Below, piece by piece: positions 1 to 64,000 of a stretch of 64,000 bases of DNA (position 1 is the first letter of the stretch; each line of letters begins with the position of its first letter). The stretch is from Flavobacterium sp. (GTDB lineage Bacteria; Bacteroidota; Bacteroidia; Flavobacteriales; Flavobacteriaceae), in contig JAUVAS010000002.1 of assembly GCA_030591585.1 (NCBI GenBank), forward strand, positions 62,001 through 126,000, in the 5' to 3' direction. The notes below the pieces were generated by a model. The model was not told the DNA's origin. It did no database searches and saw only the letters and a list, made by a program, of their open reading frames with translations. The translations under genes were made by a program, and so were the position numbers.

Positions 1-580
1 AAGGTAAAAAAATATCTACTCTTGATCCAAATTTTATAAAGCCACTATCTGAAGCTTGCTCAACCTCTTGTCCTTCTTCAGCATAATTTACAATTCGTCT
101 TGCCAAAGCTCCAGCTATTTGGCGGTGTAAGACATCTCCAAATTCAGGGGTTTTAACAACCACAGTGGTGCGTTCGTTTTCTTCAGAAGATTTAGGATGC
201 CAAGCCACCAAAAATTTGCCTGGATGGTATTTGCTAAAAACTACATTACCACCAGCAGGGTAGCGAGTTACATGTACATTTAATGGCGACATAAATACCG
301 AAATCTGTAAACGTTGGTCTTTAAAATATTCTTTTTCAAAAACCTCTTCTATCACCACCACCTTTCCATCTACTGGTGACAAAATATGATGATTGTCTAA
401 AGTGAATTTTCGTTCTGGATTTCTGAAAAACTGTAAAATTAGAATCAATAGTACCAATGTGATTAGGATGACTCCTTTTTCAATCATTTCGTTATCAATT
501 AAAAAATGTGCAGTCAAGCTTAAGACAGCACAGATTAAAAATGCAATGGTTATTATTTTATATCCTTCTTTATGAAACAT
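1..580 (-). CDS. psd: Phosphatidylserine decarboxylase, 3' part cut by window edge
   Basis: This enzyme converts phosphatidylserine to phosphatidylethanolamine at the membrane. The start is at 578-580 (MFHKEGYK...), followed by two hydrophobic N-terminal segments, FFRNPER, and LSPVDGKVVVIEE, which is typical of the family. The last readable part, IKFGSRVD, contains the Gly-Ser pair at which this short proenzyme form self-cleaves to make the pyruvoyl cofactor. The reading frame runs off base 1 without a stop. The start overlaps the end of cdsA by 11 nt, so the two are translated from one message. This gives consecutive phospholipid steps: CDP-diacylglycerol synthesis, then PE formation. Confidence 0.93.
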   Translation of the reverse strand, partial: MFHKEGYKIITIAFLICAVLSLTAHFLIDNEMIEKGVILITLVLLILILQFFRNPERKFTLDNHHILSPVDGKVVVIEEVFEKEYFKDQRLQISVFMSPLNVHVTRYPAGGNVVFSKYHPGKFLVAWHPKSSEENERTTVVVKTPEFGDVLHRQIAGALARRIVNYAEEGQEVEQASDSGFIKFGSRVDIFLP

Positions 581-1379
581 AATTTACTATTATTAAAAAT
601 AAATAAATAAACGGACTTGCATAAATAATACTGTCAAGTCTGTCGTATACACCGCCGTGTCCGGGCATTATTTTTCCGCTGTCTTTTACTCCAGCCAAGC
701 GTTTAAATTTAGATTGAATTAAATCGCCTGTGGTTCCTAAAACGGAAATAATAATTGCCAAAAATAACCAAATTGTTAGACTGAATAAAGAAGTATATTT
801 AAAAATAAAAAAACTAATTACTAATGCGCCTATCATTCCGCCTAAAAAACCTTCGATTGTTTTTTTAGGAGATACTTTTTCTAATAATTTATGTTTTCCA
901 AAGCGTTTGCCTATTAAGTAAGCAAAGGTGTCGTTAGACCAGGCTAAAATAAAAACACCGAGTATTGTTTTAGGTTCAAATTCTTCACCTGTAGAAGGAA
1001 TCAACGATAAAAATAAAAAGCCACTAATAATGTAAAATAAAATACAGAAATAACGTCTTTTCTTAAAAAATGAAAGCTTATTTTGAAGAATAACATCTTT
1101 AAATAAAAATAAATTAACCAATAAAGTAATGCCGAGTAACGGTATTATAATAGAGTTACTCACTCCTTGGTAACTTATAAAATAAAAGGAAATAGCAAGT
1201 AGTAAATATGCTATATACCCTTTTAGTTTTACCAATTGTAAAAACTCGTTGAGGGTAAGTGTGGCAAGAATAAAAAGAAGTAAGATAAATGCTAAAGGAG
1301 CGTCAAATGCTAAAAGTGTAAAGAAAATAAGTGAAACATAGAGAACACTTGATAAAAACCGAACAATAACTTCTTTCAT
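570..1379 (-). CDS. cdsA: Phosphatidate cytidylyltransferase CdsA
   Basis: CdsA makes CDP-diacylglycerol from phosphatidic acid and CTP, the branch point of phospholipid synthesis. It is a polytopic membrane protein with about seven to eight hydrophobic segments. The C-terminal CDS signature is clear: SKFKRLAGVKDSG followed by PGHGGVYDRLD. I chose the ATG at 1377-1379 (MKEVIVRF) because family members begin close to the first membrane helix. An in-frame ATG 10 codons upstream, at 1407-1409, would add a charged AVKNNKIKH stretch and cannot be excluded. The gene lies in the rsfS-ftsH-LUD-cdsA-psd cluster. Confidence 0.93.
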   Translation of the reverse strand: MKEVIVRFLSSVLYVSLIFFTLLAFDAPLAFILLLFILATLTLNEFLQLVKLKGYIAYLLLAISFYFISYQGVSNSIIIPLLGITLLVNLFLFKDVILQNKLSFFKKRRYFCILFYIISGFLFLSLIPSTGEEFEPKTILGVFILAWSNDTFAYLIGKRFGKHKLLEKVSPKKTIEGFLGGMIGALVISFFIFKYTSLFSLTIWLFLAIIISVLGTTGDLIQSKFKRLAGVKDSGKIMPGHGGVYDRLDSIIYASPFIYLFLIIVNYVS

Positions 1380-1480
1380 ATGTTTGATCTTATTGTTTTT
1401 AACAGCCATCCCTATAGTTAATGGGATTGTTCGCTATTAATTATTTTTCGTTGGTGAAAAAACAGTAAACCTACGTTGTT

Positions 1481-2083
1481 TTATAGGTCTTCCAGTAGCA
1501 GCAAATATAAGTTTTTTGTGCTACTTCCATAACTCATGAAATCTTTTTCTTTTTCGGTCTCAAAGTCTCGTATAGTGGTGATATTACTAGGAATTAAATT
1601 TTTACTTTGATTTTTAATTTTACGCATTCCTTCACTAATGGTGTCTATTAACTGACTTGTAGTGGCAAAAACGATAAATTTTGAAGGAAGCTCATTTAGT
1701 TTTTTTTCTTTTATCTGATTGGATGAAAATAAAATAGAACCATTGTTAGCAATTAGCGATTCGCAAGTGGTTAGAAAAAAGGATTCACTTTCGGGGTTAC
1801 CGGTATTAAATTTTGCATTATTAAAGCGTGAAGCTAGTCTATTATTAATACAATAAATATCAGATTCTTTTATATTATTTTCGTCTAAAATATCTTTGAA
1901 AGCTTCAGTAATTTCATCCATATTTAAGCAATACAGGAATTTACCTCCGTTTTTGTTGAAATTATAAGTAAATTTTTCGTCTGTAGGAGCTTTTTCGTTT
2001 GGGAAATAGCTGCTTTGATCAGATTGTTTTAAACTAATATCTGACTTCCCTTTTTTTCCGAAAAGTTTTTTAAGCAGGTTCAT
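1481..2083 (-). CDS. LUD domain (LutC/YkgG-like) protein
   Basis: This 200-residue soluble protein has the LUD fold, seen in lactate-utilisation proteins LutB/LutC. The recognisable parts are the region around LYCLNMDEITEAFKDIL, the TTCESLIANNGSILFSSNQ strand-turn and the C-terminal IVFATTSQLIDT. A basic N-terminus (KKLFGKKGK) precedes the domain. It lacks iron-sulfur cysteine clusters. It lies between ftsH and cdsA; from general knowledge this is a common flavobacterial arrangement. That context suggests a conserved but uncharacterised role tied to envelope growth rather than lactate oxidation. The function remains unknown. Confidence 0.75.
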   Translation of the reverse strand: MNLLKKLFGKKGKSDISLKQSDQSSYFPNEKAPTDEKFTYNFNKNGGKFLYCLNMDEITEAFKDILDENNIKESDIYCINNRLASRFNNAKFNTGNPESESFFLTTCESLIANNGSILFSSNQIKEKKLNELPSKFIVFATTSQLIDTISEGMRKIKNQSKNLIPSNITTIRDFETEKEKDFMSYGSSTKNLYLLLLEDL

Positions 2084-2197
2084 ATGCTTTTTGTTGAGGA
2101 GTTGTAGGTTAGCTTCAAGTCCAAATATATAAAAACTAAAATAAATAAGAGATTTCTTACTCTAATCTTTTATTTAATTAGCATCGTTGAAAAAGAA

Positions 2198-4207
2198 TTA
2201 GGTTGTACTAGTTTCTTCTTCTTGATCTTTTTCAGTTTCTTCTTTTTTGTTTTCTACTGTATTTTTTTCTTTCACAGGCACTTCTTCTTCCTTTTTCGCA
2301 AAAGGTCTTGGACCAAATATTTCTTCGAGATTGTCTTTAAAAATCACCTCTTTTTCTAATAGTACATTGGCAAGTTCAGTAAGTTTCTCTTTATTATCTT
2401 CTAATATTTTAATCGCTCGTTGGTATTGAGTTTCAATTAAAATAGAAATTTCTTTGTCTATTAATTCGGCAGTTTTTTCGCTATAAGGTTTGGTGAATCC
2501 ATACTCATTTTGCCCAGAGGAATCATAATATGTTATATTTCCTATTTTATCATTCAGACCATATATGGTAATCATTGCACGGGCTTGTTTGGTAACTTTC
2601 TCCAAATCGTTTAAGGCACCAGTAGAAATTTCATTAAAAATTACTTTTTCTGCAGCACGACCTCCAAGGGTTGCGCACATCTCATCTAGCATTTGATCTG
2701 TTTTTACAATTTGGCGTTCTTCGGGTAAATACCAAGCAGCACCCAATGATTTTCCGCGAGGAACGATAGTAACTTTTACCAACGGGGCAGCGTGCTCTAA
2801 CATCCAACTAACAGTTGCGTGACCTGCTTCGTGAAAAGCAACAGATTTTTTCTCGTCTGGAGCGATAATTTTATTTTTCTTTTCTAAACCACCAACAATT
2901 CTGTCTACAGCATCTAAAAAGTCTTGTTTTTCTACTTGTTTTTTGTCATTTCTAGCAGCAATTAGTGCCGCTTCATTACAAACATTTGCAATATCTGCAC
3001 CCGAAAAACCAGGGGTTTGTTTAGATAAAAACTCGGTATCTAATTTTTTATCAATTTTTAAAGGACGTAAATGTACTTCAAAAATTTCTTTACGTTCTCT
3101 AATGTCTGGAAGGTCAATGTATATTTGTCTGTCAAAACGCCCTGCTCTCATTAGCGCCTTGTCTAACACGTCTGCGCGGTTAGTGGCAGCTAAAACAATT
3201 ACGTTTGAGTTGGAACCAAAACCGTCCATTTCGGTTAGTAATTGGTTTAAAGTATTTTCTCGCTCATCATTAGAACCAGACATATTGTTTTTTCCTCTTG
3301 CTCTTCCAATGGCATCAATTTCATCTATAAATATAATAGAAGGGGCTTTTTCTTTAGCTTGTTTAAATAAATCTCTTACACGAGAAGCACCCACACCTAC
3401 AAACATTTCAACAAAATCTGATCCCGATAATGAAAAGAAAGGAACGTGAGCCTCGCCAGCAACTGCTTTTGCTAATAATGTTTTACCAGTCCCTGGAAGT
3501 CCGACTAAGATAGCTCCCTTTGGTATTTTACCCCCTAAGGCAGTATATTTTTCAGGTTTTTTAAGGAAGTCTACAATTTCTTGCACTTCTTCTTTGGCAC
3601 CTTCTAATCCTGCAACATCTTTAAAAGTCGTTTTTACGTCGGTTTTTTGATCGAATAATTTTGCTTTAGATTTTCCAATATTGAAAATTTGTCCACCCGG
3701 ACCACCACCTGCTCCACCAGACATTCTACGCATAATAAAAATCCAGATTCCAATAATGATTACAAATGGTAATAGAGAAATTAGTATTTCTCCCATCATA
3801 TTACTATCGCTAACTGGTACGATATCTGTAGTAAGGTTTTCTTCTTGTTTTATTTCATCGAATTTCTTTTCAAAATTTTGTAAATCTCCAATTTGAAATT
3901 GATAATTTGCATCTCCAGCATTTGCAGGGAATATGGAGTTTGTTTTTTTTCTAGAATGAATTTCTTTTGTTTTTGCTTCAGAAGTAAGGTAAACCTTTAC
4001 AATTTTATCATTAACAACATCAATTTTTTCAACATCTCCATTTCGCAAGTAATTTTCAAACTTAGATTGCGTTATTTTCTTAGGTTGTGACCAACTACCT
4101 CCTCCAGAAAGCATTAAACCTAAAAATACTATGATAATTGCACCAAAAATCCAATTTTGATTGAATTTAGGTTTTTTAAGTTCCGGTTTTTTATTTTCGT
4201 CTGCCAT
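2198..4207 (-). CDS. ftsH: ATP-dependent zinc metalloprotease FtsH
   Basis: FtsH is a membrane-anchored AAA+ protease that extracts and degrades membrane and regulatory proteins. The order is: a first membrane helix (about residues 18-35), a periplasmic domain, a second helix (about 141-160), a Gly-rich linker, an AAA domain with Walker A GLPGTGKT (about 236-243) and Walker B FIDEIDAIG, then the zinc site HEAGH followed by the C-terminal helical region. The length of 669 aa is normal. The tail is acidic and Lys-rich, as in many Bacteroidetes homologues. The start codon overlaps the rsfS stop by one base (TAATG), which implies translational coupling. Confidence 0.97.
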   Translation of the reverse strand: MADENKKPELKKPKFNQNWIFGAIIIVFLGLMLSGGGSWSQPKKITQSKFENYLRNGDVEKIDVVNDKIVKVYLTSEAKTKEIHSRKKTNSIFPANAGDANYQFQIGDLQNFEKKFDEIKQEENLTTDIVPVSDSNMMGEILISLLPFVIIIGIWIFIMRRMSGGAGGGPGGQIFNIGKSKAKLFDQKTDVKTTFKDVAGLEGAKEEVQEIVDFLKKPEKYTALGGKIPKGAILVGLPGTGKTLLAKAVAGEAHVPFFSLSGSDFVEMFVGVGASRVRDLFKQAKEKAPSIIFIDEIDAIGRARGKNNMSGSNDERENTLNQLLTEMDGFGSNSNVIVLAATNRADVLDKALMRAGRFDRQIYIDLPDIRERKEIFEVHLRPLKIDKKLDTEFLSKQTPGFSGADIANVCNEAALIAARNDKKQVEKQDFLDAVDRIVGGLEKKNKIIAPDEKKSVAFHEAGHATVSWMLEHAAPLVKVTIVPRGKSLGAAWYLPEERQIVKTDQMLDEMCATLGGRAAEKVIFNEISTGALNDLEKVTKQARAMITIYGLNDKIGNITYYDSSGQNEYGFTKPYSEKTAELIDKEISILIETQYQRAIKILEDNKEKLTELANVLLEKEVIFKDNLEEIFGPRPFAKKEEEVPVKEKNTVENKKEETEKDQEEETSTT

Positions 4208-4593
4208 TAGGCTTTTTCTTTTTTAAGGTTAGTTGATTCTATTTTGACAGATTTTGCATCGCCCCACAATCCTTCGATATCATAAAACTCCCGTATGTGT
4301 TTTTGAAAAACATGAACCACTATGTGAACATAATCCAATAATACCCATTCGGCATTATTACTACCTTCAACGTGCCAAGGTTTTTCTTTTAGGGATTTAC
4401 TAACTGTTTTTTGGATAGAATTTACAATTGCATTTACCTGCGTGTTTGAAGTACCGTTGCAAATTATAAAATAGTCACACACCGTATTTTCAATTTCTCT
4501 AAGGTCTAGTATTTCAATATCTTGACCTTTAACTTCTTCAATTCCTTTTATTACTTGAGTAATAAGTAAATCTGTTCCTTTATCTTTCTTCAA
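4207..4593 (-). CDS. rsfS: Ribosome silencing factor RsfS
   Basis: RsfS binds ribosomal protein uL14 and blocks 30S-50S joining when nutrients are short. The 128-residue length and the core are characteristic: VKGQDIEILDLREIENTVCDYFIICNGTS, then KPWHVEGSNNAEWVLLDYVHIVVHVF and a final FYDIEGLWGDA. It is the first gene of the minus-strand operon and is coupled to ftsH. The 101-bp gap to the divergent birA must hold both promoters. Confidence 0.95.
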   Translation of the reverse strand: MKKDKGTDLLITQVIKGIEEVKGQDIEILDLREIENTVCDYFIICNGTSNTQVNAIVNSIQKTVSKSLKEKPWHVEGSNNAEWVLLDYVHIVVHVFQKHIREFYDIEGLWGDAKSVKIESTNLKKEKA

Positions 4594-4694
4594 TAGTTTC
4601 TATTTTTGTCCCGTTAAATTATGGTGCGCAAAGTTATTATTTTTTTGTTTCTTTAAGCGCCTTTGTAACGTTACATTAACACAATTTTTATACG

Positions 4695-5426
4695 GTGAAG
4701 ATAATCAAACTTAATGCCATTGATTCAACTAATTCTTATCTTATTAAATTAGGTAAAAAGGAGCGGTTAATAAACCCTACTGTAGTTGTTTCCGAAGCGC
4801 AATTAAAAGGCAGAGGACAGTTAGGTACGACTTGGCAATCTAAACCCATGCAAAGTCTTACGTTTAGCTTGTTTAGGAGATTCGAAAGTGTTCCTGTTTT
4901 ACACTTGTCAAGTATCACTTTTGCCGTGTCGATAGGAGTGTATAAAACGCTAAATAAAATGTTGGTTCCTCAATTAAGAATTAAATGGCCAAACGACATA
5001 ATGTCATATTCAAAAAAGCTGGCAGGGATATTAATTGAGAATCAAGTAAAACAGCGTGAAATTGTATCGACTGTTATAGGAATTGGAATTAATATAAATG
5101 AAGAGATGTTTGAAAATCTGCCACATGCCACTTCTATGTTGCTTTCTACAGGAAGAAAACATTTGTTAGATGAAGTATTACACGCTGTTTCTGAAGCAAT
5201 CTTAAAAGAATTAGAGCACGTAGAACAAGGGAGGTTTCAGGATTTGAAATTTGAATATGAAAAAATACTCTTCAGAAAAAACATCGTTTCCGTTTTTGAA
5301 GACACCCAAGGAAACCGATTCAACGGAAAAATAAAGGGTGTTTCTGAAGCTGGAGAATTACTTATTGAAAATGAGGATGAAAAAGTTTTAGAATTTCAGT
5401 TGAAAGAAATTAAATATTTATTATAA
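4695..5426 (+). CDS. birA: Biotin--[acetyl-CoA carboxylase] ligase
   Basis: This enzyme activates biotin to biotinyl-AMP and transfers it to the biotin carboxyl carrier protein. At 243 aa it is the short BirA class without the N-terminal DNA-binding domain, so it should not act as a repressor. The visible motifs are STNSYLIKL, the ligand loop GRGQLGTTW, and KWPNDIM followed by KLAGILIE. The start is a GTG at 4695, and no upstream ATG fits. It is divergent from rsfS. Confidence 0.94.
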   Translation: MKIIKLNAIDSTNSYLIKLGKKERLINPTVVVSEAQLKGRGQLGTTWQSKPMQSLTFSLFRRFESVPVLHLSSITFAVSIGVYKTLNKMLVPQLRIKWPNDIMSYSKKLAGILIENQVKQREIVSTVIGIGININEEMFENLPHATSMLLSTGRKHLLDEVLHAVSEAILKELEHVEQGRFQDLKFEYEKILFRKNIVSVFEDTQGNRFNGKIKGVSEAGELLIENEDEKVLEFQLKEIKYLL

Positions 5427-5453
5427 CGTTCTTTTTTATTCTGTGTTTATTTC

Positions 5454-5531
5454 TTGTCATCCTGAACTTGATTCATGATCTCATAAAATTATTTGAAATA
5501 AAAATGGATCCTGAACCAAGTTCAGGATGAC
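5454..5531. repeat. Composite dispersed palindrome, inverted pair
   Basis: Two copies of a 24-nt self-palindromic unit face each other across about 30 nt. The left copy reads tcatcctgaacttgattcat and the right copy is its near-complete reverse complement with a tcctgaac...gttcagga stem. A third, partial copy (atcaggatgacaaaa) follows. The same unit occurs at 19439-19460 and inside icmF at 42453-42476. It lies between convergent birA and the SRPBCC gene, where it could also fold as a terminator. Confidence 0.7.
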
Positions 5532-5566
5532 AAAACCATCAGGATGACAAAACGGTAGGTTAGGGT

Positions 5567-5959
5567 TTATAGGTTTTCAAGATTACTACTCAACGTTTCT
5601 AGAAATTTAGTAATAGGTCCTTTGATCATCATCGCCATCATAGGATTAAAATCACCTTCAAACTTTAATTCTGCTTGCGACGAAGTTTCGTTTACTTCTT
5701 CAATATTACTTGTAAGTGTGAACGGGATTTTATCGCTCATTGCACCTAATTTCACATAATTTGGAGCAGTTACTTCTTTTACCTCTAACGCAATTTCTGG
5801 CATTCCTTTAAGTGCAAAAATAAAGGCGTTCTCTTTTATTACTTCAAATTTGCTAATGTTTTCGGGCATTAATTTTTCAAAGTTTTTAACATCGCATAAA
5901 AAATCGCAAAGTTCTTGAGCAGATTTTTGTACCGTTACTTTTTTACTTGTTAAGTTCAT
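5567..5959 (-). CDS. SRPBCC (START-like) family protein
   Basis: This is a 130-residue soluble protein with the helix-grip fold used to bind hydrophobic ligands. The typical opening is LTSKKVTVQKSAQELCDFLCDVKNFEKLMPE, and the end is an amphipathic helix (GPITKFLETLSSNLENL). No catalytic residues can be assigned. It lies 29 bp downstream of pyrE on the same strand, so it is probably co-transcribed. The ligand is unknown. Confidence 0.75.
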   Translation of the reverse strand: MNLTSKKVTVQKSAQELCDFLCDVKNFEKLMPENISKFEVIKENAFIFALKGMPEIALEVKEVTAPNYVKLGAMSDKIPFTLTSNIEEVNETSSQAELKFEGDFNPMMAMMIKGPITKFLETLSSNLENL

Positions 5960-5988
5960 CTTTTGGATTTTTTAAATTTAAGTATACT

Positions 5989-6630
5989 TTATTGTGACCA
6001 ATTACCAGGATCTTCTCTCCATTTGGAAAGTAGTTCTGTATCTGTTGTTGTAATATAATTAGATTTTTCAGCAAGTTGTATTAAATTGCTATAATTACTC
6101 AACGTGTTTAGTGAAACTTCAGCTGCTTTAAAGTTTTCTTCTGCCACATCAAAGCCATATGTAAAAACAGCGATCATTCCTTTTACATTTGCGTTTGCTT
6201 CTTTAAGGGCTTCCACAGCTAAAAGGCTACTTTTACCAGTACTTATTAAGTCTTCTACAACAATTACATTTTGACCTTCTTGTAAAAAGCCTTCTACTTT
6301 GTTTTTACGGCCATGTTTTTTTGCATCTGGTCTAACATAACAAAAAGGAAGATTTAATGTATCTGCAACCAAGGCACCAATACCAATAGCTCCTGTAGCA
6401 ACACCAGCAATAATATCGGGTTTTCCGTAGAGCTTTTCTATTTGTTTAGCTAAATGTTCTTTTATATAATTTCTTACCTGAGGAAAAGATAGTATTATTC
6501 GATTGTCACAATAAATTGGAGATTTCCATCCAGAAGCCCAAGTAAAAGGGTTTTGTGGTTGTAATTTAATTGCATTAATTTGCAATAGCAATTCGGCAGT
6601 TTTTTGAGCTGTTTCTTTGTCTAAAATCAT
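5989..6630 (-). CDS. pyrE: Orotate phosphoribosyltransferase
   Basis: PyrE joins orotate and PRPP to make OMP in de novo UMP synthesis. The start MILDKETAQKTAELL at 6628-6630 gives 213 aa, the normal length. A longer in-frame extension to 6771 would run antisense through the Nudix gene and has no family support. The motifs are YCDNRIILSFP, the Lys-rich mobile loop RPDAKKHGRKNKVEG, and the PRPP loop VVEDLISTGKS. pyrF, the next step of the pathway, is far away at 39.3 kb. Confidence 0.96.
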   Translation of the reverse strand: MILDKETAQKTAELLLQINAIKLQPQNPFTWASGWKSPIYCDNRIILSFPQVRNYIKEHLAKQIEKLYGKPDIIAGVATGAIGIGALVADTLNLPFCYVRPDAKKHGRKNKVEGFLQEGQNVIVVEDLISTGKSSLLAVEALKEANANVKGMIAVFTYGFDVAEENFKAAEVSLNTLSNYSNLIQLAEKSNYITTTDTELLSKWREDPGNWSQ

Positions 6631-6637
6631 CTTACAA

Positions 6638-7267
6638 ATGTATAAAGTTTTTGTTAAAGATATACCTATAATTCTCTCTACTAAAAAAAATATTGGGAGC
6701 CAGTATACATCCATTCCTTTAAAGATTGTCAACTTTAAAAAATTGGTAAAACAAATAGTAAAGGGAGACATTCTCTATGTAAACTTATACCATAAAAATG
6801 AAGAGAAATTAGAAAAATTTCTTAAAAAAAAACTACCTGTAGTTGAGGCTGCCGGTGGATTGGTTTATAATAACAAAAGAGAAATTCTTTTTATTTATCG
6901 AAACTCTAAATGGGACTTGCCCAAAGGTGGCGTTAAAAAAGAGGAGAGTTTTGAAGATGCTGCTATTAGAGAAGTGGAAGAGGAAACAGGAGTTGAAAAT
7001 CTTGAAATAAGAAATTTTATAACTAAAACCTATCACGTTTTTAAGCGCAACGATAAATTTAAATTAAAAATTACGTATTGGTACGAGATGTACACCGATT
7101 ATAAAGGTGAATTGGTTCCTCAGTTAGAAGAGGGAATTAAAAAAGCAAAGTGGAAAAACTTTGAAAAATCTCAAAAAGCATTACAAGAATCTTATGAGAA
7201 TGTAAAACTTCTTTTTCCGAAAGAGTATTTAACCACCCACCCGAATGATCGGGTATCTCAAGTGTGA
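6638..7267 (+). CDS. Nudix hydrolase
   Basis: Nudix enzymes hydrolyse nucleoside diphosphates linked to another moiety. The Nudix box is complete: G at the start of GGVKKEESFEDAAIREVEEE followed by TGV. An N-terminal domain of about 70 residues (MYKVFVKDIPIIL...) precedes it, which is typical of a flavobacterial subfamily, and fixes the start at 6638. Its ATG lies 7 bp from the divergent pyrE ATG. The last residues (TTHPNDRVSQV) are encoded by a dispersed hairpin (7239-7254), so the natural C-terminus may have been replaced by repeat sequence. The substrate is unknown. Confidence 0.9.
   Translation: MYKVFVKDIPIILSTKKNIGSQYTSIPLKIVNFKKLVKQIVKGDILYVNLYHKNEEKLEKFLKKKLPVVEAAGGLVYNNKREILFIYRNSKWDLPKGGVKKEESFEDAAIREVEEETGVENLEIRNFITKTYHVFKRNDKFKLKITYWYEMYTDYKGELVPQLEEGIKKAKWKNFEKSQKALQESYENVKLLFPKEYLTTHPNDRVSQV
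7239..7254. repeat. Short dispersed hairpin in the end of the Nudix gene
   Basis: acccga-atga-tcgggt is a perfect 6-bp stem with a 4-nt loop. It is one of five small CCCGN-type hairpins in the window (others at 14412, 15405, 23140 and 52364). Here it is translated as part of the Nudix C-terminus. Confidence 0.6.
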
Positions 7268-7420
7268 TTTTTCGTAATGGAGAGATTTTTTATAAATTCA
7301 ATCCAATTGTAATGCCAATTTACTACAAAGTTTGGTTCCGCAGGCAGTGTTCATCACATTATTGTGTCAAACACTTTTGCTGATGACACTGTTGTAAAAC
7401 TTTTATCAGGACTGATGCTG

Positions 7421-7654
7421 GAATGTTTGTTGAACTTTGTTTTTTAACTTCTGGTGGGCTAATAGCATTTGGATTTATTGCTAATGAAGTAATATCTCAA
7501 GTGTCTGTATTTCCGAACCCTACTAATGATTTTTTTAGGAAAAGAAACCGATGTTAGTTTAGTGAATGGTACTATGAGAATAAGTAATCTTTCAGAAGGA
7601 ATTTACATATTTAAAGTAGAAACTATTGTAGGAATATTTACTGAAAAAAAATAG
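7421..7654 (+). pseudogene. Decayed paralogue of the downstream T9SS-exported protein
   Basis: The 588-bp gap between the Nudix gene and 7856 holds the remains of a relative of the next gene. One frame reads SGGLIAFGFIANEV then VSVFPNPTND, matching VTGDVVFGIGDN then VSIYPNPTSD in the intact gene. About 25 codons are then missing and the frame shifts. The next frame reads FLGKETDVSLVNGTMRISNL then SEGIYIFKVET and a stop at 7652-7654, matching LLGKDTGARLVNGTIRTSDL then SQGVYILKVET. Upstream (about 7290-7420) only weak similarity remains. A decayed copy of the paralogue's terminator follows. Confidence 0.8.
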
Positions 7655-7689
7655 TAAGCAATAGTAGATGCTTTTAATTAATAAAGAAA

Positions 7690-7716
7690 AACCTCAATGA
7701 AAGGCGAGGTATTTTT
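7690..7716 (+). terminator. Decayed terminator of the pseudogene
   Basis: aacctcaatgaaaggcgagg followed by T-rich sequence corresponds base for base to the functional hairpin after the intact paralogue at 8711, but two stem pairs are now mismatched. Confidence 0.4.
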
Positions 7717-7815
7717 ATTGGTATTTGGAAGTAGAAACAAGAATCATAAAACGATAAAAGACAGAAAATTCTTAAAGTTTTAACAAAAAAGAATACTTTT
7801 GATAAATCGCTTCCT

Positions 7816-7823
7816 TATATTTG
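7816..7823 (+). promoter_or_regulatory. Candidate -7 element of the T9SS-protein gene
   Basis: TATATTTG fits the Bacteroidetes TAnnTTTG -7 consensus and lies 32 nt before the start codon. A TTTTG at 7797-7801 is the only -33-like element, and its spacing is shorter than usual. Confidence 0.35.
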
Positions 7824-7855
7824 TCCTTCACATAACTTTAAAACTATAATTAATT

Positions 7856-8683
7856 ATGAAAAAAATTACTTTATTTTTAGCTGCGGCTATTTTTACGTTT
7901 GTTCTTCAAGCACAAACAACATTAACCCATAATACAGATAATATTATTACTGGTGCGAATAGTGTTGCTTGTGGTGGTGGAGATAATTTAACTGCTAGAG
8001 TTTTTGTTTTAGCTGATTTTGGAATTACAGAAGATTTTGAAATTACTTCTGGAGAAATTGGAGTTCAATCTATTGATGCTGAATTTATTGCTACAGTAAA
8101 TGTATACGAGGTTGAAGCGCCGTTTCCTGCTGGATTCCCAGGAACTGCAACACTTTTAGGAACTCAATTAGTTACTCTTCCTTTAGGGTCTGATTTAACA
8201 ATTGTTAATTACACTTTTGATACTCCTATTTTAGTTCCTGCAGGTACAGCTCAAATACTTGTTGAAGTTGTACAAGATCAAAATGGAGTACAATTTTGGC
8301 TTGGTGGAACAGCTGGCGAAGATGATGACTCTTGGTTAGCTTCTGTACAATGCTCATTAGCTGATTATACTACTACTACTGCTATAGGATTCCCAGATGC
8401 ACACTATTACATTAATGTAACAGGTGATGTTGTTTTCGGTATTGGTGATAATATTGCAGATCTTGTATCTATTTATCCAAATCCTACTAGTGATGTACTT
8501 AATGTAAAAGTTCCTTCTAATGTTGAGATCTTAGGGTCTAATCTTTATGATCTTTTAGGAAAAGATACTGGTGCAAGATTAGTAAATGGTACTATAAGAA
8601 CTAGTGATCTTTCACAAGGAGTTTATATTCTTAAAGTAGAAACTTCTGAAGGTACTATCACACAAAAAATAGTTAAGAACTAA
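7856..8683 (+). CDS. Exported protein with type IX secretion sorting domain
   Basis: This is a 275-residue protein with a Sec signal peptide (MKKITLFLAAAIFTFVLQAQ). A beta-rich middle domain of unknown function spans about residues 20-190, and a C-terminal T9SS type A sorting domain spans about 200-275 (SIYPNPTSDVLNVKV, LLGKDTGARLVNG, SQGVYILKVETSEG, TQKIVKN). It should cross the outer membrane by the type IX system and be cleaved or anchored there. The central part resembles lectin-like beta sandwiches only in general composition, and no catalytic motif is visible. A broken paralogue lies just upstream, so the pair arose by tandem duplication. Confidence 0.88.
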   Translation: MKKITLFLAAAIFTFVLQAQTTLTHNTDNIITGANSVACGGGDNLTARVFVLADFGITEDFEITSGEIGVQSIDAEFIATVNVYEVEAPFPAGFPGTATLLGTQLVTLPLGSDLTIVNYTFDTPILVPAGTAQILVEVVQDQNGVQFWLGGTAGEDDDSWLASVQCSLADYTTTTAIGFPDAHYYINVTGDVVFGIGDNIADLVSIYPNPTSDVLNVKVPSNVEILGSNLYDLLGKDTGARLVNGTIRTSDLSQGVYILKVETSEGTITQKIVKN

Positions 8684-8710
8684 TAATAGTTTTTAATTAA
8701 TAAATTAAAA

Positions 8711-8738
8711 CCTCGATGAAAATCGAGGTTTTTTTTAT
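8711..8738 (+). terminator. Rho-independent terminator
   Basis: cctcgat-gaaa-atcgagg followed by eight T. It is 28 nt after the stop of the T9SS gene. Confidence 0.85.
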
Positions 8739-8788
8739 ACAAGAAATTAGTGTCATTTTATAGACAATATTATTAAAATTAGGATACT

Positions 8789-8821
8789 AAAAATCCTGTT
8801 GATATTTTCAACAGGATTTTT
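8789..8821. terminator. Bidirectional terminator between T9SS gene and rho
   Basis: A 14-bp stem has arms at 8789-8802 (aaaaatcctgttga) and 8808-8821. A and T runs on both sides let it work for the convergent rho message (stop at 8844) as well as from the left. Confidence 0.8.
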
Positions 8822-8843
8822 ATTTTATTTAAAAAATAAGGTA

Positions 8844-10454
8844 TTAACCATTCATAGAAACAAGGAACTCTTCATTATTTCTAGTATTCTTAATACGTTC
8901 GTTGATAAACTCCATCGCTTCCACAGGATTCATGTCAGCTAGGTATTTACGCAATACCCACATACGTTGAATCACGTTTTCACCTAGTAAAATATCGTCT
9001 CTACGAGTACTTGAAGAAGTAAGGTCGATAGCAGGGAATATTCTTCGGTTAGAGATTTTTCTATCTAACTGAAGTTCCATATTACCAGTTCCTTTAAATT
9101 CTTCGAAGATTACTTCATCCATTTTAGACCCTGTGTCAGTAAGGGCGGTTGCAATGATGGTTAACGACCCTCCATTTTCAATTTTACGAGCAGCTCCAAA
9201 GAAACGTTTTGGTTTGTGAAGCGCATTAGCATCTACACCACCACTCAATATCTTACCACTTGCTGGTTGTACAGTGTTGTATGCACGCGCTAATCTAGTT
9301 AGTGAATCTAATAAAATAACAACGTCATGTCCACATTCAACCAATCTTTTTGCTTTTTCAAGAACCAGATTTGCAATTCTAACGTGATCGGTAGCTTCTT
9401 TATCGAAAGTTGAAGCAACCACTTCGCCACGTACATTACGTTGCATATCTGTTACTTCTTCAGGTCTTTCATCTATTAAAAGAATAATTTGATATACCTC
9501 AGGATGGTTTGCAGCAATTGCATTGGCTATGTCTTTTAACAACATAGTTTTACCTGTTTTTGGTTGCGACACAATCATCGCACGTTGCCCTTTTCCAATA
9601 GGAGCAAACATATCGATAATTCGAGTAGAAATACTCGATTGCTTATCTGCAAGATTAAATTTTTCTTCAGGAAATAAAGGTGTTAAATGTTCAAATGATA
9701 CACGGTCTCTTACCACATTTGGATTAAGTCCGTTAATTTTATTCACCTTAATTAATGGGAAATATTTTTCACCTTCTTTTGGAGGTCTTACTTGTCCTAA
9801 AACAGTATCCCCTGTTTTTAAACCAAATAATCTAATTTGTGATTGTGATACGTAAATATCATCTGGAGATGATAAATAATTATAATCACTAGAACGTAAA
9901 AATCCGTATCCATCTTGCATAATGTCAAGCACACCTTCACTTTCTATAATGCTGTCAAACTCATAGTCTGGTTGTCGGTATCGATTACGGGTGTCTTTAT
10001 TACCGTCTTTTCCTCTATTTTGGTTAGGGTTTTGATTCGAGTTTCTTGGTTCCCTTTTATTATTTTGATTAGGATGTTTAGGCTTTTGCTCGTTTTTTTG
10101 ACGATTGTCTTTAGTGTCATCCGTCTTTTTTTGTTGTGGATGATTTGGTTTTTGAGCAGGCTTATTTTGATTCCTGTTATCGTTTCTCTGTTGTTGAGGA
10201 CGATTTTCTTTTTGTTGAGGCTTTCTAGGAGTTGGAACTTTTTTTTCTTCTTTTACCTCCTGTTTTGGAGCAGGTTTTTGTTGCTCCTCCTTTACCACTG
10301 CTTTAACGGCACTAGGGTTGGCCGCTTGGTGATCTAAAATTTTATAGACCAAGTCTAATTTTTTTAAGCTACGGAATTTAGGTACTCCTGATGCTTTAGC
10401 AATTTCCTGAAGTTCAGGTAATTTCTTTGCTTTTAATTCTGAAATTTCTAACAT
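8844..10454 (-). CDS. rho: Transcription termination factor Rho
   Basis: Rho is an RNA-dependent hexameric helicase that ends transcription. The order is: an N-terminal SAP-like domain ([20 protein letters not shown]), a low-complexity Q/N/P/K-rich insertion (about residues 55-165) typical of Bacteroidetes Rho, the RNA-binding cold-shock domain ([14 protein letters not shown]), and the ATPase core. The core shows the P-loop QPKTGKT (about 297-303), the [12 protein letters not shown] segment and the R-loop region. The 536-aa length reflects the insertion. The gene is monocistronic, with its own terminator. Confidence 0.97.
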
Positions 10455-10651
10455 TTAAAATGTGTGAGTTAATTTTGATTTTATTTGAGTATTCCTTTGA
10501 AGGGAATTTTTTTGAAAATTTTATCGAAGACTAAGTAACCTCTATTGAATTGGTTACGAATTGATATTGCAATAGTACAACAATAATTTAGTATTTGTAT
10601 TTATTTTTTTAAAAGAAACTGTATTTTCGCACTCTATTATAGAACAATTTA

Positions 10652-11062
10652 ATGTTACAACGCATACAAACCGTTTACCTTATTATTTCTGCTTTAATTA
10701 TTGGAACTTTATATGTATGGTTTCCAACTATTCTAAACGAAGCAAACGAAGTGATTATTACCAAAAACGAACCGTTAGTTTTAGGGCTAATCATTGGCTC
10801 TGTTGTATTAGCATTTATTTCCATTTTAAACTTTAAAAAACGGCAATTACAATTTGTATTGAACCGTTTAAATATCATATTAAGCTTTGTATTACTGGGA
10901 GTTTTCGTATACAGATCGCTAACATTATCCGGAGAGACTTTTGTCTCAGAGAAGGGTATTGGGGTGCTACTTCCTATCATTTCTATCGTTTTTTTAGTCA
11001 TGGCCAATAAGGCCATAAAAAGGGATGAGGACCTCGTAAAATCTGTAGATAGGTTACGTTAA
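10652..11062 (+). CDS. DUF4293 membrane protein
   Basis: This is a 136-residue integral membrane protein with four predicted helices (about 7-25, 45-62, 70-90, 105-122). It matches the Bacteroidetes DUF4293 family, which starts MLQRIQTVYL. The function is unknown. It is divergent from rho across a 197-bp gap that should carry both promoters. A TATTTTCG 27 nt upstream of the start is a weak -7 candidate. Confidence 0.8.
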   Translation: MLQRIQTVYLIISALIIGTLYVWFPTILNEANEVIITKNEPLVLGLIIGSVVLAFISILNFKKRQLQFVLNRLNIILSFVLLGVFVYRSLTLSGETFVSEKGIGVLLPIISIVFLVMANKAIKRDEDLVKSVDRLR

Positions 11063-11087
11063 ACCGTACATCTTAGTATATTAGTGA

Positions 11088-11125
11088 AAAACCCTAAAAG
11101 AATGCCATCTTTTAGGGTTTTTGTT
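11088..11125 (+). terminator. Rho-independent terminator
   Basis: aaccctaaaag and cttttagggttt form a 12-bp stem around an 8-nt loop, followed by a T run. It is 26 nt after the DUF4293 stop. Confidence 0.85.
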
Positions 11126-11165
11126 TTAATGAAGTAGTAAATCTATGATTTACGTCACTGAATTA

Positions 11166-11192
11166 ACCCCGTTGAATAACGGGGTCTTTTAT
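11166..11192. terminator. Second hairpin, probable terminator
   Basis: accccgtt-gaat-aacggggt is followed by ctttta. It is a GC-rich 8-bp stem that stands out from the AT-rich context between the convergent DUF4293 and TonB-receptor genes. Confidence 0.65.
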
Positions 11193-11240
11193 TGTTTTTA
11201 AGCGATGGATATTTCGAGTAGCTTAATTCTCGAATTCTGT

Positions 11241-11265
11241 CGTAGTTGAGCTTGTCGAAGGCTGC
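11241..11265. repeat. Dispersed tgagcttgtcgaag repeat
   Basis: tagttgagcttgtcgaaggc is a member of the same dispersed family as 39236-39277 and 47682-47704, which share (t)gagc-tt-gtcgaag. Confidence 0.55.
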
Positions 11266-11291
11266 GATTATAATCTCATAGTATTCTTTAC

Positions 11292-13475
11292 TTAGTGATG
11301 TTCATTCCCAAAAGGTTTTATAATAATTCCAACACTAAAAATAAAGCCATCTGTTGGAGCATAGATTTCTGGAAAAACGGGATCTTCATGTGGAGGCAAT
11401 ACTAAAGGAGAAAAATCACTTTGTTTTTTATCAGTAAAGTTTTCAAAATTAATAAAAACACCTCCCCATTTAAAATTACGCATTATTAACAGACCCATAA
11501 GAACATAGCCATTAGTTTCTGTTCCGTTAGATAATAATTGACTTCCGGTGTAATATGTTTCATAACCAATTCGCCATATTTCAGATTCGTACATAATTAC
11601 ACTTCCTGCATTATGTTTTGCGGTTAGTGGTTTCTGTGGATTTCTGGGTAAATAATTTAATTGAGCATCGATGAAGGCATAATTTAAAAACCATTTAAAA
11701 TCGTTATAGGAAAATTTAATGTTGGTCTCTGCGCCTTTACTTAAAATTACATCTGAAGCATTTTCAAAAGCATAGAAACCATCGTTGGTGGAATTTAATA
11801 ACAATCCATCTTTTATGGCGGTTACATAAAATAACTGATTGATAGAAACCCTAATATCATTAAAAATATAGGTCTGAAAATTGAAATCGAAATTTACTCC
11901 ATAAGAACGTTCTGCATCTAAGCTGTCTTTGTTTATAGGGAGTACATTGTTGTAGTCTAGTAATTCTGCATCTTCGGTAAAAATATCGGGAATTTTATAG
12001 CCTAATCCACCTCCTAACCGACTCGAAAATCCGCTATTATTTTTAAAAAGAAGCGATACACGCGGTAATAGAAAAGCACCCCAATCCTTTGAATAATCTG
12101 TTCTAAAACCAGTTTCTAACACCCAATTAGATGATAAATCGTAAATGTTGTTGGCAAACAAGCCATAGGTAATATCTTTTTGGTCACGTTGTAATGGGCT
12201 GTTTTCTTCTTCATCAAAATTTGAAGAATAAATATTTGCACCTACTACCCAATCTGTTCTTGTGGTTTCTCTATTAAAAGTAGCTTCGGTAAAGGTGTTT
12301 GTTTGTTCACCACTAAAAATTAAATTTGGTACTTCCATGGTGTTGTCGAAATAAGCAACACTGTTTTTAATAGTAATGGATTTAATAGAATCTAATTGAG
12401 TGGTGTACACAAATTGAGAGCTTAATCGTTTAGAAGTATTCTCTTCGGTGTATTGGTGTATATCGTTTTTTCCTTCCTCAATAACAGTGATGTCTCCTCC
12501 AATCCTTTCATCATACGTTCCATTAACACCAAGCCAAAGGGTGGTTTTTTCTGAAGGATAATAAAAGATTTTAGGATTGAATGAAATCATCTTCGTTTTT
12601 GGAAGGTTGGTAAAATCATCATCGTCAGAATCATACTCTTTTTGGTAATGCCCCGATCCGTAAAGTGACAGGCCAAGCTTTCCGTAGTGTTCACTATAGA
12701 ATACATTCATGGTGCTTCCGAGCGCATGAGTTTGGGTTAGCATAATGTCTAAGGAAGGTTCATCGCCAGGTGTTTTTGAAACCATATCTACTAAACCAGC
12801 AATGGCTCCTCCACCATAAAGTGTGGAGGAACTTCCTTTAATTATTTCAAATTGCTGCAAATCTAAAGGTGGAATTTGCATCACACTAAGTCCTCCAGAA
12901 AGTCCTCCGTATAAAGGAAATCCATCTTTTAAAAGTTGTGTATAACGACCATCGAGTCCTTGAATTTTAATATTGGTACTCCCGCTACTTAATGAGGTTT
13001 GTTGCATTTGTATTCCGGTGCTTTCTCTAAGTACCATTGAAATATTTGCAGCATTCATCATCGCTTTTTCTCCTAATTCTTCTGCGCCAATCAATTCGAT
13101 ACGGGTTGGAATTTTCTGAATCGTTCTAGTGCTTCGGGTAGATTGCAATACTACTGTTTCTAGCTCGTTTCCACCTGGAGATAGGTAGAAGATTAATTCT
13201 GAAGGTAAAGGAACATGAATCGTTGTATGTATAGTTTCAAAACCTATATGTGAGATATTCAACCTATGTTCACCGTCTGGCATGTCTAAAAAATGGGCAA
13301 CACCATCAAAACTGGTAACCGCCCCTTTTTCTAATAATTCAAAATATACAGTTGCTCCAATTAAGGGTTCGTTTTCTGTTTTTGAAATTACTTTAATTTT
13401 AATATCGCTTGTTTGTGCAGTCATAGCAAAGTATGAAAGCAAGATGAGCACAAGGCTCCATGTTGTTTTATTCAT
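11292..13475 (-). CDS. TonB-dependent outer membrane receptor
   Basis: This 727-residue protein has a signal peptide (ending in AMTAQ), a carboxypeptidase-regulatory-like beta domain (about 22-105), a TonB plug (RIELIGAEELGEKAM, IKIQGLDGRYTQLLKDGFP, IIKGSSSTLYGGGAIAG) and a C-terminal beta barrel ending in IIKPFGNEHH. It imports a ligand using the TonB-ExbBD energy system. No SusD partner is nearby, so it is not a glycan SusC. The next upstream gene on the same strand encodes a Cys/His-rich exported protein, which hints at a metal or metal complex as ligand; this is inference only. Confidence 0.9.
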   Translation of the reverse strand: MNKTTWSLVLILLSYFAMTAQTSDIKIKVISKTENEPLIGATVYFELLEKGAVTSFDGVAHFLDMPDGEHRLNISHIGFETIHTTIHVPLPSELIFYLSPGGNELETVVLQSTRSTRTIQKIPTRIELIGAEELGEKAMMNAANISMVLRESTGIQMQQTSLSSGSTNIKIQGLDGRYTQLLKDGFPLYGGLSGGLSVMQIPPLDLQQFEIIKGSSSTLYGGGAIAGLVDMVSKTPGDEPSLDIMLTQTHALGSTMNVFYSEHYGKLGLSLYGSGHYQKEYDSDDDDFTNLPKTKMISFNPKIFYYPSEKTTLWLGVNGTYDERIGGDITVIEEGKNDIHQYTEENTSKRLSSQFVYTTQLDSIKSITIKNSVAYFDNTMEVPNLIFSGEQTNTFTEATFNRETTRTDWVVGANIYSSNFDEEENSPLQRDQKDITYGLFANNIYDLSSNWVLETGFRTDYSKDWGAFLLPRVSLLFKNNSGFSSRLGGGLGYKIPDIFTEDAELLDYNNVLPINKDSLDAERSYGVNFDFNFQTYIFNDIRVSINQLFYVTAIKDGLLLNSTNDGFYAFENASDVILSKGAETNIKFSYNDFKWFLNYAFIDAQLNYLPRNPQKPLTAKHNAGSVIMYESEIWRIGYETYYTGSQLLSNGTETNGYVLMGLLIMRNFKWGGVFINFENFTDKKQSDFSPLVLPPHEDPVFPEIYAPTDGFIFSVGIIIKPFGNEHH

Positions 13476-13529
13476 TGGATTTTTTAAAAAATTAATTAAC
13501 TAATAATTATAGCTATAAAGCTTTTAGAA

Positions 13530-13847
13530 TTAGCTTGTTAATTTTGGTGGTTGCCAAATAGAGGAAAGAAAATCAAATCTGTAATTTGATTCGTAATTTG
13601 AGAAAATAAAAGTTGAAATATTGGTATTTAATGTGAAATTGAGAGGAGCAATAGGCTCGTAGGTTATAGACATACCACAGCAAGCACAAATACAAGTAGC
13701 AGGACAGGAATCGTCACTGTCTTCTTGGTGATTATGATTCATACTTATCTCGTCTTTATGTTGGTCTTCGGCATTAAAACCGTCTGAGCAAGGCTTTAAA
13801 GACAGGCTAAGCATTAAAATCGATAAGAGAATGGTAATTGCTTTCAT
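13530..13847 (-). CDS. Small exported Cys/His-rich protein (DUF6660-like)
   Basis: This 105-residue protein has an N-terminal hydrophobic signal. It is followed by a stretch rich in metal ligands, EDQHKDEISMNHNHQ then CPATCICACCGM, and a C-terminus ending WQPPKLTS. The size and pattern match the small DUF6660 family found beside TonB receptors in flavobacteria. It lies 54 bp upstream of the receptor on the same strand and is likely co-transcribed. Binding of copper or another soft metal in the periplasm is plausible from the ligands, but not proven. Confidence 0.7.
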   Translation of the reverse strand: MKAITILLSILMLSLSLKPCSDGFNAEDQHKDEISMNHNHQEDSDDSCPATCICACCGMSITYEPIAPLNFTLNTNISTFIFSNYESNYRFDFLSSIWQPPKLTS

Positions 13848-13913
13848 TTAGATTGCGAATTTAAGGATATTTTTTGATTTTCCGCAAGGTTTTTGAAACC
13901 TTGCAGGGTCAAT

Positions 13914-14405
13914 TTACCTCTTCACTTCAACAACCTCCAATTTCCCAATCTTATCCCCATCAATCTCAAATCGCAACATCGTTCTCACTTTATGAAATCC
14001 AGAGGTGCCCATAGCACCAGGGTTCATATGTAGTAATCCTAGTTTCTTATCGTTCATTACTTTTAAAATATGAGAATGACCAGTGATATATAATTTGGGA
14101 GGGTTTGATTTTATTTCTTCCCTAATATTTGGAGGGTATCTCCCCGGATAACCCCCAATATGAGTGATCCAAACATCCACTTTTTCGCACATAAAACGGT
14201 TATGTAATGGAAACTCTCCTCGAGCCTCCGCATTGTCAATATTGCCATACACAGCTCTTAATGGTTTTAGTTTTTTAATAGTATCGGTTACTTTTAAATC
14301 TCCAATATCACCTGCATGCCAAACTTCATCGGCTTGTTTTACATATTTTAGGATGGTATCATCTATATGACTGTGTGTATCTGAAAGTAATAGGATTTTT
14401 TTCAT
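13914..14405 (-). CDS. YfcE/MJ0936-type metallophosphoesterase
   Basis: This 163-residue metal-dependent phosphodiesterase shows the signature residues LLSDTHSH (D, H), AGDIGD (D), VYGNIDNAE (GNxD), THIGG (H) and TGHSHILK (GHSH). Members hydrolyse phosphodiesters, and the physiological substrate here is unknown. A small hairpin repeat (14412-14425) lies 6 nt upstream of the ATG. The C-terminal residues end at 13914, 67 bp from the DUF6660 gene. Confidence 0.9.
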   Translation of the reverse strand: MKKILLLSDTHSHIDDTILKYVKQADEVWHAGDIGDLKVTDTIKKLKPLRAVYGNIDNAEARGEFPLHNRFMCEKVDVWITHIGGYPGRYPPNIREEIKSNPPKLYITGHSHILKVMNDKKLGLLHMNPGAMGTSGFHKVRTMLRFEIDGDKIGKLEVVEVKR

Positions 14406-14411
14406 AACATG

Positions 14412-14425
14412 CCCGCGTAGGCGGG
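14412..14425. repeat. Short hairpin just upstream of the phosphoesterase start
   Basis: cccgc-gtag-gcggg has a perfect 5-bp GC stem. On the gene's strand it ends 6 nt before the ATG at 14405, where a ribosome would load. Confidence 0.7.
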
Positions 14426-14564
14426 TAACTCATTAATTTAAACTAAAAACACAAAATATAAGATTCCTAGCGAGAATATTTTTATATTAAATTTCAACAG
14501 ATTTCTTCATTGTTCCTTATCGCAAAGACGACTTATTTAACATTTTCTGTCATTGTTTTTTGTA

Positions 14565-14572
14565 TATCTTTG
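14565..14572 (+). promoter_or_regulatory. Candidate -7 element for truA
   Basis: TATCTTTG matches TAnnTTTG, 23 nt before the TTG start of truA. No clear TTTG -33 element is at standard spacing. Confidence 0.35.
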
Positions 14573-14594
14573 AACTTCAAAAATACAAGATTCC

Positions 14595-15344
14595 TTGCGA
14601 TATTTTATAGAACTAGCATACAACGGAAAAAACTACCACGGTTGGCAAATTCAGCCAGATGCAATTACGGTACAAGGAGTCTTAGAAAAAGCCCTTTCTA
14701 CCTTGCTTCGGAAAGAGATTCAAATAGTAGGAGCAGGGCGTACCGATGCAGGTGTTCACGCTAAACAGTTGTTTGCGCATTTTGATTTTGAAGTGATAGA
14801 AGATCTTTCAGAATTTCAATTTAAGCTGAATTCTTTTCTTCCGAAAGATATTTCAATTCAGAATATATTTAGTGTAAAAGAAGATACCCATGCTAGATTC
14901 AATGCTGTTGAAAGAGAATATGAATATATAGTTTCTTTACAAAAGAATCCTTTTTCTGAAGATTTTGCACATCTAATTCATCATCATCCTAATTTGGAAT
15001 TAATGAATGAAGCTGCAAACGAGTTATTGAACTATAAAGATTTTCAATGCTTTTCGCGTTCTAATACCGATGTTAAAACGTATAATTGTGCTATTAAAAA
15101 GGCTTTTTGGAAAGAAGAAAATTCACAGCTTATTTTCACCATTTCCGCAGATCGTTTTTTACGAAATATGGTGAGAGCTATAGTGGGAACATTGTTAGAT
15201 GTTGGTTTTGAAAAAACAAGTTTGGAAGAATTTCATGAAATAATAAAAAGCAAAAATAGGAGTAAAGCTGGAACCTCTGCTCCGGCTAAGGGTCTTTATT
15301 TGATTAAGGTTATTTATCCTGAGAGTATTAAATGTTTAATTTAA
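14595..15344 (+). CDS. truA: tRNA pseudouridine(38-40) synthase TruA
   Basis: TruA isomerises uridines 38-40 in the tRNA anticodon arm. The protein starts MRYFIELAYNGKNYHGWQIQ, which fits the family and requires the TTG at 14595 as start. The catalytic Asp is in GAGRTDAGVHA. The 249-aa length is normal. The TTG lies inside sequence resembling the aagattcct end of the dispersed hairpins, so an original ATG may have been lost or never present. Confidence 0.93.
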   Translation: MRYFIELAYNGKNYHGWQIQPDAITVQGVLEKALSTLLRKEIQIVGAGRTDAGVHAKQLFAHFDFEVIEDLSEFQFKLNSFLPKDISIQNIFSVKEDTHARFNAVEREYEYIVSLQKNPFSEDFAHLIHHHPNLELMNEAANELLNYKDFQCFSRSNTDVKTYNCAIKKAFWKEENSQLIFTISADRFLRNMVRAIVGTLLDVGFEKTSLEEFHEIIKSKNRSKAGTSAPAKGLYLIKVIYPESIKCLI

Positions 15345-15404
15345 TGAGTTTCTAATCAAAGTATGAGATTTAATAATCTACTTTGATTATGTGAAAATAA
15401 AAAG

Positions 15405-15425
15405 ATTCCTGCCTTCGCAGGGAAT
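15405..15425. repeat. Short hairpin just upstream of ABC exporter start
   Basis: attcctgc-cttc-gcagggaat is a near-perfect 8-bp stem with one bulged G. It ends 4 nt before the ATG at 15429. Confidence 0.7.
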
Positions 15426-15428
15426 AGT

Positions 15429-17192
15429 ATGGCAGAATCTGGAAAAGCATTCGATTTTAAATTGTTTAGACGCTTATTAAGTTACACTAATAAGTATCGT
15501 TTAACCTTCTATTATGTAGCATTTGCAGCTGTTGTAATGTCTATTCTTGGGGTGCTTCAGCCAGAATTATTACAGATTACCATAGATGAATCTATTGTTC
15601 CAAGAAACGATGAAGACTTGGTTTTTTATATCACTTTAATGGTTTCGGTGATTTTTGTAGAAACTTTATTGAATCTTACTTTTATTTATTTAGCGAATTG
15701 GTTGGGGCAAAATGTGATTAGGGATATTCGTGTAAATCTTTTTGAATTAATGCTGAGTTTTAAACTTAAGTATTATGATACTAGTGCCGTTGGAAAACTT
15801 ACCACAAGGGCAGTAAACGATATTGAAACCATCTCCAGTATTTTTAGTCAGGGATTATTTATGATAATCAGTGACTTGTTGAAAATGCTAGTAATCGTTG
15901 GGTTTATGTTTTATAAAAGTTGGCAATTAGCATTGATCGTTTTAACAATTTTACCAGTTATTTTGTATGCGACTCGGATTTTTCAGAAAGCCATGAAAGT
16001 TGCATTTGAAGATGTTCGAAATCAGGTTTCTAATTTAAACTCCTTTGTTCAAGAACGTATCACTGGAATGAAAATAGTTCAGATTTTTACACGAGAAGAA
16101 GCCGAATATAAGCAGTTTAAAGAAATCAACGAGAAACATAAAAAAGCTTGGATAAAAACGGTTTGGTACAATTCTATCTTTTTTCCAATTGCTGAAATAG
16201 CCTCTTCGATTGCCATCGGGTTTGTAGTTTGGTATGGAGGTCTTAATGTAATTGCTGGAGAGGGAATTACATTGGGGATTATAACCTCTTTTATTGTGCT
16301 TTCTCAAATGTTGTTTAGACCGCTTAGAATGATTGCAGATAAATTTAATACCCTGCAAATGGGAATGGTGGCAGCAAGACGTGTGTTTGATATTTTGGAT
16401 ACCAAATCTTATATGGTTGATACGGGAACAATGTTATTAAAAGAGACTAATGGCTCGATTGAATTTAAAAATGTGCACTTTAGTTATATTGAAGGTGAAG
16501 AAGTAATTAAAGGTATTTCATTTACTGTTCATCCTGGGGAAACTGTTGCTATTGTTGGAGCTACAGGCGCAGGTAAATCAACGATTATTAATTTGCTTTC
16601 CCGTTTTTATGAAATTAATAAAGGAGATATATTAATTGATGGTACTTCAATAAACGATTATACATTACAATCCTTACGAAGTCATATTGCGGTTGTATTA
16701 CAAGATGTGTTCTTGTTTGCAGATTCTATTTTAAATAATATAACGCTTAATAATCCTGATATATCTGAAGATGAAGTGATAGCTGCTGCCAAAGAAATAG
16801 GAGTTCATAAATTTATAAGTACGTTGCCAAATGGCTATCACTATAATGTAAAAGAACGTGGTGTAATGCTGTCTTCTGGACAACGACAATTGTTGGCTTT
16901 TTTACGGGCTTATGTAAGTAATTCTAGTATTTTAATTTTAGATGAAGCTACTTCGTCAATCGATTCTTATTCAGAAGAAATGATTCAAATTGCTACTGAA
17001 AAAATCACCAAAGGAAGAACTTCTATTGTGATTGCTCATAGGTTGGCAACCATTAAAAAAGCGGATAAGATTGTAGTAATGGATGCAGGTAAAATAGTTG
17101 AAATTGGAACCCACAAAGAATTGCTTTCCAAAGAAAATGGGTATTATAAAAACCTGTATGAAGTTCAATTTTTAGATAAAGAGGCGAGCTAA
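15429..17192 (+). CDS. ABC exporter, fused permease-ATPase (MsbA/MdlB type)
   Basis: This 587-residue half-transporter has six membrane helices in the first 330 residues. The ATPase follows: Walker A GATGAGKST, Q-loop VLQDVFLF, signature LSSGQRQ and Walker B ILILDEATSSID with the H-loop VIAHRLATI. It should homodimerise and export a lipid, peptide or drug; the cargo is not evident. A dispersed hairpin sits 4 nt upstream of the start. It is convergent with cdaA (stop codons 1 nt apart). Confidence 0.93.
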   Translation: MAESGKAFDFKLFRRLLSYTNKYRLTFYYVAFAAVVMSILGVLQPELLQITIDESIVPRNDEDLVFYITLMVSVIFVETLLNLTFIYLANWLGQNVIRDIRVNLFELMLSFKLKYYDTSAVGKLTTRAVNDIETISSIFSQGLFMIISDLLKMLVIVGFMFYKSWQLALIVLTILPVILYATRIFQKAMKVAFEDVRNQVSNLNSFVQERITGMKIVQIFTREEAEYKQFKEINEKHKKAWIKTVWYNSIFFPIAEIASSIAIGFVVWYGGLNVIAGEGITLGIITSFIVLSQMLFRPLRMIADKFNTLQMGMVAARRVFDILDTKSYMVDTGTMLLKETNGSIEFKNVHFSYIEGEEVIKGISFTVHPGETVAIVGATGAGKSTIINLLSRFYEINKGDILIDGTSINDYTLQSLRSHIAVVLQDVFLFADSILNNITLNNPDISEDEVIAAAKEIGVHKFISTLPNGYHYNVKERGVMLSSGQRQLLAFLRAYVSNSSILILDEATSSIDSYSEEMIQIATEKITKGRTSIVIAHRLATIKKADKIVVMDAGKIVEIGTHKELLSKENGYYKNLYEVQFLDKEAS

Positions 17193-17193
17193 A

Positions 17194-17961
17194 CTAAGAT
17201 AAATCTTTTTCAAGTAACTTAATCAACTCTTCAGCGTTTTCAAATAAAACAAAATCTCCTTCTTTAAAATACGATATTTGACCTGTTTCTTCTGAAACCG
17301 CAATGCAAACCGCATCTGTCTTTTCTGTGATACTCACTGCAGCTCTGTGACGCAATCCAAAACGTTGTGGGATTTGATGGTCGTTTGTTACAGGAAGAAT
17401 AGCTCTGGTAGATGTAATTGAGTTTTCTTCAACAATAACAGCACCATCATGTAGTGGGCTATTTTTAAAAAAGATACTTTCTATGATGGGTTGATTGATT
17501 TCAATATTCATTTCATCACCAGTAGTTTTTACAAAATCTAGACTGTTGTGACGTTTAAAAACAATAAGTGCTCCAGTTTTAGATTTTCCCATATTTTCAC
17601 AGGCATGAATTATAGCCTCAATATTGGTAATGATATTAGATTCACTTAATCTAAATTGTTTGATAAATTTTCTTCGAGCACTAAAGTTGGTAGAGCCAAT
17701 CATTAACAAAAAACGCCTTATCTCTTGCTGAAAAACCACGACTAATGCAACCATTCCAACCCCTAAAAAGCCTCCTAAAATTTTACTAAGCATTTCCATG
17801 TCTAGAAATTCGGTGATTTTCCAGATGGCATAAATTATCACGATACCAATAAAAATATTGATAGCAACGGTACCTTTAATTAGTTTGTAGGTGTAATATA
17901 ACAGGAAAGTAACGAGGACAATGTCAACTACGTCTATGATTCTAATGTCTAATAATTCCAA
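17194..17961 (-). CDS. cdaA: Diadenylate cyclase CdaA
   Basis: CdaA makes the second messenger c-di-AMP from two ATP. It has three N-terminal membrane helices (about 10-90) and a DisA_N catalytic domain with both signature motifs: DGA in SPLHDGAVIVE and RHR in FGLRHRAAVSI. The 255-aa length is typical. It is preceded on the same strand by folP with a 32-bp gap, a pairing I take as an operon. Confidence 0.95.
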   Translation of the reverse strand: MELLDIRIIDVVDIVLVTFLLYYTYKLIKGTVAINIFIGIVIIYAIWKITEFLDMEMLSKILGGFLGVGMVALVVVFQQEIRRFLLMIGSTNFSARRKFIKQFRLSESNIITNIEAIIHACENMGKSKTGALIVFKRHNSLDFVKTTGDEMNIEINQPIIESIFFKNSPLHDGAVIVEENSITSTRAILPVTNDHQIPQRFGLRHRAAVSITEKTDAVCIAVSEETGQISYFKEGDFVLFENAEELIKLLEKDLS

Positions 17962-17993
17962 AGGGTATAGGCTTTTTGTAAAAGTACTTTAAA

Positions 17994-18824
17994 TCAATGA
18001 GACTTCAAATTTTGTAATAAATTAATAGTTTCCATAGCTTCTTTTACGTCATGAACGCGAAGAATGGAAGCATCTTTTTGTATAGCTACAGCGTGTAAAG
18101 CTGTGGTGCCATTTAAGGCTTCTTTAGCTGAAATATCTAACGTTTTATGAATCATTGATTTTCTTGAAACACCTACTAATAGTGGGATTTCCAATATAGA
18201 AAATAATTCTAATTCGTTTAATAATTCAAAATTTTGTTCGATTGTTTTTGAAAACCCGAAGCCAGGATCGGCAATTATATCATGGATTCCTAAAGAACGT
18301 GCTTTGGTAATTTTTTTGGAAAAATAAAACAACATCTCTTTTGTTAATTCTTTGTAATTGGTATGTTGCATCATTGTTTCGGGGGTGCCTCGCATATGCA
18401 TCATGATGTAGGGTACTTGTAATTTGGCAATTGTTTCGAACATTTTATCATCTAAACTGCCAGCAGAAATATCATTTATTATCGTTGCTCCAGCTTCAAT
18501 ACATTGTTTTGCGATGTTGCTTCTAAAAGTGTCTATAGAAAAAATAGCTTCTGGAAATTCTTTCAGAAGTAATTCTACAACAGGCAGAACACGTTGTAGT
18601 TCTTCTGTTTCAGAAACAAAATTGGCTCCTGGTCTGGAGCTGTAACCTCCCAAGTCTAAAAAGGAGGCTCCTTCAGAAAGCATTTTTTCAGCTTGTGAGA
18701 TTATGTTCTTTTCCGAGGTTAATTTCCCGCCGTCATAAAACGAGTCGGGAGTAAGATTTAAAATGCCCATTACCTTGGGTGTTGATAAATCGATGAGGTT
18801 TTGGTTGCAATTAATTGTTTTCAA
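17994..18824 (-). CDS. folP: Dihydropteroate synthase
   Basis: FolP condenses p-aminobenzoate with dihydropterin pyrophosphate in folate synthesis. The pterin-binding signatures are MGILNLTPDSFYDGGK and GASFLDLGGYSSRPGA. Later elements are DTFRSNIA, INDISAG, MMHMRGTPETM and ADPGFGF. The 276-aa length is normal. It is divergent from the DUF1599 gene across 52 bp. Confidence 0.95.
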   Translation of the reverse strand: MKTINCNQNLIDLSTPKVMGILNLTPDSFYDGGKLTSEKNIISQAEKMLSEGASFLDLGGYSSRPGANFVSETEELQRVLPVVELLLKEFPEAIFSIDTFRSNIAKQCIEAGATIINDISAGSLDDKMFETIAKLQVPYIMMHMRGTPETMMQHTNYKELTKEMLFYFSKKITKARSLGIHDIIADPGFGFSKTIEQNFELLNELELFSILEIPLLVGVSRKSMIHKTLDISAKEALNGTTALHAVAIQKDASILRVHDVKEAMETINLLQNLKSH

Positions 18825-18876
18825 TTTTTTAATTTGATTTATTTAAGCGAAATTTACGGAAAATCTTACAGACCTA

Positions 18877-19416
18877 ATGGCAGATACTTCAAAACAATAC
18901 GATGGGATTATAGAAACTTGTAGAAGCTTGTTTATCAATAAAATGAAAGACTACGGAAGTGCTTGGCGTATCCTTAGATTACCGTCGTTAACCGATCAAA
19001 TATTTATTAAAACGCAACGAATTAGAGGATTGCAGCAAAATGCAGTGCAGAAAGTTGATGAAGGGCAAGTGAGTGAATTTATTGGCATTATTAATTATTC
19101 TATTATGGCACTAATTCAGTTAGAAAAAGGAGTGGTAGAACAACCCGATTTAAATCTAGAACAAGCCACCAAAGAATACGATAAACACGTTGCCGAAACC
19201 AAAGAATTAATGATGAATAAGAACCATGACTATGGGGAAGCTTGGCGTGATATGAGAGTGAGTTCGTTAACAGATTTGATTTTACAAAAGTTGTTAAGAG
19301 TAAAACAAATTGAAGATAATAAAGGAAAAACGTTAGTGTCTGAAGGGATTGATGCGAATTATCAAGATATGATTAATTATGCGATTTTTGCATTAATTTT
19401 GTTAGAGGAAAATTAA
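18877..19416 (+). CDS. DUF1599 protein with tandem NMAD-type repeats
   Basis: This 179-residue protein consists of two copies of an approximately 85-residue unit. Copy 1 has IETCRSLFINKMKDYGSAWR and RLPSLTDQIFIKTQRI. Copy 2 has AETKELMMNKNHDYGEAWR and RVSSLTDLILQKLLRV. The KxxDYGxAWR motif belongs to DUF1599 (nucleotide-modification-associated). The biochemical activity is unknown. It is followed by the BT_3928-like gene, 55 bp downstream. Confidence 0.85.
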   Translation: MADTSKQYDGIIETCRSLFINKMKDYGSAWRILRLPSLTDQIFIKTQRIRGLQQNAVQKVDEGQVSEFIGIINYSIMALIQLEKGVVEQPDLNLEQATKEYDKHVAETKELMMNKNHDYGEAWRDMRVSSLTDLILQKLLRVKQIEDNKGKTLVSEGIDANYQDMINYAIFALILLEEN

Positions 19417-19438
19417 CGTAAGTACCAAAAATAAAAAA

Positions 19439-19460
19439 GATCCTGAATCAAGTTCAGGAT
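19439..19460. repeat. Dispersed tcctgaa palindrome upstream of a start codon
   Basis: gatcctgaatcaagttcagg carries an 8-bp stem (atcctgaa/ttcaggat). It ends 11 nt before the ATG of the BT_3928-like gene and is identical over 22 nt to the unit inside icmF at 42453. Confidence 0.75.
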
Positions 19461-19471
19461 AACAAGTCATT

Positions 19472-20575
19472 ATGAAAATACTAGTAACATTATCTCGAAT
19501 ATTCGTCGGAGTACTATTTATCATTAGTGGATTAATAAAGCTAAACGATCCTGTGGGGTTCTCGTTTAAGTTGAAAGATTATTTTGCTCCAGATGTTTTA
19601 AATCTAGAAATATTCATTCCGTTTGCATTAGCAATTGCCATTTTTGTAGTGATATTTGAAGTGATGCTAGGGGTTATGCTGTTGATAGGATATGCTAGGA
19701 AATTTACAATTTGGAGCTCCCTATTAATGATTATCTTTTTTACGTTTCTAACTTTTTATTCTGCATATTTTAACAAAGTAACCGACTGCGGATGCTTTGG
19801 TGATGCTATAAAACTAACCCCTTGGGAGTCTTTTTCAAAAGACATTGTGTTACTAATTTTATTGCTTATTATTTATTTCGGAAGACAATATTTTAAGCCA
19901 TTATTTACGAGTAACACTAGAAAAATACTGGTGTATCTTACCTTTATTGGTTGTATGGCCTTAGGTTATTATGTTTTACAACACCTTCCTGTAATTGATT
20001 TCCGTCCTTATAAAATCGATGCAAATATTACAGATGGAATGTCTTATCCACCAGATGCGGAACAACCTCTTTTTGAATACCATTGGACTTTTACCAATAA
20101 TGGAAAAGAAAAAGTAGTGGTGACCAATGGTGACTTTCCGAAAGAAGAAGGGGAGTATACTGTTGAAACAATTATGATTCAAGAAGGGTATGAACCACCG
20201 ATTCATGATTTTACGATGGAACGTACTGGAGAAGATTATTCTGAAGCATTATTAAACAAAGAAAACCTTATTGTAGTTGTTGCTTATAGTTTGAGTAATT
20301 CTGAAAAAGAAGGATTTATAAATATTAAGAAAGCAACCGATCAGGCTATTAAAAATGGTTATAAAGTAATTGGTCTTTCTGCTTCAAGCCAAGAAGCAAC
20401 AGAAGCATTAACTAAAGAATATAACTTAAATTTCGAGTTTTATTTCTGTGATGAAACGGCTTTAAAAACTATCATTCGAAGTAATCCATCGTTACTGGAA
20501 CTTCAAAAAGGAACCATTAAGCAAAAGTTACATTGGAATGATGCAGCCGATTTAAAACTATTAAATAAAAACTAA
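19472..20575 (+). CDS. DoxX-like membrane protein of the BT_3928 family
   Basis: This 367-residue protein has four N-terminal membrane helices of the DoxX type (LSRIFVGVLFIISGLIKL...), with the conserved DCGCFGDAI motif, a fifth helix near 150-170, then a periplasmic/extracytoplasmic region. The last third has a thioredoxin-like pattern (NLIVVVAYSLS... VIGLSASS... FYFCDETALK) without a CXXC pair. The family is restricted to Bacteroidetes and its role is unknown, possibly redox or respiratory. The next gene starts immediately after its stop. Confidence 0.8.
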   Translation: MKILVTLSRIFVGVLFIISGLIKLNDPVGFSFKLKDYFAPDVLNLEIFIPFALAIAIFVVIFEVMLGVMLLIGYARKFTIWSSLLMIIFFTFLTFYSAYFNKVTDCGCFGDAIKLTPWESFSKDIVLLILLLIIYFGRQYFKPLFTSNTRKILVYLTFIGCMALGYYVLQHLPVIDFRPYKIDANITDGMSYPPDAEQPLFEYHWTFTNNGKEKVVVTNGDFPKEEGEYTVETIMIQEGYEPPIHDFTMERTGEDYSEALLNKENLIVVVAYSLSNSEKEGFINIKKATDQAIKNGYKVIGLSASSQEATEALTKEYNLNFEFYFCDETALKTIIRSNPSLLELQKGTIKQKLHWNDAADLKLLNKN

Positions 20576-21649
20576 GTGTTAGGCTACTTACTTCAAAAAA
20601 TAGGATATGCTTTTCTTACACTTTTTGGAGTAGTAACAGTCATTTTTTTATTGTTTAATATTCTCCCTGGTGACCCCGCACGAATGATGTTAGGTCAAAA
20701 TGAAACCGCCGAACAAGTTGCGATTGTTAAAAAGAAATATGGGTTCGATCAACCACTAAGTAAGCAATACTTGTATTATATAAACGATTTATCACCTTTA
20801 TCATTTCATAGTTCTAATCCAAAGGATTATACATTTCTTTCAGCATCAAAATACAATGCATCAAAACTATTTATTATTGGAGAAACAGACGTTGTTATAA
20901 AGTTCCCCTATTTACGAGAATCCTTTCAGAAGAACGGAAAAAAAGTAAGCTCTGTAATAGCAGAAACTTTACCAAATACATTTGTGTTAGCAGTTTCAGC
21001 AATTACCATTGCAATGATTTTGGGGATATTTCTCGGAATTATTTCAGCAATGTATAAGGATAGTTGGTTAGATAAATTAATTCAGTTAATTAGCACCTTC
21101 GGAATGAGTGTTCCTTCTTTTTTTAGTGCTATTATTTTTGCTTGGTTATTCGGGTTTTTATTGCACGAATACACGGGTTTAAATATGACGGGAAGTTTGT
21201 ATGAAGTAGATGATTTTGGAGCGGGTAAATACATTCAATGGAAAAATTTAATCCTTCCAGCTATTGTTTTAGGAATTCGACCCTTGGCAGTTGTAAGTCA
21301 GTTAATGCGAAATTCATTATTGGAAGTAATGACCACAGATTATATACGAACAGCTAAAGCTAAAGGACTAAAACCCTTTAACATCATTAGGAAACATGCT
21401 TTGAAAAACGCAATGAATCCTGTAGTAACAGCAATTTCTGGTTGGTTTGCATCTATGTTGGCAGGAGCTGTTTTTGTGGAATATATTTTTGGATGGAATG
21501 GTCTCGGAAAAGAAATTGTAAACGCATTAAACACCTTAGATCTTCCTGTAATTATGGGGACCGTAATTGTAATTGCGACCTTATTTATAATAATCAACAT
21601 TTTTGTAGATTTGATTTATGGATGGTTGGATCCTAAAATTAGAAGTTGA
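20576..21649 (+). CDS. ABC transporter permease, DppB/OppB type, without partners
   Basis: This 357-residue permease has an N-terminal helix, a long extracytoplasmic loop, then five more helices. It carries the inner-membrane component signature RTAKAKGLKPFNIIRKHALKN. The family imports peptides, nickel or similar solutes together with a second permease, ATPases and a binding protein. None of these is in the window. The start is a GTG directly after the previous stop (taaGTG). An expanded 60-120 loop (DLSPLSFHSSNPKDYTF) is typical of Bacteroidetes members. Confidence 0.88.
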   Translation: MLGYLLQKIGYAFLTLFGVVTVIFLLFNILPGDPARMMLGQNETAEQVAIVKKKYGFDQPLSKQYLYYINDLSPLSFHSSNPKDYTFLSASKYNASKLFIIGETDVVIKFPYLRESFQKNGKKVSSVIAETLPNTFVLAVSAITIAMILGIFLGIISAMYKDSWLDKLIQLISTFGMSVPSFFSAIIFAWLFGFLLHEYTGLNMTGSLYEVDDFGAGKYIQWKNLILPAIVLGIRPLAVVSQLMRNSLLEVMTTDYIRTAKAKGLKPFNIIRKHALKNAMNPVVTAISGWFASMLAGAVFVEYIFGWNGLGKEIVNALNTLDLPVIMGTVIVIATLFIIINIFVDLIYGWLDPKIRS

Positions 21650-21653
21650 AATT

Positions 21654-23134
21654 AAGTTTAATTAAATGTACCTTGTTTAGTCAAGGAAAAAAATGAAAAT
21701 AAATATTATAACAGCCTATTTTATCCTTTTTTTGAGTTTAAACCTTAGTTGTTATTCCCAGAATATATTAAAAGAAGTTGAAGTTAATAAATTGCAAAAC
21801 ACATTAAGTTTAAAAATTAATGATTTTGAAAGCATTCATTTTATAATATGGAAAAATAAAGGAGAGTTAGAATTTTCGCCTTATATAATTAGTGATAACG
21901 TAAAAGAGTTGAGAGGCTTTACTTTAAATAAAAACGCGATAATTCTGTCAAAACATGTCTATAAGTATAAGGTTGTATTTGTATACAAACAAAATTACTG
22001 GATAGATAGTGAAGAATTTTTCCATCATTATTTAATAGAATATTCTTTTGATACAGAAAAAATATCTGACCCAAAACTTTTAAGTAATTTTCAATCAGAA
22101 ATAGTAACAGCAAATAATGCAACCTTTTTCATTAAAAAAGATAAAAAAATCTTCATTATAAATAGAGTTGAATCGCTTGAAGAAAACGATTTTTTTTATT
22201 TTAACTTAGATGAGGAAGATCTTAATAAAATAAGCCCCAATCTGGATTATATTAATTTAAATACTTCTCCACTTGGTTCTATAATGTCTAATCCTTTTTA
22301 TTATTTTGACAATACAGTTATTATTATTTCAGAAAATCCTGAGAATAAGTCAACACATGTTTTTAAATTTGATTTGTCAAAATCAATAAAAGAGAAGAGG
22401 TATTTCATAAGTGAATACAAGAACAAATTAGAAAAAAATAAAATATTAAAGTCATTTTTAATTGATAATAAACTATTTCAATTTGCTGTTGGGAAAAGTT
22501 ATAAAACCGCACAATTAAATATCTTTAATTTAGACTCAGAAGAAATTATAAAATCCTTTCAATATAGTAAAGAAAACTTTAATACTTATAATAAATGTTT
22601 TCACGGACGCGAAGAAATTGATCCAGAAAAAAGCGATTTTTTAAGAAACTTTAGAAATTTAAATTTTCCTTTTATTATTGTTGAAAAAAATCAAGAAATT
22701 GGATATGAAGTTAACATTGGCTCTCTTCCAATTGCTACTAATAATTCGATGCAATTTGGTCCAGCAGGAAATTATTCTTCACAACAAACTATTCATGTTT
22801 TAGGGCAACAATATGGGACAAGTTTATATTTTAGTGAGCAACTTTTGGATTATCCTAAAAACAGTAATCATTCGTATTTAAAACACTTTTCATTACTTTT
22901 GGATAATAAATTAGACAAGTACGACTCAGTTTCAAAAAGCCTGATGGATAAAATAAAACATATAGAAAAAATTGATAAGGCTAGACAAAGGGATGTTAAA
23001 AAAAGAAACAAAAAATATAGATCCTATATAAGTTTAAAAAATAAATTTCGATTTATTGAATATGTCTCATCAGAGAAAACTGTTTATTTTTATGAATATT
23101 AGGAAACAATTTTTAAAATAAAGTTTAATTAAAT
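21654..23134. mobile_element. Single-gene insert bounded by 14-nt direct repeats
   Basis: aagtttaattaaat occurs at 21654-21667 and again at 23121-23134, on either side of one hypothetical gene. Removing one repeat and the interval would leave the permease stop followed directly by the hairpin and start of tpiA. No transposase or terminal inverted repeat is visible. The repeat is AT-only and a chance match is possible. Confidence 0.4.
21693..23102 (+). CDS. Exported hypothetical protein
   Basis: I do not recognise this 469-residue protein. It has an N-terminal signal peptide (MKINIITAYFILFLSLNLSC, possibly a lipobox at Cys20) followed by beta-rich sequence with many aromatic and Asn/Lys residues. 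A coiled, strongly basic segment near 415-450 (KIDKARQRDVKKRNKKYRS) and a final FIEYVSSEKTVYFYEY complete it. It is visibly more AT-rich than its neighbours and interrupts a run of housekeeping genes. Together with the flanking 14-nt repeats this suggests acquisition. The WD/beta-propeller-like periodicity is only suggestive. Confidence 0.65.
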   Translation: MKINIITAYFILFLSLNLSCYSQNILKEVEVNKLQNTLSLKINDFESIHFIIWKNKGELEFSPYIISDNVKELRGFTLNKNAIILSKHVYKYKVVFVYKQNYWIDSEEFFHHYLIEYSFDTEKISDPKLLSNFQSEIVTANNATFFIKKDKKIFIINRVESLEENDFFYFNLDEEDLNKISPNLDYINLNTSPLGSIMSNPFYYFDNTVIIISENPENKSTHVFKFDLSKSIKEKRYFISEYKNKLEKNKILKSFLIDNKLFQFAVGKSYKTAQLNIFNLDSEEIIKSFQYSKENFNTYNKCFHGREEIDPEKSDFLRNFRNLNFPFIIVEKNQEIGYEVNIGSLPIATNNSMQFGPAGNYSSQQTIHVLGQQYGTSLYFSEQLLDYPKNSNHSYLKHFSLLLDNKLDKYDSVSKSLMDKIKHIEKIDKARQRDVKKRNKKYRSYISLKNKFRFIEYVSSEKTVYFYEY

Positions 23135-23139
23135 AGATA

Positions 23140-23153
23140 CCCGCCTTTGCGGG
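23140..23153. repeat. Short hairpin just upstream of tpiA start
   Basis: cccgc-cttt-gcggg is a perfect 5-bp stem. It ends 6 nt before the tpiA ATG at 23160. Confidence 0.7.
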
Positions 23154-23159
23154 CATATT

Positions 23160-23909
23160 ATGAGAAAAAATATAGTAGCAGGAAATTGGAAAATGAATAA
23201 TGATTTAGCTGATACCAAAACACTAGTTTCAGAATTAGTTGATATAGAAAAAACCTCCAATGCTGAGGTGATGATTGCTCCAACGTTTACTAATTTATTG
23301 GAAGCTTCAAAAGCATTAAAAAATTCTGAAATTGAAGTAGTTGCACAAAATATGCATTTTGCTAAAAACGGAGCTTATACAGGAGAGATTTCGGCAACAA
23401 TGCTGAAAAGTGTTGGGGTAAATACTGTTATTTTAGGACACAGTGAGCGCCGTGAATATTTTAATGAAGATGATGCTTTGCTAAAACAAAAAGTTGATAC
23501 AGCATTAGAAAATGGAATGCGAATTATTTTCTGTTTTGGAGAAAAACTAGAAGATAGGAAATCTGGAAATCACACTCATGTTGTTAAAAGTCAGATTAAA
23601 AATGCCTTGTTTCATTTGCCAGAAGGAAGCTGGAAATCTATAGTGTTGGCTTATGAGCCTGTTTGGGCAATTGGTACTGGAGAAACAGCTACTCCAGCAC
23701 AAGCACAAGAAATGCACTTATTTATAAGAAATCTTGCATTGGAAGCGTATAACCTAAGTGTTGCAGATGATGTTTCAATCTTATATGGTGGAAGTGTAAA
23801 GCCTGAAAATGCCAAAGAAATATTTTCAAATTCTGATGTAGATGGTGGGCTTATTGGAGGTGCAGCATTAAATGCTGAAAGTTTTATGGCAATTGTAAAT
23901 GCTTTTTAA
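23160..23909 (+). CDS. tpiA: Triosephosphate isomerase
   Basis: TpiA interconverts dihydroxyacetone phosphate and glyceraldehyde 3-phosphate. All key parts are visible: AGNWKMN (Lys), LGHSERR (His), AYEPVWAIGTG (Glu) and the phosphate loop YGGSVKP, with GGLIGGA near the end. The 249-aa length is normal. A dispersed hairpin precedes the start by 6 nt. prmA begins directly at the stop. Confidence 0.97.
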   Translation: MRKNIVAGNWKMNNDLADTKTLVSELVDIEKTSNAEVMIAPTFTNLLEASKALKNSEIEVVAQNMHFAKNGAYTGEISATMLKSVGVNTVILGHSERREYFNEDDALLKQKVDTALENGMRIIFCFGEKLEDRKSGNHTHVVKSQIKNALFHLPEGSWKSIVLAYEPVWAIGTGETATPAQAQEMHLFIRNLALEAYNLSVADDVSILYGGSVKPENAKEIFSNSDVDGGLIGGAALNAESFMAIVNAF

Positions 23910-24746
23910 ATGCCACAAACCTATATAGAATACAATTTTATAGTAAATCCATTACAGCCAGGAACCGAGATATTAATAGCCCAATTGGGTTTGGTTAATT
24001 TTGAAAGTTTTGTAGAAACCGAAACAGGGGTACAGGCGTATATTCAGAAAGTAGATTGGAGTGAAGGGATTTTAAACGACATTCAGATATTGCAGTCTAA
24101 TGAGTTTGAGATAACTCACCTTAAAACTGAAATCGCCCAAGTAAACTGGAATAAAGAATGGGAGAAAAACTTTCAGCCCGTAGAGGTTACTAAAGAATGC
24201 GCTTTACGAGCTCCATTTCACGAACCGTTTAATGTAAAATATGAACTCATTATAGAACCCAAAATGTCATTTGGGACCGGACATCATGAAACTACTTTTA
24301 TGATGCTTCAGTTTATTTTAGAAAATGAATTTTCTGAAAAAAAAGTTATGGATATGGGCTGTGGAACAGCGGTTTTAGCAATTTTGGCCGAAATGAGAGG
24401 TGCTTCAAAAATAGATGCTGTTGATATTGATGAGTGGTGTTTTGAAAATTCTGTAGAGAATGTAGAACGGAATAATTGTAAAAGTATTTCGGTGTTTCAA
24501 GGAGTTGCTTCCTTTTTAGAAAACAAAAAATACGATGTGCTCATTGCTAATATTAATCGAAATATTCTACTTCAGGATATGGAAGCCTATAGCAAAAATT
24601 TAATAAAAGGAGGAGAGTTATACTTAAGCGGATTTTATAAAGAAGACCTCCCGTTAATTACTGATACTTGCAATAAGTTAGGTCTGGAATTCGTTGAAAA
24701 TAAAGAACGTAATAACTGGATTGCTGCTAAGTTTTATAAGAAATAA
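23910..24746 (+). CDS. prmA: Ribosomal protein L11 methyltransferase
   Basis: PrmA trimethylates ribosomal protein uL11. It has a substrate-recognition N-terminal domain and a SAM-binding domain with MDMGCGTAVLAILAEMRGA, then VDIDEWCFENS and the NPPY-like ANINRNIL motif. The 278-aa length fits. Its ATG follows the tpiA stop with no gap (taaATG), so the two are translationally coupled. Confidence 0.94.
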   Translation: MPQTYIEYNFIVNPLQPGTEILIAQLGLVNFESFVETETGVQAYIQKVDWSEGILNDIQILQSNEFEITHLKTEIAQVNWNKEWEKNFQPVEVTKECALRAPFHEPFNVKYELIIEPKMSFGTGHHETTFMMLQFILENEFSEKKVMDMGCGTAVLAILAEMRGASKIDAVDIDEWCFENSVENVERNNCKSISVFQGVASFLENKKYDVLIANINRNILLQDMEAYSKNLIKGGELYLSGFYKEDLPLITDTCNKLGLEFVENKERNNWIAAKFYKK

Positions 24747-24819
24747 GAGTTAAAAAATTTCGTGTAATTTATCTTAATAAGTATATTTAGTGAGAATTCG
24801 TGAAATTTTGTCTATTTAA

Positions 24820-25095
24820 ATGGGAACCAAAGAAAAAATACAAGAGGATGTTGATGTTTGTGAGAAGGAAGTTAACGAGCACCAAATTGTTTTATACAAT
24901 GACGATGTAAATACTTTTGATCATGTGATTGATATGTTAATCCTTGCTTGCGATCATACTCCAGAGCAAGCTGAACAATGCTCTATTATTGTTCATTATA
25001 AAGGAAAGTGCACGGTAAAGACGGGTGCCTATGAGGATTTAAAACCCCGTTGTTCTAAGCTTTTACAAGCCGATTTAAGTGCGGAGATTGTATAA
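24820..25095 (+). CDS. clpS: ClpS adaptor of the ClpAP protease
   Basis: ClpS brings N-degron substrates to ClpA. The 91-residue protein has a flexible acidic N-tail, the IVLYNDDVNTFDHVIDMLI core with the conserved NDD, and a C-terminal VKTGAYEDLKPRCSKL. It is preceded by prmA (73 bp) and followed at once by a terminator. It is the last gene before the tRNA-bounded island. Confidence 0.95.
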   Translation: MGTKEKIQEDVDVCEKEVNEHQIVLYNDDVNTFDHVIDMLILACDHTPEQAEQCSIIVHYKGKCTVKTGAYEDLKPRCSKLLQADLSAEIV

Positions 25096-25096
25096 A

Positions 25097-25123
25097 AAAA
25101 CCACTTAAAATGAGTGGTTTTTT
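25097..25123 (+). terminator. Rho-independent terminator of clpS
   Basis: aaaaaccactta and tgagtggttttt form a short stem (one G-T pair) and a T run. The base after it begins the 13-nt tRNA-Arg 3'-end copy. Confidence 0.8.
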
Positions 25124-25136
25124 GTGACCTCGACAA
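25124..25136. repeat. 13-nt copy of the tRNA-Arg 3' end (att-like)
   Basis: It is identical to 32100-32112 in the same orientation and lies directly after the clpS terminator. A 12-nt perfect palindrome, ctggaattccag, starts 4 nt further on. Confidence 0.6.
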
Positions 25137-25196
25137 AGTCTGGAATTCCAGTTATGGATTTCACTTTTTTTTAAGCCTATGTTATGGGCTAGTCTT

Positions 25197-25394
25197 CTAC
25201 CACCAACTACGAGTATTATACGTAACTGTTTTTGGTTGCTTATTGCCATAAGCAACACCAACATCTCTTGCGGCTTTAATTACTGATTTTTGTAAATCTA
25301 TAGAATCTTGCTGCTCTTTTAGTTTGAAGTCCCATTCTTTGTCTTCCTCCTCTTTTAATCTTATTTTAATTTCGTTACCTAATATTAAAAGCAT
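25197..25394 (-). CDS. Small hypothetical protein
   Basis: This 65-residue protein with a hydrophobic start (MLLILGNEIKIRL) and a highly charged middle (KEEEDKEWDFKLKEQQDS) ends in two tryptophans. Its ATG is 6 nt after the stop of the preceding exported protein, with an AGAAGGA sequence 10 nt upstream, so it is plausibly translated in the same message. No family is recognised. Confidence 0.4.
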   Translation of the reverse strand: MLLILGNEIKIRLKEEEDKEWDFKLKEQQDSIDLQKSVIKAARDVGVAYGNKQPKTVTYNTRSWW

Positions 25395-25400
25395 TTTATA

Positions 25401-26129
25401 TCATCCTTCTTCAAAAAAATATTTATGGATATCAATTAGGGTTTTTCTTGAGATTTGTACTAAGTCCATAGTTTCTTTTAAATAAATGCCTAATGTTTTC
25501 TCGTTATAAATAAACTTCATATCAGGCGAATAGTTAGATACTACATACATATCACCACCTAATTTGAAAAATGGAATTATCAATTTGCTTTTTATTTTTA
25601 TGCCATAATTATAAACTTTACCATTTTCTAAAGTTTGCCTTATAAAAGTATCATCCTTTTCATCAGATGCCACTTTCACATATGCAGTCATCATATTCAT
25701 CCAATCTGTTGCATCTAAAAGATACCATCTAATTTTAGAAAAATTTATACCATATTCATTTATCCATCCATTGCTTGTAAAGCCAAATAAGATCTTTTTC
25801 TTGCCATCAAGTATTGGTTTCATAGCAGGTGTAAACTCCTGTATCTTAAATGTGATAACAGAAACAGAAGACATGTCTTTCACTTTTTTTCCAGTAAAAT
25901 CTAATGTTTCTAAAGAGAAGCTTGTAAGTTCGGGATGATTGGTTAAAACCCATTCGGTTGCAGTAAGTTCAGCCTGTTCTTTCATTTGTTCTACTGCAGC
26001 AATTCCAGATCCAATAATAATTCCAGCGCCTATAGCAGCAGCAGCTATAGCAGCGCCATCACTTTGAGCAGATGCTTGTTTTGGAATTAATAACATTAAA
26101 ATAAATAGGAATAATAATAGTTTTTTCAT
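25401..26129 (-). CDS. Exported hypothetical protein with Gly/Ala-rich segment
   Basis: I do not recognise this 242-residue protein. A signal peptide ends at AQS (residues 1-23). A glycine/alanine-rich hydrophobic stretch (AAIAAAAIGAGIIIGSGIAA, about 26-46) follows, which could be a membrane segment. The rest is a globular mixed alpha-beta region without recognisable catalytic motifs. It lies between the small Cys protein (12 bp) and a 65-aa ORF (6 bp), all on the minus strand, suggesting one transcript with the nuclease upstream. Confidence 0.65.
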   Translation of the reverse strand: MKKLLLFLFILMLLIPKQASAQSDGAAIAAAAIGAGIIIGSGIAAVEQMKEQAELTATEWVLTNHPELTSFSLETLDFTGKKVKDMSSVSVITFKIQEFTPAMKPILDGKKKILFGFTSNGWINEYGINFSKIRWYLLDATDWMNMMTAYVKVASDEKDDTFIRQTLENGKVYNYGIKIKSKLIIPFFKLGGDMYVVSNYSPDMKFIYNEKTLGIYLKETMDLVQISRKTLIDIHKYFFEEG

Positions 26130-26141
26130 TTTTATTTTTTT

Positions 26142-26369
26142 TTAATCTTCCCAACCACAAAGGGTTCTTCCATAATTTTCTGCCTCACTTTGGGTAACCT
26201 CTTTTATACTACTTTTACAATTAGAGAGGCCTCGACAATTACTTATATAGTGGTATTTTTCACTGTATTTCCCTTTACATATATAAACATTATTTACTAA
26301 CCCATTAAAAGAAGTTCCTCCTGTAAATATTAGTAAGAATAAAATTTTAATAAACAAACTTTTTTTCAT
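26142..26369 (-). CDS. Small exported Cys-containing domain protein
   Basis: This 75-residue protein has a signal peptide and one compact domain. The key residues are VYICKGKYSEKYHY, then CRGLSNCKSSIKEVT and AENYGRTLCGW. The C-x-H-x-C-x-C-x-C pattern resembles small metal-binding (Ada-like) or nuclease-accessory domains that often accompany SNase-type nucleases in Bacteroidetes. Here it starts 1 bp after the stop of the nuclease gene, supporting a joint function on DNA outside the cytoplasm. Confidence 0.7.
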   Translation of the reverse strand: MKKSLFIKILFLLIFTGGTSFNGLVNNVYICKGKYSEKYHYISNCRGLSNCKSSIKEVTQSEAENYGRTLCGWED

Positions 26370-26370
26370 A

Positions 26371-26877
26371 TCACTTTTTTAATTTTTTCTTATTACTTCT
26401 CCACTCCCAAGGTGCTATAGCATCATTTTCACACCATAAACCAACTTTGTTGATTTTCGCAAAATTTTCTAGTGAATCTAATTGTTTATCATTGGAGTAT
26501 TTAACATAATGCCAGGCCAAACCATTTTTAACAAGTTCGTGATTTAAAATTAAAGAATCGGTATAAATCACTATACCTATTAGTCTTCCATATCTATCTG
26601 TTTTAATCACATCAACATTTATAAACTTTCCAAAAACAGCATCTGAAGTAAATTGTTTTGCTTTTTTTGAATAAGGCTGTTTCCTTTCTGGGCAGTCTAT
26701 GTTAGCAATTCTAATTCTATGAAGTATGGAATCTTGAGTTAATAGTTTGAAGGTGTCTCCGTCTGTAATTGCGACTACTTTACCTGTTAGTAATGTGTCT
26801 TTATATTTTATATTTTGACCTGTTGTGTTGTTAGCTAAACTTATTAATATTACAAATAAAATGATTCTTAACTTCAT
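26371..26877 (-). CDS. Secreted thermonuclease-family (SNase) protein
   Basis: This 168-residue exported nuclease has a signal peptide (to about 20) followed by the staphylococcal-nuclease fold: VAITDGDTFKLL (Asp ligand), RIRIANIDCPERKQPY (catalytic Arg and Asp), KTDRYGRLIG, and NHELVKNGLAWHYVKY. The ending ENDAIAPWEWRSNK is typical. It hydrolyses DNA/RNA in a calcium-dependent manner in known members. It is followed by the small Cys-domain gene at 1 bp. Confidence 0.88.
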   Translation of the reverse strand: MKLRIILFVILISLANNTTGQNIKYKDTLLTGKVVAITDGDTFKLLTQDSILHRIRIANIDCPERKQPYSKKAKQFTSDAVFGKFINVDVIKTDRYGRLIGIVIYTDSLILNHELVKNGLAWHYVKYSNDKQLDSLENFAKINKVGLWCENDAIAPWEWRSNKKKLKK

Positions 26878-26889
26878 TAGAGCTTAAAA

Positions 26890-27321
26890 TTAATTAGGGA
26901 AAAGTACATCTAGGTTTTTTTTTGCTTCATTTAGGTTATTTGATGTCTTATTAATATAAATATTATTAGAACTAACTCCCATATCTATAAACCAGTCTGT
27001 CCAAAATCTAGTTAAAATTCTAAACTCTGAAGTACATGGTTTAAGAGGCTTTAACTTTGTTCTAGGTCTAGATTCATTGTTTATACAATCAGGATTTAAT
27101 TCCAGTATTGTAATTGTTGTGTTTTCAGGAAGTTTATACTCTGAACTAACTATCCCCCATTTTTGGGTTTCATATAATTTTTGCCAATTTTTACTTGCTC
27201 TTAATGGGTTAAGAATTGATCCTTCTAGATGGCCAATTTTTTTATCTTTATTTGTTGGATTTTCTCCTGTCATATACATATAGCCGTCTGTGAAAATAAT
27301 TATATGATTGTTAGCTTTGCT
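26890..27321 (-). pseudogene. C-terminal fragment of a larger (vWA-like) protein
   Basis: An ATG at 27279 would give 129 aa without a signal or N-terminal domain. Coding similarity in the same frame extends upstream of that ATG (NHIIIFTDGYMYMTG), up to a stop at 27322-27324. IIIFTDGYM resembles a central strand of a von Willebrand A-like domain, so the piece looks like the second half of such a protein. The first half is absent and is replaced by a fragment of an unrelated lipoprotein. Confidence 0.5.
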
Positions 27322-27491
27322 CTAATAATCCATCCTGCCATTATTTGTGTATCTTCTTCTGAAAGATTTCCTCCTTTTTTTATTTCTTTCGCATCTAATA
27401 CAAGATTTTCTTCACTATATTTTTTATCTAAGGGTGTTGTACAAGAAATAATTAAGAAAGTAATTACACTGAATAGTAATATTTTTTTCAT
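27300..27491 (-). pseudogene. N-terminal lipoprotein fragment
   Basis: This 63-residue open frame has a lipoprotein signal (FLIISC, Cys at 17) and then EENLVLDAKEIKKGGNLSEE and IMAGWIIRAKL. The pattern (LSEED...GWIIRAKL) looks like the start of a longer lipoprotein, but the frame ends abruptly inside the IRAKL helix, exactly where the next gene's truncated domain begins. It could still be a short functional protein; I favour a deletion junction. Confidence 0.45.
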
Positions 27492-27561
27492 TTTGTTATT
27501 ATTTAAAATTTTGAACTTTTAATTCAATTAAAGTTGTTCAAATCTATACCCTTAAAACAAA

Positions 27562-27590
27562 AAATCCTTACGGATTTCCGTAAGGATTTG
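27562..27590 (-). terminator. Perfect 13-bp hairpin after the lipoprotein gene
   Basis: Arms 27562-27574 and 27577-27589 pair perfectly around two bases, with a T-rich run on the minus-strand side. It should terminate the 27651-28286 message. The inner ttacggatttccgtaa (27568-27583) is one of three such inverted repeats around the two-component genes. Confidence 0.75.
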
Positions 27591-27650
27591 TAGGACACCT
27601 ACTTTTTAAAATCTCCCCAAATTTCTTGGATAGGCTCCTTTAATTCTATT

Positions 27651-28286
27651 TTACCAATTACCTAAACCTGGATGGTCTGGGCTATTGTAATCAATCCCTT
27701 CTATACCATTGCAAGGGTCGTTGATTATGGATTGAATTATTGCAAATTCTCCCCAAATCATAGGCCCAATTTCAGTGCCATCCACATTATACCAAATTCC
27801 ATCTGTTAAAGTAGCATCTAATGGAGCAGCAATAATTTTAATAAAATCATCGTACTCACACATGTTTCCATTTACATCATCATAGGTTGTCATCCAATGA
27901 TTTGTTAACCAAGCCCCAGAGCCTCTATAGGCATCGTAGCCAAGGTGTCTGTCTAATAATAAATCACCATCACAATCTTTATTGGAAAGCCAAGCTTCAT
28001 TCCACTTCATGACTAATTTCCATTCTGGGTATCCATAATCACCGTTATACATATGAGCTTGGTAGTTATAACCAAATTCTGTATAACCAGTTTCAATAGG
28101 GTTGCCGCCAGAATCTACTAATAAGCCACTTGGAATAGTTGTGCAATCACTAGGGGTTCTAGTTGGAGATGTTGACTCAGTAGTATAATCTGCACTTACT
28201 TCAGCATCAATAGAATCCTTTTGACAAGAAATTGTAATTAAAGCGATAATAACGATACCACTTACTAAATAAAAAAACTTTTTCAT
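27651..28286 (-). CDS. Lipoprotein of unknown function
   Basis: This 211-residue lipoprotein has its lipobox around LITISC (Cys about 21), followed by a Ser/Thr-rich linker. The folded part is compact and acidic with many Trp, Tyr and Gly residues: NEAWLSNKDCDGDLLLDRHLG then AYRGSGAWLTNHWMTTYDD and CEYDDFIKI. DxDGD-like and Cys residues suggest a calcium- or disulfide-stabilised secreted domain. It is preceded by a 258-bp leader with a predicted pseudoknot, downstream of a two-component operon on the same strand, so it is a natural candidate for that system's output. No function is known to me. Confidence 0.7.
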   Translation of the reverse strand: MKKFFYLVSGIVIIALITISCQKDSIDAEVSADYTTESTSPTRTPSDCTTIPSGLLVDSGGNPIETGYTEFGYNYQAHMYNGDYGYPEWKLVMKWNEAWLSNKDCDGDLLLDRHLGYDAYRGSGAWLTNHWMTTYDDVNGNMCEYDDFIKIIAAPLDATLTDGIWYNVDGTEIGPMIWGEFAIIQSIINDPCNGIEGIDYNSPDHPGLGNW

Positions 28287-28307
28287 TATAATATATATTT
28301 AAATTAA

Positions 28308-28372
28308 GGAGCTTTAAAAAAAGGATTAGTTATTCCTTAAAAAGATATAAAGCTCCATAGTATCTTTTTAAG
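28308..28372 (-). promoter_or_regulatory. Predicted H-type RNA pseudoknot in the lipoprotein leader
   Basis: Two inverted repeats interlock. Stem 1: cttaaaaagata at 28336-28347 pairs with 28361-28372 (12 bp). Stem 2: ggagcttta at 28308-28316 pairs with taaagctcc at 28348-28356 (9 bp), whose arm lies in the loop of stem 1. On the minus strand the order is S1, 4 nt, S2, 0 nt, S1', 19 nt, S2', a classic coaxial geometry. S2' ends 21 nt before the ATG at 28286. Confidence 0.5.
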
Positions 28373-28505
28373 AAAAAAATTCACAATTATAAAGCTCAGA
28401 GAGATCGGGGCGACCTTGTTATTATAACAATTAAAAGAATCTAGTATTAACTATCTAATTACTTACATAAGTAAAACAAAATTAAAACTATTAAATAAAT
28501 ATTCC

Positions 28506-28521
28506 TTACGGTTTTCCGCAA
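28506..28521. promoter_or_regulatory. Candidate operator, ttacgg-N4-ccgcaa
   Basis: This near-perfect 6-4-6 inverted repeat lies between the response-regulator stop and the lipoprotein leader. Matching sites are at 27568-27583 (perfect) and 29285-29300 (perfect, inside the kinase gene). Confidence 0.35.
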
Positions 28522-28544
28522 TTGAAGAAAATAAAAAAATGGTG

Positions 28545-29210
28545 CTATATAAGCCCTATATCTTTTACTATTGACACTAAGTGTATCACGTTTTTGGCTT
28601 TAAAATGAGAGCGTAGTGTATTTATATGTTTTTCTATAGAACTCAAACTACTTGGGGTGATGTTTTTTTTACTAAAATCTTTGCTAATTTCACTTTGAGA
28701 TAATCCATTTGACAAAAGATTTAAAAGTTCTATATCATAATCATCTATTTCTAAATCTAATTTGGGATTTAAAGCATTTTCAACTAGTGGAGATAAATAC
28801 TTTTTTTTAATTGATACAGAACGAATGGCCGCAGATAAATCTATCAAACCTTTACGTCCTTTGCATACGTAGGCATCAATTTTATAGCCGTTCATTAATT
28901 TTCTTACCTTTTGAAGTCGATTCTCAACAGAGTAAGCTATAATTTTTAATTCGGGATGCTCTTCTTTTAAAACTTTTATGAGTTCTTCTCCTGATGTAAA
29001 CTTTTGTTTTCGATAATCTTCTTTAAAAGATAAATCAGTGATTAATAAATCATAAGGGGACTTGTCTCTAATTGCTTTTTTCACCTTTAAATAGGCGTCA
29101 TCACAATATTGAACTTGGTCTATATCTATTATATTTAAACCTGAAAGAGTTGAAACCACACCTTTGTTGATGTCATCCATATCTTCAGCTATCAAAACCT
29201 TATTAAACAT
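28545..29210 (-). CDS. Response regulator, receiver plus LuxR-type HTH
   Basis: This 221-residue regulator has a receiver domain (1-125), with acidic residues DMD near the start and the likely phosphoacceptor Asp59 in LLITDLS. The C-terminal helix-turn-helix spans about 155-215 (LLNLLSNGLSQSEISKDF then SIEKHINTLRSHFKAKNVIHL). The first Asp cluster is EDMDD and the distal Lys is in YVCKGRK. It is translated 1 nt after the histidine-kinase stop, so the two are a cognate pair. The nearest possible target is the lipoprotein gene downstream. Confidence 0.9.
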   Translation of the reverse strand: MFNKVLIAEDMDDINKGVVSTLSGLNIIDIDQVQYCDDAYLKVKKAIRDKSPYDLLITDLSFKEDYRKQKFTSGEELIKVLKEEHPELKIIAYSVENRLQKVRKLMNGYKIDAYVCKGRKGLIDLSAAIRSVSIKKKYLSPLVENALNPKLDLEIDDYDIELLNLLSNGLSQSEISKDFSKKNITPSSLSSIEKHINTLRSHFKAKNVIHLVSIVKDIGLI

Positions 29211-29211
29211 A

Positions 29212-30876
29212 TTAAATCGATATTTTTGCTTTAAACCCTTTGTTTATATTAGATTCAAAATTAATCGATCCGTTAATAGATTCCATACGGGTTTCCGTAT
29301 TCTGTAACCCTACCTTTTTTTCTAATTCACATCCAATACCATTGTCTGTGTATTGAATAGTTGTTTTGTTATTTTCTTGCTTAAATGTTAATACCACTAG
29401 GGTTGCATCACTATGCTTTCTCATGTTGGTCATTAGCTCTTGAAGTACTCTATAAATAGTTGTTTTTTTTAAGTTTGAAAACTCTTCCCAATTTATTTCT
29501 TTGAAGTCTTTTGTAATTATGGAAATCTCATCGTTTTTATAGCTTACTAATAAATCCAAAAGCATTTCTGCAAAGCCTTCGTCAATATCTATGGCAGCGT
29601 TCTCTTTAGAAATATCCCTTGTTTTATTATAAATCTCTTCAATGTCATCTAATATTTCATTCGAATCACTAGTATTGCTTTGAAGTTTTGTCATCACTTG
29701 ATATATTTCATTCGCAACTTCGTCATGGATCTTTTTTGAAATACGAGTCTCCGTTTTATAGATTTGCTCTAGCTTTTCTTTTTTAGTCCTTGCCTTAAAA
29801 ACAAAATAAGAAGAAATTAATAACAGTAATATAAAAATAGCAAGACCTAGGTATGTTAATTTTAATTGTTTCTCTTTTTCCCTTTGCAATGCGTTTTCTT
29901 GAGCTATTTTTTCCTGTTTATCATATCTATATTTATTAAAGGAATATTCATTTTTACGAATTTGCTCAGTTTTAGTTATACTATCTGTTAATCGTTTATA
30001 TTCAATGACTTTTATATCCTCACTTAACTCGATATATAATGATAATGCGTCTTTAACATAAGTTTTATTGTTTATTTTATTTACAACTATATAGGCACTA
30101 TCAGCAAATAATTTAGCTTTATTTTTATCATTTCTATCTTTATAAAAATAAAATAAGTTTTTATAAGTTAAATAAGTTCCAATGATGTCATTTTCTCTTT
30201 TTCTTATTGTTAATGATATATTTAAATTATTAAATGCTTCAGATAAATTCAATTTTGTCTGTACAGCCCCTAAATTATTTAATACTCTTGCTTTTTGTAA
30301 ATGATCGCTATTATTTATGGCTTTATTATAAATTACTTCAAATTGTTCTAATGCTAATTCATATTGTTTTAAATCATAATAAATATTTGCTATATTATTA
30401 ATAATAGTAATACTGTCTTTTTGTTTATTGGTGATTTTTAGAGCATCTTTATATACTTCAATTGCTTTATTATAATCACTTGAAGTTCTATAAACAATCC
30501 CTAAATGAGTTAATAAACCATATCTCGATTGATATAAGCTATCATTTTGTTTAAAGTTATCTAATAAATTAATTGCTTCAATTGCAGCTCCTTGACTTTC
30601 ATAGATCATTCCCATTCTCAATTGGCATTCGGCAATCATTCTCAAATCCGAAATTGCTCTTAAGGTGTCTTTTTTTAAAAGTGCGCTAATTTTATCTTGA
30701 TGGTAAAAATTATAACTAGACAATAAATCTGAATTATTCTTTGGGCTAATTACTTTATGATAATAGAAATAAGTACTATCTGTTTTCTCCTGAGAATAAA
30801 GGTCATTGTCGTTTAATAAACAAAGAAGGCTTGTTGCAAAATAAAAATAGAGGAATGAATTTTTAATTATTTTCAT
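29212..30876 (-). CDS. TPR-containing sensor histidine kinase
   Basis: This 554-residue kinase has a signal/anchor (1-29), a periplasmic run of tetratricopeptide repeats (about 60-275; for example YNKAIEVYKDALKIT and YELALEQFEVIYNKA), a coiled linker, a membrane helix (about 340-365), and a NarX/DesK-type dimerisation helix with the phospho-His in SKKIHDEVANEIYQ. The HATPase_c domain follows (N-box LQELMTNMRKHSD at about 478-490, YTDNGIG near 509-515). TPR-sensor kinases of this type are common in flavobacteria. The signal sensed is unknown. Confidence 0.93.
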   Translation of the reverse strand: MKIIKNSFLYFYFATSLLCLLNDNDLYSQEKTDSTYFYYHKVISPKNNSDLLSSYNFYHQDKISALLKKDTLRAISDLRMIAECQLRMGMIYESQGAAIEAINLLDNFKQNDSLYQSRYGLLTHLGIVYRTSSDYNKAIEVYKDALKITNKQKDSITIINNIANIYYDLKQYELALEQFEVIYNKAINNSDHLQKARVLNNLGAVQTKLNLSEAFNNLNISLTIRKRENDIIGTYLTYKNLFYFYKDRNDKNKAKLFADSAYIVVNKINNKTYVKDALSLYIELSEDIKVIEYKRLTDSITKTEQIRKNEYSFNKYRYDKQEKIAQENALQREKEKQLKLTYLGLAIFILLLLISSYFVFKARTKKEKLEQIYKTETRISKKIHDEVANEIYQVMTKLQSNTSDSNEILDDIEEIYNKTRDISKENAAIDIDEGFAEMLLDLLVSYKNDEISIITKDFKEINWEEFSNLKKTTIYRVLQELMTNMRKHSDATLVVLTFKQENNKTTIQYTDNGIGCELEKKVGLQNTETRMESINGSINFESNINKGFKAKISI

Positions 30877-30905
30877 TCCTCTAAAGTAATAACATTTATT
30901 AACTT

Positions 30906-31073
30906 TTAATTCCCATCTCCTGGAGGTGGTGGCGGTGGCGGTGGTGGAATAGTTCCATCATCTCCACAACACGTTTGTTGCTCTTGCATTTCGGTTGTTA
31001 CTTTCTCTGGAGTACAGGAAAATAATCCAAAATTTAGAACGATTGTAAATAGTAATATAACTGCTGTTTTCAT
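30906..31073 (-). CDS. Short proline-rich lipoprotein
   Basis: This 55-residue lipoprotein starts MKTAVILLFTIVLNFG with a lipobox ending in FSC (Cys20), so the mature part is only about 35 residues. It contains TCCGDDG and then nine consecutive prolines before GDGN. The frame is closed by a stop at 30906-30908. It lies 29 bp upstream of the histidine kinase on the same strand and may be a secreted partner or signal for the kinase; this is speculation from position only. Confidence 0.6.
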   Translation of the reverse strand: MKTAVILLFTIVLNFGLFSCTPEKVTTEMQEQQTCCGDDGTIPPPPPPPPPGDGN

Positions 31074-31381
31074 TTTTTATAATTTTTAAAATTTGACAAT
31101 AGTGTTACTGTCCGAAGTTTTTTCAGATTGAATAATATTTAGCAACACGCTAAAAATGAAGAGACGTCTCTCTAATTGGGAAGTATGGAAAGCAGAAGTA
31201 AATAGATTTAATTACTTCCCAAAGAATTAAACAGACATACCCTGCTTTTCCATTACTGTACAAATGAAAGAAGATACTTTAGGAAAGGCTGGAAATGAGA
31301 TTGAAAGGATTTGGAAAATAATATTCCAAGATTATTACCAAAGAATTTGTAGTTTTATTGAATCTAATATAAAGTTTAAAA
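31074..31381. other. Divergent control region with interlocked inverted repeats
   Basis: This 308-bp gap separates the short lipoprotein (minus) and the 31382 gene (plus). It holds a 12-bp palindrome agagacgtctct (31160-31171). An inverted repeat ttgggaagta (31176-31185)/tacttcccaa (31213-31222) interlocks with atggaaagcag (31185-31195)/ctgcttttccat (31242-31253). Two very short frames (31156-31230, 24 codons, and 31264-31413, 49 codons overlapping the next gene) are open, but I cannot tell whether they are translated. Confidence 0.4.
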
Positions 31382-32020
31382 ATGCACAAAAAGTTAATCC
31401 TAGATTGTTTTGAAAAATCTAAATTGGAGACAGGTACAGAAAAACTATCTAGCTTATCAAAACATATTTCAGATGTTTTATTAGAAGATTATAATTTTCA
31501 AGTAAACGAAAGAACCTTAAGAAACTACTTTAACGATATTGGAAAGAATGGAGGTGAGGAATTTAGAATATCTACAAACATTGCAAATGAGTTGTCAAAA
31601 TATTTAGGATATAATGACCTAAGAGATTATTCAAAGGTCATTAGCATAAAAAAGAAAACAATTTCTTTAAATAAATTTATAATTGGTGGATTAGTTATTG
31701 TTTCGACATATTTTGGAATTGATGCTGTAAGAGATAAATGTATGATATGGAAAGTGGATCATTTTGAGAAAATTTCATGTGAAGAAGAAAAAGCTAAACC
31801 TATTAATGAAAGTTTACTTCTAAATTTTAAAAAAATAACTCCTAATTGTGAATACTTGTTTTTTAGCAAAAATGGAGATGTACAAGTTTGGTATGGTAAA
31901 AATAATAGGAGAGAAATAGAATTTTTTACTCAATTAGGAGTCCATCCTGAAACAGGAAAGGCTTTAAAACCGATTTCAAGATATATTATTGAAAAATATA
32001 TTTGTCTGGATTTACATTAA
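31382..32020 (+). CDS. Single-pass membrane protein with N-terminal HTH-like region
   Basis: This 212-residue protein has a cytoplasmic N-terminal part of about 85 residues that is helical and repeated in flavobacterial proteins (LSKHISDVLLEDYNFQVNER then TLRNYFND, NELSKYLGYNDLRDYSKVI). A membrane helix follows (about 100-118, FIIGGLVIVSTYFGI), then an extracytoplasmic domain with three to four Cys (RDKCMIWK, ISCEEEK, PNCEYL, KYICLD). I do not know the family. The layout (DNA-binding-like head, membrane helix, sensor tail) suggests a one-component membrane regulator. Confidence 0.6.
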   Translation: MHKKLILDCFEKSKLETGTEKLSSLSKHISDVLLEDYNFQVNERTLRNYFNDIGKNGGEEFRISTNIANELSKYLGYNDLRDYSKVISIKKKTISLNKFIIGGLVIVSTYFGIDAVRDKCMIWKVDHFEKISCEEEKAKPINESLLLNFKKITPNCEYLFFSKNGDVQVWYGKNNRREIEFFTQLGVHPETGKALKPISRYIIEKYICLDLH

Positions 32021-32055
32021 ACCAGCTTCTAAGTAATAAATTTTGTGCAAATGAA

Positions 32056-32096
32056 AAAACCAACAAACTCCAAATCATTGGAAAGTGTTGGTTTTA
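32056..32096 (-). terminator. Terminator of the tRNA-Arg transcript
   Basis: Arms aaaaccaaca (32056-32065) and tgttggtttt (32087-32096), with an inner ccaa/ttgg pairing. Six T follow on the minus strand, just after the tRNA 3' end. Confidence 0.75.
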
Positions 32097-32100
32097 TTAG

Positions 32101-32174
32101 TGACCTCGACAAGATTCAAACTTGTAACCTCTTGAGCCGTAATCAAGTGCGCTATTCAGTTGCGCCACGAGGCC
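32101..32174 (-). tRNA. tRNA-Arg (anticodon ACG), CCA not encoded
   Basis: This 74-nt cloverleaf has acceptor GGCCTCG/CGAGGTC (one G-U), D-stem GCGC/GCGC, anticodon arm CTTGA-TTACGGC-TCAAG (anticodon ACG), variable loop AGGTT, T-stem ACAAG/CTTGT and discriminator A. The D-loop AACTGAATA has G18 but A19, and the T-loop TTTGAAT has U56, so the near-universal G19-C56 elbow pair is replaced by A19-U56. The 3' end is the probable integration target of the adjacent island. Confidence 0.95.
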
Positions 32175-32242
32175 GTTAATCGGCTGCAAATATATTTCTT
32201 TTTAAGGATTTGGCAATGATTGTTTTAATAAAAAATCAGTTT

Positions 32243-32395
32243 TTAATCTAAAGCTCTTTTCGTAATCCATAAACGATACCCAAACAATGCCATTTGCCAT
32301 TTTTTTGCAGTTGCAAGATCAACACCTTGTTTGGTGAAACTTGGGAGGATTGCTTTATTGAGTTTAGCTAATACTCTGAATAATGATTTTTTCAT
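32243..32395 (-). CDS. 50-residue basic protein conserved in flavobacteria
   Basis: The protein starts MKKSLFRVLAKLNKAILPSF and ends KKWQMALFGYRLWITKRALD. It is strongly basic and helical. From memory, near-identical small proteins are widespread in Flavobacteriaceae and are sometimes labelled SsrA-binding protein, although they are far too short for SmpB and lack its fold, so I would not use that name. It is upstream of the tRNA and outside the island. The function is unknown. Confidence 0.7.
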   Translation of the reverse strand: MKKSLFRVLAKLNKAILPSFTKQGVDLATAKKWQMALFGYRLWITKRALD

Positions 32396-32460
32396 ACTTC
32401 AAATATAAGAGATATAAAGGAATGTATTTTAGTATCTTCACCTCCAAATAATAATAGTAA

Positions 32461-33426
32461 ATGGATATAGTTTACATCCTTTCGGGATTGGCGTTATTAG
32501 TAATAGGGGGTGAGTTTTTAGTACGGTCTTCGGTAGCTATATCTCGCAAGTTTCATTTGTCTAGAATGATAATAGGGTTAACGGTGGTCTCCTTTGCTAC
32601 TTCTGCTCCAGAATTGTTTGTGAGTATTCAGGCGGCGTTAGACGGATATCCGTATATCGCACTGGGAAATGTAGTAGGGTCTAATATTGCAAATATTGGT
32701 TTGGTGTTAGGTATTACGGCTATTATTTCACCACTTTTTTTAGATAGAGATTTTTACAAGTTTAATTGGCCAGTAATGATGGTGCTGTCTATTGGAATGT
32801 ATTTTTTATTGAAATTCGGAAATGGCATCAATAGGTATGAAGGTATTGGGCTTCTTTTGGTATTGGTGGTTTATTTGTGGGTGTTAATAGCCAAGGCTAA
32901 AAGGAATAGAAAAAATATTACAGTAGAAGGTTCTGCTAATTTGGAAGAAATAATTGCTTCAAATTTCAAGATTGTTATCTGGTTAATAATTGGAGGAGGA
33001 GCCTTGTGGGGCGGAAGCGAATTATTGGTGGATGGAGCTGTAAGTGTTGCTGAGAATTTTGGTGTAAGTACTCGTGTTATAGCGGTTACTATGATTGCAA
33101 TTGGCACTAGTGTTCCTGAGTTAGCTACTTCTGTTGTAGCTGCATTTAAACATGAAAAAGCGTTGTTAATAGGTAATATTATAGGGTCTAATATTTTTAA
33201 TATTGCTTCTGTAATAGGTATTACGGCTATTATTCACCCTATAACTATTTTAGATTCTGGTATCTCTTTAATACTTTCAGATATTATTTGGATGGTTGGT
33301 TTTGCAGCGGTAATTTATCCTTTAGCCTTGCTTCCTAAAAAGTTTGTTTTGACAAAATATAAGGGTATTCTTCTGTTTACCGCTTACTGTATATTTATTG
33401 GGTTGGTTTTTGTTAATTTTGAATAA
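32461..33426 (+). CDS. Calcium/sodium antiporter (CaCA family, YrbG type)
   Basis: This 321-residue membrane protein with about ten helices is built from two inverted halves. Each carries the alpha-repeat ion site: GSNIANIGLVLGITAIISPL in the first half and GSNIFNIASVIGITAIIHPI in the second, with the acidic residue in SAPELFVS and SVPELATS. It exports calcium in exchange for sodium or protons. It is monocistronic, between the tRNA-Arg region and glnN. Confidence 0.93.
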   Translation: MDIVYILSGLALLVIGGEFLVRSSVAISRKFHLSRMIIGLTVVSFATSAPELFVSIQAALDGYPYIALGNVVGSNIANIGLVLGITAIISPLFLDRDFYKFNWPVMMVLSIGMYFLLKFGNGINRYEGIGLLLVLVVYLWVLIAKAKRNRKNITVEGSANLEEIIASNFKIVIWLIIGGGALWGGSELLVDGAVSVAENFGVSTRVIAVTMIAIGTSVPELATSVVAAFKHEKALLIGNIIGSNIFNIASVIGITAIIHPITILDSGISLILSDIIWMVGFAAVIYPLALLPKKFVLTKYKGILLFTAYCIFIGLVFVNFE

Positions 33427-33547
33427 CATCTTTCGTTAATTAGCTTTATTTTGAAGTTAATAGTAAAATAGAAGGGGTTGTTGATAAAAAAAACACAAAA
33501 TGCTTTAATTTTACCCCTAAAAAATAGGGGGTGTGTTCTGTAAAAGT

Positions 33548-33555
33548 TACTTTTG
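33548..33555 (+). promoter_or_regulatory. -7 element of the glutamine synthetase promoter
   Basis: TACTTTTG matches TAnnTTTG, 35 nt before the start codon. A hairpin-forming acccct...aggggg (33513-33532) lies where the -33 element would be and could be an operator. No clear TTTG -33 is visible. Confidence 0.45.
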
Positions 33556-33589
33556 TACTTTCATTTTAACAAAATTAAAACGTAAAGTT

Positions 33590-35776
33590 ATGTCAACCCT
33601 TAGATTTCAAGCAATTAAAGAAACATTTGGTCGCAAACCAATTATTGTTAATGAGCCAGAACGCCGTTCAGAAATATTTGGAAAAAATGTTTTTAACGAA
33701 ACTGCAATGCGACAGTATCTTACTAAAGATTCTTTTAAAAGTGTCATGGATGCTACTGTAAATGGTAGTAAAATAGACAGAAATATTGCCGATCATGTTT
33801 CTACAGGAATGAAGGATTGGGCAATAACAAGAGGAGCTACACATTATACACATTGGTTTCAACCATTAACAGGCTCTACGGCGGAAAAACATGATGCCTT
33901 TTTTGAAACAGTCGGAGATGGTCTAGCAATTGAAAAATTTGAAGGAGGACAATTAGTACAACAAGAACCCGACGCTTCAAGTTTTCCTAATGGAGGAATA
34001 AGAAATACTTTTGAAGCAAGAGGTTATACTGCTTGGGATCCTACCTCACCAGCATTTATTTATGGAACCACACTTTGTATTCCTACTGTTTTTGTTGCCT
34101 ATACAGGTGAAGCGTTAGATAATAAAACACCTTTACTTAGGTCTTTACAAGTTTTAGACACTGCGGCAACTGCGGTAGCAAAATATTTTGATAAAAATGT
34201 AACTAAAACAATAGCAACTTTAGGTTGGGAGCAAGAATATTTCTTAATTGATAAAGCATTGGCTTCATCAAGACAAGATATTTCACTTACAGGAAGAACA
34301 CTTTTAGGGCATTCTTCAGCAAAAGGACAACAATTAGACGACCATTATTTTGGATCTATTCCTTCGCGAGCATTAGATTATATGCGTGATTTAGAAACCG
34401 AATGTATGTATTTGGGGATTCCAGTAAAGACACGCCATAATGAAGTAGCACCCAATCAATTTGAACTAGCACCTATTTTTGAAGAAGCAAATCTTGCTGT
34501 AGATCACAATTCTTTATTAATGGATGTGATGGAAAAAGTTGCAGACAGACATCACTTTAAGGTATTGTTTCATGAAAAACCATTTGCAGGAGTAAATGGA
34601 AGTGGAAAACATAACAACTGGTCGTTAAGTACTAACACAGGAATCAATCTGTTGAGTCCAGGAAAAACACCGAAGCGCAGCCTTCAGTTTTTAACTTTCT
34701 TTGTGAATACCATTAAAGCGGTTAATGAGCATGAAGAGTTATTACGTGCTGCAATAGCAAGTGCTAATAATGACCATCGTTTAGGAGCAAATGAAGCGCC
34801 ACCTGCGATTATTTCGGTATTTATTGGTTCACAGTTAACTAAGACATTAGATGAATTAGAGAAAGTAACCAATGGTAAATTATCTCCTGAAGAAAAAACA
34901 GAATTAAAATTAAATGTTGTTGGTAAAATCCCTGAAATATTACTAGACAATACAGATCGTAATCGTACTTCACCTTTTGCTTTTACAGGTAATAAATTTG
35001 AATTTAGAGCGGTGGGTTCAACAGCTAACTGCGCAAACCCTATGACGGTATTAAACGCTATTGTTGCAAAGCAGTTAATTGAATTTAAGAAAAGTGTAGA
35101 TGCTCTTATTGTAGATAAGAAGATGAAGAAAGACGATGCTATTTTCAATATTCTTAGAGAGTATATTAAGGACTCTAAACGAATTCGTTTTGAAGGAGAT
35201 GGTTATGGAGAGGCTTGGGAAAAAGAAGCGAAAAAACGGGGACTTAGCAATAACAAAAGTACACCTGAAGCTTTAAAAGCAAAAGTTTCAAAAAAGACAA
35301 TTGCTTTATATGAAGACCTTAATATAATGAGCAAAGTAGAAATTGAAGCTCGTTACGAAATCAAGGTGGAAGAGTATGTAATGCGAATTCAAATTGAAAG
35401 TAGAGTTTTGGGAGATATTGCCAGAAATCATGTAATTCCTACAGCTATTAAATATCAGAATATTCTTATAGAAAATGTGCAGGGATTGAAGGTTATTTAT
35501 GGTGAAGATTTCAGAAAATTAGCGAAAGAGCAAATGGAGCTTATTGAGCAAATATCAGAACATATTGCAAAAATAAACCGTGGCATTACCAATATGATTA
35601 ATGAGCGAAAAAAAGCAAATGTGTTAGAATCTACAGAAAAGCGTGCTGCTGCTTATTGCGACAAAGTAAAGCCTTATTTTGAAGAGATTAGGTATCATTG
35701 CGATAAATTAGAATTGCTAGTAGATGATGAACTTTGGCCATTAACTAAGTATCGAGAAATGTTATTTTTAAAATAA
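33590..35776 (+). CDS. glnN: Glutamine synthetase type III
   Basis: GSIII makes glutamine from glutamate, ammonia and ATP. The 728-residue length is typical of the large type III enzyme. I chose the ATG at 33590 (MSTLRFQAIKETFGRKP) because an in-frame ATG 19 codons earlier lies inside the promoter. The family motifs are GWEQEYFLID, NEVAPNQFE, HEKPFAGVNGSGKHNNWSL and the NRTSPFAFTGNKFEFRAVGS region. GSIII enzymes form double-hexameric rings and are common in Bacteroidetes. Confidence 0.96.
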   Translation: MSTLRFQAIKETFGRKPIIVNEPERRSEIFGKNVFNETAMRQYLTKDSFKSVMDATVNGSKIDRNIADHVSTGMKDWAITRGATHYTHWFQPLTGSTAEKHDAFFETVGDGLAIEKFEGGQLVQQEPDASSFPNGGIRNTFEARGYTAWDPTSPAFIYGTTLCIPTVFVAYTGEALDNKTPLLRSLQVLDTAATAVAKYFDKNVTKTIATLGWEQEYFLIDKALASSRQDISLTGRTLLGHSSAKGQQLDDHYFGSIPSRALDYMRDLETECMYLGIPVKTRHNEVAPNQFELAPIFEEANLAVDHNSLLMDVMEKVADRHHFKVLFHEKPFAGVNGSGKHNNWSLSTNTGINLLSPGKTPKRSLQFLTFFVNTIKAVNEHEELLRAAIASANNDHRLGANEAPPAIISVFIGSQLTKTLDELEKVTNGKLSPEEKTELKLNVVGKIPEILLDNTDRNRTSPFAFTGNKFEFRAVGSTANCANPMTVLNAIVAKQLIEFKKSVDALIVDKKMKKDDAIFNILREYIKDSKRIRFEGDGYGEAWEKEAKKRGLSNNKSTPEALKAKVSKKTIALYEDLNIMSKVEIEARYEIKVEEYVMRIQIESRVLGDIARNHVIPTAIKYQNILIENVQGLKVIYGEDFRKLAKEQMELIEQISEHIAKINRGITNMINERKKANVLESTEKRAAAYCDKVKPYFEEIRYHCDKLELLVDDELWPLTKYREMLFLK

Positions 35777-35795
35777 TAGAAATTAAATTTTATAA

Positions 35796-35828
35796 ATACC
35801 CCTCTTTTTTTAGTGGGGTATTCTTTTT
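35796..35828 (+). terminator. Rho-independent terminator of glnN
   Basis: ataccccc-type arm 35796-35802 and ggggtat 35815-35821 are followed by T-rich sequence. It ends just before the purM -7 element. Confidence 0.7.
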
Positions 35829-35836
35829 TACCTTTG
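35829..35836 (+). promoter_or_regulatory. -7 element of purM, almost leaderless
   Basis: TACCTTTG fits TAnnTTTG and ends 4 nt before the purM ATG. If used, transcription would begin at or beside the start codon, giving a leaderless message. Confidence 0.4.
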
Positions 35837-35840
35837 TCCT

Positions 35841-37019
35841 ATGAGTCAAGAAATTTCAAAACGTTACGCCCAAAGAGGAGTGTCTGCTTCAAAAGAAGAT
35901 GTGCACAACGCTATAAAAAATGTTGATAAGGGTTTGTTTCCTCAAGCATTTTGTAAAATAGTGCCAGATTACCTAACAGGAGATGATGACTATTGCTTGG
36001 TAATGCATGCAGATGGAGCTGGAACAAAATCTTCCTTAGCTTATATGTATTGGAAAGAAACTGGCGATCTTTCGGTTTGGAAAGGTATAGCGCAAGACGC
36101 TTTAATAATGAATATTGATGATCTTTTATGTGTTGGGGCAACAAATAATATAATGTTGTCATCAACCATTGGAAGAAATAAAAATAAAATTCCAGGAGAA
36201 GTGATTTCAGCTTTAATCAATGGCTCTGAAGAATTATTAAAAGACCTAAAAGAATTTGGAGTTACCATTCATTCCACGGGTGGAGAAACAGCAGATGTTG
36301 GTGATTTGGTAAAAACCATTATTGTAGATTCTACAGTTACTGCGCGTATTAAAAGAAGTGAGGTAATAGATAATGCTAATATTAAAGCAGGAGATGTAAT
36401 TGTTGGCTTAGCATCTTTTGGTCAAGCAACGTATGAAACAGAATATAATGGTGGGATGGGTAGTAACGGACTTACTTCTGCAAGACATGATGTTTTTGAT
36501 AATTATTTAGCTTCAAAATATCCAGAAAGTTTTGATCATGAAGTTCCTGAAGAGTTGGTGTATTCGGGGTCTAAAAAATTGACAGATAAAATAAACGAAA
36601 GTCCTTTAAATGCAGGAAAATTAGTGTTGTCACCAACAAGAACTTATGCTCCAATCATAAAAAAAATACTTTCTAAATTTACCAATAAAGATATCCACGG
36701 AATGGTACATTGTAGCGGCGGGGCTCAAACCAAAATTTTACATTTTATAAAGAACCTCCATATAATAAAAGACTCATTATTTGAGGTTCCGCCTTTGTTC
36801 AAATTAATTCAGCAAGAAAGTAATACAGATTGGAAAGAAATGTATCAAGTATTTAATATGGGACACCGTATGGAATTATATGTTCCAGAAAATATTGCAA
36901 ATGATATTATCGAGATTTCAAAATCTTTTAATGTAGCTGCTAAAATAATTGGAAAAGTTGAATCTTCTCCTCAGAAGAAACTCACTATTTTTAGTGAGTT
37001 TGGAGAATTTTTATATTAA
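35841..37019 (+). CDS. purM: Phosphoribosylformylglycinamidine cyclo-ligase (AIR synthase)
   Basis: PurM closes the imidazole ring in purine synthesis. The 392-residue protein shows RYAQRGVSASKEDVHNAIK, the substrate-binding HADGAGTKSSLAY, the Asp-rich QDALIMNIDDLLCVGA and the HSTGGETADVGDL loop. It matches the somewhat longer Bacteroidetes form of AIR synthase. Its start is only 4 nt from a TACCTTTG promoter element. It is monocistronic. Confidence 0.93.
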   Translation: MSQEISKRYAQRGVSASKEDVHNAIKNVDKGLFPQAFCKIVPDYLTGDDDYCLVMHADGAGTKSSLAYMYWKETGDLSVWKGIAQDALIMNIDDLLCVGATNNIMLSSTIGRNKNKIPGEVISALINGSEELLKDLKEFGVTIHSTGGETADVGDLVKTIIVDSTVTARIKRSEVIDNANIKAGDVIVGLASFGQATYETEYNGGMGSNGLTSARHDVFDNYLASKYPESFDHEVPEELVYSGSKKLTDKINESPLNAGKLVLSPTRTYAPIIKKILSKFTNKDIHGMVHCSGGAQTKILHFIKNLHIIKDSLFEVPPLFKLIQQESNTDWKEMYQVFNMGHRMELYVPENIANDIIEISKSFNVAAKIIGKVESSPQKKLTIFSEFGEFLY

Positions 37020-37046
37020 AAACAAAGCATTTTGTAGGTAATGTTG

Positions 37047-37054
37047 TACTTTTG
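37047..37054 (+). promoter_or_regulatory. Candidate -7 element
   Basis: TACTTTTG, 38 nt before the TTG start of the next gene. Confidence 0.35.
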
Positions 37055-37092
37055 TAGGATTCCTCAGCATAATTTATTGTAACTCCTTATTC

Positions 37093-37848
37093 TTGAAAAC
37101 TAATTTTTTCCATAAAAATTATAAAGTTTTAACGACGGCTTTAGTAGTATTTTTGTTTTTAATAGGACTAGCTGCTTTTTATAATTCTACTATTAAATTT
37201 GGGGATGAGTCAGGTTTTTTAATATATAGATCTATTCGAGGGATTGTTTGCTTTGTTTATTTAGCTATAATAATTCTCTTTCAAAAAAAAGAACCCAATC
37301 CATTACTTAACTCTTTTTTAGTGTTATATGGACTCTCGAGTCTACTTACTATTGGGTATGAGAACAATACGTTAGCAACCCTTTCTATGGGACTAAATAT
37401 TTTGGCTTTTATGATGTTGATAAGAGCAATTTTACCTAAAGTAAATTTATTTAAACTTGAATCGTTTCATATTTTAAGTTTTATGATAATGATTGTTTTT
37501 ATGGGTTTCTTGAGTTATCAATTTATTATAATGTTTAAAGATATGACCCAAAGTAACCTTCACTTTATTTTTATAGTTTTAAATACCTTTGGACTTGTTT
37601 TTACTACGTATTTAGGGGTATTGTTTAATCATAAATATAGCTCTAGAAATACGATCGTATTTTTAGGGTTTATTGTTTTATTGCTTTTTACGGAAGCCTT
37701 TAGAGGAATAGCATATTATGATATGGCTTATGGAGACTTTTCAGCACATATTGCTAGATTTATTTTAATTATTTCTATAAGCCTACTAATGCATTATGCA
37801 TTTATGAAAAAGAAAGATGAAGAGTTGTTAAATAATAAATTCTTTTAA
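37093..37848 (+). CDS. Polytopic membrane protein of unknown function
   Basis: This 251-residue protein has about seven to eight hydrophobic helices and ends in a charged tail (KKKDEELLNNKFF). The start is a TTG at 37093. Sequence before it lacks an in-frame ATG and the downstream residues (MKTNFFHKNYKVL) look like a natural N-terminus. I do not recognise the family. The helix spacing and a small RSIRGI motif recall 7-helix sensor domains, but nothing decisive is visible. Confidence 0.6.
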   Translation: MKTNFFHKNYKVLTTALVVFLFLIGLAAFYNSTIKFGDESGFLIYRSIRGIVCFVYLAIIILFQKKEPNPLLNSFLVLYGLSSLLTIGYENNTLATLSMGLNILAFMMLIRAILPKVNLFKLESFHILSFMIMIVFMGFLSYQFIIMFKDMTQSNLHFIFIVLNTFGLVFTTYLGVLFNHKYSSRNTIVFLGFIVLLLFTEAFRGIAYYDMAYGDFSAHIARFILIISISLLMHYAFMKKKDEELLNNKFF

Positions 37849-38109
37849 GATTATCAGTATCTGATTAAAACTTCTTTTTCTTGCTTAAAAACTATATGTA
37901 ATAGTAGCTTCAACGTTTGTTAAAAAGCTACACCTTGCTTTTCTGTTTTTTTTTACTACTTAAATCAAAATAATATAAGCAATTGTTTATGTGATGGTTG
38001 AGACTGGCTCTTTGGTCTTTTATCTTTCAGAGGAGTGGTTTTTAGTCTTTTATTGGATACTATGTTTTAATATCTAAATAATCTAAAATTATACTAGCCT
38101 AAATTATCG

Positions 38110-38117
38110 TAAATTTG
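38110..38117 (+). promoter_or_regulatory. Candidate -7 element of prfA
   Basis: TAAATTTG, 20 nt before the ATG of prfA. The rest of the 288-bp gap (37849-38136) shows nothing recognisable. Confidence 0.4.
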
Positions 38118-38136
38118 AACGATATTTAAAATTACT

Positions 38137-39213
38137 ATGTTAGAAAAACTTCAAATTGTAAAACAACGTTTTGATGAGGTGAGTGACCTTATTATTCAAC
38201 CAGATATTATAACAAATCAAAAGCGTTATATACAAATTAATAAAGAATATAAAGACCTTAGATTATTAATGGATAAGCGTGAAGAATATTTGACACTTAC
38301 CAATAATATTAATGAAGCAAATGAAATTATTGCCGATGGGAGTGATGCAGAAATGGTTGAAATGGCAAAAATGGAGTTAGACGAAGCAAAAGAACGGATA
38401 CCAATTCTAGATGAAGAAATTAAATTTTTATTAATACCGAAAGATCCCGAAGATGCTAAGAATGCGGTAATGGAAATTAGAGCGGGAACAGGTGGTGATG
38501 AAGCAAGTATTTTTGCTGGTGATCTTTTTAGAATGTATACTAAATATTGCGAAAGTAAAGGATGGAGAACAGATGTTGTAGATTTTAGTGAAGGAACCAG
38601 TGGTGGATTTAAAGAAATTCAGTTTGAAATTACTGGTGATAATGTTTACGGAATATTAAAATTTGAAGCAGGCGTTCATCGTGTTCAACGTGTCCCTCAA
38701 ACAGAAACACAAGGTCGAGTACATACCAGTGCAGCAACCGTAATGGTTTTTCCTGAAGCTGAAGAATTTGATGTGCAGATTGAAATGAAAGATGTGCGTG
38801 TTGATTATTTTTGCTCATCAGGTCCAGGAGGGCAATCGGTGAATACAACCTATTCGGCAGTACGTTTAACTCATGAACCTACAGGCTTAGTAGCGCAATG
38901 TCAAGATCAAAAATCACAACATAAAAATAAAGAGAAAGCCTTTAAAGTATTGCGTTCTAGATTATACGATTTGGAGTTAGCAAAAAAGCAAGCAGAAGAT
39001 GCAGAAAGACGAGGCTCTATGGTTACCAGTGGTGATAGAAGTGCGAAAATTAGAACCTATAATTACTCACAAGGAAGGGTAACCGACCATAGAATCAACC
39101 TAACATTATACGATTTAAGTAATATAATCAATGGTGATATTCAGAAAATAATAGATGAATTACAATTGGTAAGCAATACCGAAAAACTAAAAGAAGCAGG
39201 AGAAACTTTTTAA
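38137..39213 (+). CDS. prfA: Peptide chain release factor 1
   Basis: RF1 ends translation at UAA and UAG. The 358-residue protein has the helical N-terminal domain, the catalytic GGQ in [20 protein letters not shown] and the RF1 C-terminal region ([18 protein letters not shown]). No programmed frameshift is seen. It is followed by a nested dispersed repeat and pyrF. Confidence 0.96.
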
Positions 39214-39235
39214 ATTTTCATTAGAAAATAATGTT

Positions 39236-39277
39236 ACACTGAGCCTGCCTTCCGGCAAGGCAGGCTTGTCGAAGTAC
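39236..39277. repeat. Nested dispersed repeat
   Basis: The acactgagc...ttgtcgaagt element (compare 47682-47704 and 11241-11265) is interrupted by a palindrome cctgcctt-ccggc-aaggcagg. The whole is a 9-bp stem inside another repeat. It lies between prfA and pyrF. Confidence 0.6.
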
Positions 39278-39314
39278 TTATGAAGTATGAAATGAGAACA
39301 TATACTAATAACAA

Positions 39315-40130
39315 ATGACAACCAGCCAACTAATTTCAGAAATCAAAAGAAAAAAGTCCTTTCTCTGTATTGGATTGGATGTCGATTTAAATAAAATTCC
39401 TAAACATTTATTAAAAGAAGAAGACCCTATTTTTACTTTTAATAAAGCAATTATAGATGCAACTCATCATTTAGCAGTAGCCTATAAACCTAATATGGCT
39501 TTTTATGAGGCCTACGGAATTAAAGGGTGGAAATCCCTTGAAAAAACAATCAATTATTTAAACAAAAACTATCCTGAAATCTTTACCATTGCCGATGCAA
39601 AACGGGGTGATATAGGTAATACGTCATCTATGTATGCCAAAGCATTTTTTGAAGATTTAGGATTCGATTCAGTTACAGTGGCTCCCTATATGGGTAAAGA
39701 TTCAATAGAACCTTTTCTAGCATTTAAAGATAAGCATACCATTTTATTAGCATTGACTTCTAATAAAGGTGCTTTCGATTTTCAAACTCAGAAAATTGAA
39801 GGAAAAGAAGTCTATAAAACAGTTTTAGAAACTTCAAAAAATTGGGAGAATAGCCAAAACCTTATGTATGTGGTTGGGGCAACCAAAGCCGAATATTTTA
39901 AAGAAATAAGAAAAATTGTACCAAATAGTTTTTTACTTGTTCCAGGAGTTGGTGCACAAGGAGGGAACCTAGAAGATGTTTGTAAATACGGATTAACAAA
40001 AGATATTGGCTTGTTAATCAATTCTTCCAGAGGAATTATTTATGCTTCTAATGAAACTAATTTTGCAGAAAAGGCTGCACAAGAAGCTGAAAAATTACAA
40101 AAACAAATGGAGTGTATTTTAAACGGATAG
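39315..40130 (+). CDS. pyrF: Orotidine 5'-phosphate decarboxylase (type 2)
   Basis: PyrF converts OMP to UMP, the last de novo step. The 271-residue length and the [15 protein letters not shown] motif (catalytic Lys-Asp) match the longer type 2 enzymes. N-terminal [16 protein letters not shown] and the late [12 protein letters not shown] fit as well. It stands 102 bp after prfA and ends 5 bp before the convergent DUF4197 gene. Confidence 0.95.
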
Positions 40131-40135
40131 CTTAA

Positions 40136-40843
40136 TTAATCTTGCAAAGCAAAAACCTGTTGTAATAATGATGTTGTACGAGAATTAAGATTTGTTCTAA
40201 TTTTCTTTTCTTCCACAGCAATCATAGTGTAAACTCCTTTTAATGCTTCAGTAGTTACATAATCTGTTAAATCTGGATTTACTTTATTTACAAAAGGAAT
40301 GCTATTGTAATTATTTATAAGGTTTGTCCAAATTTGATCTGCTCCAACTTTCGAAAATGAATTTTGAATAACAGGATTAAATTTACTGTAAAGAGCAGTA
40401 TTGGTTTTTGTCTGTAGATAATTTGTAGCGGCGTTATCAGTACCCAATAATATGTTTTTAGCATCTGTAAAAGTGATTTCCTTTACCGCATCAATAAAAA
40501 TTGGAGTTGCTTCTTTTACGGCATCTTCAGCAGCACGATTAAGGGCTTTAATGCCTTCATCTGCAAGATTTCCTAATCCAATTTTACGCAATGCAGTATC
40601 TACTTTTTGCAATTCTTCAGGCATCACAATTTTAACTAAGTCGTTTTTATAAAAACCATCTTTTTGAGTGAGTTTAGTTACCTGTTTGTCAATTCCTAAA
40701 TCAAGGGCTTGTCGTAAACCTCCAGCGATATCAAGAGTTCCATTGGTGGTTTCGGTTGGTAAGGAGTTAACTACATCTTGTAACTCTGCACAAGAGAATG
40801 TTATAAAAGATATGCAAATGAGAGTTAGTTTTTTGAAAGCCAT
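40136..40843 (-). CDS. DUF4197 lipoprotein
   Basis: This 235-residue exported protein has a lipobox-like FITFSC (Cys about 18). The body is alpha-helical with conserved LGIDKQVTKLTQKDGFYKND and VNPDLTDYVTTEALKGVYT, matching the DUF4197 family. The function is unknown. It is divergent from icmF across 149 bp. Confidence 0.8.
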   Translation of the reverse strand: MAFKKLTLICISFITFSCAELQDVVNSLPTETTNGTLDIAGGLRQALDLGIDKQVTKLTQKDGFYKNDLVKIVMPEELQKVDTALRKIGLGNLADEGIKALNRAAEDAVKEATPIFIDAVKEITFTDAKNILLGTDNAATNYLQTKTNTALYSKFNPVIQNSFSKVGADQIWTNLINNYNSIPFVNKVNPDLTDYVTTEALKGVYTMIAVEEKKIRTNLNSRTTSLLQQVFALQD

Positions 40844-40958
40844 ATTGTTAGTTTTAATGATCCTGCAAAGATGTGAAATTATTTTAAAAGAAATTAAATA
40901 AATGAATCCAAAATTTAGAGTTTACCTCATAGGCTTACTATATCTATTCCCTTTTTCG

Positions 40959-40966
40959 TAAATTTG
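40959..40966 (+). promoter_or_regulatory. Candidate -7 element of icmF
   Basis: TAAATTTG, 26 nt before the icmF ATG. Confidence 0.4.
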
Positions 40967-40992
40967 CAAACTGAAAATAATATTTCAATCCC

Positions 40993-43900
40993 ATGCAACA
41001 GATAACTCCATATATTCCCAAAAATAAAGTCAGAATTGTAACTGCAGCTTCCTTGTTTGATGGTCACGATGCATCTATTAATATTATGCGCCGTATTATA
41101 CAAGCCACTGGTGTTGAAGTGATCCATTTAGGTCATGATCGTAGTGTAGAAGAGGTCGTAAATACAGCGATACAAGAAGATGCTAATGCAATCGCTTTAA
41201 CTTCATACCAAGGTGGGCATAATGAGTATTTTAAGTATATGTACGATTTGCTGAAGGAAAAAGGAGCTTCACAAATTAAGATATTTGGAGGTGGAGGTGG
41301 AGTCATTCTTCCTACTGAAATAAAAGAATTAGAAGCGTACGGAATTGAAAGAATCTACTCGCCAGATGATGGACGTGAAATGGGATTGCAAGGAATGATT
41401 AATGACTTGGTAGCGCGATCTGATTATCCTATTGGTGATACATTAAAAGTAGATATCGATTCTCTTTCAAAAAAAGATTCAGGAGCGATTGCAAGAGTTA
41501 TTTCGGCTGCTGAAAACTTTCCTGATATAGCTAAAGAAATTCTAGAAGAAATTCATCAAAAAAATAAAAATTCAAAAACACCTGTACTTGGAATTACAGG
41601 GACAGGCGGAGCAGGAAAATCATCATTAGTAGATGAGTTGGTGCGAAGGTTTCTTATAGATTTTCCAGAGAAAACCATAGGACTTGTTTCCGTAGATCCT
41701 TCCAAAAGAAAAACGGGAGGAGCTTTGTTGGGTGATCGTATTCGCATGAATGCGATTAATTCGCCTAGAGTTTATATGAGAAGTTTAGCTACTCGCCAAA
41801 GCAATTTGGCATTGTCTAAATATGTTTCAGAAGCCATTGAAGTATTAAAAGCAGCAGAATATGATATTATTATTATAGAAACTTCAGGGATTGGACAAAG
41901 TGATACCGAAATTATAGAACATAGCGATGTTTCCTTATACGTAATGACTCCAGAATTTGGAGCAGCAACTCAGTTAGAGAAAATCGATATGTTGGATTTT
42001 GCAGACTTAGTTGCCATCAATAAATTTGATAAACGAGGTTCGTTAGATGCGTTACGCGATGTTAAAAAACAATACATGCGTAATAATAATTTATGGGATG
42101 TACATCAAGATGATTTACCTGTATTTGGAACCATAGCTTCTCAATTCAACGACCCAGGAATGAACAAGTTATACAAAGCCATCATGGATAAACTTGTTGA
42201 GAAAGCTAATTCAGATTTAAATTCAAGTTATCAGATTTCTGAAGAGATGTCTGAAAAAATATATGTGATTCCACCAGCGAGAGTACGGTACCTTTCAGAA
42301 ATTTCTGAAAATAATAGAGGGTACGATGCTAAGGTAGATACGCAAGTTGAGGTAGCTCAAAAACTGTATGGTATTTATAAAACAATTACCTCTGTCATTT
42401 CAAGCGAAACGAAGCAATCTCATTTTAATAAAACGGGTTTAAATGAAGAAGAGATCCTGAATCAAGTTCAGGATGATAAATTAAATGCCATTGCGAGTGA
42501 AACGAAGCAATCTGTAAATAATGAGTTTTTATCATTATTAATAAAAGAATTTGACCGAGTAAAAATGAATCTAGACCCTTACAATTGGGAAGTAATACTA
42601 GGCTGGTCTAAAAAAGTAAACCGTTATAAAGATCCGGTATATTCATTTAAAGTACGTGATAAGGAGATTAAAATTGAAACACATACCGAGTCGCTTTCTC
42701 ATTTGAAAATTCCAAAAGTAGCATTGCCAAAATACCAAGCTTGGGGCGATATTTTACGATGGGTATTGCAAGAGAATGTTCCGGGAGAATTTCCCTATAC
42801 TTCAGGATTATATCCTTTTAAAAGAACAGGAGAAGACCCAACAAGAATGTTTGCAGGAGAAGGTGGGCCAGAACGTACCAACAGACGTTTTCATTATGTA
42901 AGTTTAGGAATGCCAGCTAAGAGGTTATCGACTGCTTTTGATAGTGTAACTTTATATGGTAATGATCCAGATAAACGTCCAGATATTTATGGGAAAATTG
43001 GAAACGCAGGAGTTTCTATCTGTTGTTTAGATGATGCTAAAAAACTGTATTCAGGTTTCGATTTAAGTCATTCGATGACATCGGTAAGTATGACGATTAA
43101 TGGGCCAGCACCAATGCTGTTAGGCTATTTTATGAATGCAGCGATCGATCAAAATTGTGAAAAATACATTAAAGAGAATAATCTGGAAACAGAAGTTGAA
43201 AAGAAAATTGCATCTATTTATAAAGAAAAAGGAACAGAACGACCTAGTTATCAAGGTGAAATACCAAAAGGAAATGAAGGCTTAGGATTGATGTTATTAG
43301 GAGCAACAGGAGATGAGGTTTTACCAAAAGATGTTTACGATAAAATTAAATACGAAACTTTAAAACAGGTTAGAGGTACCGTACAAGCTGATATTTTAAA
43401 AGAAGATCAAGCACAAAACACCTGTATTTTCTCGACGGAGTTTGCCCTAAGGTTAATGGGCGATGTGCAAGAATATTTTATTGAAAAGCAAGTCCGTAAT
43501 TTCTATTCGGTTTCTATTTCTGGTTATCATATTGCAGAAGCAGGGGCAAATCCTATTACACAATTGGCGTTTACATTGGCCAACGGATTTACGTATGTGG
43601 AGTATTATCTTTCAAGAGGAATGGACATCAATAAATTTGGTCCTAATTTATCATTCTTTTTTAGTAATGGTGTTGATCCAGAATATTCTGTGATAGGTAG
43701 AGTTTCAAGAAAAATTTGGGCAAAAGCATTAAAACATAAATATGGGGCAAATCCGAGAGCTCAAATGTTGAAATATCACATTCAGACTTCAGGGCGTTCA
43801 TTGCATGCTCAAGAAATTGATTTTAATGATATAAGAACCACACTTCAGGCACTGTATGCGATATATGACAACTGCAATTCATTACACACAAATGCTTACG

Positions 43901-44472
43901 ATGAGGCAATTACAACACCTACGGAAGAAAGTGTACGTCGTGCGATGGCAATTCAGTTAATCATTAATAAAGAATTAGGATTGGCTAAGAATGAAAACCC
44001 AATACAAGGATCGTTTATTATTGAAGAGCTCACCGATTTAGTAGAGGAAGCTGTTTTAACAGAATTTGACAGAATCACTGAAAGAGGAGGTGTTTTAGGA
44101 GCAATGGAAACCATGTACCAACGCAGTATGATACAAGAAGAAAGTTTGTATTATGAAACCTTGAAACACAATGGAGAGTTTCCTATTATTGGTGTAAATA
44201 CTTTTTTAAGCAGTAAAGGTTCTCCAACGGTAATTCCAAGCGAAGTGATAAGAGCTACGGAAACTGAGAAAGAATATCAGATTCAAGTTATTGAAAATCT
44301 TCATAAATCTAACGAAAATAAATCTGCTGAATTATTAGCCGATCTACAACAAAAATCCATTCAAAACGAAAATATTTTTGAAGCCTTAATGGAAGTTTGT
44401 AAACATTGTTCTCTTGGGCAAATCACTAGTGCATTGTTTGAAGTAGGAGGTCAGTATAGAAGGAATATGTGA
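40993..44472 (+). CDS. icmF: Fused isobutyryl-CoA mutase IcmF (B12 domain, G-protein chaperone, mutase)
   Basis: This 1159-residue fusion has a B12-binding domain (about 1-150, with [15 protein letters not shown] providing the His ligand and the [10 protein letters not shown] strand), a MeaI/ArgK-type GTPase (P-loop [12 protein letters not shown] at about 200-211), and the acyl-CoA mutase barrel and substrate part ([39 protein letters not shown]). It rearranges isobutyryl-CoA and butyryl-CoA. The linker (about 468-508) is made of dispersed intergenic repeats kept in frame. Its last 29 codons are duplicated, diverged, 3.1 kb downstream. Confidence 0.94.
42394..42514. repeat. Intergenic-type repeats embedded in frame in icmF
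   Basis: Two copies of a unit ending gcgaaacgaagcaatct or gtgaaacgaagcaatct (42394-42420 and 42487-42513) flank the tcctgaa palindrome (42453-42476), which is identical to the intergenic copy at 19439. Together they encode about 40 residues between the GTPase and the mutase domain (SSETKQS ... ASETKQS). Confidence 0.75.
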
Positions 44473-44473
44473 A

Positions 44474-45358
44474 TTAATCTAAATATTTTAATATTTCCTT
44501 TTTAGTTTTGATTGCTTCTGGCGTATATTCTAATATTTTTTCATTTTTTAAAAAATAGATATTTAAAATATGTAACACATTATCCATTGTAAGTGGGATT
44601 TTAATTTTATCATTTATAATTTTTTTCAAAAAATCTTTTCTGTCTATTCTAAAAACTTCTTTAGCTAAATTATTTTCACTGTCAAGAATTTGATATAATT
44701 CTTTTGAAAGCTGTTGATTTAAAAATCTTATTCTCATTTTACTTCTCAACATAGCTTCCCAGTTTTTATTTTTATAATGCCTGTAAGCTAACTTATCAAA
44801 AATTGATAGTATTGTCCAATCTTGAGTTTCCAAAGTAGCATAAATTCCATTCATTACTCTCGACATGTCAATATTTCCTTTCCAATCATCTTTGTTTTTA
44901 TACCTTAAATCATGTTCAACTTCATGCCAACCTTCAGAGAAAACAGTTCTAATTTGAATTTCAAAAGTTGTATCAATATTGCCGTTATAATAAGTAGAAT
45001 ATTTATCCATTAGCTCTTCACAATGTGAAGGTTTAAGTTTAAAGATTAAATTTAACCTTTGTGGTTTAAAACTAATATCATCACTTTCATCTTTTGTTTC
45101 ATCTAAATATCTTGGATGGTTTTTTAAAATTTTATAAACTATTTCTATATCATCATTAAAGTATAAAGTTATTCTAATACCAATAATGTCTTGCATGTTT
45201 TTTTCTATCTTCTTATAATTTTTAGAAATCATTTTTTTAGATATTGATTCATCTGTTTTTGCTCTACTAAAAATTCGAAATAGAATACCAGAAGGTTCAA
45301 TCAATAAAGATATTTCATTGCTTACTTCTCTTGCAAGTCTATCTAAATTATTATTCAT
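44474..45358 (-). CDS. RelA/SpoT-fold nucleotide pyrophosphokinase-like protein
   Basis: This 294-residue single-domain protein has the (p)ppGpp-synthetase fold: an ATP-side basic segment RIFSRAKTDESISKKM (about 28-43), the metal-binding Asp in QDIIGIRITLYF (Asp57), and the catalytic Glu in TFEIQIRT (about 131-138) followed by EHDLRYK. The usual YxSLH loop that stacks on the acceptor nucleotide is instead PQRLN (about 99-103). A helical C-terminal tail of about 130 residues follows. It lacks the hydrolase HD domain, so it could be a toxic small alarmone synthetase. It starts 3 nt after the NACHT gene stop, and its own stop is 1 nt from the icmF stop. Confidence 0.85.
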   Translation of the reverse strand: MNNNLDRLAREVSNEISLLIEPSGILFRIFSRAKTDESISKKMISKNYKKIEKNMQDIIGIRITLYFNDDIEIVYKILKNHPRYLDETKDESDDISFKPQRLNLIFKLKPSHCEELMDKYSTYYNGNIDTTFEIQIRTVFSEGWHEVEHDLRYKNKDDWKGNIDMSRVMNGIYATLETQDWTILSIFDKLAYRHYKNKNWEAMLRSKMRIRFLNQQLSKELYQILDSENNLAKEVFRIDRKDFLKKIINDKIKIPLTMDNVLHILNIYFLKNEKILEYTPEAIKTKKEILKYLD

Positions 45359-45361
45359 ATT

Positions 45362-47455
45362 TTATTTGGCATCAATTCTTTGTTTTATTTTTGGAATTTT
45401 ATTTGTTGACAATTTAATACTTAGCCCATTAAGTTCAATAAAATTTGAATCAATTAAATTGCTAAAAGCTTTATTTACAATTTTTTTATCATCTTTATTA
45501 ATCGATTTTAAAAGTGAATTTGTTTTTGATTGACCATTATAAATTTCAAGTAAAATATTATTTTCAATTCTCTCTAAATCACTTTTTTTGTTATCATAAG
45601 ATTTATAAAAGACTAATATTTCACTATTTTCTTGTTTGCAATTTATCGCTTTAACATTAGGCATATCTTCTAACTTAATATCATTTTCAGATTTACATTC
45701 AATAAATGTGCAATTAAAAAAAGTAACATCTTCAAAAGAGTAGTTTTTAAAAACACATTTTTTAAAAACACAATTTATAAAAACAGATTTTCTTATTTTA
45801 AATTCATTTTCAAAAATAATATTGAATATACTGAATGAATTAAATTCTGATTCTTCGTAATTTCTTAAAAGTGCATTTCTTAGTGTAATATCAAAGTTGA
45901 ATAAGGAATGTTGTTCAAATCTGCCTTTTAATTTTTCAATTTTATCCCAAAGTTTTTCTTTGTTTTCTTTATTTTGAACTTTATATGCTGTTACTCCTAA
46001 TTCAACCATATAAGATGACCAGTTTTTATTAATCTTTTCTGTTTTTTCCTCACTCATAATTTCACCAATAAAAGTTCCAAAAACAAAATCATTAATAAAA
46101 CCTATATGGTTTTCTTGGATTCCTTTTCTATCCAAAATTGCGTGATTTGATAATTTATCTTTTAAATCTTCTATATCTGTATTACTTGAATAAAGCTTTA
46201 TAGCGTCATTAATTATTGATTTATTTTGATCATAAATAATTTCTTTAAAAAATGATTGTTTTTCGGTAGAAGAGTCAAAGTCGATTAACATCTTAACAGT
46301 GTTTTTGAAAATTTCATACTGTTTTTCAGGATTAATTTTCAAATCTTGTCTTTCCATTTCACGTGTCATTAATGATTTGAAATAAGTTTTGACTATTGAA
46401 TTTGGATCCTCCAATAATAACTCAAAATCAAAAGCTTTTAAGTTTTTTAAGTATGTTAAAAGTACTGGGTTTGCTATATATTCTACAGGAATATTTTTCT
46501 CTCGTATTGAGTTTAATTTTTGTTCCCCAATCCAATCTTTTATTCTCGGGACTTCTATAGAATATCTATATATATCAAATTTATCATTCCATTTATTTGC
46601 CCAAGCTTTAAACTCACTTCCTGAAAATATTGCAGTTTTTCTTGTAGTGAGTATAATTTTAGCGCTATTTTTTAATAAATTTCCTATAGTATCTAGCATA
46701 GTTTCTACTTCATTAAAAACATCACTTTTATCAGATTTAACTATGTTAGATTTTTTTAAGAGTTCATCAAAACCATCAATTATTAATGGAATTCTCCCTT
46801 TTTGTATTTCATGTTTGACAATTTTAGAATCTAAATTAGGATATTGTCTATCAATTTCATCTAGTAATATATATCTAAAAATATTTGCACCACGGTTTCT
46901 AGATAATTCTGTCATTAGTGGTATTTCACAAGAATCCGAATCTAAAAGATTATTTAACAATTCAAATGAAGTACAAGTTTTTCCATAACCTGCGGATGCT
47001 TCAATAATTACAAGTTGAGGTTTTGGATTTTTTAAATGCTCAGTTATTGATTTAGTAATGCCGTTTTTAGAAATATTTCCATTTATTGTAAAAGGGCTAT
47101 TAATATATTTATAAACAAAACCTCCATTAATTTTTCTTTGTTTAACAGCAAAATCACTATATTTTTTTTTATTTCTTTTTTTTGAGCTTATATATGCGAA
47201 AAAACTTTTATATAACTCAATTTCTGCTTCAATTGAGGTGGAATATATTTTTAATTTAGATGCATAACCAGATTTTGAATATTCATTTCTTATTTTTTCT
47301 GCATTTAGCATTATTAGCTTGGATTGTTTTAATGGTATTATATCAGCTCCAAAATACCTTCCTTCTTCGTACAGGCATATTAAAATGTCTTTATGATTTT
47401 CATTAATTTTATAACCATAAAGTTTATAGGTAGATTTTAATTCTTCTATATTCAT
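45362..47455 (-). CDS. NACHT-type STAND NTPase with pentapeptide repeats
   Basis: This 697-residue protein has an N-terminal domain of unknown type (1-145), a NACHT NTPase with Walker A ASAGYGKT (153-160), Walker B IPLIIDGFDELL (222-233) and the sensor-like strand KIILTTRK (about 266-273), then a helical middle. Six pentapeptide repeats follow (SVFIN-CVFKK-CVFKN-YSFED-VTFFN-CTFIE, about 557-587), and a winged-helix-like tail (about 625-690). STAND proteins of this kind sense phage or stress signals and oligomerise. Here the probable effector is the adjacent RelA/SpoT protein. The gene is extremely AT-rich. Confidence 0.85.
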   Translation of the reverse strand: MNIEELKSTYKLYGYKINENHKDILICLYEEGRYFGADIIPLKQSKLIMLNAEKIRNEYSKSGYASKLKIYSTSIEAEIELYKSFFAYISSKKRNKKKYSDFAVKQRKINGGFVYKYINSPFTINGNISKNGITKSITEHLKNPKPQLVIIEASAGYGKTCTSFELLNNLLDSDSCEIPLMTELSRNRGANIFRYILLDEIDRQYPNLDSKIVKHEIQKGRIPLIIDGFDELLKKSNIVKSDKSDVFNEVETMLDTIGNLLKNSAKIILTTRKTAIFSGSEFKAWANKWNDKFDIYRYSIEVPRIKDWIGEQKLNSIREKNIPVEYIANPVLLTYLKNLKAFDFELLLEDPNSIVKTYFKSLMTREMERQDLKINPEKQYEIFKNTVKMLIDFDSSTEKQSFFKEIIYDQNKSIINDAIKLYSSNTDIEDLKDKLSNHAILDRKGIQENHIGFINDFVFGTFIGEIMSEEKTEKINKNWSSYMVELGVTAYKVQNKENKEKLWDKIEKLKGRFEQHSLFNFDITLRNALLRNYEESEFNSFSIFNIIFENEFKIRKSVFINCVFKKCVFKNYSFEDVTFFNCTFIECKSENDIKLEDMPNVKAINCKQENSEILVFYKSYDNKKSDLERIENNILLEIYNGQSKTNSLLKSINKDDKKIVNKAFSNLIDSNFIELNGLSIKLSTNKIPKIKQRIDAK

Positions 47456-47548
47456 TTGTTAGTTCATTTGATATTAAATATATGTATTTTAATCTATAAT
47501 TAATTGTATTGATTAAGTCTTTATTAACATTTTTGTTATAATTAGAAA

Positions 47549-47635
47549 TTATTTGAAGTCTGTAAAATTTGTTCTTTAAGACAAATAACGAGCACATTAT
47601 TTGAAGTAGGAGGTCAGTATAGAAGAAACATGTAA
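47549..47635 (+). pseudogene. Displaced 3' end of icmF
   Basis: The frame reads LFEVCKICSLRQITSTLF then [10 protein letters not shown] and stop, against [18 protein letters not shown] then [10 protein letters not shown] in icmF. That is 24 of 28 residues equal. Most nucleotide differences are synonymous (act/acg, agt/agc, ttg/tta, agg/aga, aat/aac, stop tga/taa). It has no start and is not linked to any longer frame. Confidence 0.85.
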
Positions 47636-47681
47636 GCAGAGAACCGCTTTTCTTTTTTCAAGAAAAATGTTTGAATCGCTT

Positions 47682-47704
47682 ACACTGAGCTTAGTCGAAG
47701 TGTG
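47682..47704. repeat. Dispersed acactgagc...gtcgaagtgt repeat
   Basis: acactgagcttagtcgaagt belongs to the same family as 39236-39277 and 11241-11265. It lies between the displaced icmF end and the next gene. Confidence 0.6.
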
Positions 47705-47741
47705 GTTAAGAGAACCAATTTTTTAAAAGTATGTGATGCGT

Positions 47742-48137
47742 TTATAAAGTCAACATCCAAATATGCTGTAACTGTTTAAATTTTTTAAGCTCGTTTCTAA
47801 GAAGTGGAAGAAATTCTTTACCGTTACTATGTACGTTCTCTAAACGCTCGCAATTTTTATATAATACGTTTGTGAGATTAGAAAGTGATAAAACATGCTT
47901 GTGCTTTTCTTCAGAAAACGTTTTGCTTTCAGCTTTTACAATTTCTGGTGCTAATGAAATTGATTGTTGAACAATATCTCCCGTAAAATAAATAGTAGGG
48001 TCTTCAAATCCATTGGATTGCAACGGTGCTAAATCTGGCACTAAGTATTTTGAAATTTGACTCGAAAGCGTAAATATTTCTAATGCCTTTTTATGAATAG
48101 GCGAAATAGGCTTATTTGTATTTAAATTAATAATCAT
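47742..48137 (-). CDS. Hypothetical helical protein
   Basis: This 131-residue protein has no signal peptide and a helical pattern (PISPIHKKALEIFTLSSQIS, LPLLRNELKKFKQLQHIW). I do not recognise a family. It is divergent from the Lrp-type regulator (132 bp), so it is a possible target of that regulator; this is inference from position only. Confidence 0.6.
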   Translation of the reverse strand: MIINLNTNKPISPIHKKALEIFTLSSQISKYLVPDLAPLQSNGFEDPTIYFTGDIVQQSISLAPEIVKAESKTFSEEKHKHVLSLSNLTNVLYKNCERLENVHSNGKEFLPLLRNELKKFKQLQHIWMLTL

Positions 48138-48195
48138 CTTACAATTTTAAGGGCTGATGGAGAGTTTTACAAAGTTAAATCGTAATATAAGATAG

Positions 48196-48230
48196 TTTGC
48201 TTTCGATATTAAAGTAAAAATGTATATTTG
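48196..48230 (+). promoter_or_regulatory. Promoter of the Lrp-type regulator
   Basis: TTTG (48196-48199) and TATATTTG (48223-48230) are separated by 23 nt, close to the Bacteroidetes -33/-7 arrangement. The start codon is 39 nt further. Confidence 0.45.
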
Positions 48231-48269
48231 CTTTAATAAGTAGTTTTTTAACTGTTAAATTATATTGAT

Positions 48270-48716
48270 ATGCCTTTAGACGCTTTAAACTGGAATATAT
48301 TACAATGCCTTCAAGCAAATGCAAGACAATCTAATGCAGAAATAGGAAGAAAAGTAGGTATAAGTTCTCCCGCAGTTTCAGAGCGAATAAAAAAAATGGA
48401 GGATACTGGAATAATTACGGGTTTTAAAACCATTGTCTCCCCCTCTGAAGTAGGATACCAATTAAAAGCAATTATTACTCTTCGAGCATTTATGGGAAAA
48501 TTGAAACCATTTTTACAAAAAGTAAAAACCTATGATGAGGTCTTAGACTGCTATCGAGTTACAGGTAATGAAAATATTGTTTTAGAGGTGATCTTAAAAG
48601 ACCAGAAACATTTAGAAATTTTTATCGATCAACTTATAAATTATGGAGAAACCAAAACACAGATTGTATTGTCTCATGTTGTAGAAAATAATGCTGTTAA
48701 GAAAGTGAAGGGTTGA
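48270..48716 (+). CDS. Lrp/AsnC family transcriptional regulator
   Basis: This 148-residue regulator has an N-terminal HTH (ILQCLQANARQSNAEIGRKV then GISSPAVSERIKKMEDTGII) and a C-terminal RAM ligand-binding domain (YDEVLDCYRVTGNENIVLEV). Such proteins form octamers and respond to amino acids. The effector and targets are unknown. ilvE lies 4 kb away without evident connection. Confidence 0.93.
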   Translation: MPLDALNWNILQCLQANARQSNAEIGRKVGISSPAVSERIKKMEDTGIITGFKTIVSPSEVGYQLKAIITLRAFMGKLKPFLQKVKTYDEVLDCYRVTGNENIVLEVILKDQKHLEIFIDQLINYGETKTQIVLSHVVENNAVKKVKG

Positions 48717-48780
48717 TTTTTTTTAAATTTTTTGATCAAACTATTGTTTACATTCTTATTTTTACTAAAAATAATAAACG

Positions 48781-49392
48781 ATGAAGTCATTATTACCTGC
48801 CTTATTTTTATTTGTATCTTTTATAGGAATTGCTCAAAGCAATAAAGAAATTATCAAAGAAATTGAAAAAGTTCAATTAGAATTAAACGAAGAATATATA
48901 AACCCTGAAACTTCAATATTAGATTCTCTAGATCAAAAAACATTTAAAGGATTAGAGTTTTACCCTATAGATTTGAAATTTCATGTAGAAGCTACGTTTA
49001 TTAGAACTCCAGATGAAAAACCTTTTTTAATGAAAACATCAACGGAGAGATTACCTGAATATGTAAAATATGGAGAAGCACATTTTACGCTAGATGGAAA
49101 AAATTTAAAACTGGATTTATTTCAAAGTACCAATCACGAAAATGAAGAAGGATATGAAGATTATTTGTTTGTACCCTATACAGATTTAACTAGTGGAGAT
49201 GGATCTTACGGAGGAGGGAAATATATAGACACTCAAATCCCTGAAGGAGGAACTATTATTATAGATTTTAACAAAGCCTATAACCCTTATTGTGCTTATA
49301 GTCATCGGTATTCTTGTCCCATTCCTCCAAAAGAAAATGATATACTAGTGCGAATTGAAGCAGGAGTAAAGGATTATAAAAGCAATCATTGA
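48781..49392 (+). CDS. DUF1684 exported protein
   Basis: This 203-residue protein has a signal peptide ending AQS. The DUF1684 core is recognisable: the YLFVPYTDLTSGDGSYGGGKY segment, then IIDFNKAYNPYCAYSHRYSC and PIPPKEND with conserved Cys and Tyr. The function is not established. It is followed by a convergent crcB. Confidence 0.82.
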   Translation: MKSLLPALFLFVSFIGIAQSNKEIIKEIEKVQLELNEEYINPETSILDSLDQKTFKGLEFYPIDLKFHVEATFIRTPDEKPFLMKTSTERLPEYVKYGEAHFTLDGKNLKLDLFQSTNHENEEGYEDYLFVPYTDLTSGDGSYGGGKYIDTQIPEGGTIIIDFNKAYNPYCAYSHRYSCPIPPKENDILVRIEAGVKDYKSNH

Positions 49393-49450
49393 TTATTGAT
49401 GAGTTTTTGTAATAATAAAATCTTTGCAGCGCTGCGTCTTTGCGAGCATC

Positions 49451-49822
49451 TTAAAGAAATTTAACCGCCCACATTCCAAAAAAGACAGCAGCAAAGCCGA
49501 GAATAAAACTGGCAATCGTATAAAGAGCAAAACTCATAAAGTCACCTGATTTTAAGAAGATATGATTTTCGTAAGCAAAAGCCGAGAAGGTGGTAAATCC
49601 ACCACAAAAGCCAGTAGCTAAAAACAGTACGGTGTTTTGTGAAAGGGATTCATTTTTAGCAGCAAGACCTAGTATAATACCAATAAGTAAACTTCCTAAA
49701 ATATTGGCAGCAAAAGTCCCGTAAGGAATTCCAGTTTCAGGACTATTAAGGTATTTTCCTATAACAAACCGGAGCGAACTTCCCAATCCTCCTCCTAAAA
49801 AAACGAGTAGTAAACTTTTCAT
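49451..49822 (-). CDS. crcB: Fluoride channel CrcB/FluC
   Basis: FluC exports fluoride through a dual-topology dimer. The 123-residue protein has four helices and the signatures GGGLGSSLRFVIGKYL, YGTFAANILGSLLIG and FCGGFTTFSAFAYE. I looked upstream for a fluoride riboswitch and saw none. Confidence 0.95.
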   Translation of the reverse strand: MKSLLLVFLGGGLGSSLRFVIGKYLNSPETGIPYGTFAANILGSLLIGIILGLAAKNESLSQNTVLFLATGFCGGFTTFSAFAYENHIFLKSGDFMSFALYTIASFILGFAAVFFGMWAVKFL

Positions 49823-49983
49823 GGTACGAATATAAAAAAATCCTTACGAGTATTTAGCTAAGGAGGGTTCTTATTAATATTAGTGAATTCTTATTTTAAA
49901 AATTTATGGAGAAAAAGCAACTATCATTTACTTGGTTTTATAAAGTAGCAATGGTATTCAGAGGATATATTAAGTATTATTTA

Positions 49984-49991
49984 TATTTTTG
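49984..49991 (+). promoter_or_regulatory. Candidate -7 element
   Basis: TATTTTTG, 30 nt before the M49 peptidase start. Confidence 0.35.
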
Positions 49992-50021
49992 CAATCTTCA
50001 ATTAATTAAAAATCAATAAAA

Positions 50022-52067
50022 ATGAAAATAAAATATGTATTCGGATTACTGATAGCGTCCGCAATTGTTTTTTCTTGTGGTGGAGGGAAAAAAGCAACTG
50101 AAGCTGCTTCAGAAACCAAAGAAGTAATTACTAAAGAAGACTTTAGTTTTAATGTAGAACAATTTGCAGATATTAAAGTGTTGCGTTATCAAATTTCAGG
50201 TTGGGAAAATTTAACCTTAAAAGAGCAGAAATTGGTTTACTACCTTACAGAGGCTGGTTATTCTGGAAGAGATATTATATGGGATCAAAACTACCGACAT
50301 AACTTGGCTATTAGAAAAGCGTTAGAAAATGTTTATAATGCTTATGAAGGTGATAAATCGTCTAATGATTGGGGAAATTTTGAAACCTATTTAAAACGTG
50401 TATGGTTTGCTAATGGTATTCACCATCATTACTCAAACGCGAAATTTGTACCTGATTTTTCTTCAGAATATTTAAATGAATTATTAACAGCTACCAATAC
50501 TAAATTGGAAGGCGAAGCTTTCGATGTGATTTTTAATGATAAAGATTCAAAAAAAGTAAATCAGGCAAAAGGAACGGACAATGTATTGGAAAGCGCTGTA
50601 AATTTTTATGGACCCAATGTAACCAATGCAGATGTAGCTTCTTTCTACGGAAAAATGGAATCTCCAGATCCTAAAAAGCCCTTGTCCTATGGTTTAAATT
50701 CTCAATTAGTTAAAGAAAATGGAGTGCTTAAAGAGCGTGTTTATAAGTCTGGTGGATTGTACGGAACAGCAATAGACGAAATAGTAAAATGGTTAGAACT
50801 AGCTCAAGGTGTTGCTGAAAATGAAGCACAAGGAAATGCACTTGTATTATTAATTGATTACTACAAAACAGGAGATCTGCAAACTTGGGACGATTATAAT
50901 GTTGCTTGGACGGCAGCTACCGAAGGTAATATAGATTACATTAATAGTTTTATTGAAGTGTATAATGACCCATTAGGATACAGAGGCTCTTACGAAACAA
51001 TTGTACAGATTAAAGATTTCGATATGTCTGAAAAAATGTCTGTAGTTTCAGGAAATGCGCAGTGGTTTGAGGATAATTCTCCTTTAATGGAAGCACATAA
51101 AAAGAAAAATGTTGTAGGAGTAACTTATAAGGTGGTAAATGTTGCTGGAGAAGCTGGAGATGCATCGCCAAGCACTCCAATTGGAGTTAATTTACCTAAT
51201 GCAAATTGGATTCGTGCAGAAGTTGGATCTAAATCAGTTTCACTAGGAAATATTATTTATACATACAACAATGCTGGAAGTTCAGGACGTTTAAAAGAAT
51301 TTGTAAACGATGATGAAGAATATAGATTAGAAAAAGAATATGGACAATTAGCAGATAAATTACATACTGCATTACACGAAGTAATTGGTCATGCTTCAGG
51401 GCAGTTAAATCCTGGAGTTGGCGAAACTAAAGAAACACTTAAAAACTATGCATCTACTCTTGAAGAAGGACGTGCAGATTTAGTAGGGTTGTATTATTTA
51501 TACAACCCAAAATTACAGGAATTAGGATTGGTTGATGATTGGAAAAGTATTGGAATGGCTGCTTATGACGGGTATATTCGTAATGGGTTAATGACGCAAT
51601 TAATACGTTTAAATTTAGGTGATGATGTAGAAGAAGCACATATGCGAAATAGACAATTTGTAGCTGCATGGGCATTTGAAAAAGGAGCTTCTGATAATGT
51701 GATTGAAAAAATTACTCGGGATGGAAAAACATATTTCAACATTACTAATTATGAAAAACTACATGATCTTTTTGGAGAATTGTTACGCGAAACACAACGT
51801 ATTAAATCTGAAGGTGATTATGAAGCTGTACAGGCTTTAGTTGAAGACTATGGTGTAAAAGTAGATCAAGAATTACATAAAGAAATATTAGAGCGTAACA
51901 AGCAATTTACTTCTGCGCCTTATAGCGGATTTGTAAACCCTGTGATTGTTCCAAAAATGAATGATGCGGGTGAGATAGGAAGTTTTACAATTGAGCAGCC
52001 AGCAACTTTTAAAGAGCAAATGTTGAAGTATAGTAAAAACTATAACTTTTTACCTGAGGTTAATTAG
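50022..52067 (+). CDS. M49-family metallopeptidase (dipeptidyl peptidase III-like) lipoprotein
   Basis: This 681-residue zinc peptidase has a lipobox (AIVFSC, Cys about 19). The M49 zinc motif HEVIGH is followed downstream by EEGRADLVGLY, which carries the third ligand Glu. N-terminal parts such as YLTEAGYSGRDIIWDQNYRHN fit the family. The lipid anchor places it in the periplasm or outer membrane. It probably removes dipeptides from peptides. Confidence 0.9.
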   Translation: MKIKYVFGLLIASAIVFSCGGGKKATEAASETKEVITKEDFSFNVEQFADIKVLRYQISGWENLTLKEQKLVYYLTEAGYSGRDIIWDQNYRHNLAIRKALENVYNAYEGDKSSNDWGNFETYLKRVWFANGIHHHYSNAKFVPDFSSEYLNELLTATNTKLEGEAFDVIFNDKDSKKVNQAKGTDNVLESAVNFYGPNVTNADVASFYGKMESPDPKKPLSYGLNSQLVKENGVLKERVYKSGGLYGTAIDEIVKWLELAQGVAENEAQGNALVLLIDYYKTGDLQTWDDYNVAWTAATEGNIDYINSFIEVYNDPLGYRGSYETIVQIKDFDMSEKMSVVSGNAQWFEDNSPLMEAHKKKNVVGVTYKVVNVAGEAGDASPSTPIGVNLPNANWIRAEVGSKSVSLGNIIYTYNNAGSSGRLKEFVNDDEEYRLEKEYGQLADKLHTALHEVIGHASGQLNPGVGETKETLKNYASTLEEGRADLVGLYYLYNPKLQELGLVDDWKSIGMAAYDGYIRNGLMTQLIRLNLGDDVEEAHMRNRQFVAAWAFEKGASDNVIEKITRDGKTYFNITNYEKLHDLFGELLRETQRIKSEGDYEAVQALVEDYGVKVDQELHKEILERNKQFTSAPYSGFVNPVIVPKMNDAGEIGSFTIEQPATFKEQMLKYSKNYNFLPEVN

Positions 52068-52090
52068 AAGTTGAAATAATAAAATATTTT

Positions 52091-52127
52091 AAAAGTGCTT
52101 TTTGTGAAAACAGGAGGCACTTTTTTT
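52091..52127. terminator. Bidirectional terminator
   Basis: aaaagtgc (52091-52098) and gcactttt (52117-52124) lie around a 18-nt loop, with T and A runs. It lies between the convergent M49 gene and the small membrane gene (whose last bases overlap it). Confidence 0.65.
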
Positions 52128-52314
52128 AGTTATGCAACCACCCTTTTAAAAAGAAAAGAAAAATAACAAAAGCTACAAAGCCTACCAATATCCAGATACT
52201 TCCTTTATAATGTATTTTATGTAAGGCCTTGTCTTTTCGGTAACTAAATATGATTAGTATTACAAAAGCAATTACAAAGAAAATAACAAAATACCATTGA
52301 CCTGTACTAAACAT
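52126..52314 (-). CDS. Small two-helix membrane protein
   Basis: This 62-residue protein has two hydrophobic helices (about 6-24 and 41-59) separated by a basic loop (SYRKDKALHKIHYKGS). Proteins of this size and pattern are frequent in flavobacteria. The function is unknown. Confidence 0.6.
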   Translation of the reverse strand: MFSTGQWYFVIFFVIAFVILIIFSYRKDKALHKIHYKGSIWILVGFVAFVIFLFFLKGWLHN

Positions 52315-52363
52315 ATTTTTGTAGATTTATGGTCATAAAAATACAATACTAATTAATAAGTCA

Positions 52364-52377
52364 CCCGACTTCTCGGG
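52364..52377. repeat. Short hairpin just upstream of the MazG-like gene start
   Basis: cccga-cttc-tcggg is a perfect 5-bp stem. It ends 8 nt before the ATG at 52386. Confidence 0.7.
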
Positions 52378-52385
52378 CAATAAAT

Positions 52386-52772
52386 ATGAAGAATAAAATT
52401 GATGCTGTTAAAACCTTTCATGAAGCCTTTGGATTAGGGATTAAAAACTCACCAACTGCCGAACTAGAGCCCTCCAGAAATTTATTGCGTTATAAGCTAA
52501 TGCGGGAAGAAAATGAAGAATATCTTGATGCCGCTAACAATAAAGACTTAGTTGAAGTAGCAGATGCCTTAGGAGATATGCTTTATATTTTATGCGGAAC
52601 CATAATAGAACACGGAATGCAGTATAAAATTGAAGAGGTTTTTAATGAAATTCAAAAAAGTAATATGAGTAAATTGGGAGCCGATGGTAAGCCTATTTAT
52701 AGAGAAGATGGCAAGGTTTTAAAAGGACCAAGCTATTTTAAACCAAACATCCAATCCATACTGGATAAATAA
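52386..52772 (+). CDS. MazG/PRA-PH-like nucleotide pyrophosphohydrolase
   Basis: This 128-residue all-alpha NTP pyrophosphohydrolase-type protein has the metal-binding pattern REENEEYLDA (E-E-x-x-E) followed by EVADALGDMLYILCG (E-x-x-D). The C-terminus (SNMSKLGADGKPIYREDGKV) matches phosphoribosyl-ATP pyrophosphohydrolase-like family members that clean up non-canonical nucleotides. It is not HisE by context. A dispersed hairpin lies 8 nt upstream of the start. Confidence 0.85.
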   Translation: MKNKIDAVKTFHEAFGLGIKNSPTAELEPSRNLLRYKLMREENEEYLDAANNKDLVEVADALGDMLYILCGTIIEHGMQYKIEEVFNEIQKSNMSKLGADGKPIYREDGKVLKGPSYFKPNIQSILDK

Positions 52773-52860
52773 CAGTTTTTAAACACCAAAATTAAAAATA
52801 AACTTGTGAGTTTTATGATAAAGTAGAAGTGAAAATTTAATTTTCCCTACAGTCTACCAG

Positions 52861-53931
52861 CTATTTAACCTCATATCTCCATCTAAAAGTGTCTTCAGTG
52901 ATATTGTATTGAATTTCCATCAATTCTTTTTTGAATTGAGAAGCAAAACTCTTTTTAATTTGAGGAAGATTGTGCTCTTTATCTTTATAGCTAAATGCGC
53001 TTACAGGACTTATAACAGCAGCTGTTCCTGCGCCAAAAATTTCTTTTAAAGAACCATTTTCAGAGGCTTCTACTAATTCAGAAACTTTTATTTTACGAAC
53101 TTCGGTTTTGATTCCATTTTTTTCTGCTAAAGCAATCACGCTTTTTCGTGTAATTCCGTCCAGTATTCTATCACTCACTGGAGCAGTAAGTAAAGTATCA
53201 TTAATTCTAAAGAACACATTCATAGTTCCCGCTTCTTCTACGTATTTATGTTCGTTAGCATCGGTCCAAATTATTTGCTGATACCCTTTTTTATTAGCTA
53301 AATTAGTAGGGTAAAACTGTGCTCCGTAATTCCCTGCTGCTTTTGCAGCCCCAACACCACCATCTGCAGAACGACTATAATGTTCTGCGATGACAACTTT
53401 CACCTCTCCTTTGTAATATGCTTGAGCAGGAGATAATAAAATCATAAATTTATATTCTTTTGAAGGTGCTGCTGCAACCCCTTCTTCTGTAGCAATTACA
53501 AACGGACGAATGTAAAGCGAATTACCAAATCCTTGTTTGATCCAGTCACTATCCAAATTTAACATGGTTTCTAAGCCATCAAAAAAGAAATCTCGAGGAA
53601 ATTCTGGAATAGCTAACCGTTTAGAAGATTTATTAATACGGTTAAAATTATCTTCGGGTCTAAACAACCAAATTTTGCCTTGATCGTCTTTATAGGCTTT
53701 CATTCCCTCAAAAACAGCTTGGCCATAATGAAAAACCTTGGCTCCAGGATACATTGTTAATGGCCCATAAGGCTTTACAGTTGGATTAGACCATTTTTCA
53801 TCTTTATAGTCACATTCAAACATATAATCGGTAAAAACATGACCAAAAGAAAGGGTGTCAAAATCTACTTCATTAATACGTGAAGATTCTATTTTTTTTA
53901 TAGTAACAGAGGTTTGGTTTTTAAGGCTCAT
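52861..53931 (-). CDS. ilvE: Branched-chain amino acid aminotransferase
   Basis: IlvE transfers amino groups to the keto acids of Leu, Ile and Val. The 356-residue length and motifs match the longer type: FGHVFTDYMF, HYGQAVFEGMKAY, the PLP Lys in GVGAAKAAGNYGAQ and the VEEAGTMNVFF loop. It is monocistronic. Confidence 0.95.
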   Translation of the reverse strand: MSLKNQTSVTIKKIESSRINEVDFDTLSFGHVFTDYMFECDYKDEKWSNPTVKPYGPLTMYPGAKVFHYGQAVFEGMKAYKDDQGKIWLFRPEDNFNRINKSSKRLAIPEFPRDFFFDGLETMLNLDSDWIKQGFGNSLYIRPFVIATEEGVAAAPSKEYKFMILLSPAQAYYKGEVKVVIAEHYSRSADGGVGAAKAAGNYGAQFYPTNLANKKGYQQIIWTDANEHKYVEEAGTMNVFFRINDTLLTAPVSDRILDGITRKSVIALAEKNGIKTEVRKIKVSELVEASENGSLKEIFGAGTAAVISPVSAFSYKDKEHNLPQIKKSFASQFKKELMEIQYNITEDTFRWRYEVK

Positions 53932-53951
53932 AAGCGTGTTTTTTCACACAA

Positions 53952-53959
53952 CAAAAGTA
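53952..53959 (-). promoter_or_regulatory. -7 element of ilvE
   Basis: On the minus strand TACTTTTG is 20 nt before the ATG at 53931. Confidence 0.45.
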
Positions 53960-53994
53960 GTTAATTAAAGGCTAAATTTTATTTAAAAATGTCT

Positions 53995-54002
53995 TAAATT
54001 TG
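53995..54002 (+). promoter_or_regulatory. Candidate -7 element of the DUF4920 gene
   Basis: TAAATTTG, 47 nt before the ATG. Confidence 0.4.
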
Positions 54003-54049
54003 TAGACTAGTAACTAATTTATAATTTATTAAAATTAAAGAATATTATT

Positions 54050-54562
54050 ATGAAAAAATTAATTGTTTTATTAAGTATCCCTTTTGTATTAGTAGCCTGT
54101 AAGTCTGAAAACAAAACAGAAAAACAAGCAGATGTTGTTGAAGAAGTTGTAAAACAAGAAATTGCATATGCTTCTTTTGGTGAAAAAATTACCGATGAAA
54201 ATGTGCTTTCGAAATCTGAAATAATTGAAACCTATAAAAACCTGAAAGCTGGGGACACTGCTGTAGTAAAATTTTCAACAACAGTAAATGAGGTATGTCA
54301 AACAAAAGGTTGCTGGATGCGTCTTGACCTAGGTGATGATGAGGCAATGGTGCGTTTTAAAGACTATGGTTTTTTTATGCCAAAAAATATAGCTGATATG
54401 GAAGTGATTGTAAACGGGAAAGCTTATGTTTCTGAAATGTCTGTTGAAGAACAGCGTCATTATGCAGAAGATGCAGGAAAAAGCGAAGATGAAATTGCAG
54501 CTATCACAGAAGTAGAAACAACCCTCTCATTTGAAGCTGACGGTGTTTTAGTAAAGAAATAG
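54050..54562 (+). CDS. DUF4920 lipoprotein
   Basis: This 170-residue lipoprotein (lipobox LVAC at about 17) has a DUF4920 domain: FSTTVNEVCQTKGCWMRLDL then MVRFKDYGFFMPKN. The CxxxGCWM motif suggests binding of a metal or ligand in the periplasm, but the activity is unknown. It forms an operon with the next gene (3 bp gap). Confidence 0.82.
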   Translation: MKKLIVLLSIPFVLVACKSENKTEKQADVVEEVVKQEIAYASFGEKITDENVLSKSEIIETYKNLKAGDTAVVKFSTTVNEVCQTKGCWMRLDLGDDEAMVRFKDYGFFMPKNIADMEVIVNGKAYVSEMSVEEQRHYAEDAGKSEDEIAAITEVETTLSFEADGVLVKK

Positions 54563-54565
54563 ACA

Positions 54566-55003
54566 ATGAGAAACCTTGTATTTCTTTTTAGTGTAATCCT
54601 TTTTGTTTCTTGTAATTCTTCGGAAGAAAAAGAGATTGTTAAAAACGATGAAGAGTTTGTGTTCGATATGTACGAACCTTCAGAAATGACACATTTAATG
54701 TTGTCTATGTATGACTTTAATGAAAAAATTAAAAAGGAAATAATTGCAGGAAATACTCCAGATAAATTTCCTAAGGAATTTTTAGATATTTTTACTGCAG
54801 AGCTAACCGATAATAAACCTTATAATGATATTTTTAAGGCTTATTCAAAAGTATATATCGATAATGAAAGAGCCATATTTGATGGGACGAGTGAAATACC
54901 TATAAAGCAACGGTATAATAATGCGATTAATACTTGTATTTCTTGTCATAGTACAGAGTGTGTAGGACCAATTTCTAGAATTGAAAAATTGTTAATTAAA
55001 TAA
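54566..55003 (+). CDS. Small lipoprotein with a heme-type CxxCH site
   Basis: This 145-residue lipoprotein (lipobox FVSC, Cys about 16) has a helical body and a late CISCHSTECVGPI, whose CxxCH is the covalent heme c attachment motif, so it may be a monoheme cytochrome. It is translated 3 bp after the DUF4920 gene and 6 bp before mnmD. Function in electron transfer is inferred from the motif only. Confidence 0.72.
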   Translation: MRNLVFLFSVILFVSCNSSEEKEIVKNDEEFVFDMYEPSEMTHLMLSMYDFNEKIKKEIIAGNTPDKFPKEFLDIFTAELTDNKPYNDIFKAYSKVYIDNERAIFDGTSEIPIKQRYNNAINTCISCHSTECVGPISRIEKLLIK

Positions 55004-55009
55004 CTTTTT

Positions 55010-55681
55010 TTGAAACGTGAAATAATTACTACTGAAGATGGTTCAACAACCATCCATTTGCCAGACTGGAACGAGCAATATCATTCTAAGCATGGTGCCA
55101 TACAAGAAGCCTATCACGTATTTATCGAGATGGGCTTCTTTTATTTTTTTAAAAATAATCAGACTAAACAACCACTCAATATTTTAGAAATTGGCTTCGG
55201 AACTGGGCTAAATGCATTCATCACTTTAATTGAAGCAGAAAAAACAACTACTAAAATAGAATACACAGGAGTTGAAGCATATCCTATTGAAGAAGATGAG
55301 GTTGCGAAAATGAATTACACTACCGAATTAAATGCTTCAGAAGAACTATTTAAAAAACTACATTCTTGTCATTGGGAAACTCCTTCAGAAATAACCAATG
55401 AGTTTACACTTTTAAAACAGAAAAAATTCTTTTCAGAAATAGAGGATAAAGAAGCTTTTCATCTTATTTATTTCGATGCTTTTGGTGCTCGTGTTCAGCC
55501 AGAACTTTGGACAGAAGAGATTTTTCAGAAAATGTTCAATGCCTTAAAAATAGGAGGAGTGTTAGTGACTTATTCTGCAAAAGGGAGTGTTCGAAGAGCT
55601 ATGCAAGCAGTTGGATTTACTGTAGAACGACTCCCAGGACCTCCAGGAAAACGTGAAATGCTTCGTGCAACAAAGCATTAG
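55010..55681 (+). CDS. mnmD: tRNA wobble-uridine methyltransferase MnmD-type
   Basis: MnmD methylates aminomethyluridine at tRNA position 34 to give mnm5U. The 223-residue protein is the stand-alone methyltransferase without the MnmC FAD domain. SAM motifs are LEIGFGTGLNAF and LIYFDAFGARVQPELW. Later parts are TYSAKGSVRRAMQAVGFTVE and LPGPPGKREMLRATKH. The start is a TTG at 55010. Its C-terminal codons have extra copies downstream. Confidence 0.92.
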   Translation: MKREIITTEDGSTTIHLPDWNEQYHSKHGAIQEAYHVFIEMGFFYFFKNNQTKQPLNILEIGFGTGLNAFITLIEAEKTTTKIEYTGVEAYPIEEDEVAKMNYTTELNASEELFKKLHSCHWETPSEITNEFTLLKQKKFFSEIEDKEAFHLIYFDAFGARVQPELWTEEIFQKMFNALKIGGVLVTYSAKGSVRRAMQAVGFTVERLPGPPGKREMLRATKH

Positions 55682-55725
55682 GCGTTGTCATTATTTTTAT
55701 TTGAAGCATTCGTGATTTATCACAA

Positions 55726-55790
55726 ATGTTACGAGCTTCAAAAAGCGAGTAACATTCAGCGGAGCTAAATGCTTAGAGCAACAAAATAAC
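55726..55790 (+). pseudogene. Extra copies of the mnmD C-terminal codons
   Basis: At 55770-55790 atgcttagagcaacaaaata a reads MLRATK-stop. It equals the mnmD end (atgcttcgtgcaacaaag) except for synonymous changes. At 55726-55743 atgttacgagcttcaaaa reads MLRASK, also nearly all synonymous, but without the stop. They look like remnants of former mnmD ends; the first is a weaker case. Confidence 0.4.
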
Positions 55791-55823
55791 CTTGTTTTTT
55801 TAATTAGAACAAGGTTTTATCTT
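55789..55823 (+). terminator. Rho-independent terminator
   Basis: aaccttgttt and agaacaaggtt around a short loop, followed by T. It ends the DUF4920-cytochrome-mnmD transcript. Confidence 0.75.
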
Positions 55824-55885
55824 TTGTCTTTGAGCGTAGCTGTCTTGTCTCTTTTTTAAAGTGACATTATGACATTTTAATAGAA

Positions 55886-55902
55886 TTGGCAGTACTTTTG
55901 CA
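55886..55902 (+). promoter_or_regulatory. Sigma-54-type promoter of grpE-dnaJ
   Basis: ttggcagtacttttgca has GG (55888-55889) and GC (55900-55901) exactly 10 bp apart, the -24/-12 hallmark. The overlapping TACTTTTG also fits the housekeeping -7. A direct repeat tgacattatgacatt (55862-55876) lies just upstream. The grpE ATG is 36 nt after the element. Confidence 0.6.
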
Positions 55903-55937
55903 AACCATTAGTATCAAAATTAAAACATACTCATACA

Positions 55938-56483
55938 ATGAGCAAAAAAAATAAAAAAGAAAAGGAAGTGATAGAAGAGGAAGTAATTACAAAAGAACCG
56001 GAAACTTCAAAAGAAGAAGAAACTAAAGATATTGATCCTTTAGAGGCTTTGCAATTAGAATTAGATAAAGAAAAAGATAGAAGTTTACGTTTATTTGCTG
56101 AGTTTGAAAATTTCAGAAAGCGAACTTCTAAAGAACGAATAGAGTTATTTACAACGGCTAGTGAAGGGGTGATAAATTCATTACTTCCTGTTTTAGATGA
56201 TTTTGACAGAGCCTTATCTGAAATTGATAAATCTGGAGAGGTAGCACATTTAGAAGGAATTGTGTTAATAAGTAATAAACTTCGGGAAACATTAAAATCT
56301 AAAGGATTAGAAATTGTTGAAACCACTATAGGCGATGTTTTTGATGCAGATATTCACGAGGCGATCACTCAAATTTCGGCACCAAGTGATGATCTAAAAG
56401 GGAAAATTGTAGATGTGGTAGAGAAAGGGTATAAGTTAGGTGATAAGATAATTCGTTTTCCAAAAGTAGTTATCGGGCAATAA
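55938..56483 (+). CDS. grpE: Nucleotide exchange factor GrpE
   Basis: GrpE releases ADP from DnaK. The 181-residue protein has a charged disordered tail, the long coiled helix (LQLELDKEKDRSLRLFAEFE then FRKRTSKERIEL) and the C-terminal beta domain ending in YKLGDKIIRFPKVVIGQ. It is followed by dnaJ at 8 bp. Confidence 0.96.
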   Translation: MSKKNKKEKEVIEEEVITKEPETSKEEETKDIDPLEALQLELDKEKDRSLRLFAEFENFRKRTSKERIELFTTASEGVINSLLPVLDDFDRALSEIDKSGEVAHLEGIVLISNKLRETLKSKGLEIVETTIGDVFDADIHEAITQISAPSDDLKGKIVDVVEKGYKLGDKIIRFPKVVIGQ

Positions 56484-56491
56484 ATAAATAC

Positions 56492-57619
56492 ATGAAAGAA
56501 GATTTTTATAAAATATTAGGCGTTTCTAAAGAAGCATCTGCTACCGAGATTAAAAAAGCATATCGTAAAAAAGCGATTCAGTTTCACCCAGATAAAAACC
56601 CTGGAGATTCAGCTGCTGAAGAAAATTTTAAAAAAGCAGCAGAAGCTTATGAAGTATTGAGCGATGCAGATAAGAAAGCTAAATACGACCGTTTTGGTCA
56701 TCAGGCCTTTGAAGGCGGTGGTGCTGGAGGTGGTTTTGGTGGCTTTGGCGGCGGCGGTGGTATGAATATGGATGACATCTTTAGTCAATTTGGAGATATT
56801 TTTGGCGGCGGAGGTGGCTTTGGAGGTTTTGGAAGTGCTGGTGGCAGCCCTCGAGTTAAGGGTAGTAACCTTAGAATTAGAGTTAAACTTTCTTTAGAAG
56901 AAATTGCCAATGGAGTTGAAAAGAAAATAAAAGTTAAACGTAAAAAAGTTGCTCAGGGTACCACCTATAAAACGTGTACAACTTGTCATGGACAAGGGCA
57001 AGTTACCAGAATACAAAATACTATCTTAGGTAGAATGCAAACTTCTGCCCCTTGTAATGTGTGTGGTGGTTCTGGACAATCCATAGATAAAAAACCTGCT
57101 AATGCTGATGCAAACGGAATGTTAGCAACAGAAGAAACGGTTTCTATTAAAATCCCTGCTGGTGTTGTAGAAGGAATGCAATTAAAAGTTTCTGGAAAAG
57201 GAAATGAAGCTCCTGGAAACGGAATTTCGGGAGATTTAATTGTTGCAATCGAAGAAAAACCACATCCATCCCTACAAAGAGAGGGGGATAATTTACATTA
57301 CGATTTGTACATAAGTTTTTCAGACGCTGCTCTCGGAACTTCTAAAGAAATTGATACCGTTAATGGAAAAGTGAGGATTAAAATTGAATCTGGAGTACAA
57401 AGTGGAAAGATTTTAAGACTTAGAAATAAAGGAATTCCTAGTTTAAATAGTTACGGAGTAGGAGATTTATTGGTTCATGTAAATGTATGGACGCCAAAAG
57501 AGCTTTCGAAAGAACAAAGACAGTTTTTCGAAAAAATGAGTAATGACGATAATTTTGAACCGAAACCAGAAAAAGATGACAAATCATTTTTTGAAAAAGT
57601 TAAAGATATGTTTTCATAA
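56492..57619 (+). CDS. dnaJ: Chaperone DnaJ with a two-motif zinc region
   Basis: This 375-residue co-chaperone of DnaK has a J domain with the HPDKN motif, a Gly-rich segment (about 75-125), then a zinc-binding region and two beta domains. The zinc region has only two CxxCxGxG-type motifs, CTTCHGQGQ and CNVCGGSGQ, instead of the usual four. From memory flavobacterial DnaJ proteins often show this. It is the second gene of the grpE-dnaJ operon. Confidence 0.95.
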   Translation: MKEDFYKILGVSKEASATEIKKAYRKKAIQFHPDKNPGDSAAEENFKKAAEAYEVLSDADKKAKYDRFGHQAFEGGGAGGGFGGFGGGGGMNMDDIFSQFGDIFGGGGGFGGFGSAGGSPRVKGSNLRIRVKLSLEEIANGVEKKIKVKRKKVAQGTTYKTCTTCHGQGQVTRIQNTILGRMQTSAPCNVCGGSGQSIDKKPANADANGMLATEETVSIKIPAGVVEGMQLKVSGKGNEAPGNGISGDLIVAIEEKPHPSLQREGDNLHYDLYISFSDAALGTSKEIDTVNGKVRIKIESGVQSGKILRLRNKGIPSLNSYGVGDLLVHVNVWTPKELSKEQRQFFEKMSNDDNFEPKPEKDDKSFFEKVKDMFS

Positions 57620-57644
57620 AGTTATGTTAATTGAAAAATTTTCC

Positions 57645-57740
57645 TATATTTGAGAATCGCTAATTTAATTAGTGATAATTTTTCTTTTTCATAGCAATTT
57701 TTTCCCATCCTGTATTAATTTATAGGGTGGGTTTTGTTTT
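57645..57740 (+). ncRNA. Candidate small RNA after dnaJ
   Basis: A TATATTTG -7 element (57645-57652) is followed by a small stem (cgctaa/ttagtg) and then the cccatcc...ggtggg hairpin with a T run. This could produce a transcript of about 80 nt. No known family is recognised. It may simply be the dnaJ 3' end with a chance promoter match. Confidence 0.25.
57712..57738 (+). terminator. Terminator after dnaJ
   Basis: cccatcct...agggtggg has one wobble pair and is followed by ttttgtttt. Confidence 0.6.
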
Positions 57741-57883
57741 TAATCCTTTTCTTGTTAAGATAATAAACAAAGTTTGTAACAATAACGCTTGTTATCTTAC
57801 TAACGTTTTTATATTTATAAGTGTTTTGCTTTTCTTACAAATTAATACCTTTACCATCCGGTCTTTCGGAATAATAACTAACT

Positions 57884-58810
57884 ATGGAGAATCTTTTAGT
57901 CGCAAAAAATATCACCAAGAATTTTGGAGAATTTAGAGCTTTAAACAATATTACTATTGAAGTGCCAAAGGGAAGTGTTTTTGGACTTTTAGGGCCTAAT
58001 GGCGCAGGAAAAACTACTTTGTTGCGAATTATCAATCAGATAATGATGCCAGATTCTGGGCAGGTGATTTTAGATGGAAAACCCCTTCATCCAGATGATA
58101 TTCGGCATATTGGTTATTTGCCTGAAGAAAGAGGTTTGTATAAATCTATGAAAGTTGGAGAGCAGTGCATGTATTTGGCACAACTAAAAGGTTTGTCTAA
58201 AACAGAAGCAAAAGAGCGATTAATATATTGGTTTAAAAGATTACAAATTGATGGTTGGTGGAACAAAAAAGTACAAGAGCTATCTAAAGGTATGGCACAA
58301 AAAATTCAGTTTGTGGTTACTGTTTTACATCAACCCAAATTATTAATTTTTGATGAACCTTTTAGCGGATTTGATCCTATAAATGCAAATCTCATCAAAG
58401 ATGAAATTTTACGATTAAGAGATGAAGGAGCCACTATTATATTTTCAACTCATCGTATGGAATCTGTTGAAGAAATGTGTGATCATATCGCATTGATACA
58501 TAAGTCGAATAAGATATTAGATGGAAAGTTAATCGATATAAAACGAGCTTATAAGTCCAATACTTTTGAGGTAGGCTTAATGGCTACCCATACAGAAAAC
58601 GTAAAATCTATTTTAAGTGAAAAGTTTGAAGTTTCCCCCACTTCATTTAAAAGTATTAATAATGAGTTGCAGTATAAGATTAAAATTTCGGAGAATGATT
58701 CTGTGAATGATTTAGTGAATTTTTTAACTTCTTTGGGGCAACTTACCCATTTTGTTGAGGTAATTCCGTCTGCGAACGATATTTTTATTGAAACTGTTAA
58801 AAACAACTAA
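57884..58810 (+). CDS. ABC-2 type transporter ATPase (NatA-like)
   Basis: This 308-residue ATPase has Walker A LGPNGAGKTT, the Q-loop LPEERGLYKSMK, signature LSKGMAQK, and Walker B LLIFDEPFSGFD, followed by a C-terminal DUF4162-type domain that regulates NatA-like ATPases. Together with the following permease it should export a solute such as sodium or a peptide. The gap to the permease is 9 bp. Confidence 0.92.
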   Translation: MENLLVAKNITKNFGEFRALNNITIEVPKGSVFGLLGPNGAGKTTLLRIINQIMMPDSGQVILDGKPLHPDDIRHIGYLPEERGLYKSMKVGEQCMYLAQLKGLSKTEAKERLIYWFKRLQIDGWWNKKVQELSKGMAQKIQFVVTVLHQPKLLIFDEPFSGFDPINANLIKDEILRLRDEGATIIFSTHRMESVEEMCDHIALIHKSNKILDGKLIDIKRAYKSNTFEVGLMATHTENVKSILSEKFEVSPTSFKSINNELQYKIKISENDSVNDLVNFLTSLGQLTHFVEVIPSANDIFIETVKNN

Positions 58811-58819
58811 ACTTAAGGT

Positions 58820-60127
58820 ATGAATCATCTTTCACTAATAATAAAAAGAGAATATTTAACCAAAGTAAGAAACAAAGCATTTATTATCATGACTTTTTTA
58901 AGTCCGATACTTATGGTTGCAATTATCACGTTGGTTTCCTATTTATCTCAATTAAATAATGATACCGTAAATACCATTGAAGTACTTGACGAAAGTGGTG
59001 TATTTTTTAATCACTTTGAAGATTCTAAAAATTTAAAGTATACATTAATAAATGGAGTATCTCTTGATGATGCGAAGTTTGCTTCAGAAAAATCGAATAA
59101 TTATGGATTGCTATATATTCCGAAGAAAGAAAATATAGATTACTATGCTAACGCGATTACCTTTTATTCTGAAGACTCTCCGTCTATTAGCATAATGCGT
59201 TCTATAGAAAATTCTATCGAAGAAAAAGTGAATACATTAAAGCTTCAGGAAGCAGGAATAGATTCGAAATTAATTGAACAATTAAGAATAAAAGTAGATA
59301 CTAACCTTGAAACATTTGCTGGTGAAAAGACTTCAAAACTGGGATCAGGTTTAAAACTTGCCTTTGGAGGTGTTGCAGGCTATTTGCTTTTTATGTTCAT
59401 TATAATTTATGGCAATATGATTATGCGTAGTGTAATTGAAGAGAAAACCAGTAGGATTATAGAAGTTTTAATTTCTTCAGTAAAACCTATAAAATTATTA
59501 TTAGGTAAGATATTTGGAACCACGTTAGCGGGGATTACTCAGTTCACGGTATGGGTACTAATTATGTTACTTTTAAGTTCGTTGGTTCCAATAATATTCG
59601 GAATAGATACCACTGCAACCCAAACACAGCAACAAGAAATATTACTTCAGGAAACGGGAAGCTCACAACAAATAATTACAGAGGTGTTTTTGGAAATTAA
59701 TAATTTACCAATGACGAATTTGATAATTATGTTTATATTTTTCTTTATTGGAGGTTATTTATTATATAGCTCTTTTTATGCAGCAATTGGTGCGGCAGTA
59801 GATAACGAAACAGATACGCAGCAATTTATGTTGCCTATATTAATGCCTTTAATTTTAGGGATGTATGTCGGTTTTTTTACGGTAATTGAAAACCCACATG
59901 GTACTGTTTCGCAAGTGTTTTCATATATTCCGTTAACTTCTCCAGTTGTCATGTTAATGAGAATTCCGTTTGGAGTACCTTTATGGCAACAAATCCTGTC
60001 ATTGGTTATTTTATTTGCTACTTTTATGGCAACCGTTTGGTTTGCTGCAAAAATTTATCGTGTAGGTATTTTAATGTATGGTAAAAAGGCAAGTTATAAG
60101 GAAATTATTAAATGGCTTAAGTATTAA
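58820..60127 (+). CDS. ABC-2 type permease (NatB-like)
   Basis: This 435-residue permease has one N-terminal helix, a long extracytoplasmic domain (about 45-170), then five or more helices. SRIIEVLISSVKPIKLLLGKI is the typical coupling-helix region of NatB proteins. It is the partner of the preceding ATPase; the substrate is not evident. It ends 3 bp before the MscS gene. Confidence 0.9.
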   Translation: MNHLSLIIKREYLTKVRNKAFIIMTFLSPILMVAIITLVSYLSQLNNDTVNTIEVLDESGVFFNHFEDSKNLKYTLINGVSLDDAKFASEKSNNYGLLYIPKKENIDYYANAITFYSEDSPSISIMRSIENSIEEKVNTLKLQEAGIDSKLIEQLRIKVDTNLETFAGEKTSKLGSGLKLAFGGVAGYLLFMFIIIYGNMIMRSVIEEKTSRIIEVLISSVKPIKLLLGKIFGTTLAGITQFTVWVLIMLLLSSLVPIIFGIDTTATQTQQQEILLQETGSSQQIITEVFLEINNLPMTNLIIMFIFFFIGGYLLYSSFYAAIGAAVDNETDTQQFMLPILMPLILGMYVGFFTVIENPHGTVSQVFSYIPLTSPVVMLMRIPFGVPLWQQILSLVILFATFMATVWFAAKIYRVGILMYGKKASYKEIIKWLKY

Positions 60128-60130
60128 TTT

Positions 60131-61039
60131 ATGGTACAAGAAGAAGTAGAAAAAGTAGTTGATAAAATTGAAGAAGTTGTAACTGAAGGTATCTGGGAAT
60201 CGATTACAGATTTTTTAGAGATGGGGTTTCATTTTGGGAAAGGAGAAACGGGAATTCATTTAACTGTTGGATTGATTTTAGCGTTACTATTTTCGCTATT
60301 TTTTGCAGGTTTCATTTTAAAGTGGATATATAAAATATCTACTCGTAACATGGATGAAATCGATAAAAATAAATTTGCAAGTATTTTTAAATTTATTAAA
60401 TACGTTACCTACATTATTGTATTCTTTTTTATTTTAAGTACGTCAGGTATTAATATCACTCCTTTTCTTGCGGCTTCAGCGGCTTTATTAGTGGGTTTAG
60501 GATTGGCATTGCAAGATCTTTTTCAGGATATAATAGGAGGTATTTTTATTATTTTAGATAAATCATTATTGGTTGGTGATATTATTGAAGTTGAAGATAA
60601 AGTAGGAAAAGTTATCGAAATTAAACTTCGGACAACACGGGCAATTACAAGGGACGATAAAATTATTATTATCCCTAATCATATTCTTATTAGAAACTCG
60701 ATTTATAATTATACGCAAAACCGTAAGACAACTAGAGAAAAAATTAATATTGGAGTGGCATATGGTAGTGATACCAGAAAAGTAGAAGAATTACTATTAA
60801 TATGTGCTAGTAAACATTCAAGTGTTCTTAAAAACCCTAAAGCATTTGTAACTTTTGAAGATTTTGGAGATTCGGCATTGATCTTTCATTTAAATATATT
60901 TATTAATAATAGCTTTAGATCCCCAAAAATGAAGAGTGATATTCGGTTTCATATTGATGAAATATTTCGTCAAAACAATATTACAATTCCATTTCCTCAG
61001 CGAGATGTTCATTTTTATCCAACAACAAAAGAATCTTAA
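60131..61039 (+). CDS. MscS-family mechanosensitive channel
   Basis: This 302-residue channel has three membrane helices, the pore-lining third helix with LLVGLGLALQDLFQDIIGGI, and the beta and alpha-beta cytoplasmic domains (LVGDIIEVEDKVGKVIEIKL). A short amphipathic N-terminal extension precedes the first helix. MscS channels relieve turgor after osmotic downshift. It is co-oriented and close to both neighbours. Confidence 0.93.
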   Translation: MVQEEVEKVVDKIEEVVTEGIWESITDFLEMGFHFGKGETGIHLTVGLILALLFSLFFAGFILKWIYKISTRNMDEIDKNKFASIFKFIKYVTYIIVFFFILSTSGINITPFLAASAALLVGLGLALQDLFQDIIGGIFIILDKSLLVGDIIEVEDKVGKVIEIKLRTTRAITRDDKIIIIPNHILIRNSIYNYTQNRKTTREKINIGVAYGSDTRKVEELLLICASKHSSVLKNPKAFVTFEDFGDSALIFHLNIFINNSFRSPKMKSDIRFHIDEIFRQNNITIPFPQRDVHFYPTTKES

Positions 61040-61067
61040 AACAGGTATTCCTAATTAAAATAAATTG

Positions 61068-62231
61068 ATGTCAAAAATATTAATTATTGAAGATGAAGCG
61101 GCAATACGTCGTGTGTTAGTGAAAATTCTTTCGGAAGAAAATGATACTTATAATGTTTCTGAAGCTGAAGATGGATTAGCAGGAATAGAGCGTATACGAA
61201 ACGAAGATTTTGATTTGGTTTTATGCGATATTAAAATGCCGAAAATGGATGGTGTTGAGGTTTTAGAAGCGGTAAAAAAACTAAAACCTGAAATTCCTAT
61301 CGTCATGATTTCAGGGCATGGAGATTTAGATACTGCCGTAAATACGATGCGGTTGGGTGCTTTTGATTATATATCGAAACCCCCAGATTTAAACAGGTTA
61401 TTGAATACTGTCCGTATTGCTTTAGATAGTAAAGAATTGGTTGTTGAAAATACTCGTTTAAAGAAAAAGGTGAGTAAGAAGTATGAAATGATTGGTGATT
61501 CGCCTGCGATTTCTCATATTAAAGAAATGATTGAGAAAGTTGCTCCAAGCGAAGCCAGAGTTCTTATTACTGGTGATAATGGAACAGGAAAAGAATTGGT
61601 TGCTCATTGGCTTCATGAAAAAAGTGAGAGATCAAAAGGCCCTTTAATTGAAGTAAATTGTGCTGCCATACCGAGTGAGTTGATTGAAAGCGAGTTGTTT
61701 GGTCATAAAAAAGGAAGTTTTACGGGTGCAATTAAAGATAGAGCAGGGAAATTTGAAACTGCTAATAATGGGACTATTTTCCTTGATGAAATAGGAGATA
61801 TGAGTCTTTCTGCACAAGCAAAAGTATTGCGTGCCTTACAAGAGAATAAAATTAGCAGGGTAGGGAGTGATCGTGATATTAAGGTGAATGTTCGTGTAAT
61901 TGCGGCAACTAATAAAAATTTAAAAAAAGAAATAAGCGAAGGAAATTTTAGAGAAGATTTATACCATCGCCTTGCTGTTATTTTAATTCATGTGCCTTCA
62001 TTGAATGAGCGTAGAGAAGATATTCCTCTTTTAATAAATCATTTCAGTAAAAAAATTGCAGAAGAACAAGGTACAACATGCAAAGAATTTTCAAAAAAGG
62101 CAATTACCCTTTTGCAAGAGTATGATTGGACAGGGAATATACGAGAACTTCGTAATGTGGTGGAACGATTAATTATTTTAGGTGGAGAGGAAGTAAGTGA
62201 AAAGGATGTAAAAATGTTTGCCAGTAAATAG
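61068..62231 (+). CDS. Sigma-54-dependent response regulator without a DNA-binding domain
   Basis: This 387-residue protein has a receiver domain (phospho-Asp54 in LCDIKMPKMDG) and a sigma-54 AAA+ domain with Walker A GDNGTGKE, the GSFTGA loop that touches sigma-54, and LDEIGDMSLSAQAK. It ends about where the usual Fis-type HTH would begin (EEVSEKDVKMFASK), so it may act without binding a specific enhancer, as some bacterial enhancer-binding proteins do. The start is the ATG at 61068, not the TTG one codon earlier. A sigma-54 promoter lies at grpE in this window. Confidence 0.92.
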   Translation: MSKILIIEDEAAIRRVLVKILSEENDTYNVSEAEDGLAGIERIRNEDFDLVLCDIKMPKMDGVEVLEAVKKLKPEIPIVMISGHGDLDTAVNTMRLGAFDYISKPPDLNRLLNTVRIALDSKELVVENTRLKKKVSKKYEMIGDSPAISHIKEMIEKVAPSEARVLITGDNGTGKELVAHWLHEKSERSKGPLIEVNCAAIPSELIESELFGHKKGSFTGAIKDRAGKFETANNGTIFLDEIGDMSLSAQAKVLRALQENKISRVGSDRDIKVNVRVIAATNKNLKKEISEGNFREDLYHRLAVILIHVPSLNERREDIPLLINHFSKKIAEEQGTTCKEFSKKAITLLQEYDWTGNIRELRNVVERLIILGGEEVSEKDVKMFASK

Positions 62232-62238
62232 ATTAAGT

Positions 62239-63120
62239 ATGAAAGAAATTCAAATTGTAAATTACAAAGTAGAAGAGAAAATTATTCTGCCTAATAATCA
62301 TACTTCAGAAAATTTCAACCTTTCAGAAAAAGAGCTAGAAAAGAAATTATCTAAAACAAGAAAGAAACTTGGAGATTTGCAAAATACCTTATATGCTCAC
62401 GACAAATATGCTATTTTGGTTTGTTTGCAGGGAATGGATACTTCGGGGAAGGATAGCCTAATAAGAGAAGTGTTTAAAGACTTTAACGTAAGTGGAGTAG
62501 ACGTTGTAAGTTTTAAAGTCCCTACAGATTTAGAGCGTAGTCATGACTATTTATGGCGTCATTATATTGCATTGCCTGCCAGAGGTAGATTTGGTGTTTT
62601 TAATAGAACCCATTATGAAAATGTGCTAGTAACAAGAGTACACCCCAATTATATTTTAGGCGAAAACTTACCAGATATTAAAAGTATAAAAGATGTAAAC
62701 GAATCTTTTTGGGATAAACGATTTGAGCAAATAAATACTTTTGAAAAAACCTTAGCTGAAAACGGAACGCTTATTTTTAAGTTTTATATGAATCTTTCAA
62801 AAGAGGAACAAAAATTTAGACTTTTGAGAAGGTTAAATAAAGCCAATAAAAACTGGAAATTTTCTCCAGGAGATCTAGCCGAAAGAAAACTATGGGATAA
62901 TTATATGGAATGCTATCAAGATGCAATTAATAGAACTTCAAAACCGCATGCACCTTGGTATTTAATACCAGCAGACAATAAACCAGCAGCTCGATTAATT
63001 GTTGCAAGTATACTTCTTCAGGAATTAAAAAAGTATTCAGATATAAAAGAGCCTGAATTATCACCAAAAATAAAAGAAAATATTTCAGAATATAAACAGC
63101 AACTTCAAAACGAATTATAA
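62239..63120 (+). CDS. Polyphosphate kinase 2 family protein
   Basis: This 293-residue PPK2 protein moves phosphate between polyphosphate and nucleotides. Walker-A-like LQGMDTSGKDSLIR, the lid ALPARGRFGVFNRTHYENVL and SPGDLAERKLWDNYMECYQD are typical. Its subclass (ATP/ADP or AMP use) cannot be decided here. The ATG at 62239 is preferred over an in-frame TTG at 62218 that overlaps the previous stop. Confidence 0.93.
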   Translation: MKEIQIVNYKVEEKIILPNNHTSENFNLSEKELEKKLSKTRKKLGDLQNTLYAHDKYAILVCLQGMDTSGKDSLIREVFKDFNVSGVDVVSFKVPTDLERSHDYLWRHYIALPARGRFGVFNRTHYENVLVTRVHPNYILGENLPDIKSIKDVNESFWDKRFEQINTFEKTLAENGTLIFKFYMNLSKEEQKFRLLRRLNKANKNWKFSPGDLAERKLWDNYMECYQDAINRTSKPHAPWYLIPADNKPAARLIVASILLQELKKYSDIKEPELSPKIKENISEYKQQLQNEL

Positions 63121-63137
63121 AGTAAAACGAGCCTCTT

Positions 63138-64000
63138 ATGAAAAAACCATTCCTATTAATCTTGGCAATCTTAATCATTTCTCAAGGATTTTCTCAAAAA
63201 GTAACTAAAGAAGATTCGACCATGATTAAAAATATTTACAATGCTTCGTTGCTAGATGGTGCAAGTTATGATTGGTTAGATGACCTTTCAAACGATATTG
63301 GATCAAGACTTTCGGGATCCTTAGGAGCAGAATTAGCAGTTACCTATACTAAAGAACAGTTAGAAGAAGTGGGATTAGATAAAGTCTGGTTGCAATCTGT
63401 AATGGTGCCAAAATGGACGAGAGGTATTGCAGAATATTCTTATATAGAAACTTCACCAGGAGTTACGTCAACTACAGATATTTGTGCTTTAGGAGGATCT
63501 GTTCCTACACCATACGGGGGATTAAAAGCTGAGGTGGTTGAAGTATTGAGTTTTGAAGAATTAGCCGTTTTAGGAAGAGAAGAAATTGAAGGTAAAATAG
63601 TTTTCTTTAATCGGCCAATGCAAGCAGACTTAATTCAAACAATGGGAGCGTATGGTGGCGCTGTTGGTCAGCGTTATTCTGGCGCAAAAGAAGCCGCAAA
63701 GTATGGCGCTGTTGGTGTGATAATTCGTTCTATGAATTTACGTCAAGATGATTATCCTCACACAGGTACTATGAGTTATGGAGACACTCCAGAGCATCTT
63801 AGAATTCCTGCTTGTGCAATTAGTACAAACGGAGCTAATTATTTAAGCGCTACCTTAAAGTTACAACCCAATTTATTATTCTATTATACAATGAATTGTA
63901 AAACCCATGCAGATGTGCAGTCCTATAATGTAATAGGAGAGATTACAGGGAGCGAATATCCAGATAAATATATTGTTGTTGGCGGACATTTAGATTCTTG
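63138..64000 (+). CDS. M28-family metallopeptidase, cut by window edge
   Basis: The visible 287 residues have a signal peptide (ending in GFSQ), a region with YDWLDDLSNDIGSRLSGSLG, an inserted PA-like segment (IEGKIVFFNRP, AKYGAVGVIIRSM) and, at the very end, VVGGHLDSW, which supplies the first zinc His and Asp of the M28 site. It resembles carboxypeptidase-Q type exported peptidases. The rest lies beyond the window. Confidence 0.88.
   Translation, partial: MKKPFLLILAILIISQGFSQKVTKEDSTMIKNIYNASLLDGASYDWLDDLSNDIGSRLSGSLGAELAVTYTKEQLEEVGLDKVWLQSVMVPKWTRGIAEYSYIETSPGVTSTTDICALGGSVPTPYGGLKAEVVEVLSFEELAVLGREEIEGKIVFFNRPMQADLIQTMGAYGGAVGQRYSGAKEAAKYGAVGVIIRSMNLRQDDYPHTGTMSYGDTPEHLRIPACAISTNGANYLSATLKLQPNLLFYYTMNCKTHADVQSYNVIGEITGSEYPDKYIVVGGHLDS

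Follow-up and report, generated by a model that had tools for sequence, protein, structure and literature searches.

A structured lipoprotein leader able to form an H-type pseudoknot, next to a candidate response-regulator promoter in Flavobacterium sp.

Regulatory H-type pseudoknots are found in several bacterial mRNA leaders, such as the preQ1-I riboswitch and the S15 and alpha-operon leaders, and mRNAs of outer-membrane proteins can carry stabilising hairpins of the ompA type at their 5' end. At the DNA level, activators of the NarL/LuxR type can use sites that overlap the upstream promoter element. For the Flavobacteriaceae, structured 5' untranslated regions (UTRs) and a Flavo-1 motif have been described (PMC9723704). 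The locus presented here, in a 64-kb stretch of Flavobacterium sp. DNA analysed as a whole (the window), resembles each of these in part. With the H-type leader pseudoknots it shares an interlocked two-stem geometry near a start codon, but the AUG lies outside the structure, the second stem (S2) is not conserved and a nested competitor is, by our estimate, equally stable. As in the ompA type, an envelope-protein gene has a hairpin in its leader and the start codon region is free; however, the first stem (S1) lies ~100 nt inside the predicted transcript and not at its 5' end. The locus also has a structured leader in a flavobacterial genome, as in the published 5' UTRs, but one that gives no Flavo-1 match. 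Finally, the short dyad, the fixed distance to the -7 box and the adjoining regulator gene are reminiscent of NarL/LuxR-type sites. Here, however, the dyad is TACGG-N4-CCGTA at exactly 22 bp from TAnnTTTG, an arrangement of which no description was found in the literature searched.

The leader belongs to a lipoprotein gene that adjoins a two-component pair, with the following features:

27539–27583, minus strand: second dyad (27568–27583), 22 bp and TAGATTTG (27539–27546), upstream of the 63-aa lipoprotein-like gene
~27300–27491, minus strand: 63-aa lipoprotein-like frame (MKKILLFSVITFLIISC...), 3' of the second dyad and below the length of the ORF list
27651–28286, minus strand: lipoprotein gene, 211 aa, owner of the leader; no Pfam or NCBIfam family
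28287–28472, minus strand: predicted 5' UTR of ~186 nt, its start placed from the -7 box
28477–28484, minus strand: -7 box TAATTTTG, Bacteroidota TAnnTTTG
28506–28521, minus strand: dyad TTGCGGAAAACCGTAA (TTGCGG-AAAA-CCGTAA), candidate response-regulator operator directly 3' of the regulator gene
28545–29210, minus strand: response regulator with receiver domain and weak NarL/RcsB-type similarity
29212–30876, minus strand: histidine kinase with TPR repeats
29256–29299 of the window: dyad inside the kinase gene, where it overlaps a conserved kinase motif (in other loci, ~90 nt ahead of the regulator ATG)

The receiver domain of the regulator matches slightly under the Pfam cut-off and no DNA-binding domain scored, so that a NarL type is suggested by the weak NCBIfam similarity. 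Based on the Bacteroidota -7 box, which spans -12 to -5 relative to the start (PMC9723704), the mRNA would begin at ~28472. A leader of 186 nt would be long for the group, given a mean of 33 nt in F. johnsoniae (PMC6847099) and a mean of 65 and a median of 24 in F. psychrophilum (PMC9723704).

The dyad TGCGGAAAACCGTA stands upstream of the -7 box, with exactly 22 bp between its 14-bp core and the box. This spacing was first noticed in the window and in loci L047 and L048, after which 31 loci, mostly independent of the pattern, were chosen by their regulator gene. In 19 of these, the dyad occurs within 800 nt 3' of the regulator, with 0 for a reversed-pattern control, and all 14 of the -7 boxes found within 50 nt of a dyad are at exactly 22 bp. 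A candidate operator at a fixed distance from the -7 box is thus present in orthologous loci, as for a response-regulator-dependent sigma-A promoter. Across the family, the dyad-22-TAnnTTTG pattern was retrieved in 122 of 399 genomes, with three single matches for the reversed control among those listed; many of the genome matches are coding sites in the kinase gene, some of them close to its 3' end at the place of a conserved kinase motif. Taken together, the dyad and the -7 box are a candidate operator and promoter, and the neighbouring two-component regulator probably acts through them.

The arrangement of dyad, 22 bp and box 3' of a TPR-kinase/response-regulator pair is seen for both dyads of the window and in L047, L048, L127, L130, L132, L133, L134, L137, L141, L142, L146 and L151. 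The dyad at C114:996 has no such box at that distance. Most of the 31 loci also have a dyad, often with a -7 box at 22 bp, in the 3' coding end of the kinase gene, where it might be an internal promoter of the regulator gene or only reflect codon choice. The dyads can form hairpins. A reading as plain terminators was dropped once the regulator-chosen loci, too, showed 22 bp between dyad and TAnnTTTG; the dyad at 27568–27583 has a U-run behind it and could be a terminator, which counts against the operator reading.

Within the leader, the following elements were identified:

28361–28372, minus strand: 5' arm of S1, CTTAAAAAGATA, pairing with TATCTTTTTAAG
28336–28347, minus strand: 3' arm of S1, TATCTTTTTAAG, completing a 12-bp stem
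28348–28356, minus strand: 5' arm of S2, GGAGCTTTA (donor 2), within the S1 loop; no counterpart in the paralogue
28308–28316, minus strand: 3' arm of S2, TAAAGCTCC (acceptor); no counterpart in the paralogue
28388–28397, minus strand: third copy, GAGCTTTATA (donor 1), of which 28390–28397 pairs with 28309–28316 in the nested minimum-energy fold

On the minus strand, S1 (12 bp) and S2 (9 bp) interlock with the loops of 4, 0 and 19 nt that the earlier note had described, S2 ending 21 nt before the ATG of the lipoprotein (28286). Two interlocked stems with feasible loops, as in a regulatory H-type pseudoknot, are therefore present in this leader. The 12/9 interlock is unique within the window and was found in 0 of 2000 dinucleotide shuffles of the 258-nt intergenic region and in 0 of 60 local shuffles of the whole window. 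Interlocks of at least 9 and at least 9 bp appeared in 3 of the 2000 intergenic shuffles and in 3 of the 60 whole-window shuffles (5%), against one observed. The pseudoknot geometry is above chance, though it was picked post hoc from 64 kb. S1 is also the longest perfect hairpin among the 37 gene leaders compared in the window. A leader peptide encoded by a small frame in the S1 loop, ATGGAGCTTTATATCTTTTTAAGGAATAACTAA, was rejected, as the paralogue has no ATG there.

The leader folds better than its own shuffles (z = -3.9 for the nested structure). Without pseudoknots, S1 is kept and the acceptor pairs around it with the third copy at a probability near 1 (-21.7 kcal/mol); the further copy had been proposed as an alternative arm, and standard folding indeed prefers it as partner. 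The stacks contribute -15.3 (S1) and -16.9 kcal/mol (S2), and the Dirks-Pierce pseudoknot penalty is ~9.6 kcal/mol. With this penalty, a hand sum of both stacks gives ~-22 kcal/mol for the pseudoknot, so that the two folds are treated as about equal in energy, the pseudoknot side being a hand estimate. In an RNA that starts at S1, folding predicts that the acceptor and donor 2 form a simple hairpin and S1 is lost.

S1 is AU-rich and is followed by GAAUAACUAAUCC, in contrast to the G+C-rich stem with a direct U-run of an intrinsic terminator. Since no U-run directly follows S1 and the element lies inside the predicted transcript, with its end 21 nt short of the ATG, the view that this is not a plain terminator holds.

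We consider the most probable explanation, at roughly 0.5, to be a structured lipoprotein 5' UTR of ~186 nt in which the hairpin has a constitutive role, with transcription driven by the adjacent TPR-kinase/response-regulator pair via the dyad operator. The response regulator would act through the dyad 22 bp upstream of the -7 box to control transcription of the lipoprotein gene. In the predicted transcript, the acceptor UAAAGCUC(C) would have two possible partners: donor 1, in the fold nested around S1, or donor 2, in the pseudoknot. In both folds, S1, an AU-rich hairpin that appears to be retained in the paralogous leader, is predicted to be formed and the AU-rich 21 nt before the AUG to be largely free, which makes a constitutive role likely. 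S1 might then stabilise or insulate the mRNA and keep the initiation region open, with regulation taking place at transcription. An unpaired initiation region is favoured for translation in Flavobacterium (PMC6847099). When the far-upstream TTGTTATAATA is included in the fold, it pairs with the region of the start codon; this would speak for translational repression and counts against a constitutive leader.

The only alignable leader is that of a lipoprotein paralogue (70% identity), which the same genome carries on a different contig. Since MAFFT misplaced the hairpin when aligning the two leaders, the S1 pairs were compared directly. The paralogous leader is identical over the last ~17 nt before the ATG and has the S1 hairpin with 11 of 12 pairs kept: pair 2 shows a two-sided change (T-A to A-T), pair 11 a one-sided change, and pair 1 is lost. 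The apparent conservation of S1 comes from this single paralogue, and most S1 pairs are invariant. Both S2 arms and the third copy are missing there, with no GAGCTTTA or TAAAGCT anywhere in the paralogous leader. The frame of the paralogous gene is off from its own ATG after a seven-T run (L025:6100-6141, minus strand); the gene may be a pseudogene or have a phase-variable tract, or the shift may be a sequencing error.

When 15 nt between two TTTAAA repeats are removed from the leader of the window, nearly the paralogue sequence is obtained, so that a single indel would account for the presence or absence of the S2 3' arm. It is accordingly possible, if on the unlikely side, that S2 owes its existence to a short indel and is a functionless chance pairing within an AU-rich intergenic region, while S1 may be a stability hairpin. 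Such an origin is compatible with the promoter part of the preferred explanation and denies the repeats any role. It would also fit with the interlocks of at least 9/9 bp in 5% of the shuffled windows and with the GAGCTTTA-N20-50-TAAAGCTC inverted pair, found at this locus only among 19 genomes of the genus. On the other hand, no shuffle reproduced the 12/9 interlock, and the triple repeat is rare.

The lipoprotein has few homologues. Two at 42–44% identity occur in another genus, one in another family of the order, a distant relative in an unplaced MAG (one match in a scan of contigs) and a 38% match on a haloarchaeal plasmid, with none in the other 18 genomes of the genus. The more distant homologues have leaders of unrelated sequence, with folds hardly better than those of shuffles. 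Leader DNA matches in other genomes are AT-rich, 23–52 nt long and were taken as chance. The leaders of both 42–44% homologues (L031 and L032) have a TACCCTNATAAGGGTA dyad in common, which is unrelated to the dyad of the window; the TACCCTNATAAGGGTA dyads were rejected as the same operator type, their geometry differing from the dyad-22-bp pattern.

The earlier note had suggested a cis-acting RNA switch or translational control element. Here, donors 1 and 2 would compete for the acceptor, and a change between nested fold and pseudoknot, for which a ligand, a protein or the speed of transcription might be the trigger, would alter translation or mRNA stability. The three GAGCTTTA copies, two direct and one inverted, fit this well, as an 8-mer with at least three G/C in such an arrangement was found in only 4 of 5000 shuffles, and so does the near-equal energy of the two folds. 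However, the paralogue keeps S1 without S2, which occurs in no homologue, and there is no covariation for S2 and no conservation of both stems in homologous leaders. Rfam at the gathering score finds only a tRNA in the window and nothing in the leader, and matches at a relaxed threshold are at chance level. As the same 8–9 nt are sequestered in either fold and the region around the start codon is alike in both, no output of a switch is evident. A pseudoknot can be formed by the leader, while an RNA switch is not supported and seems improbable. Another version is a lineage-specific switch in which the identical donors 28390–28397 and 28348–28355 compete for 28309–28316 in a transcript under two-component control; we regard it as very doubtful.

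Very doubtful, too, is a purely DNA-level role, in which the TATAAAGCTC direct repeats (28346–28355 and 28388–28397) and their inverted copy (28309–28318) are sites of a DNA-binding protein and the RNA geometry is incidental: the repeats are 42 bp apart, i.e. about four helical turns, and the exact 10-mer occurs twice in the window, both times here, but they lie at least 75 nt downstream of the predicted start, copies with one mismatch are spread over the window near chance (13 versus 8.4 expected) and the repeats are missing from the paralogue.

Returning to the preferred explanation, a constitutive structured leader behind a promoter of the response regulator, the RNA element itself would add one single-locus case to the structured lipoprotein leaders. 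Of more use is the promoter geometry, in which dyad and -7 box are 22 bp apart and adjoin a widespread TPR-kinase/response-regulator pair. It offers a testable candidate regulon for a regulator family that is present in 144 of the 399 sampled genomes of the Flavobacteriaceae.
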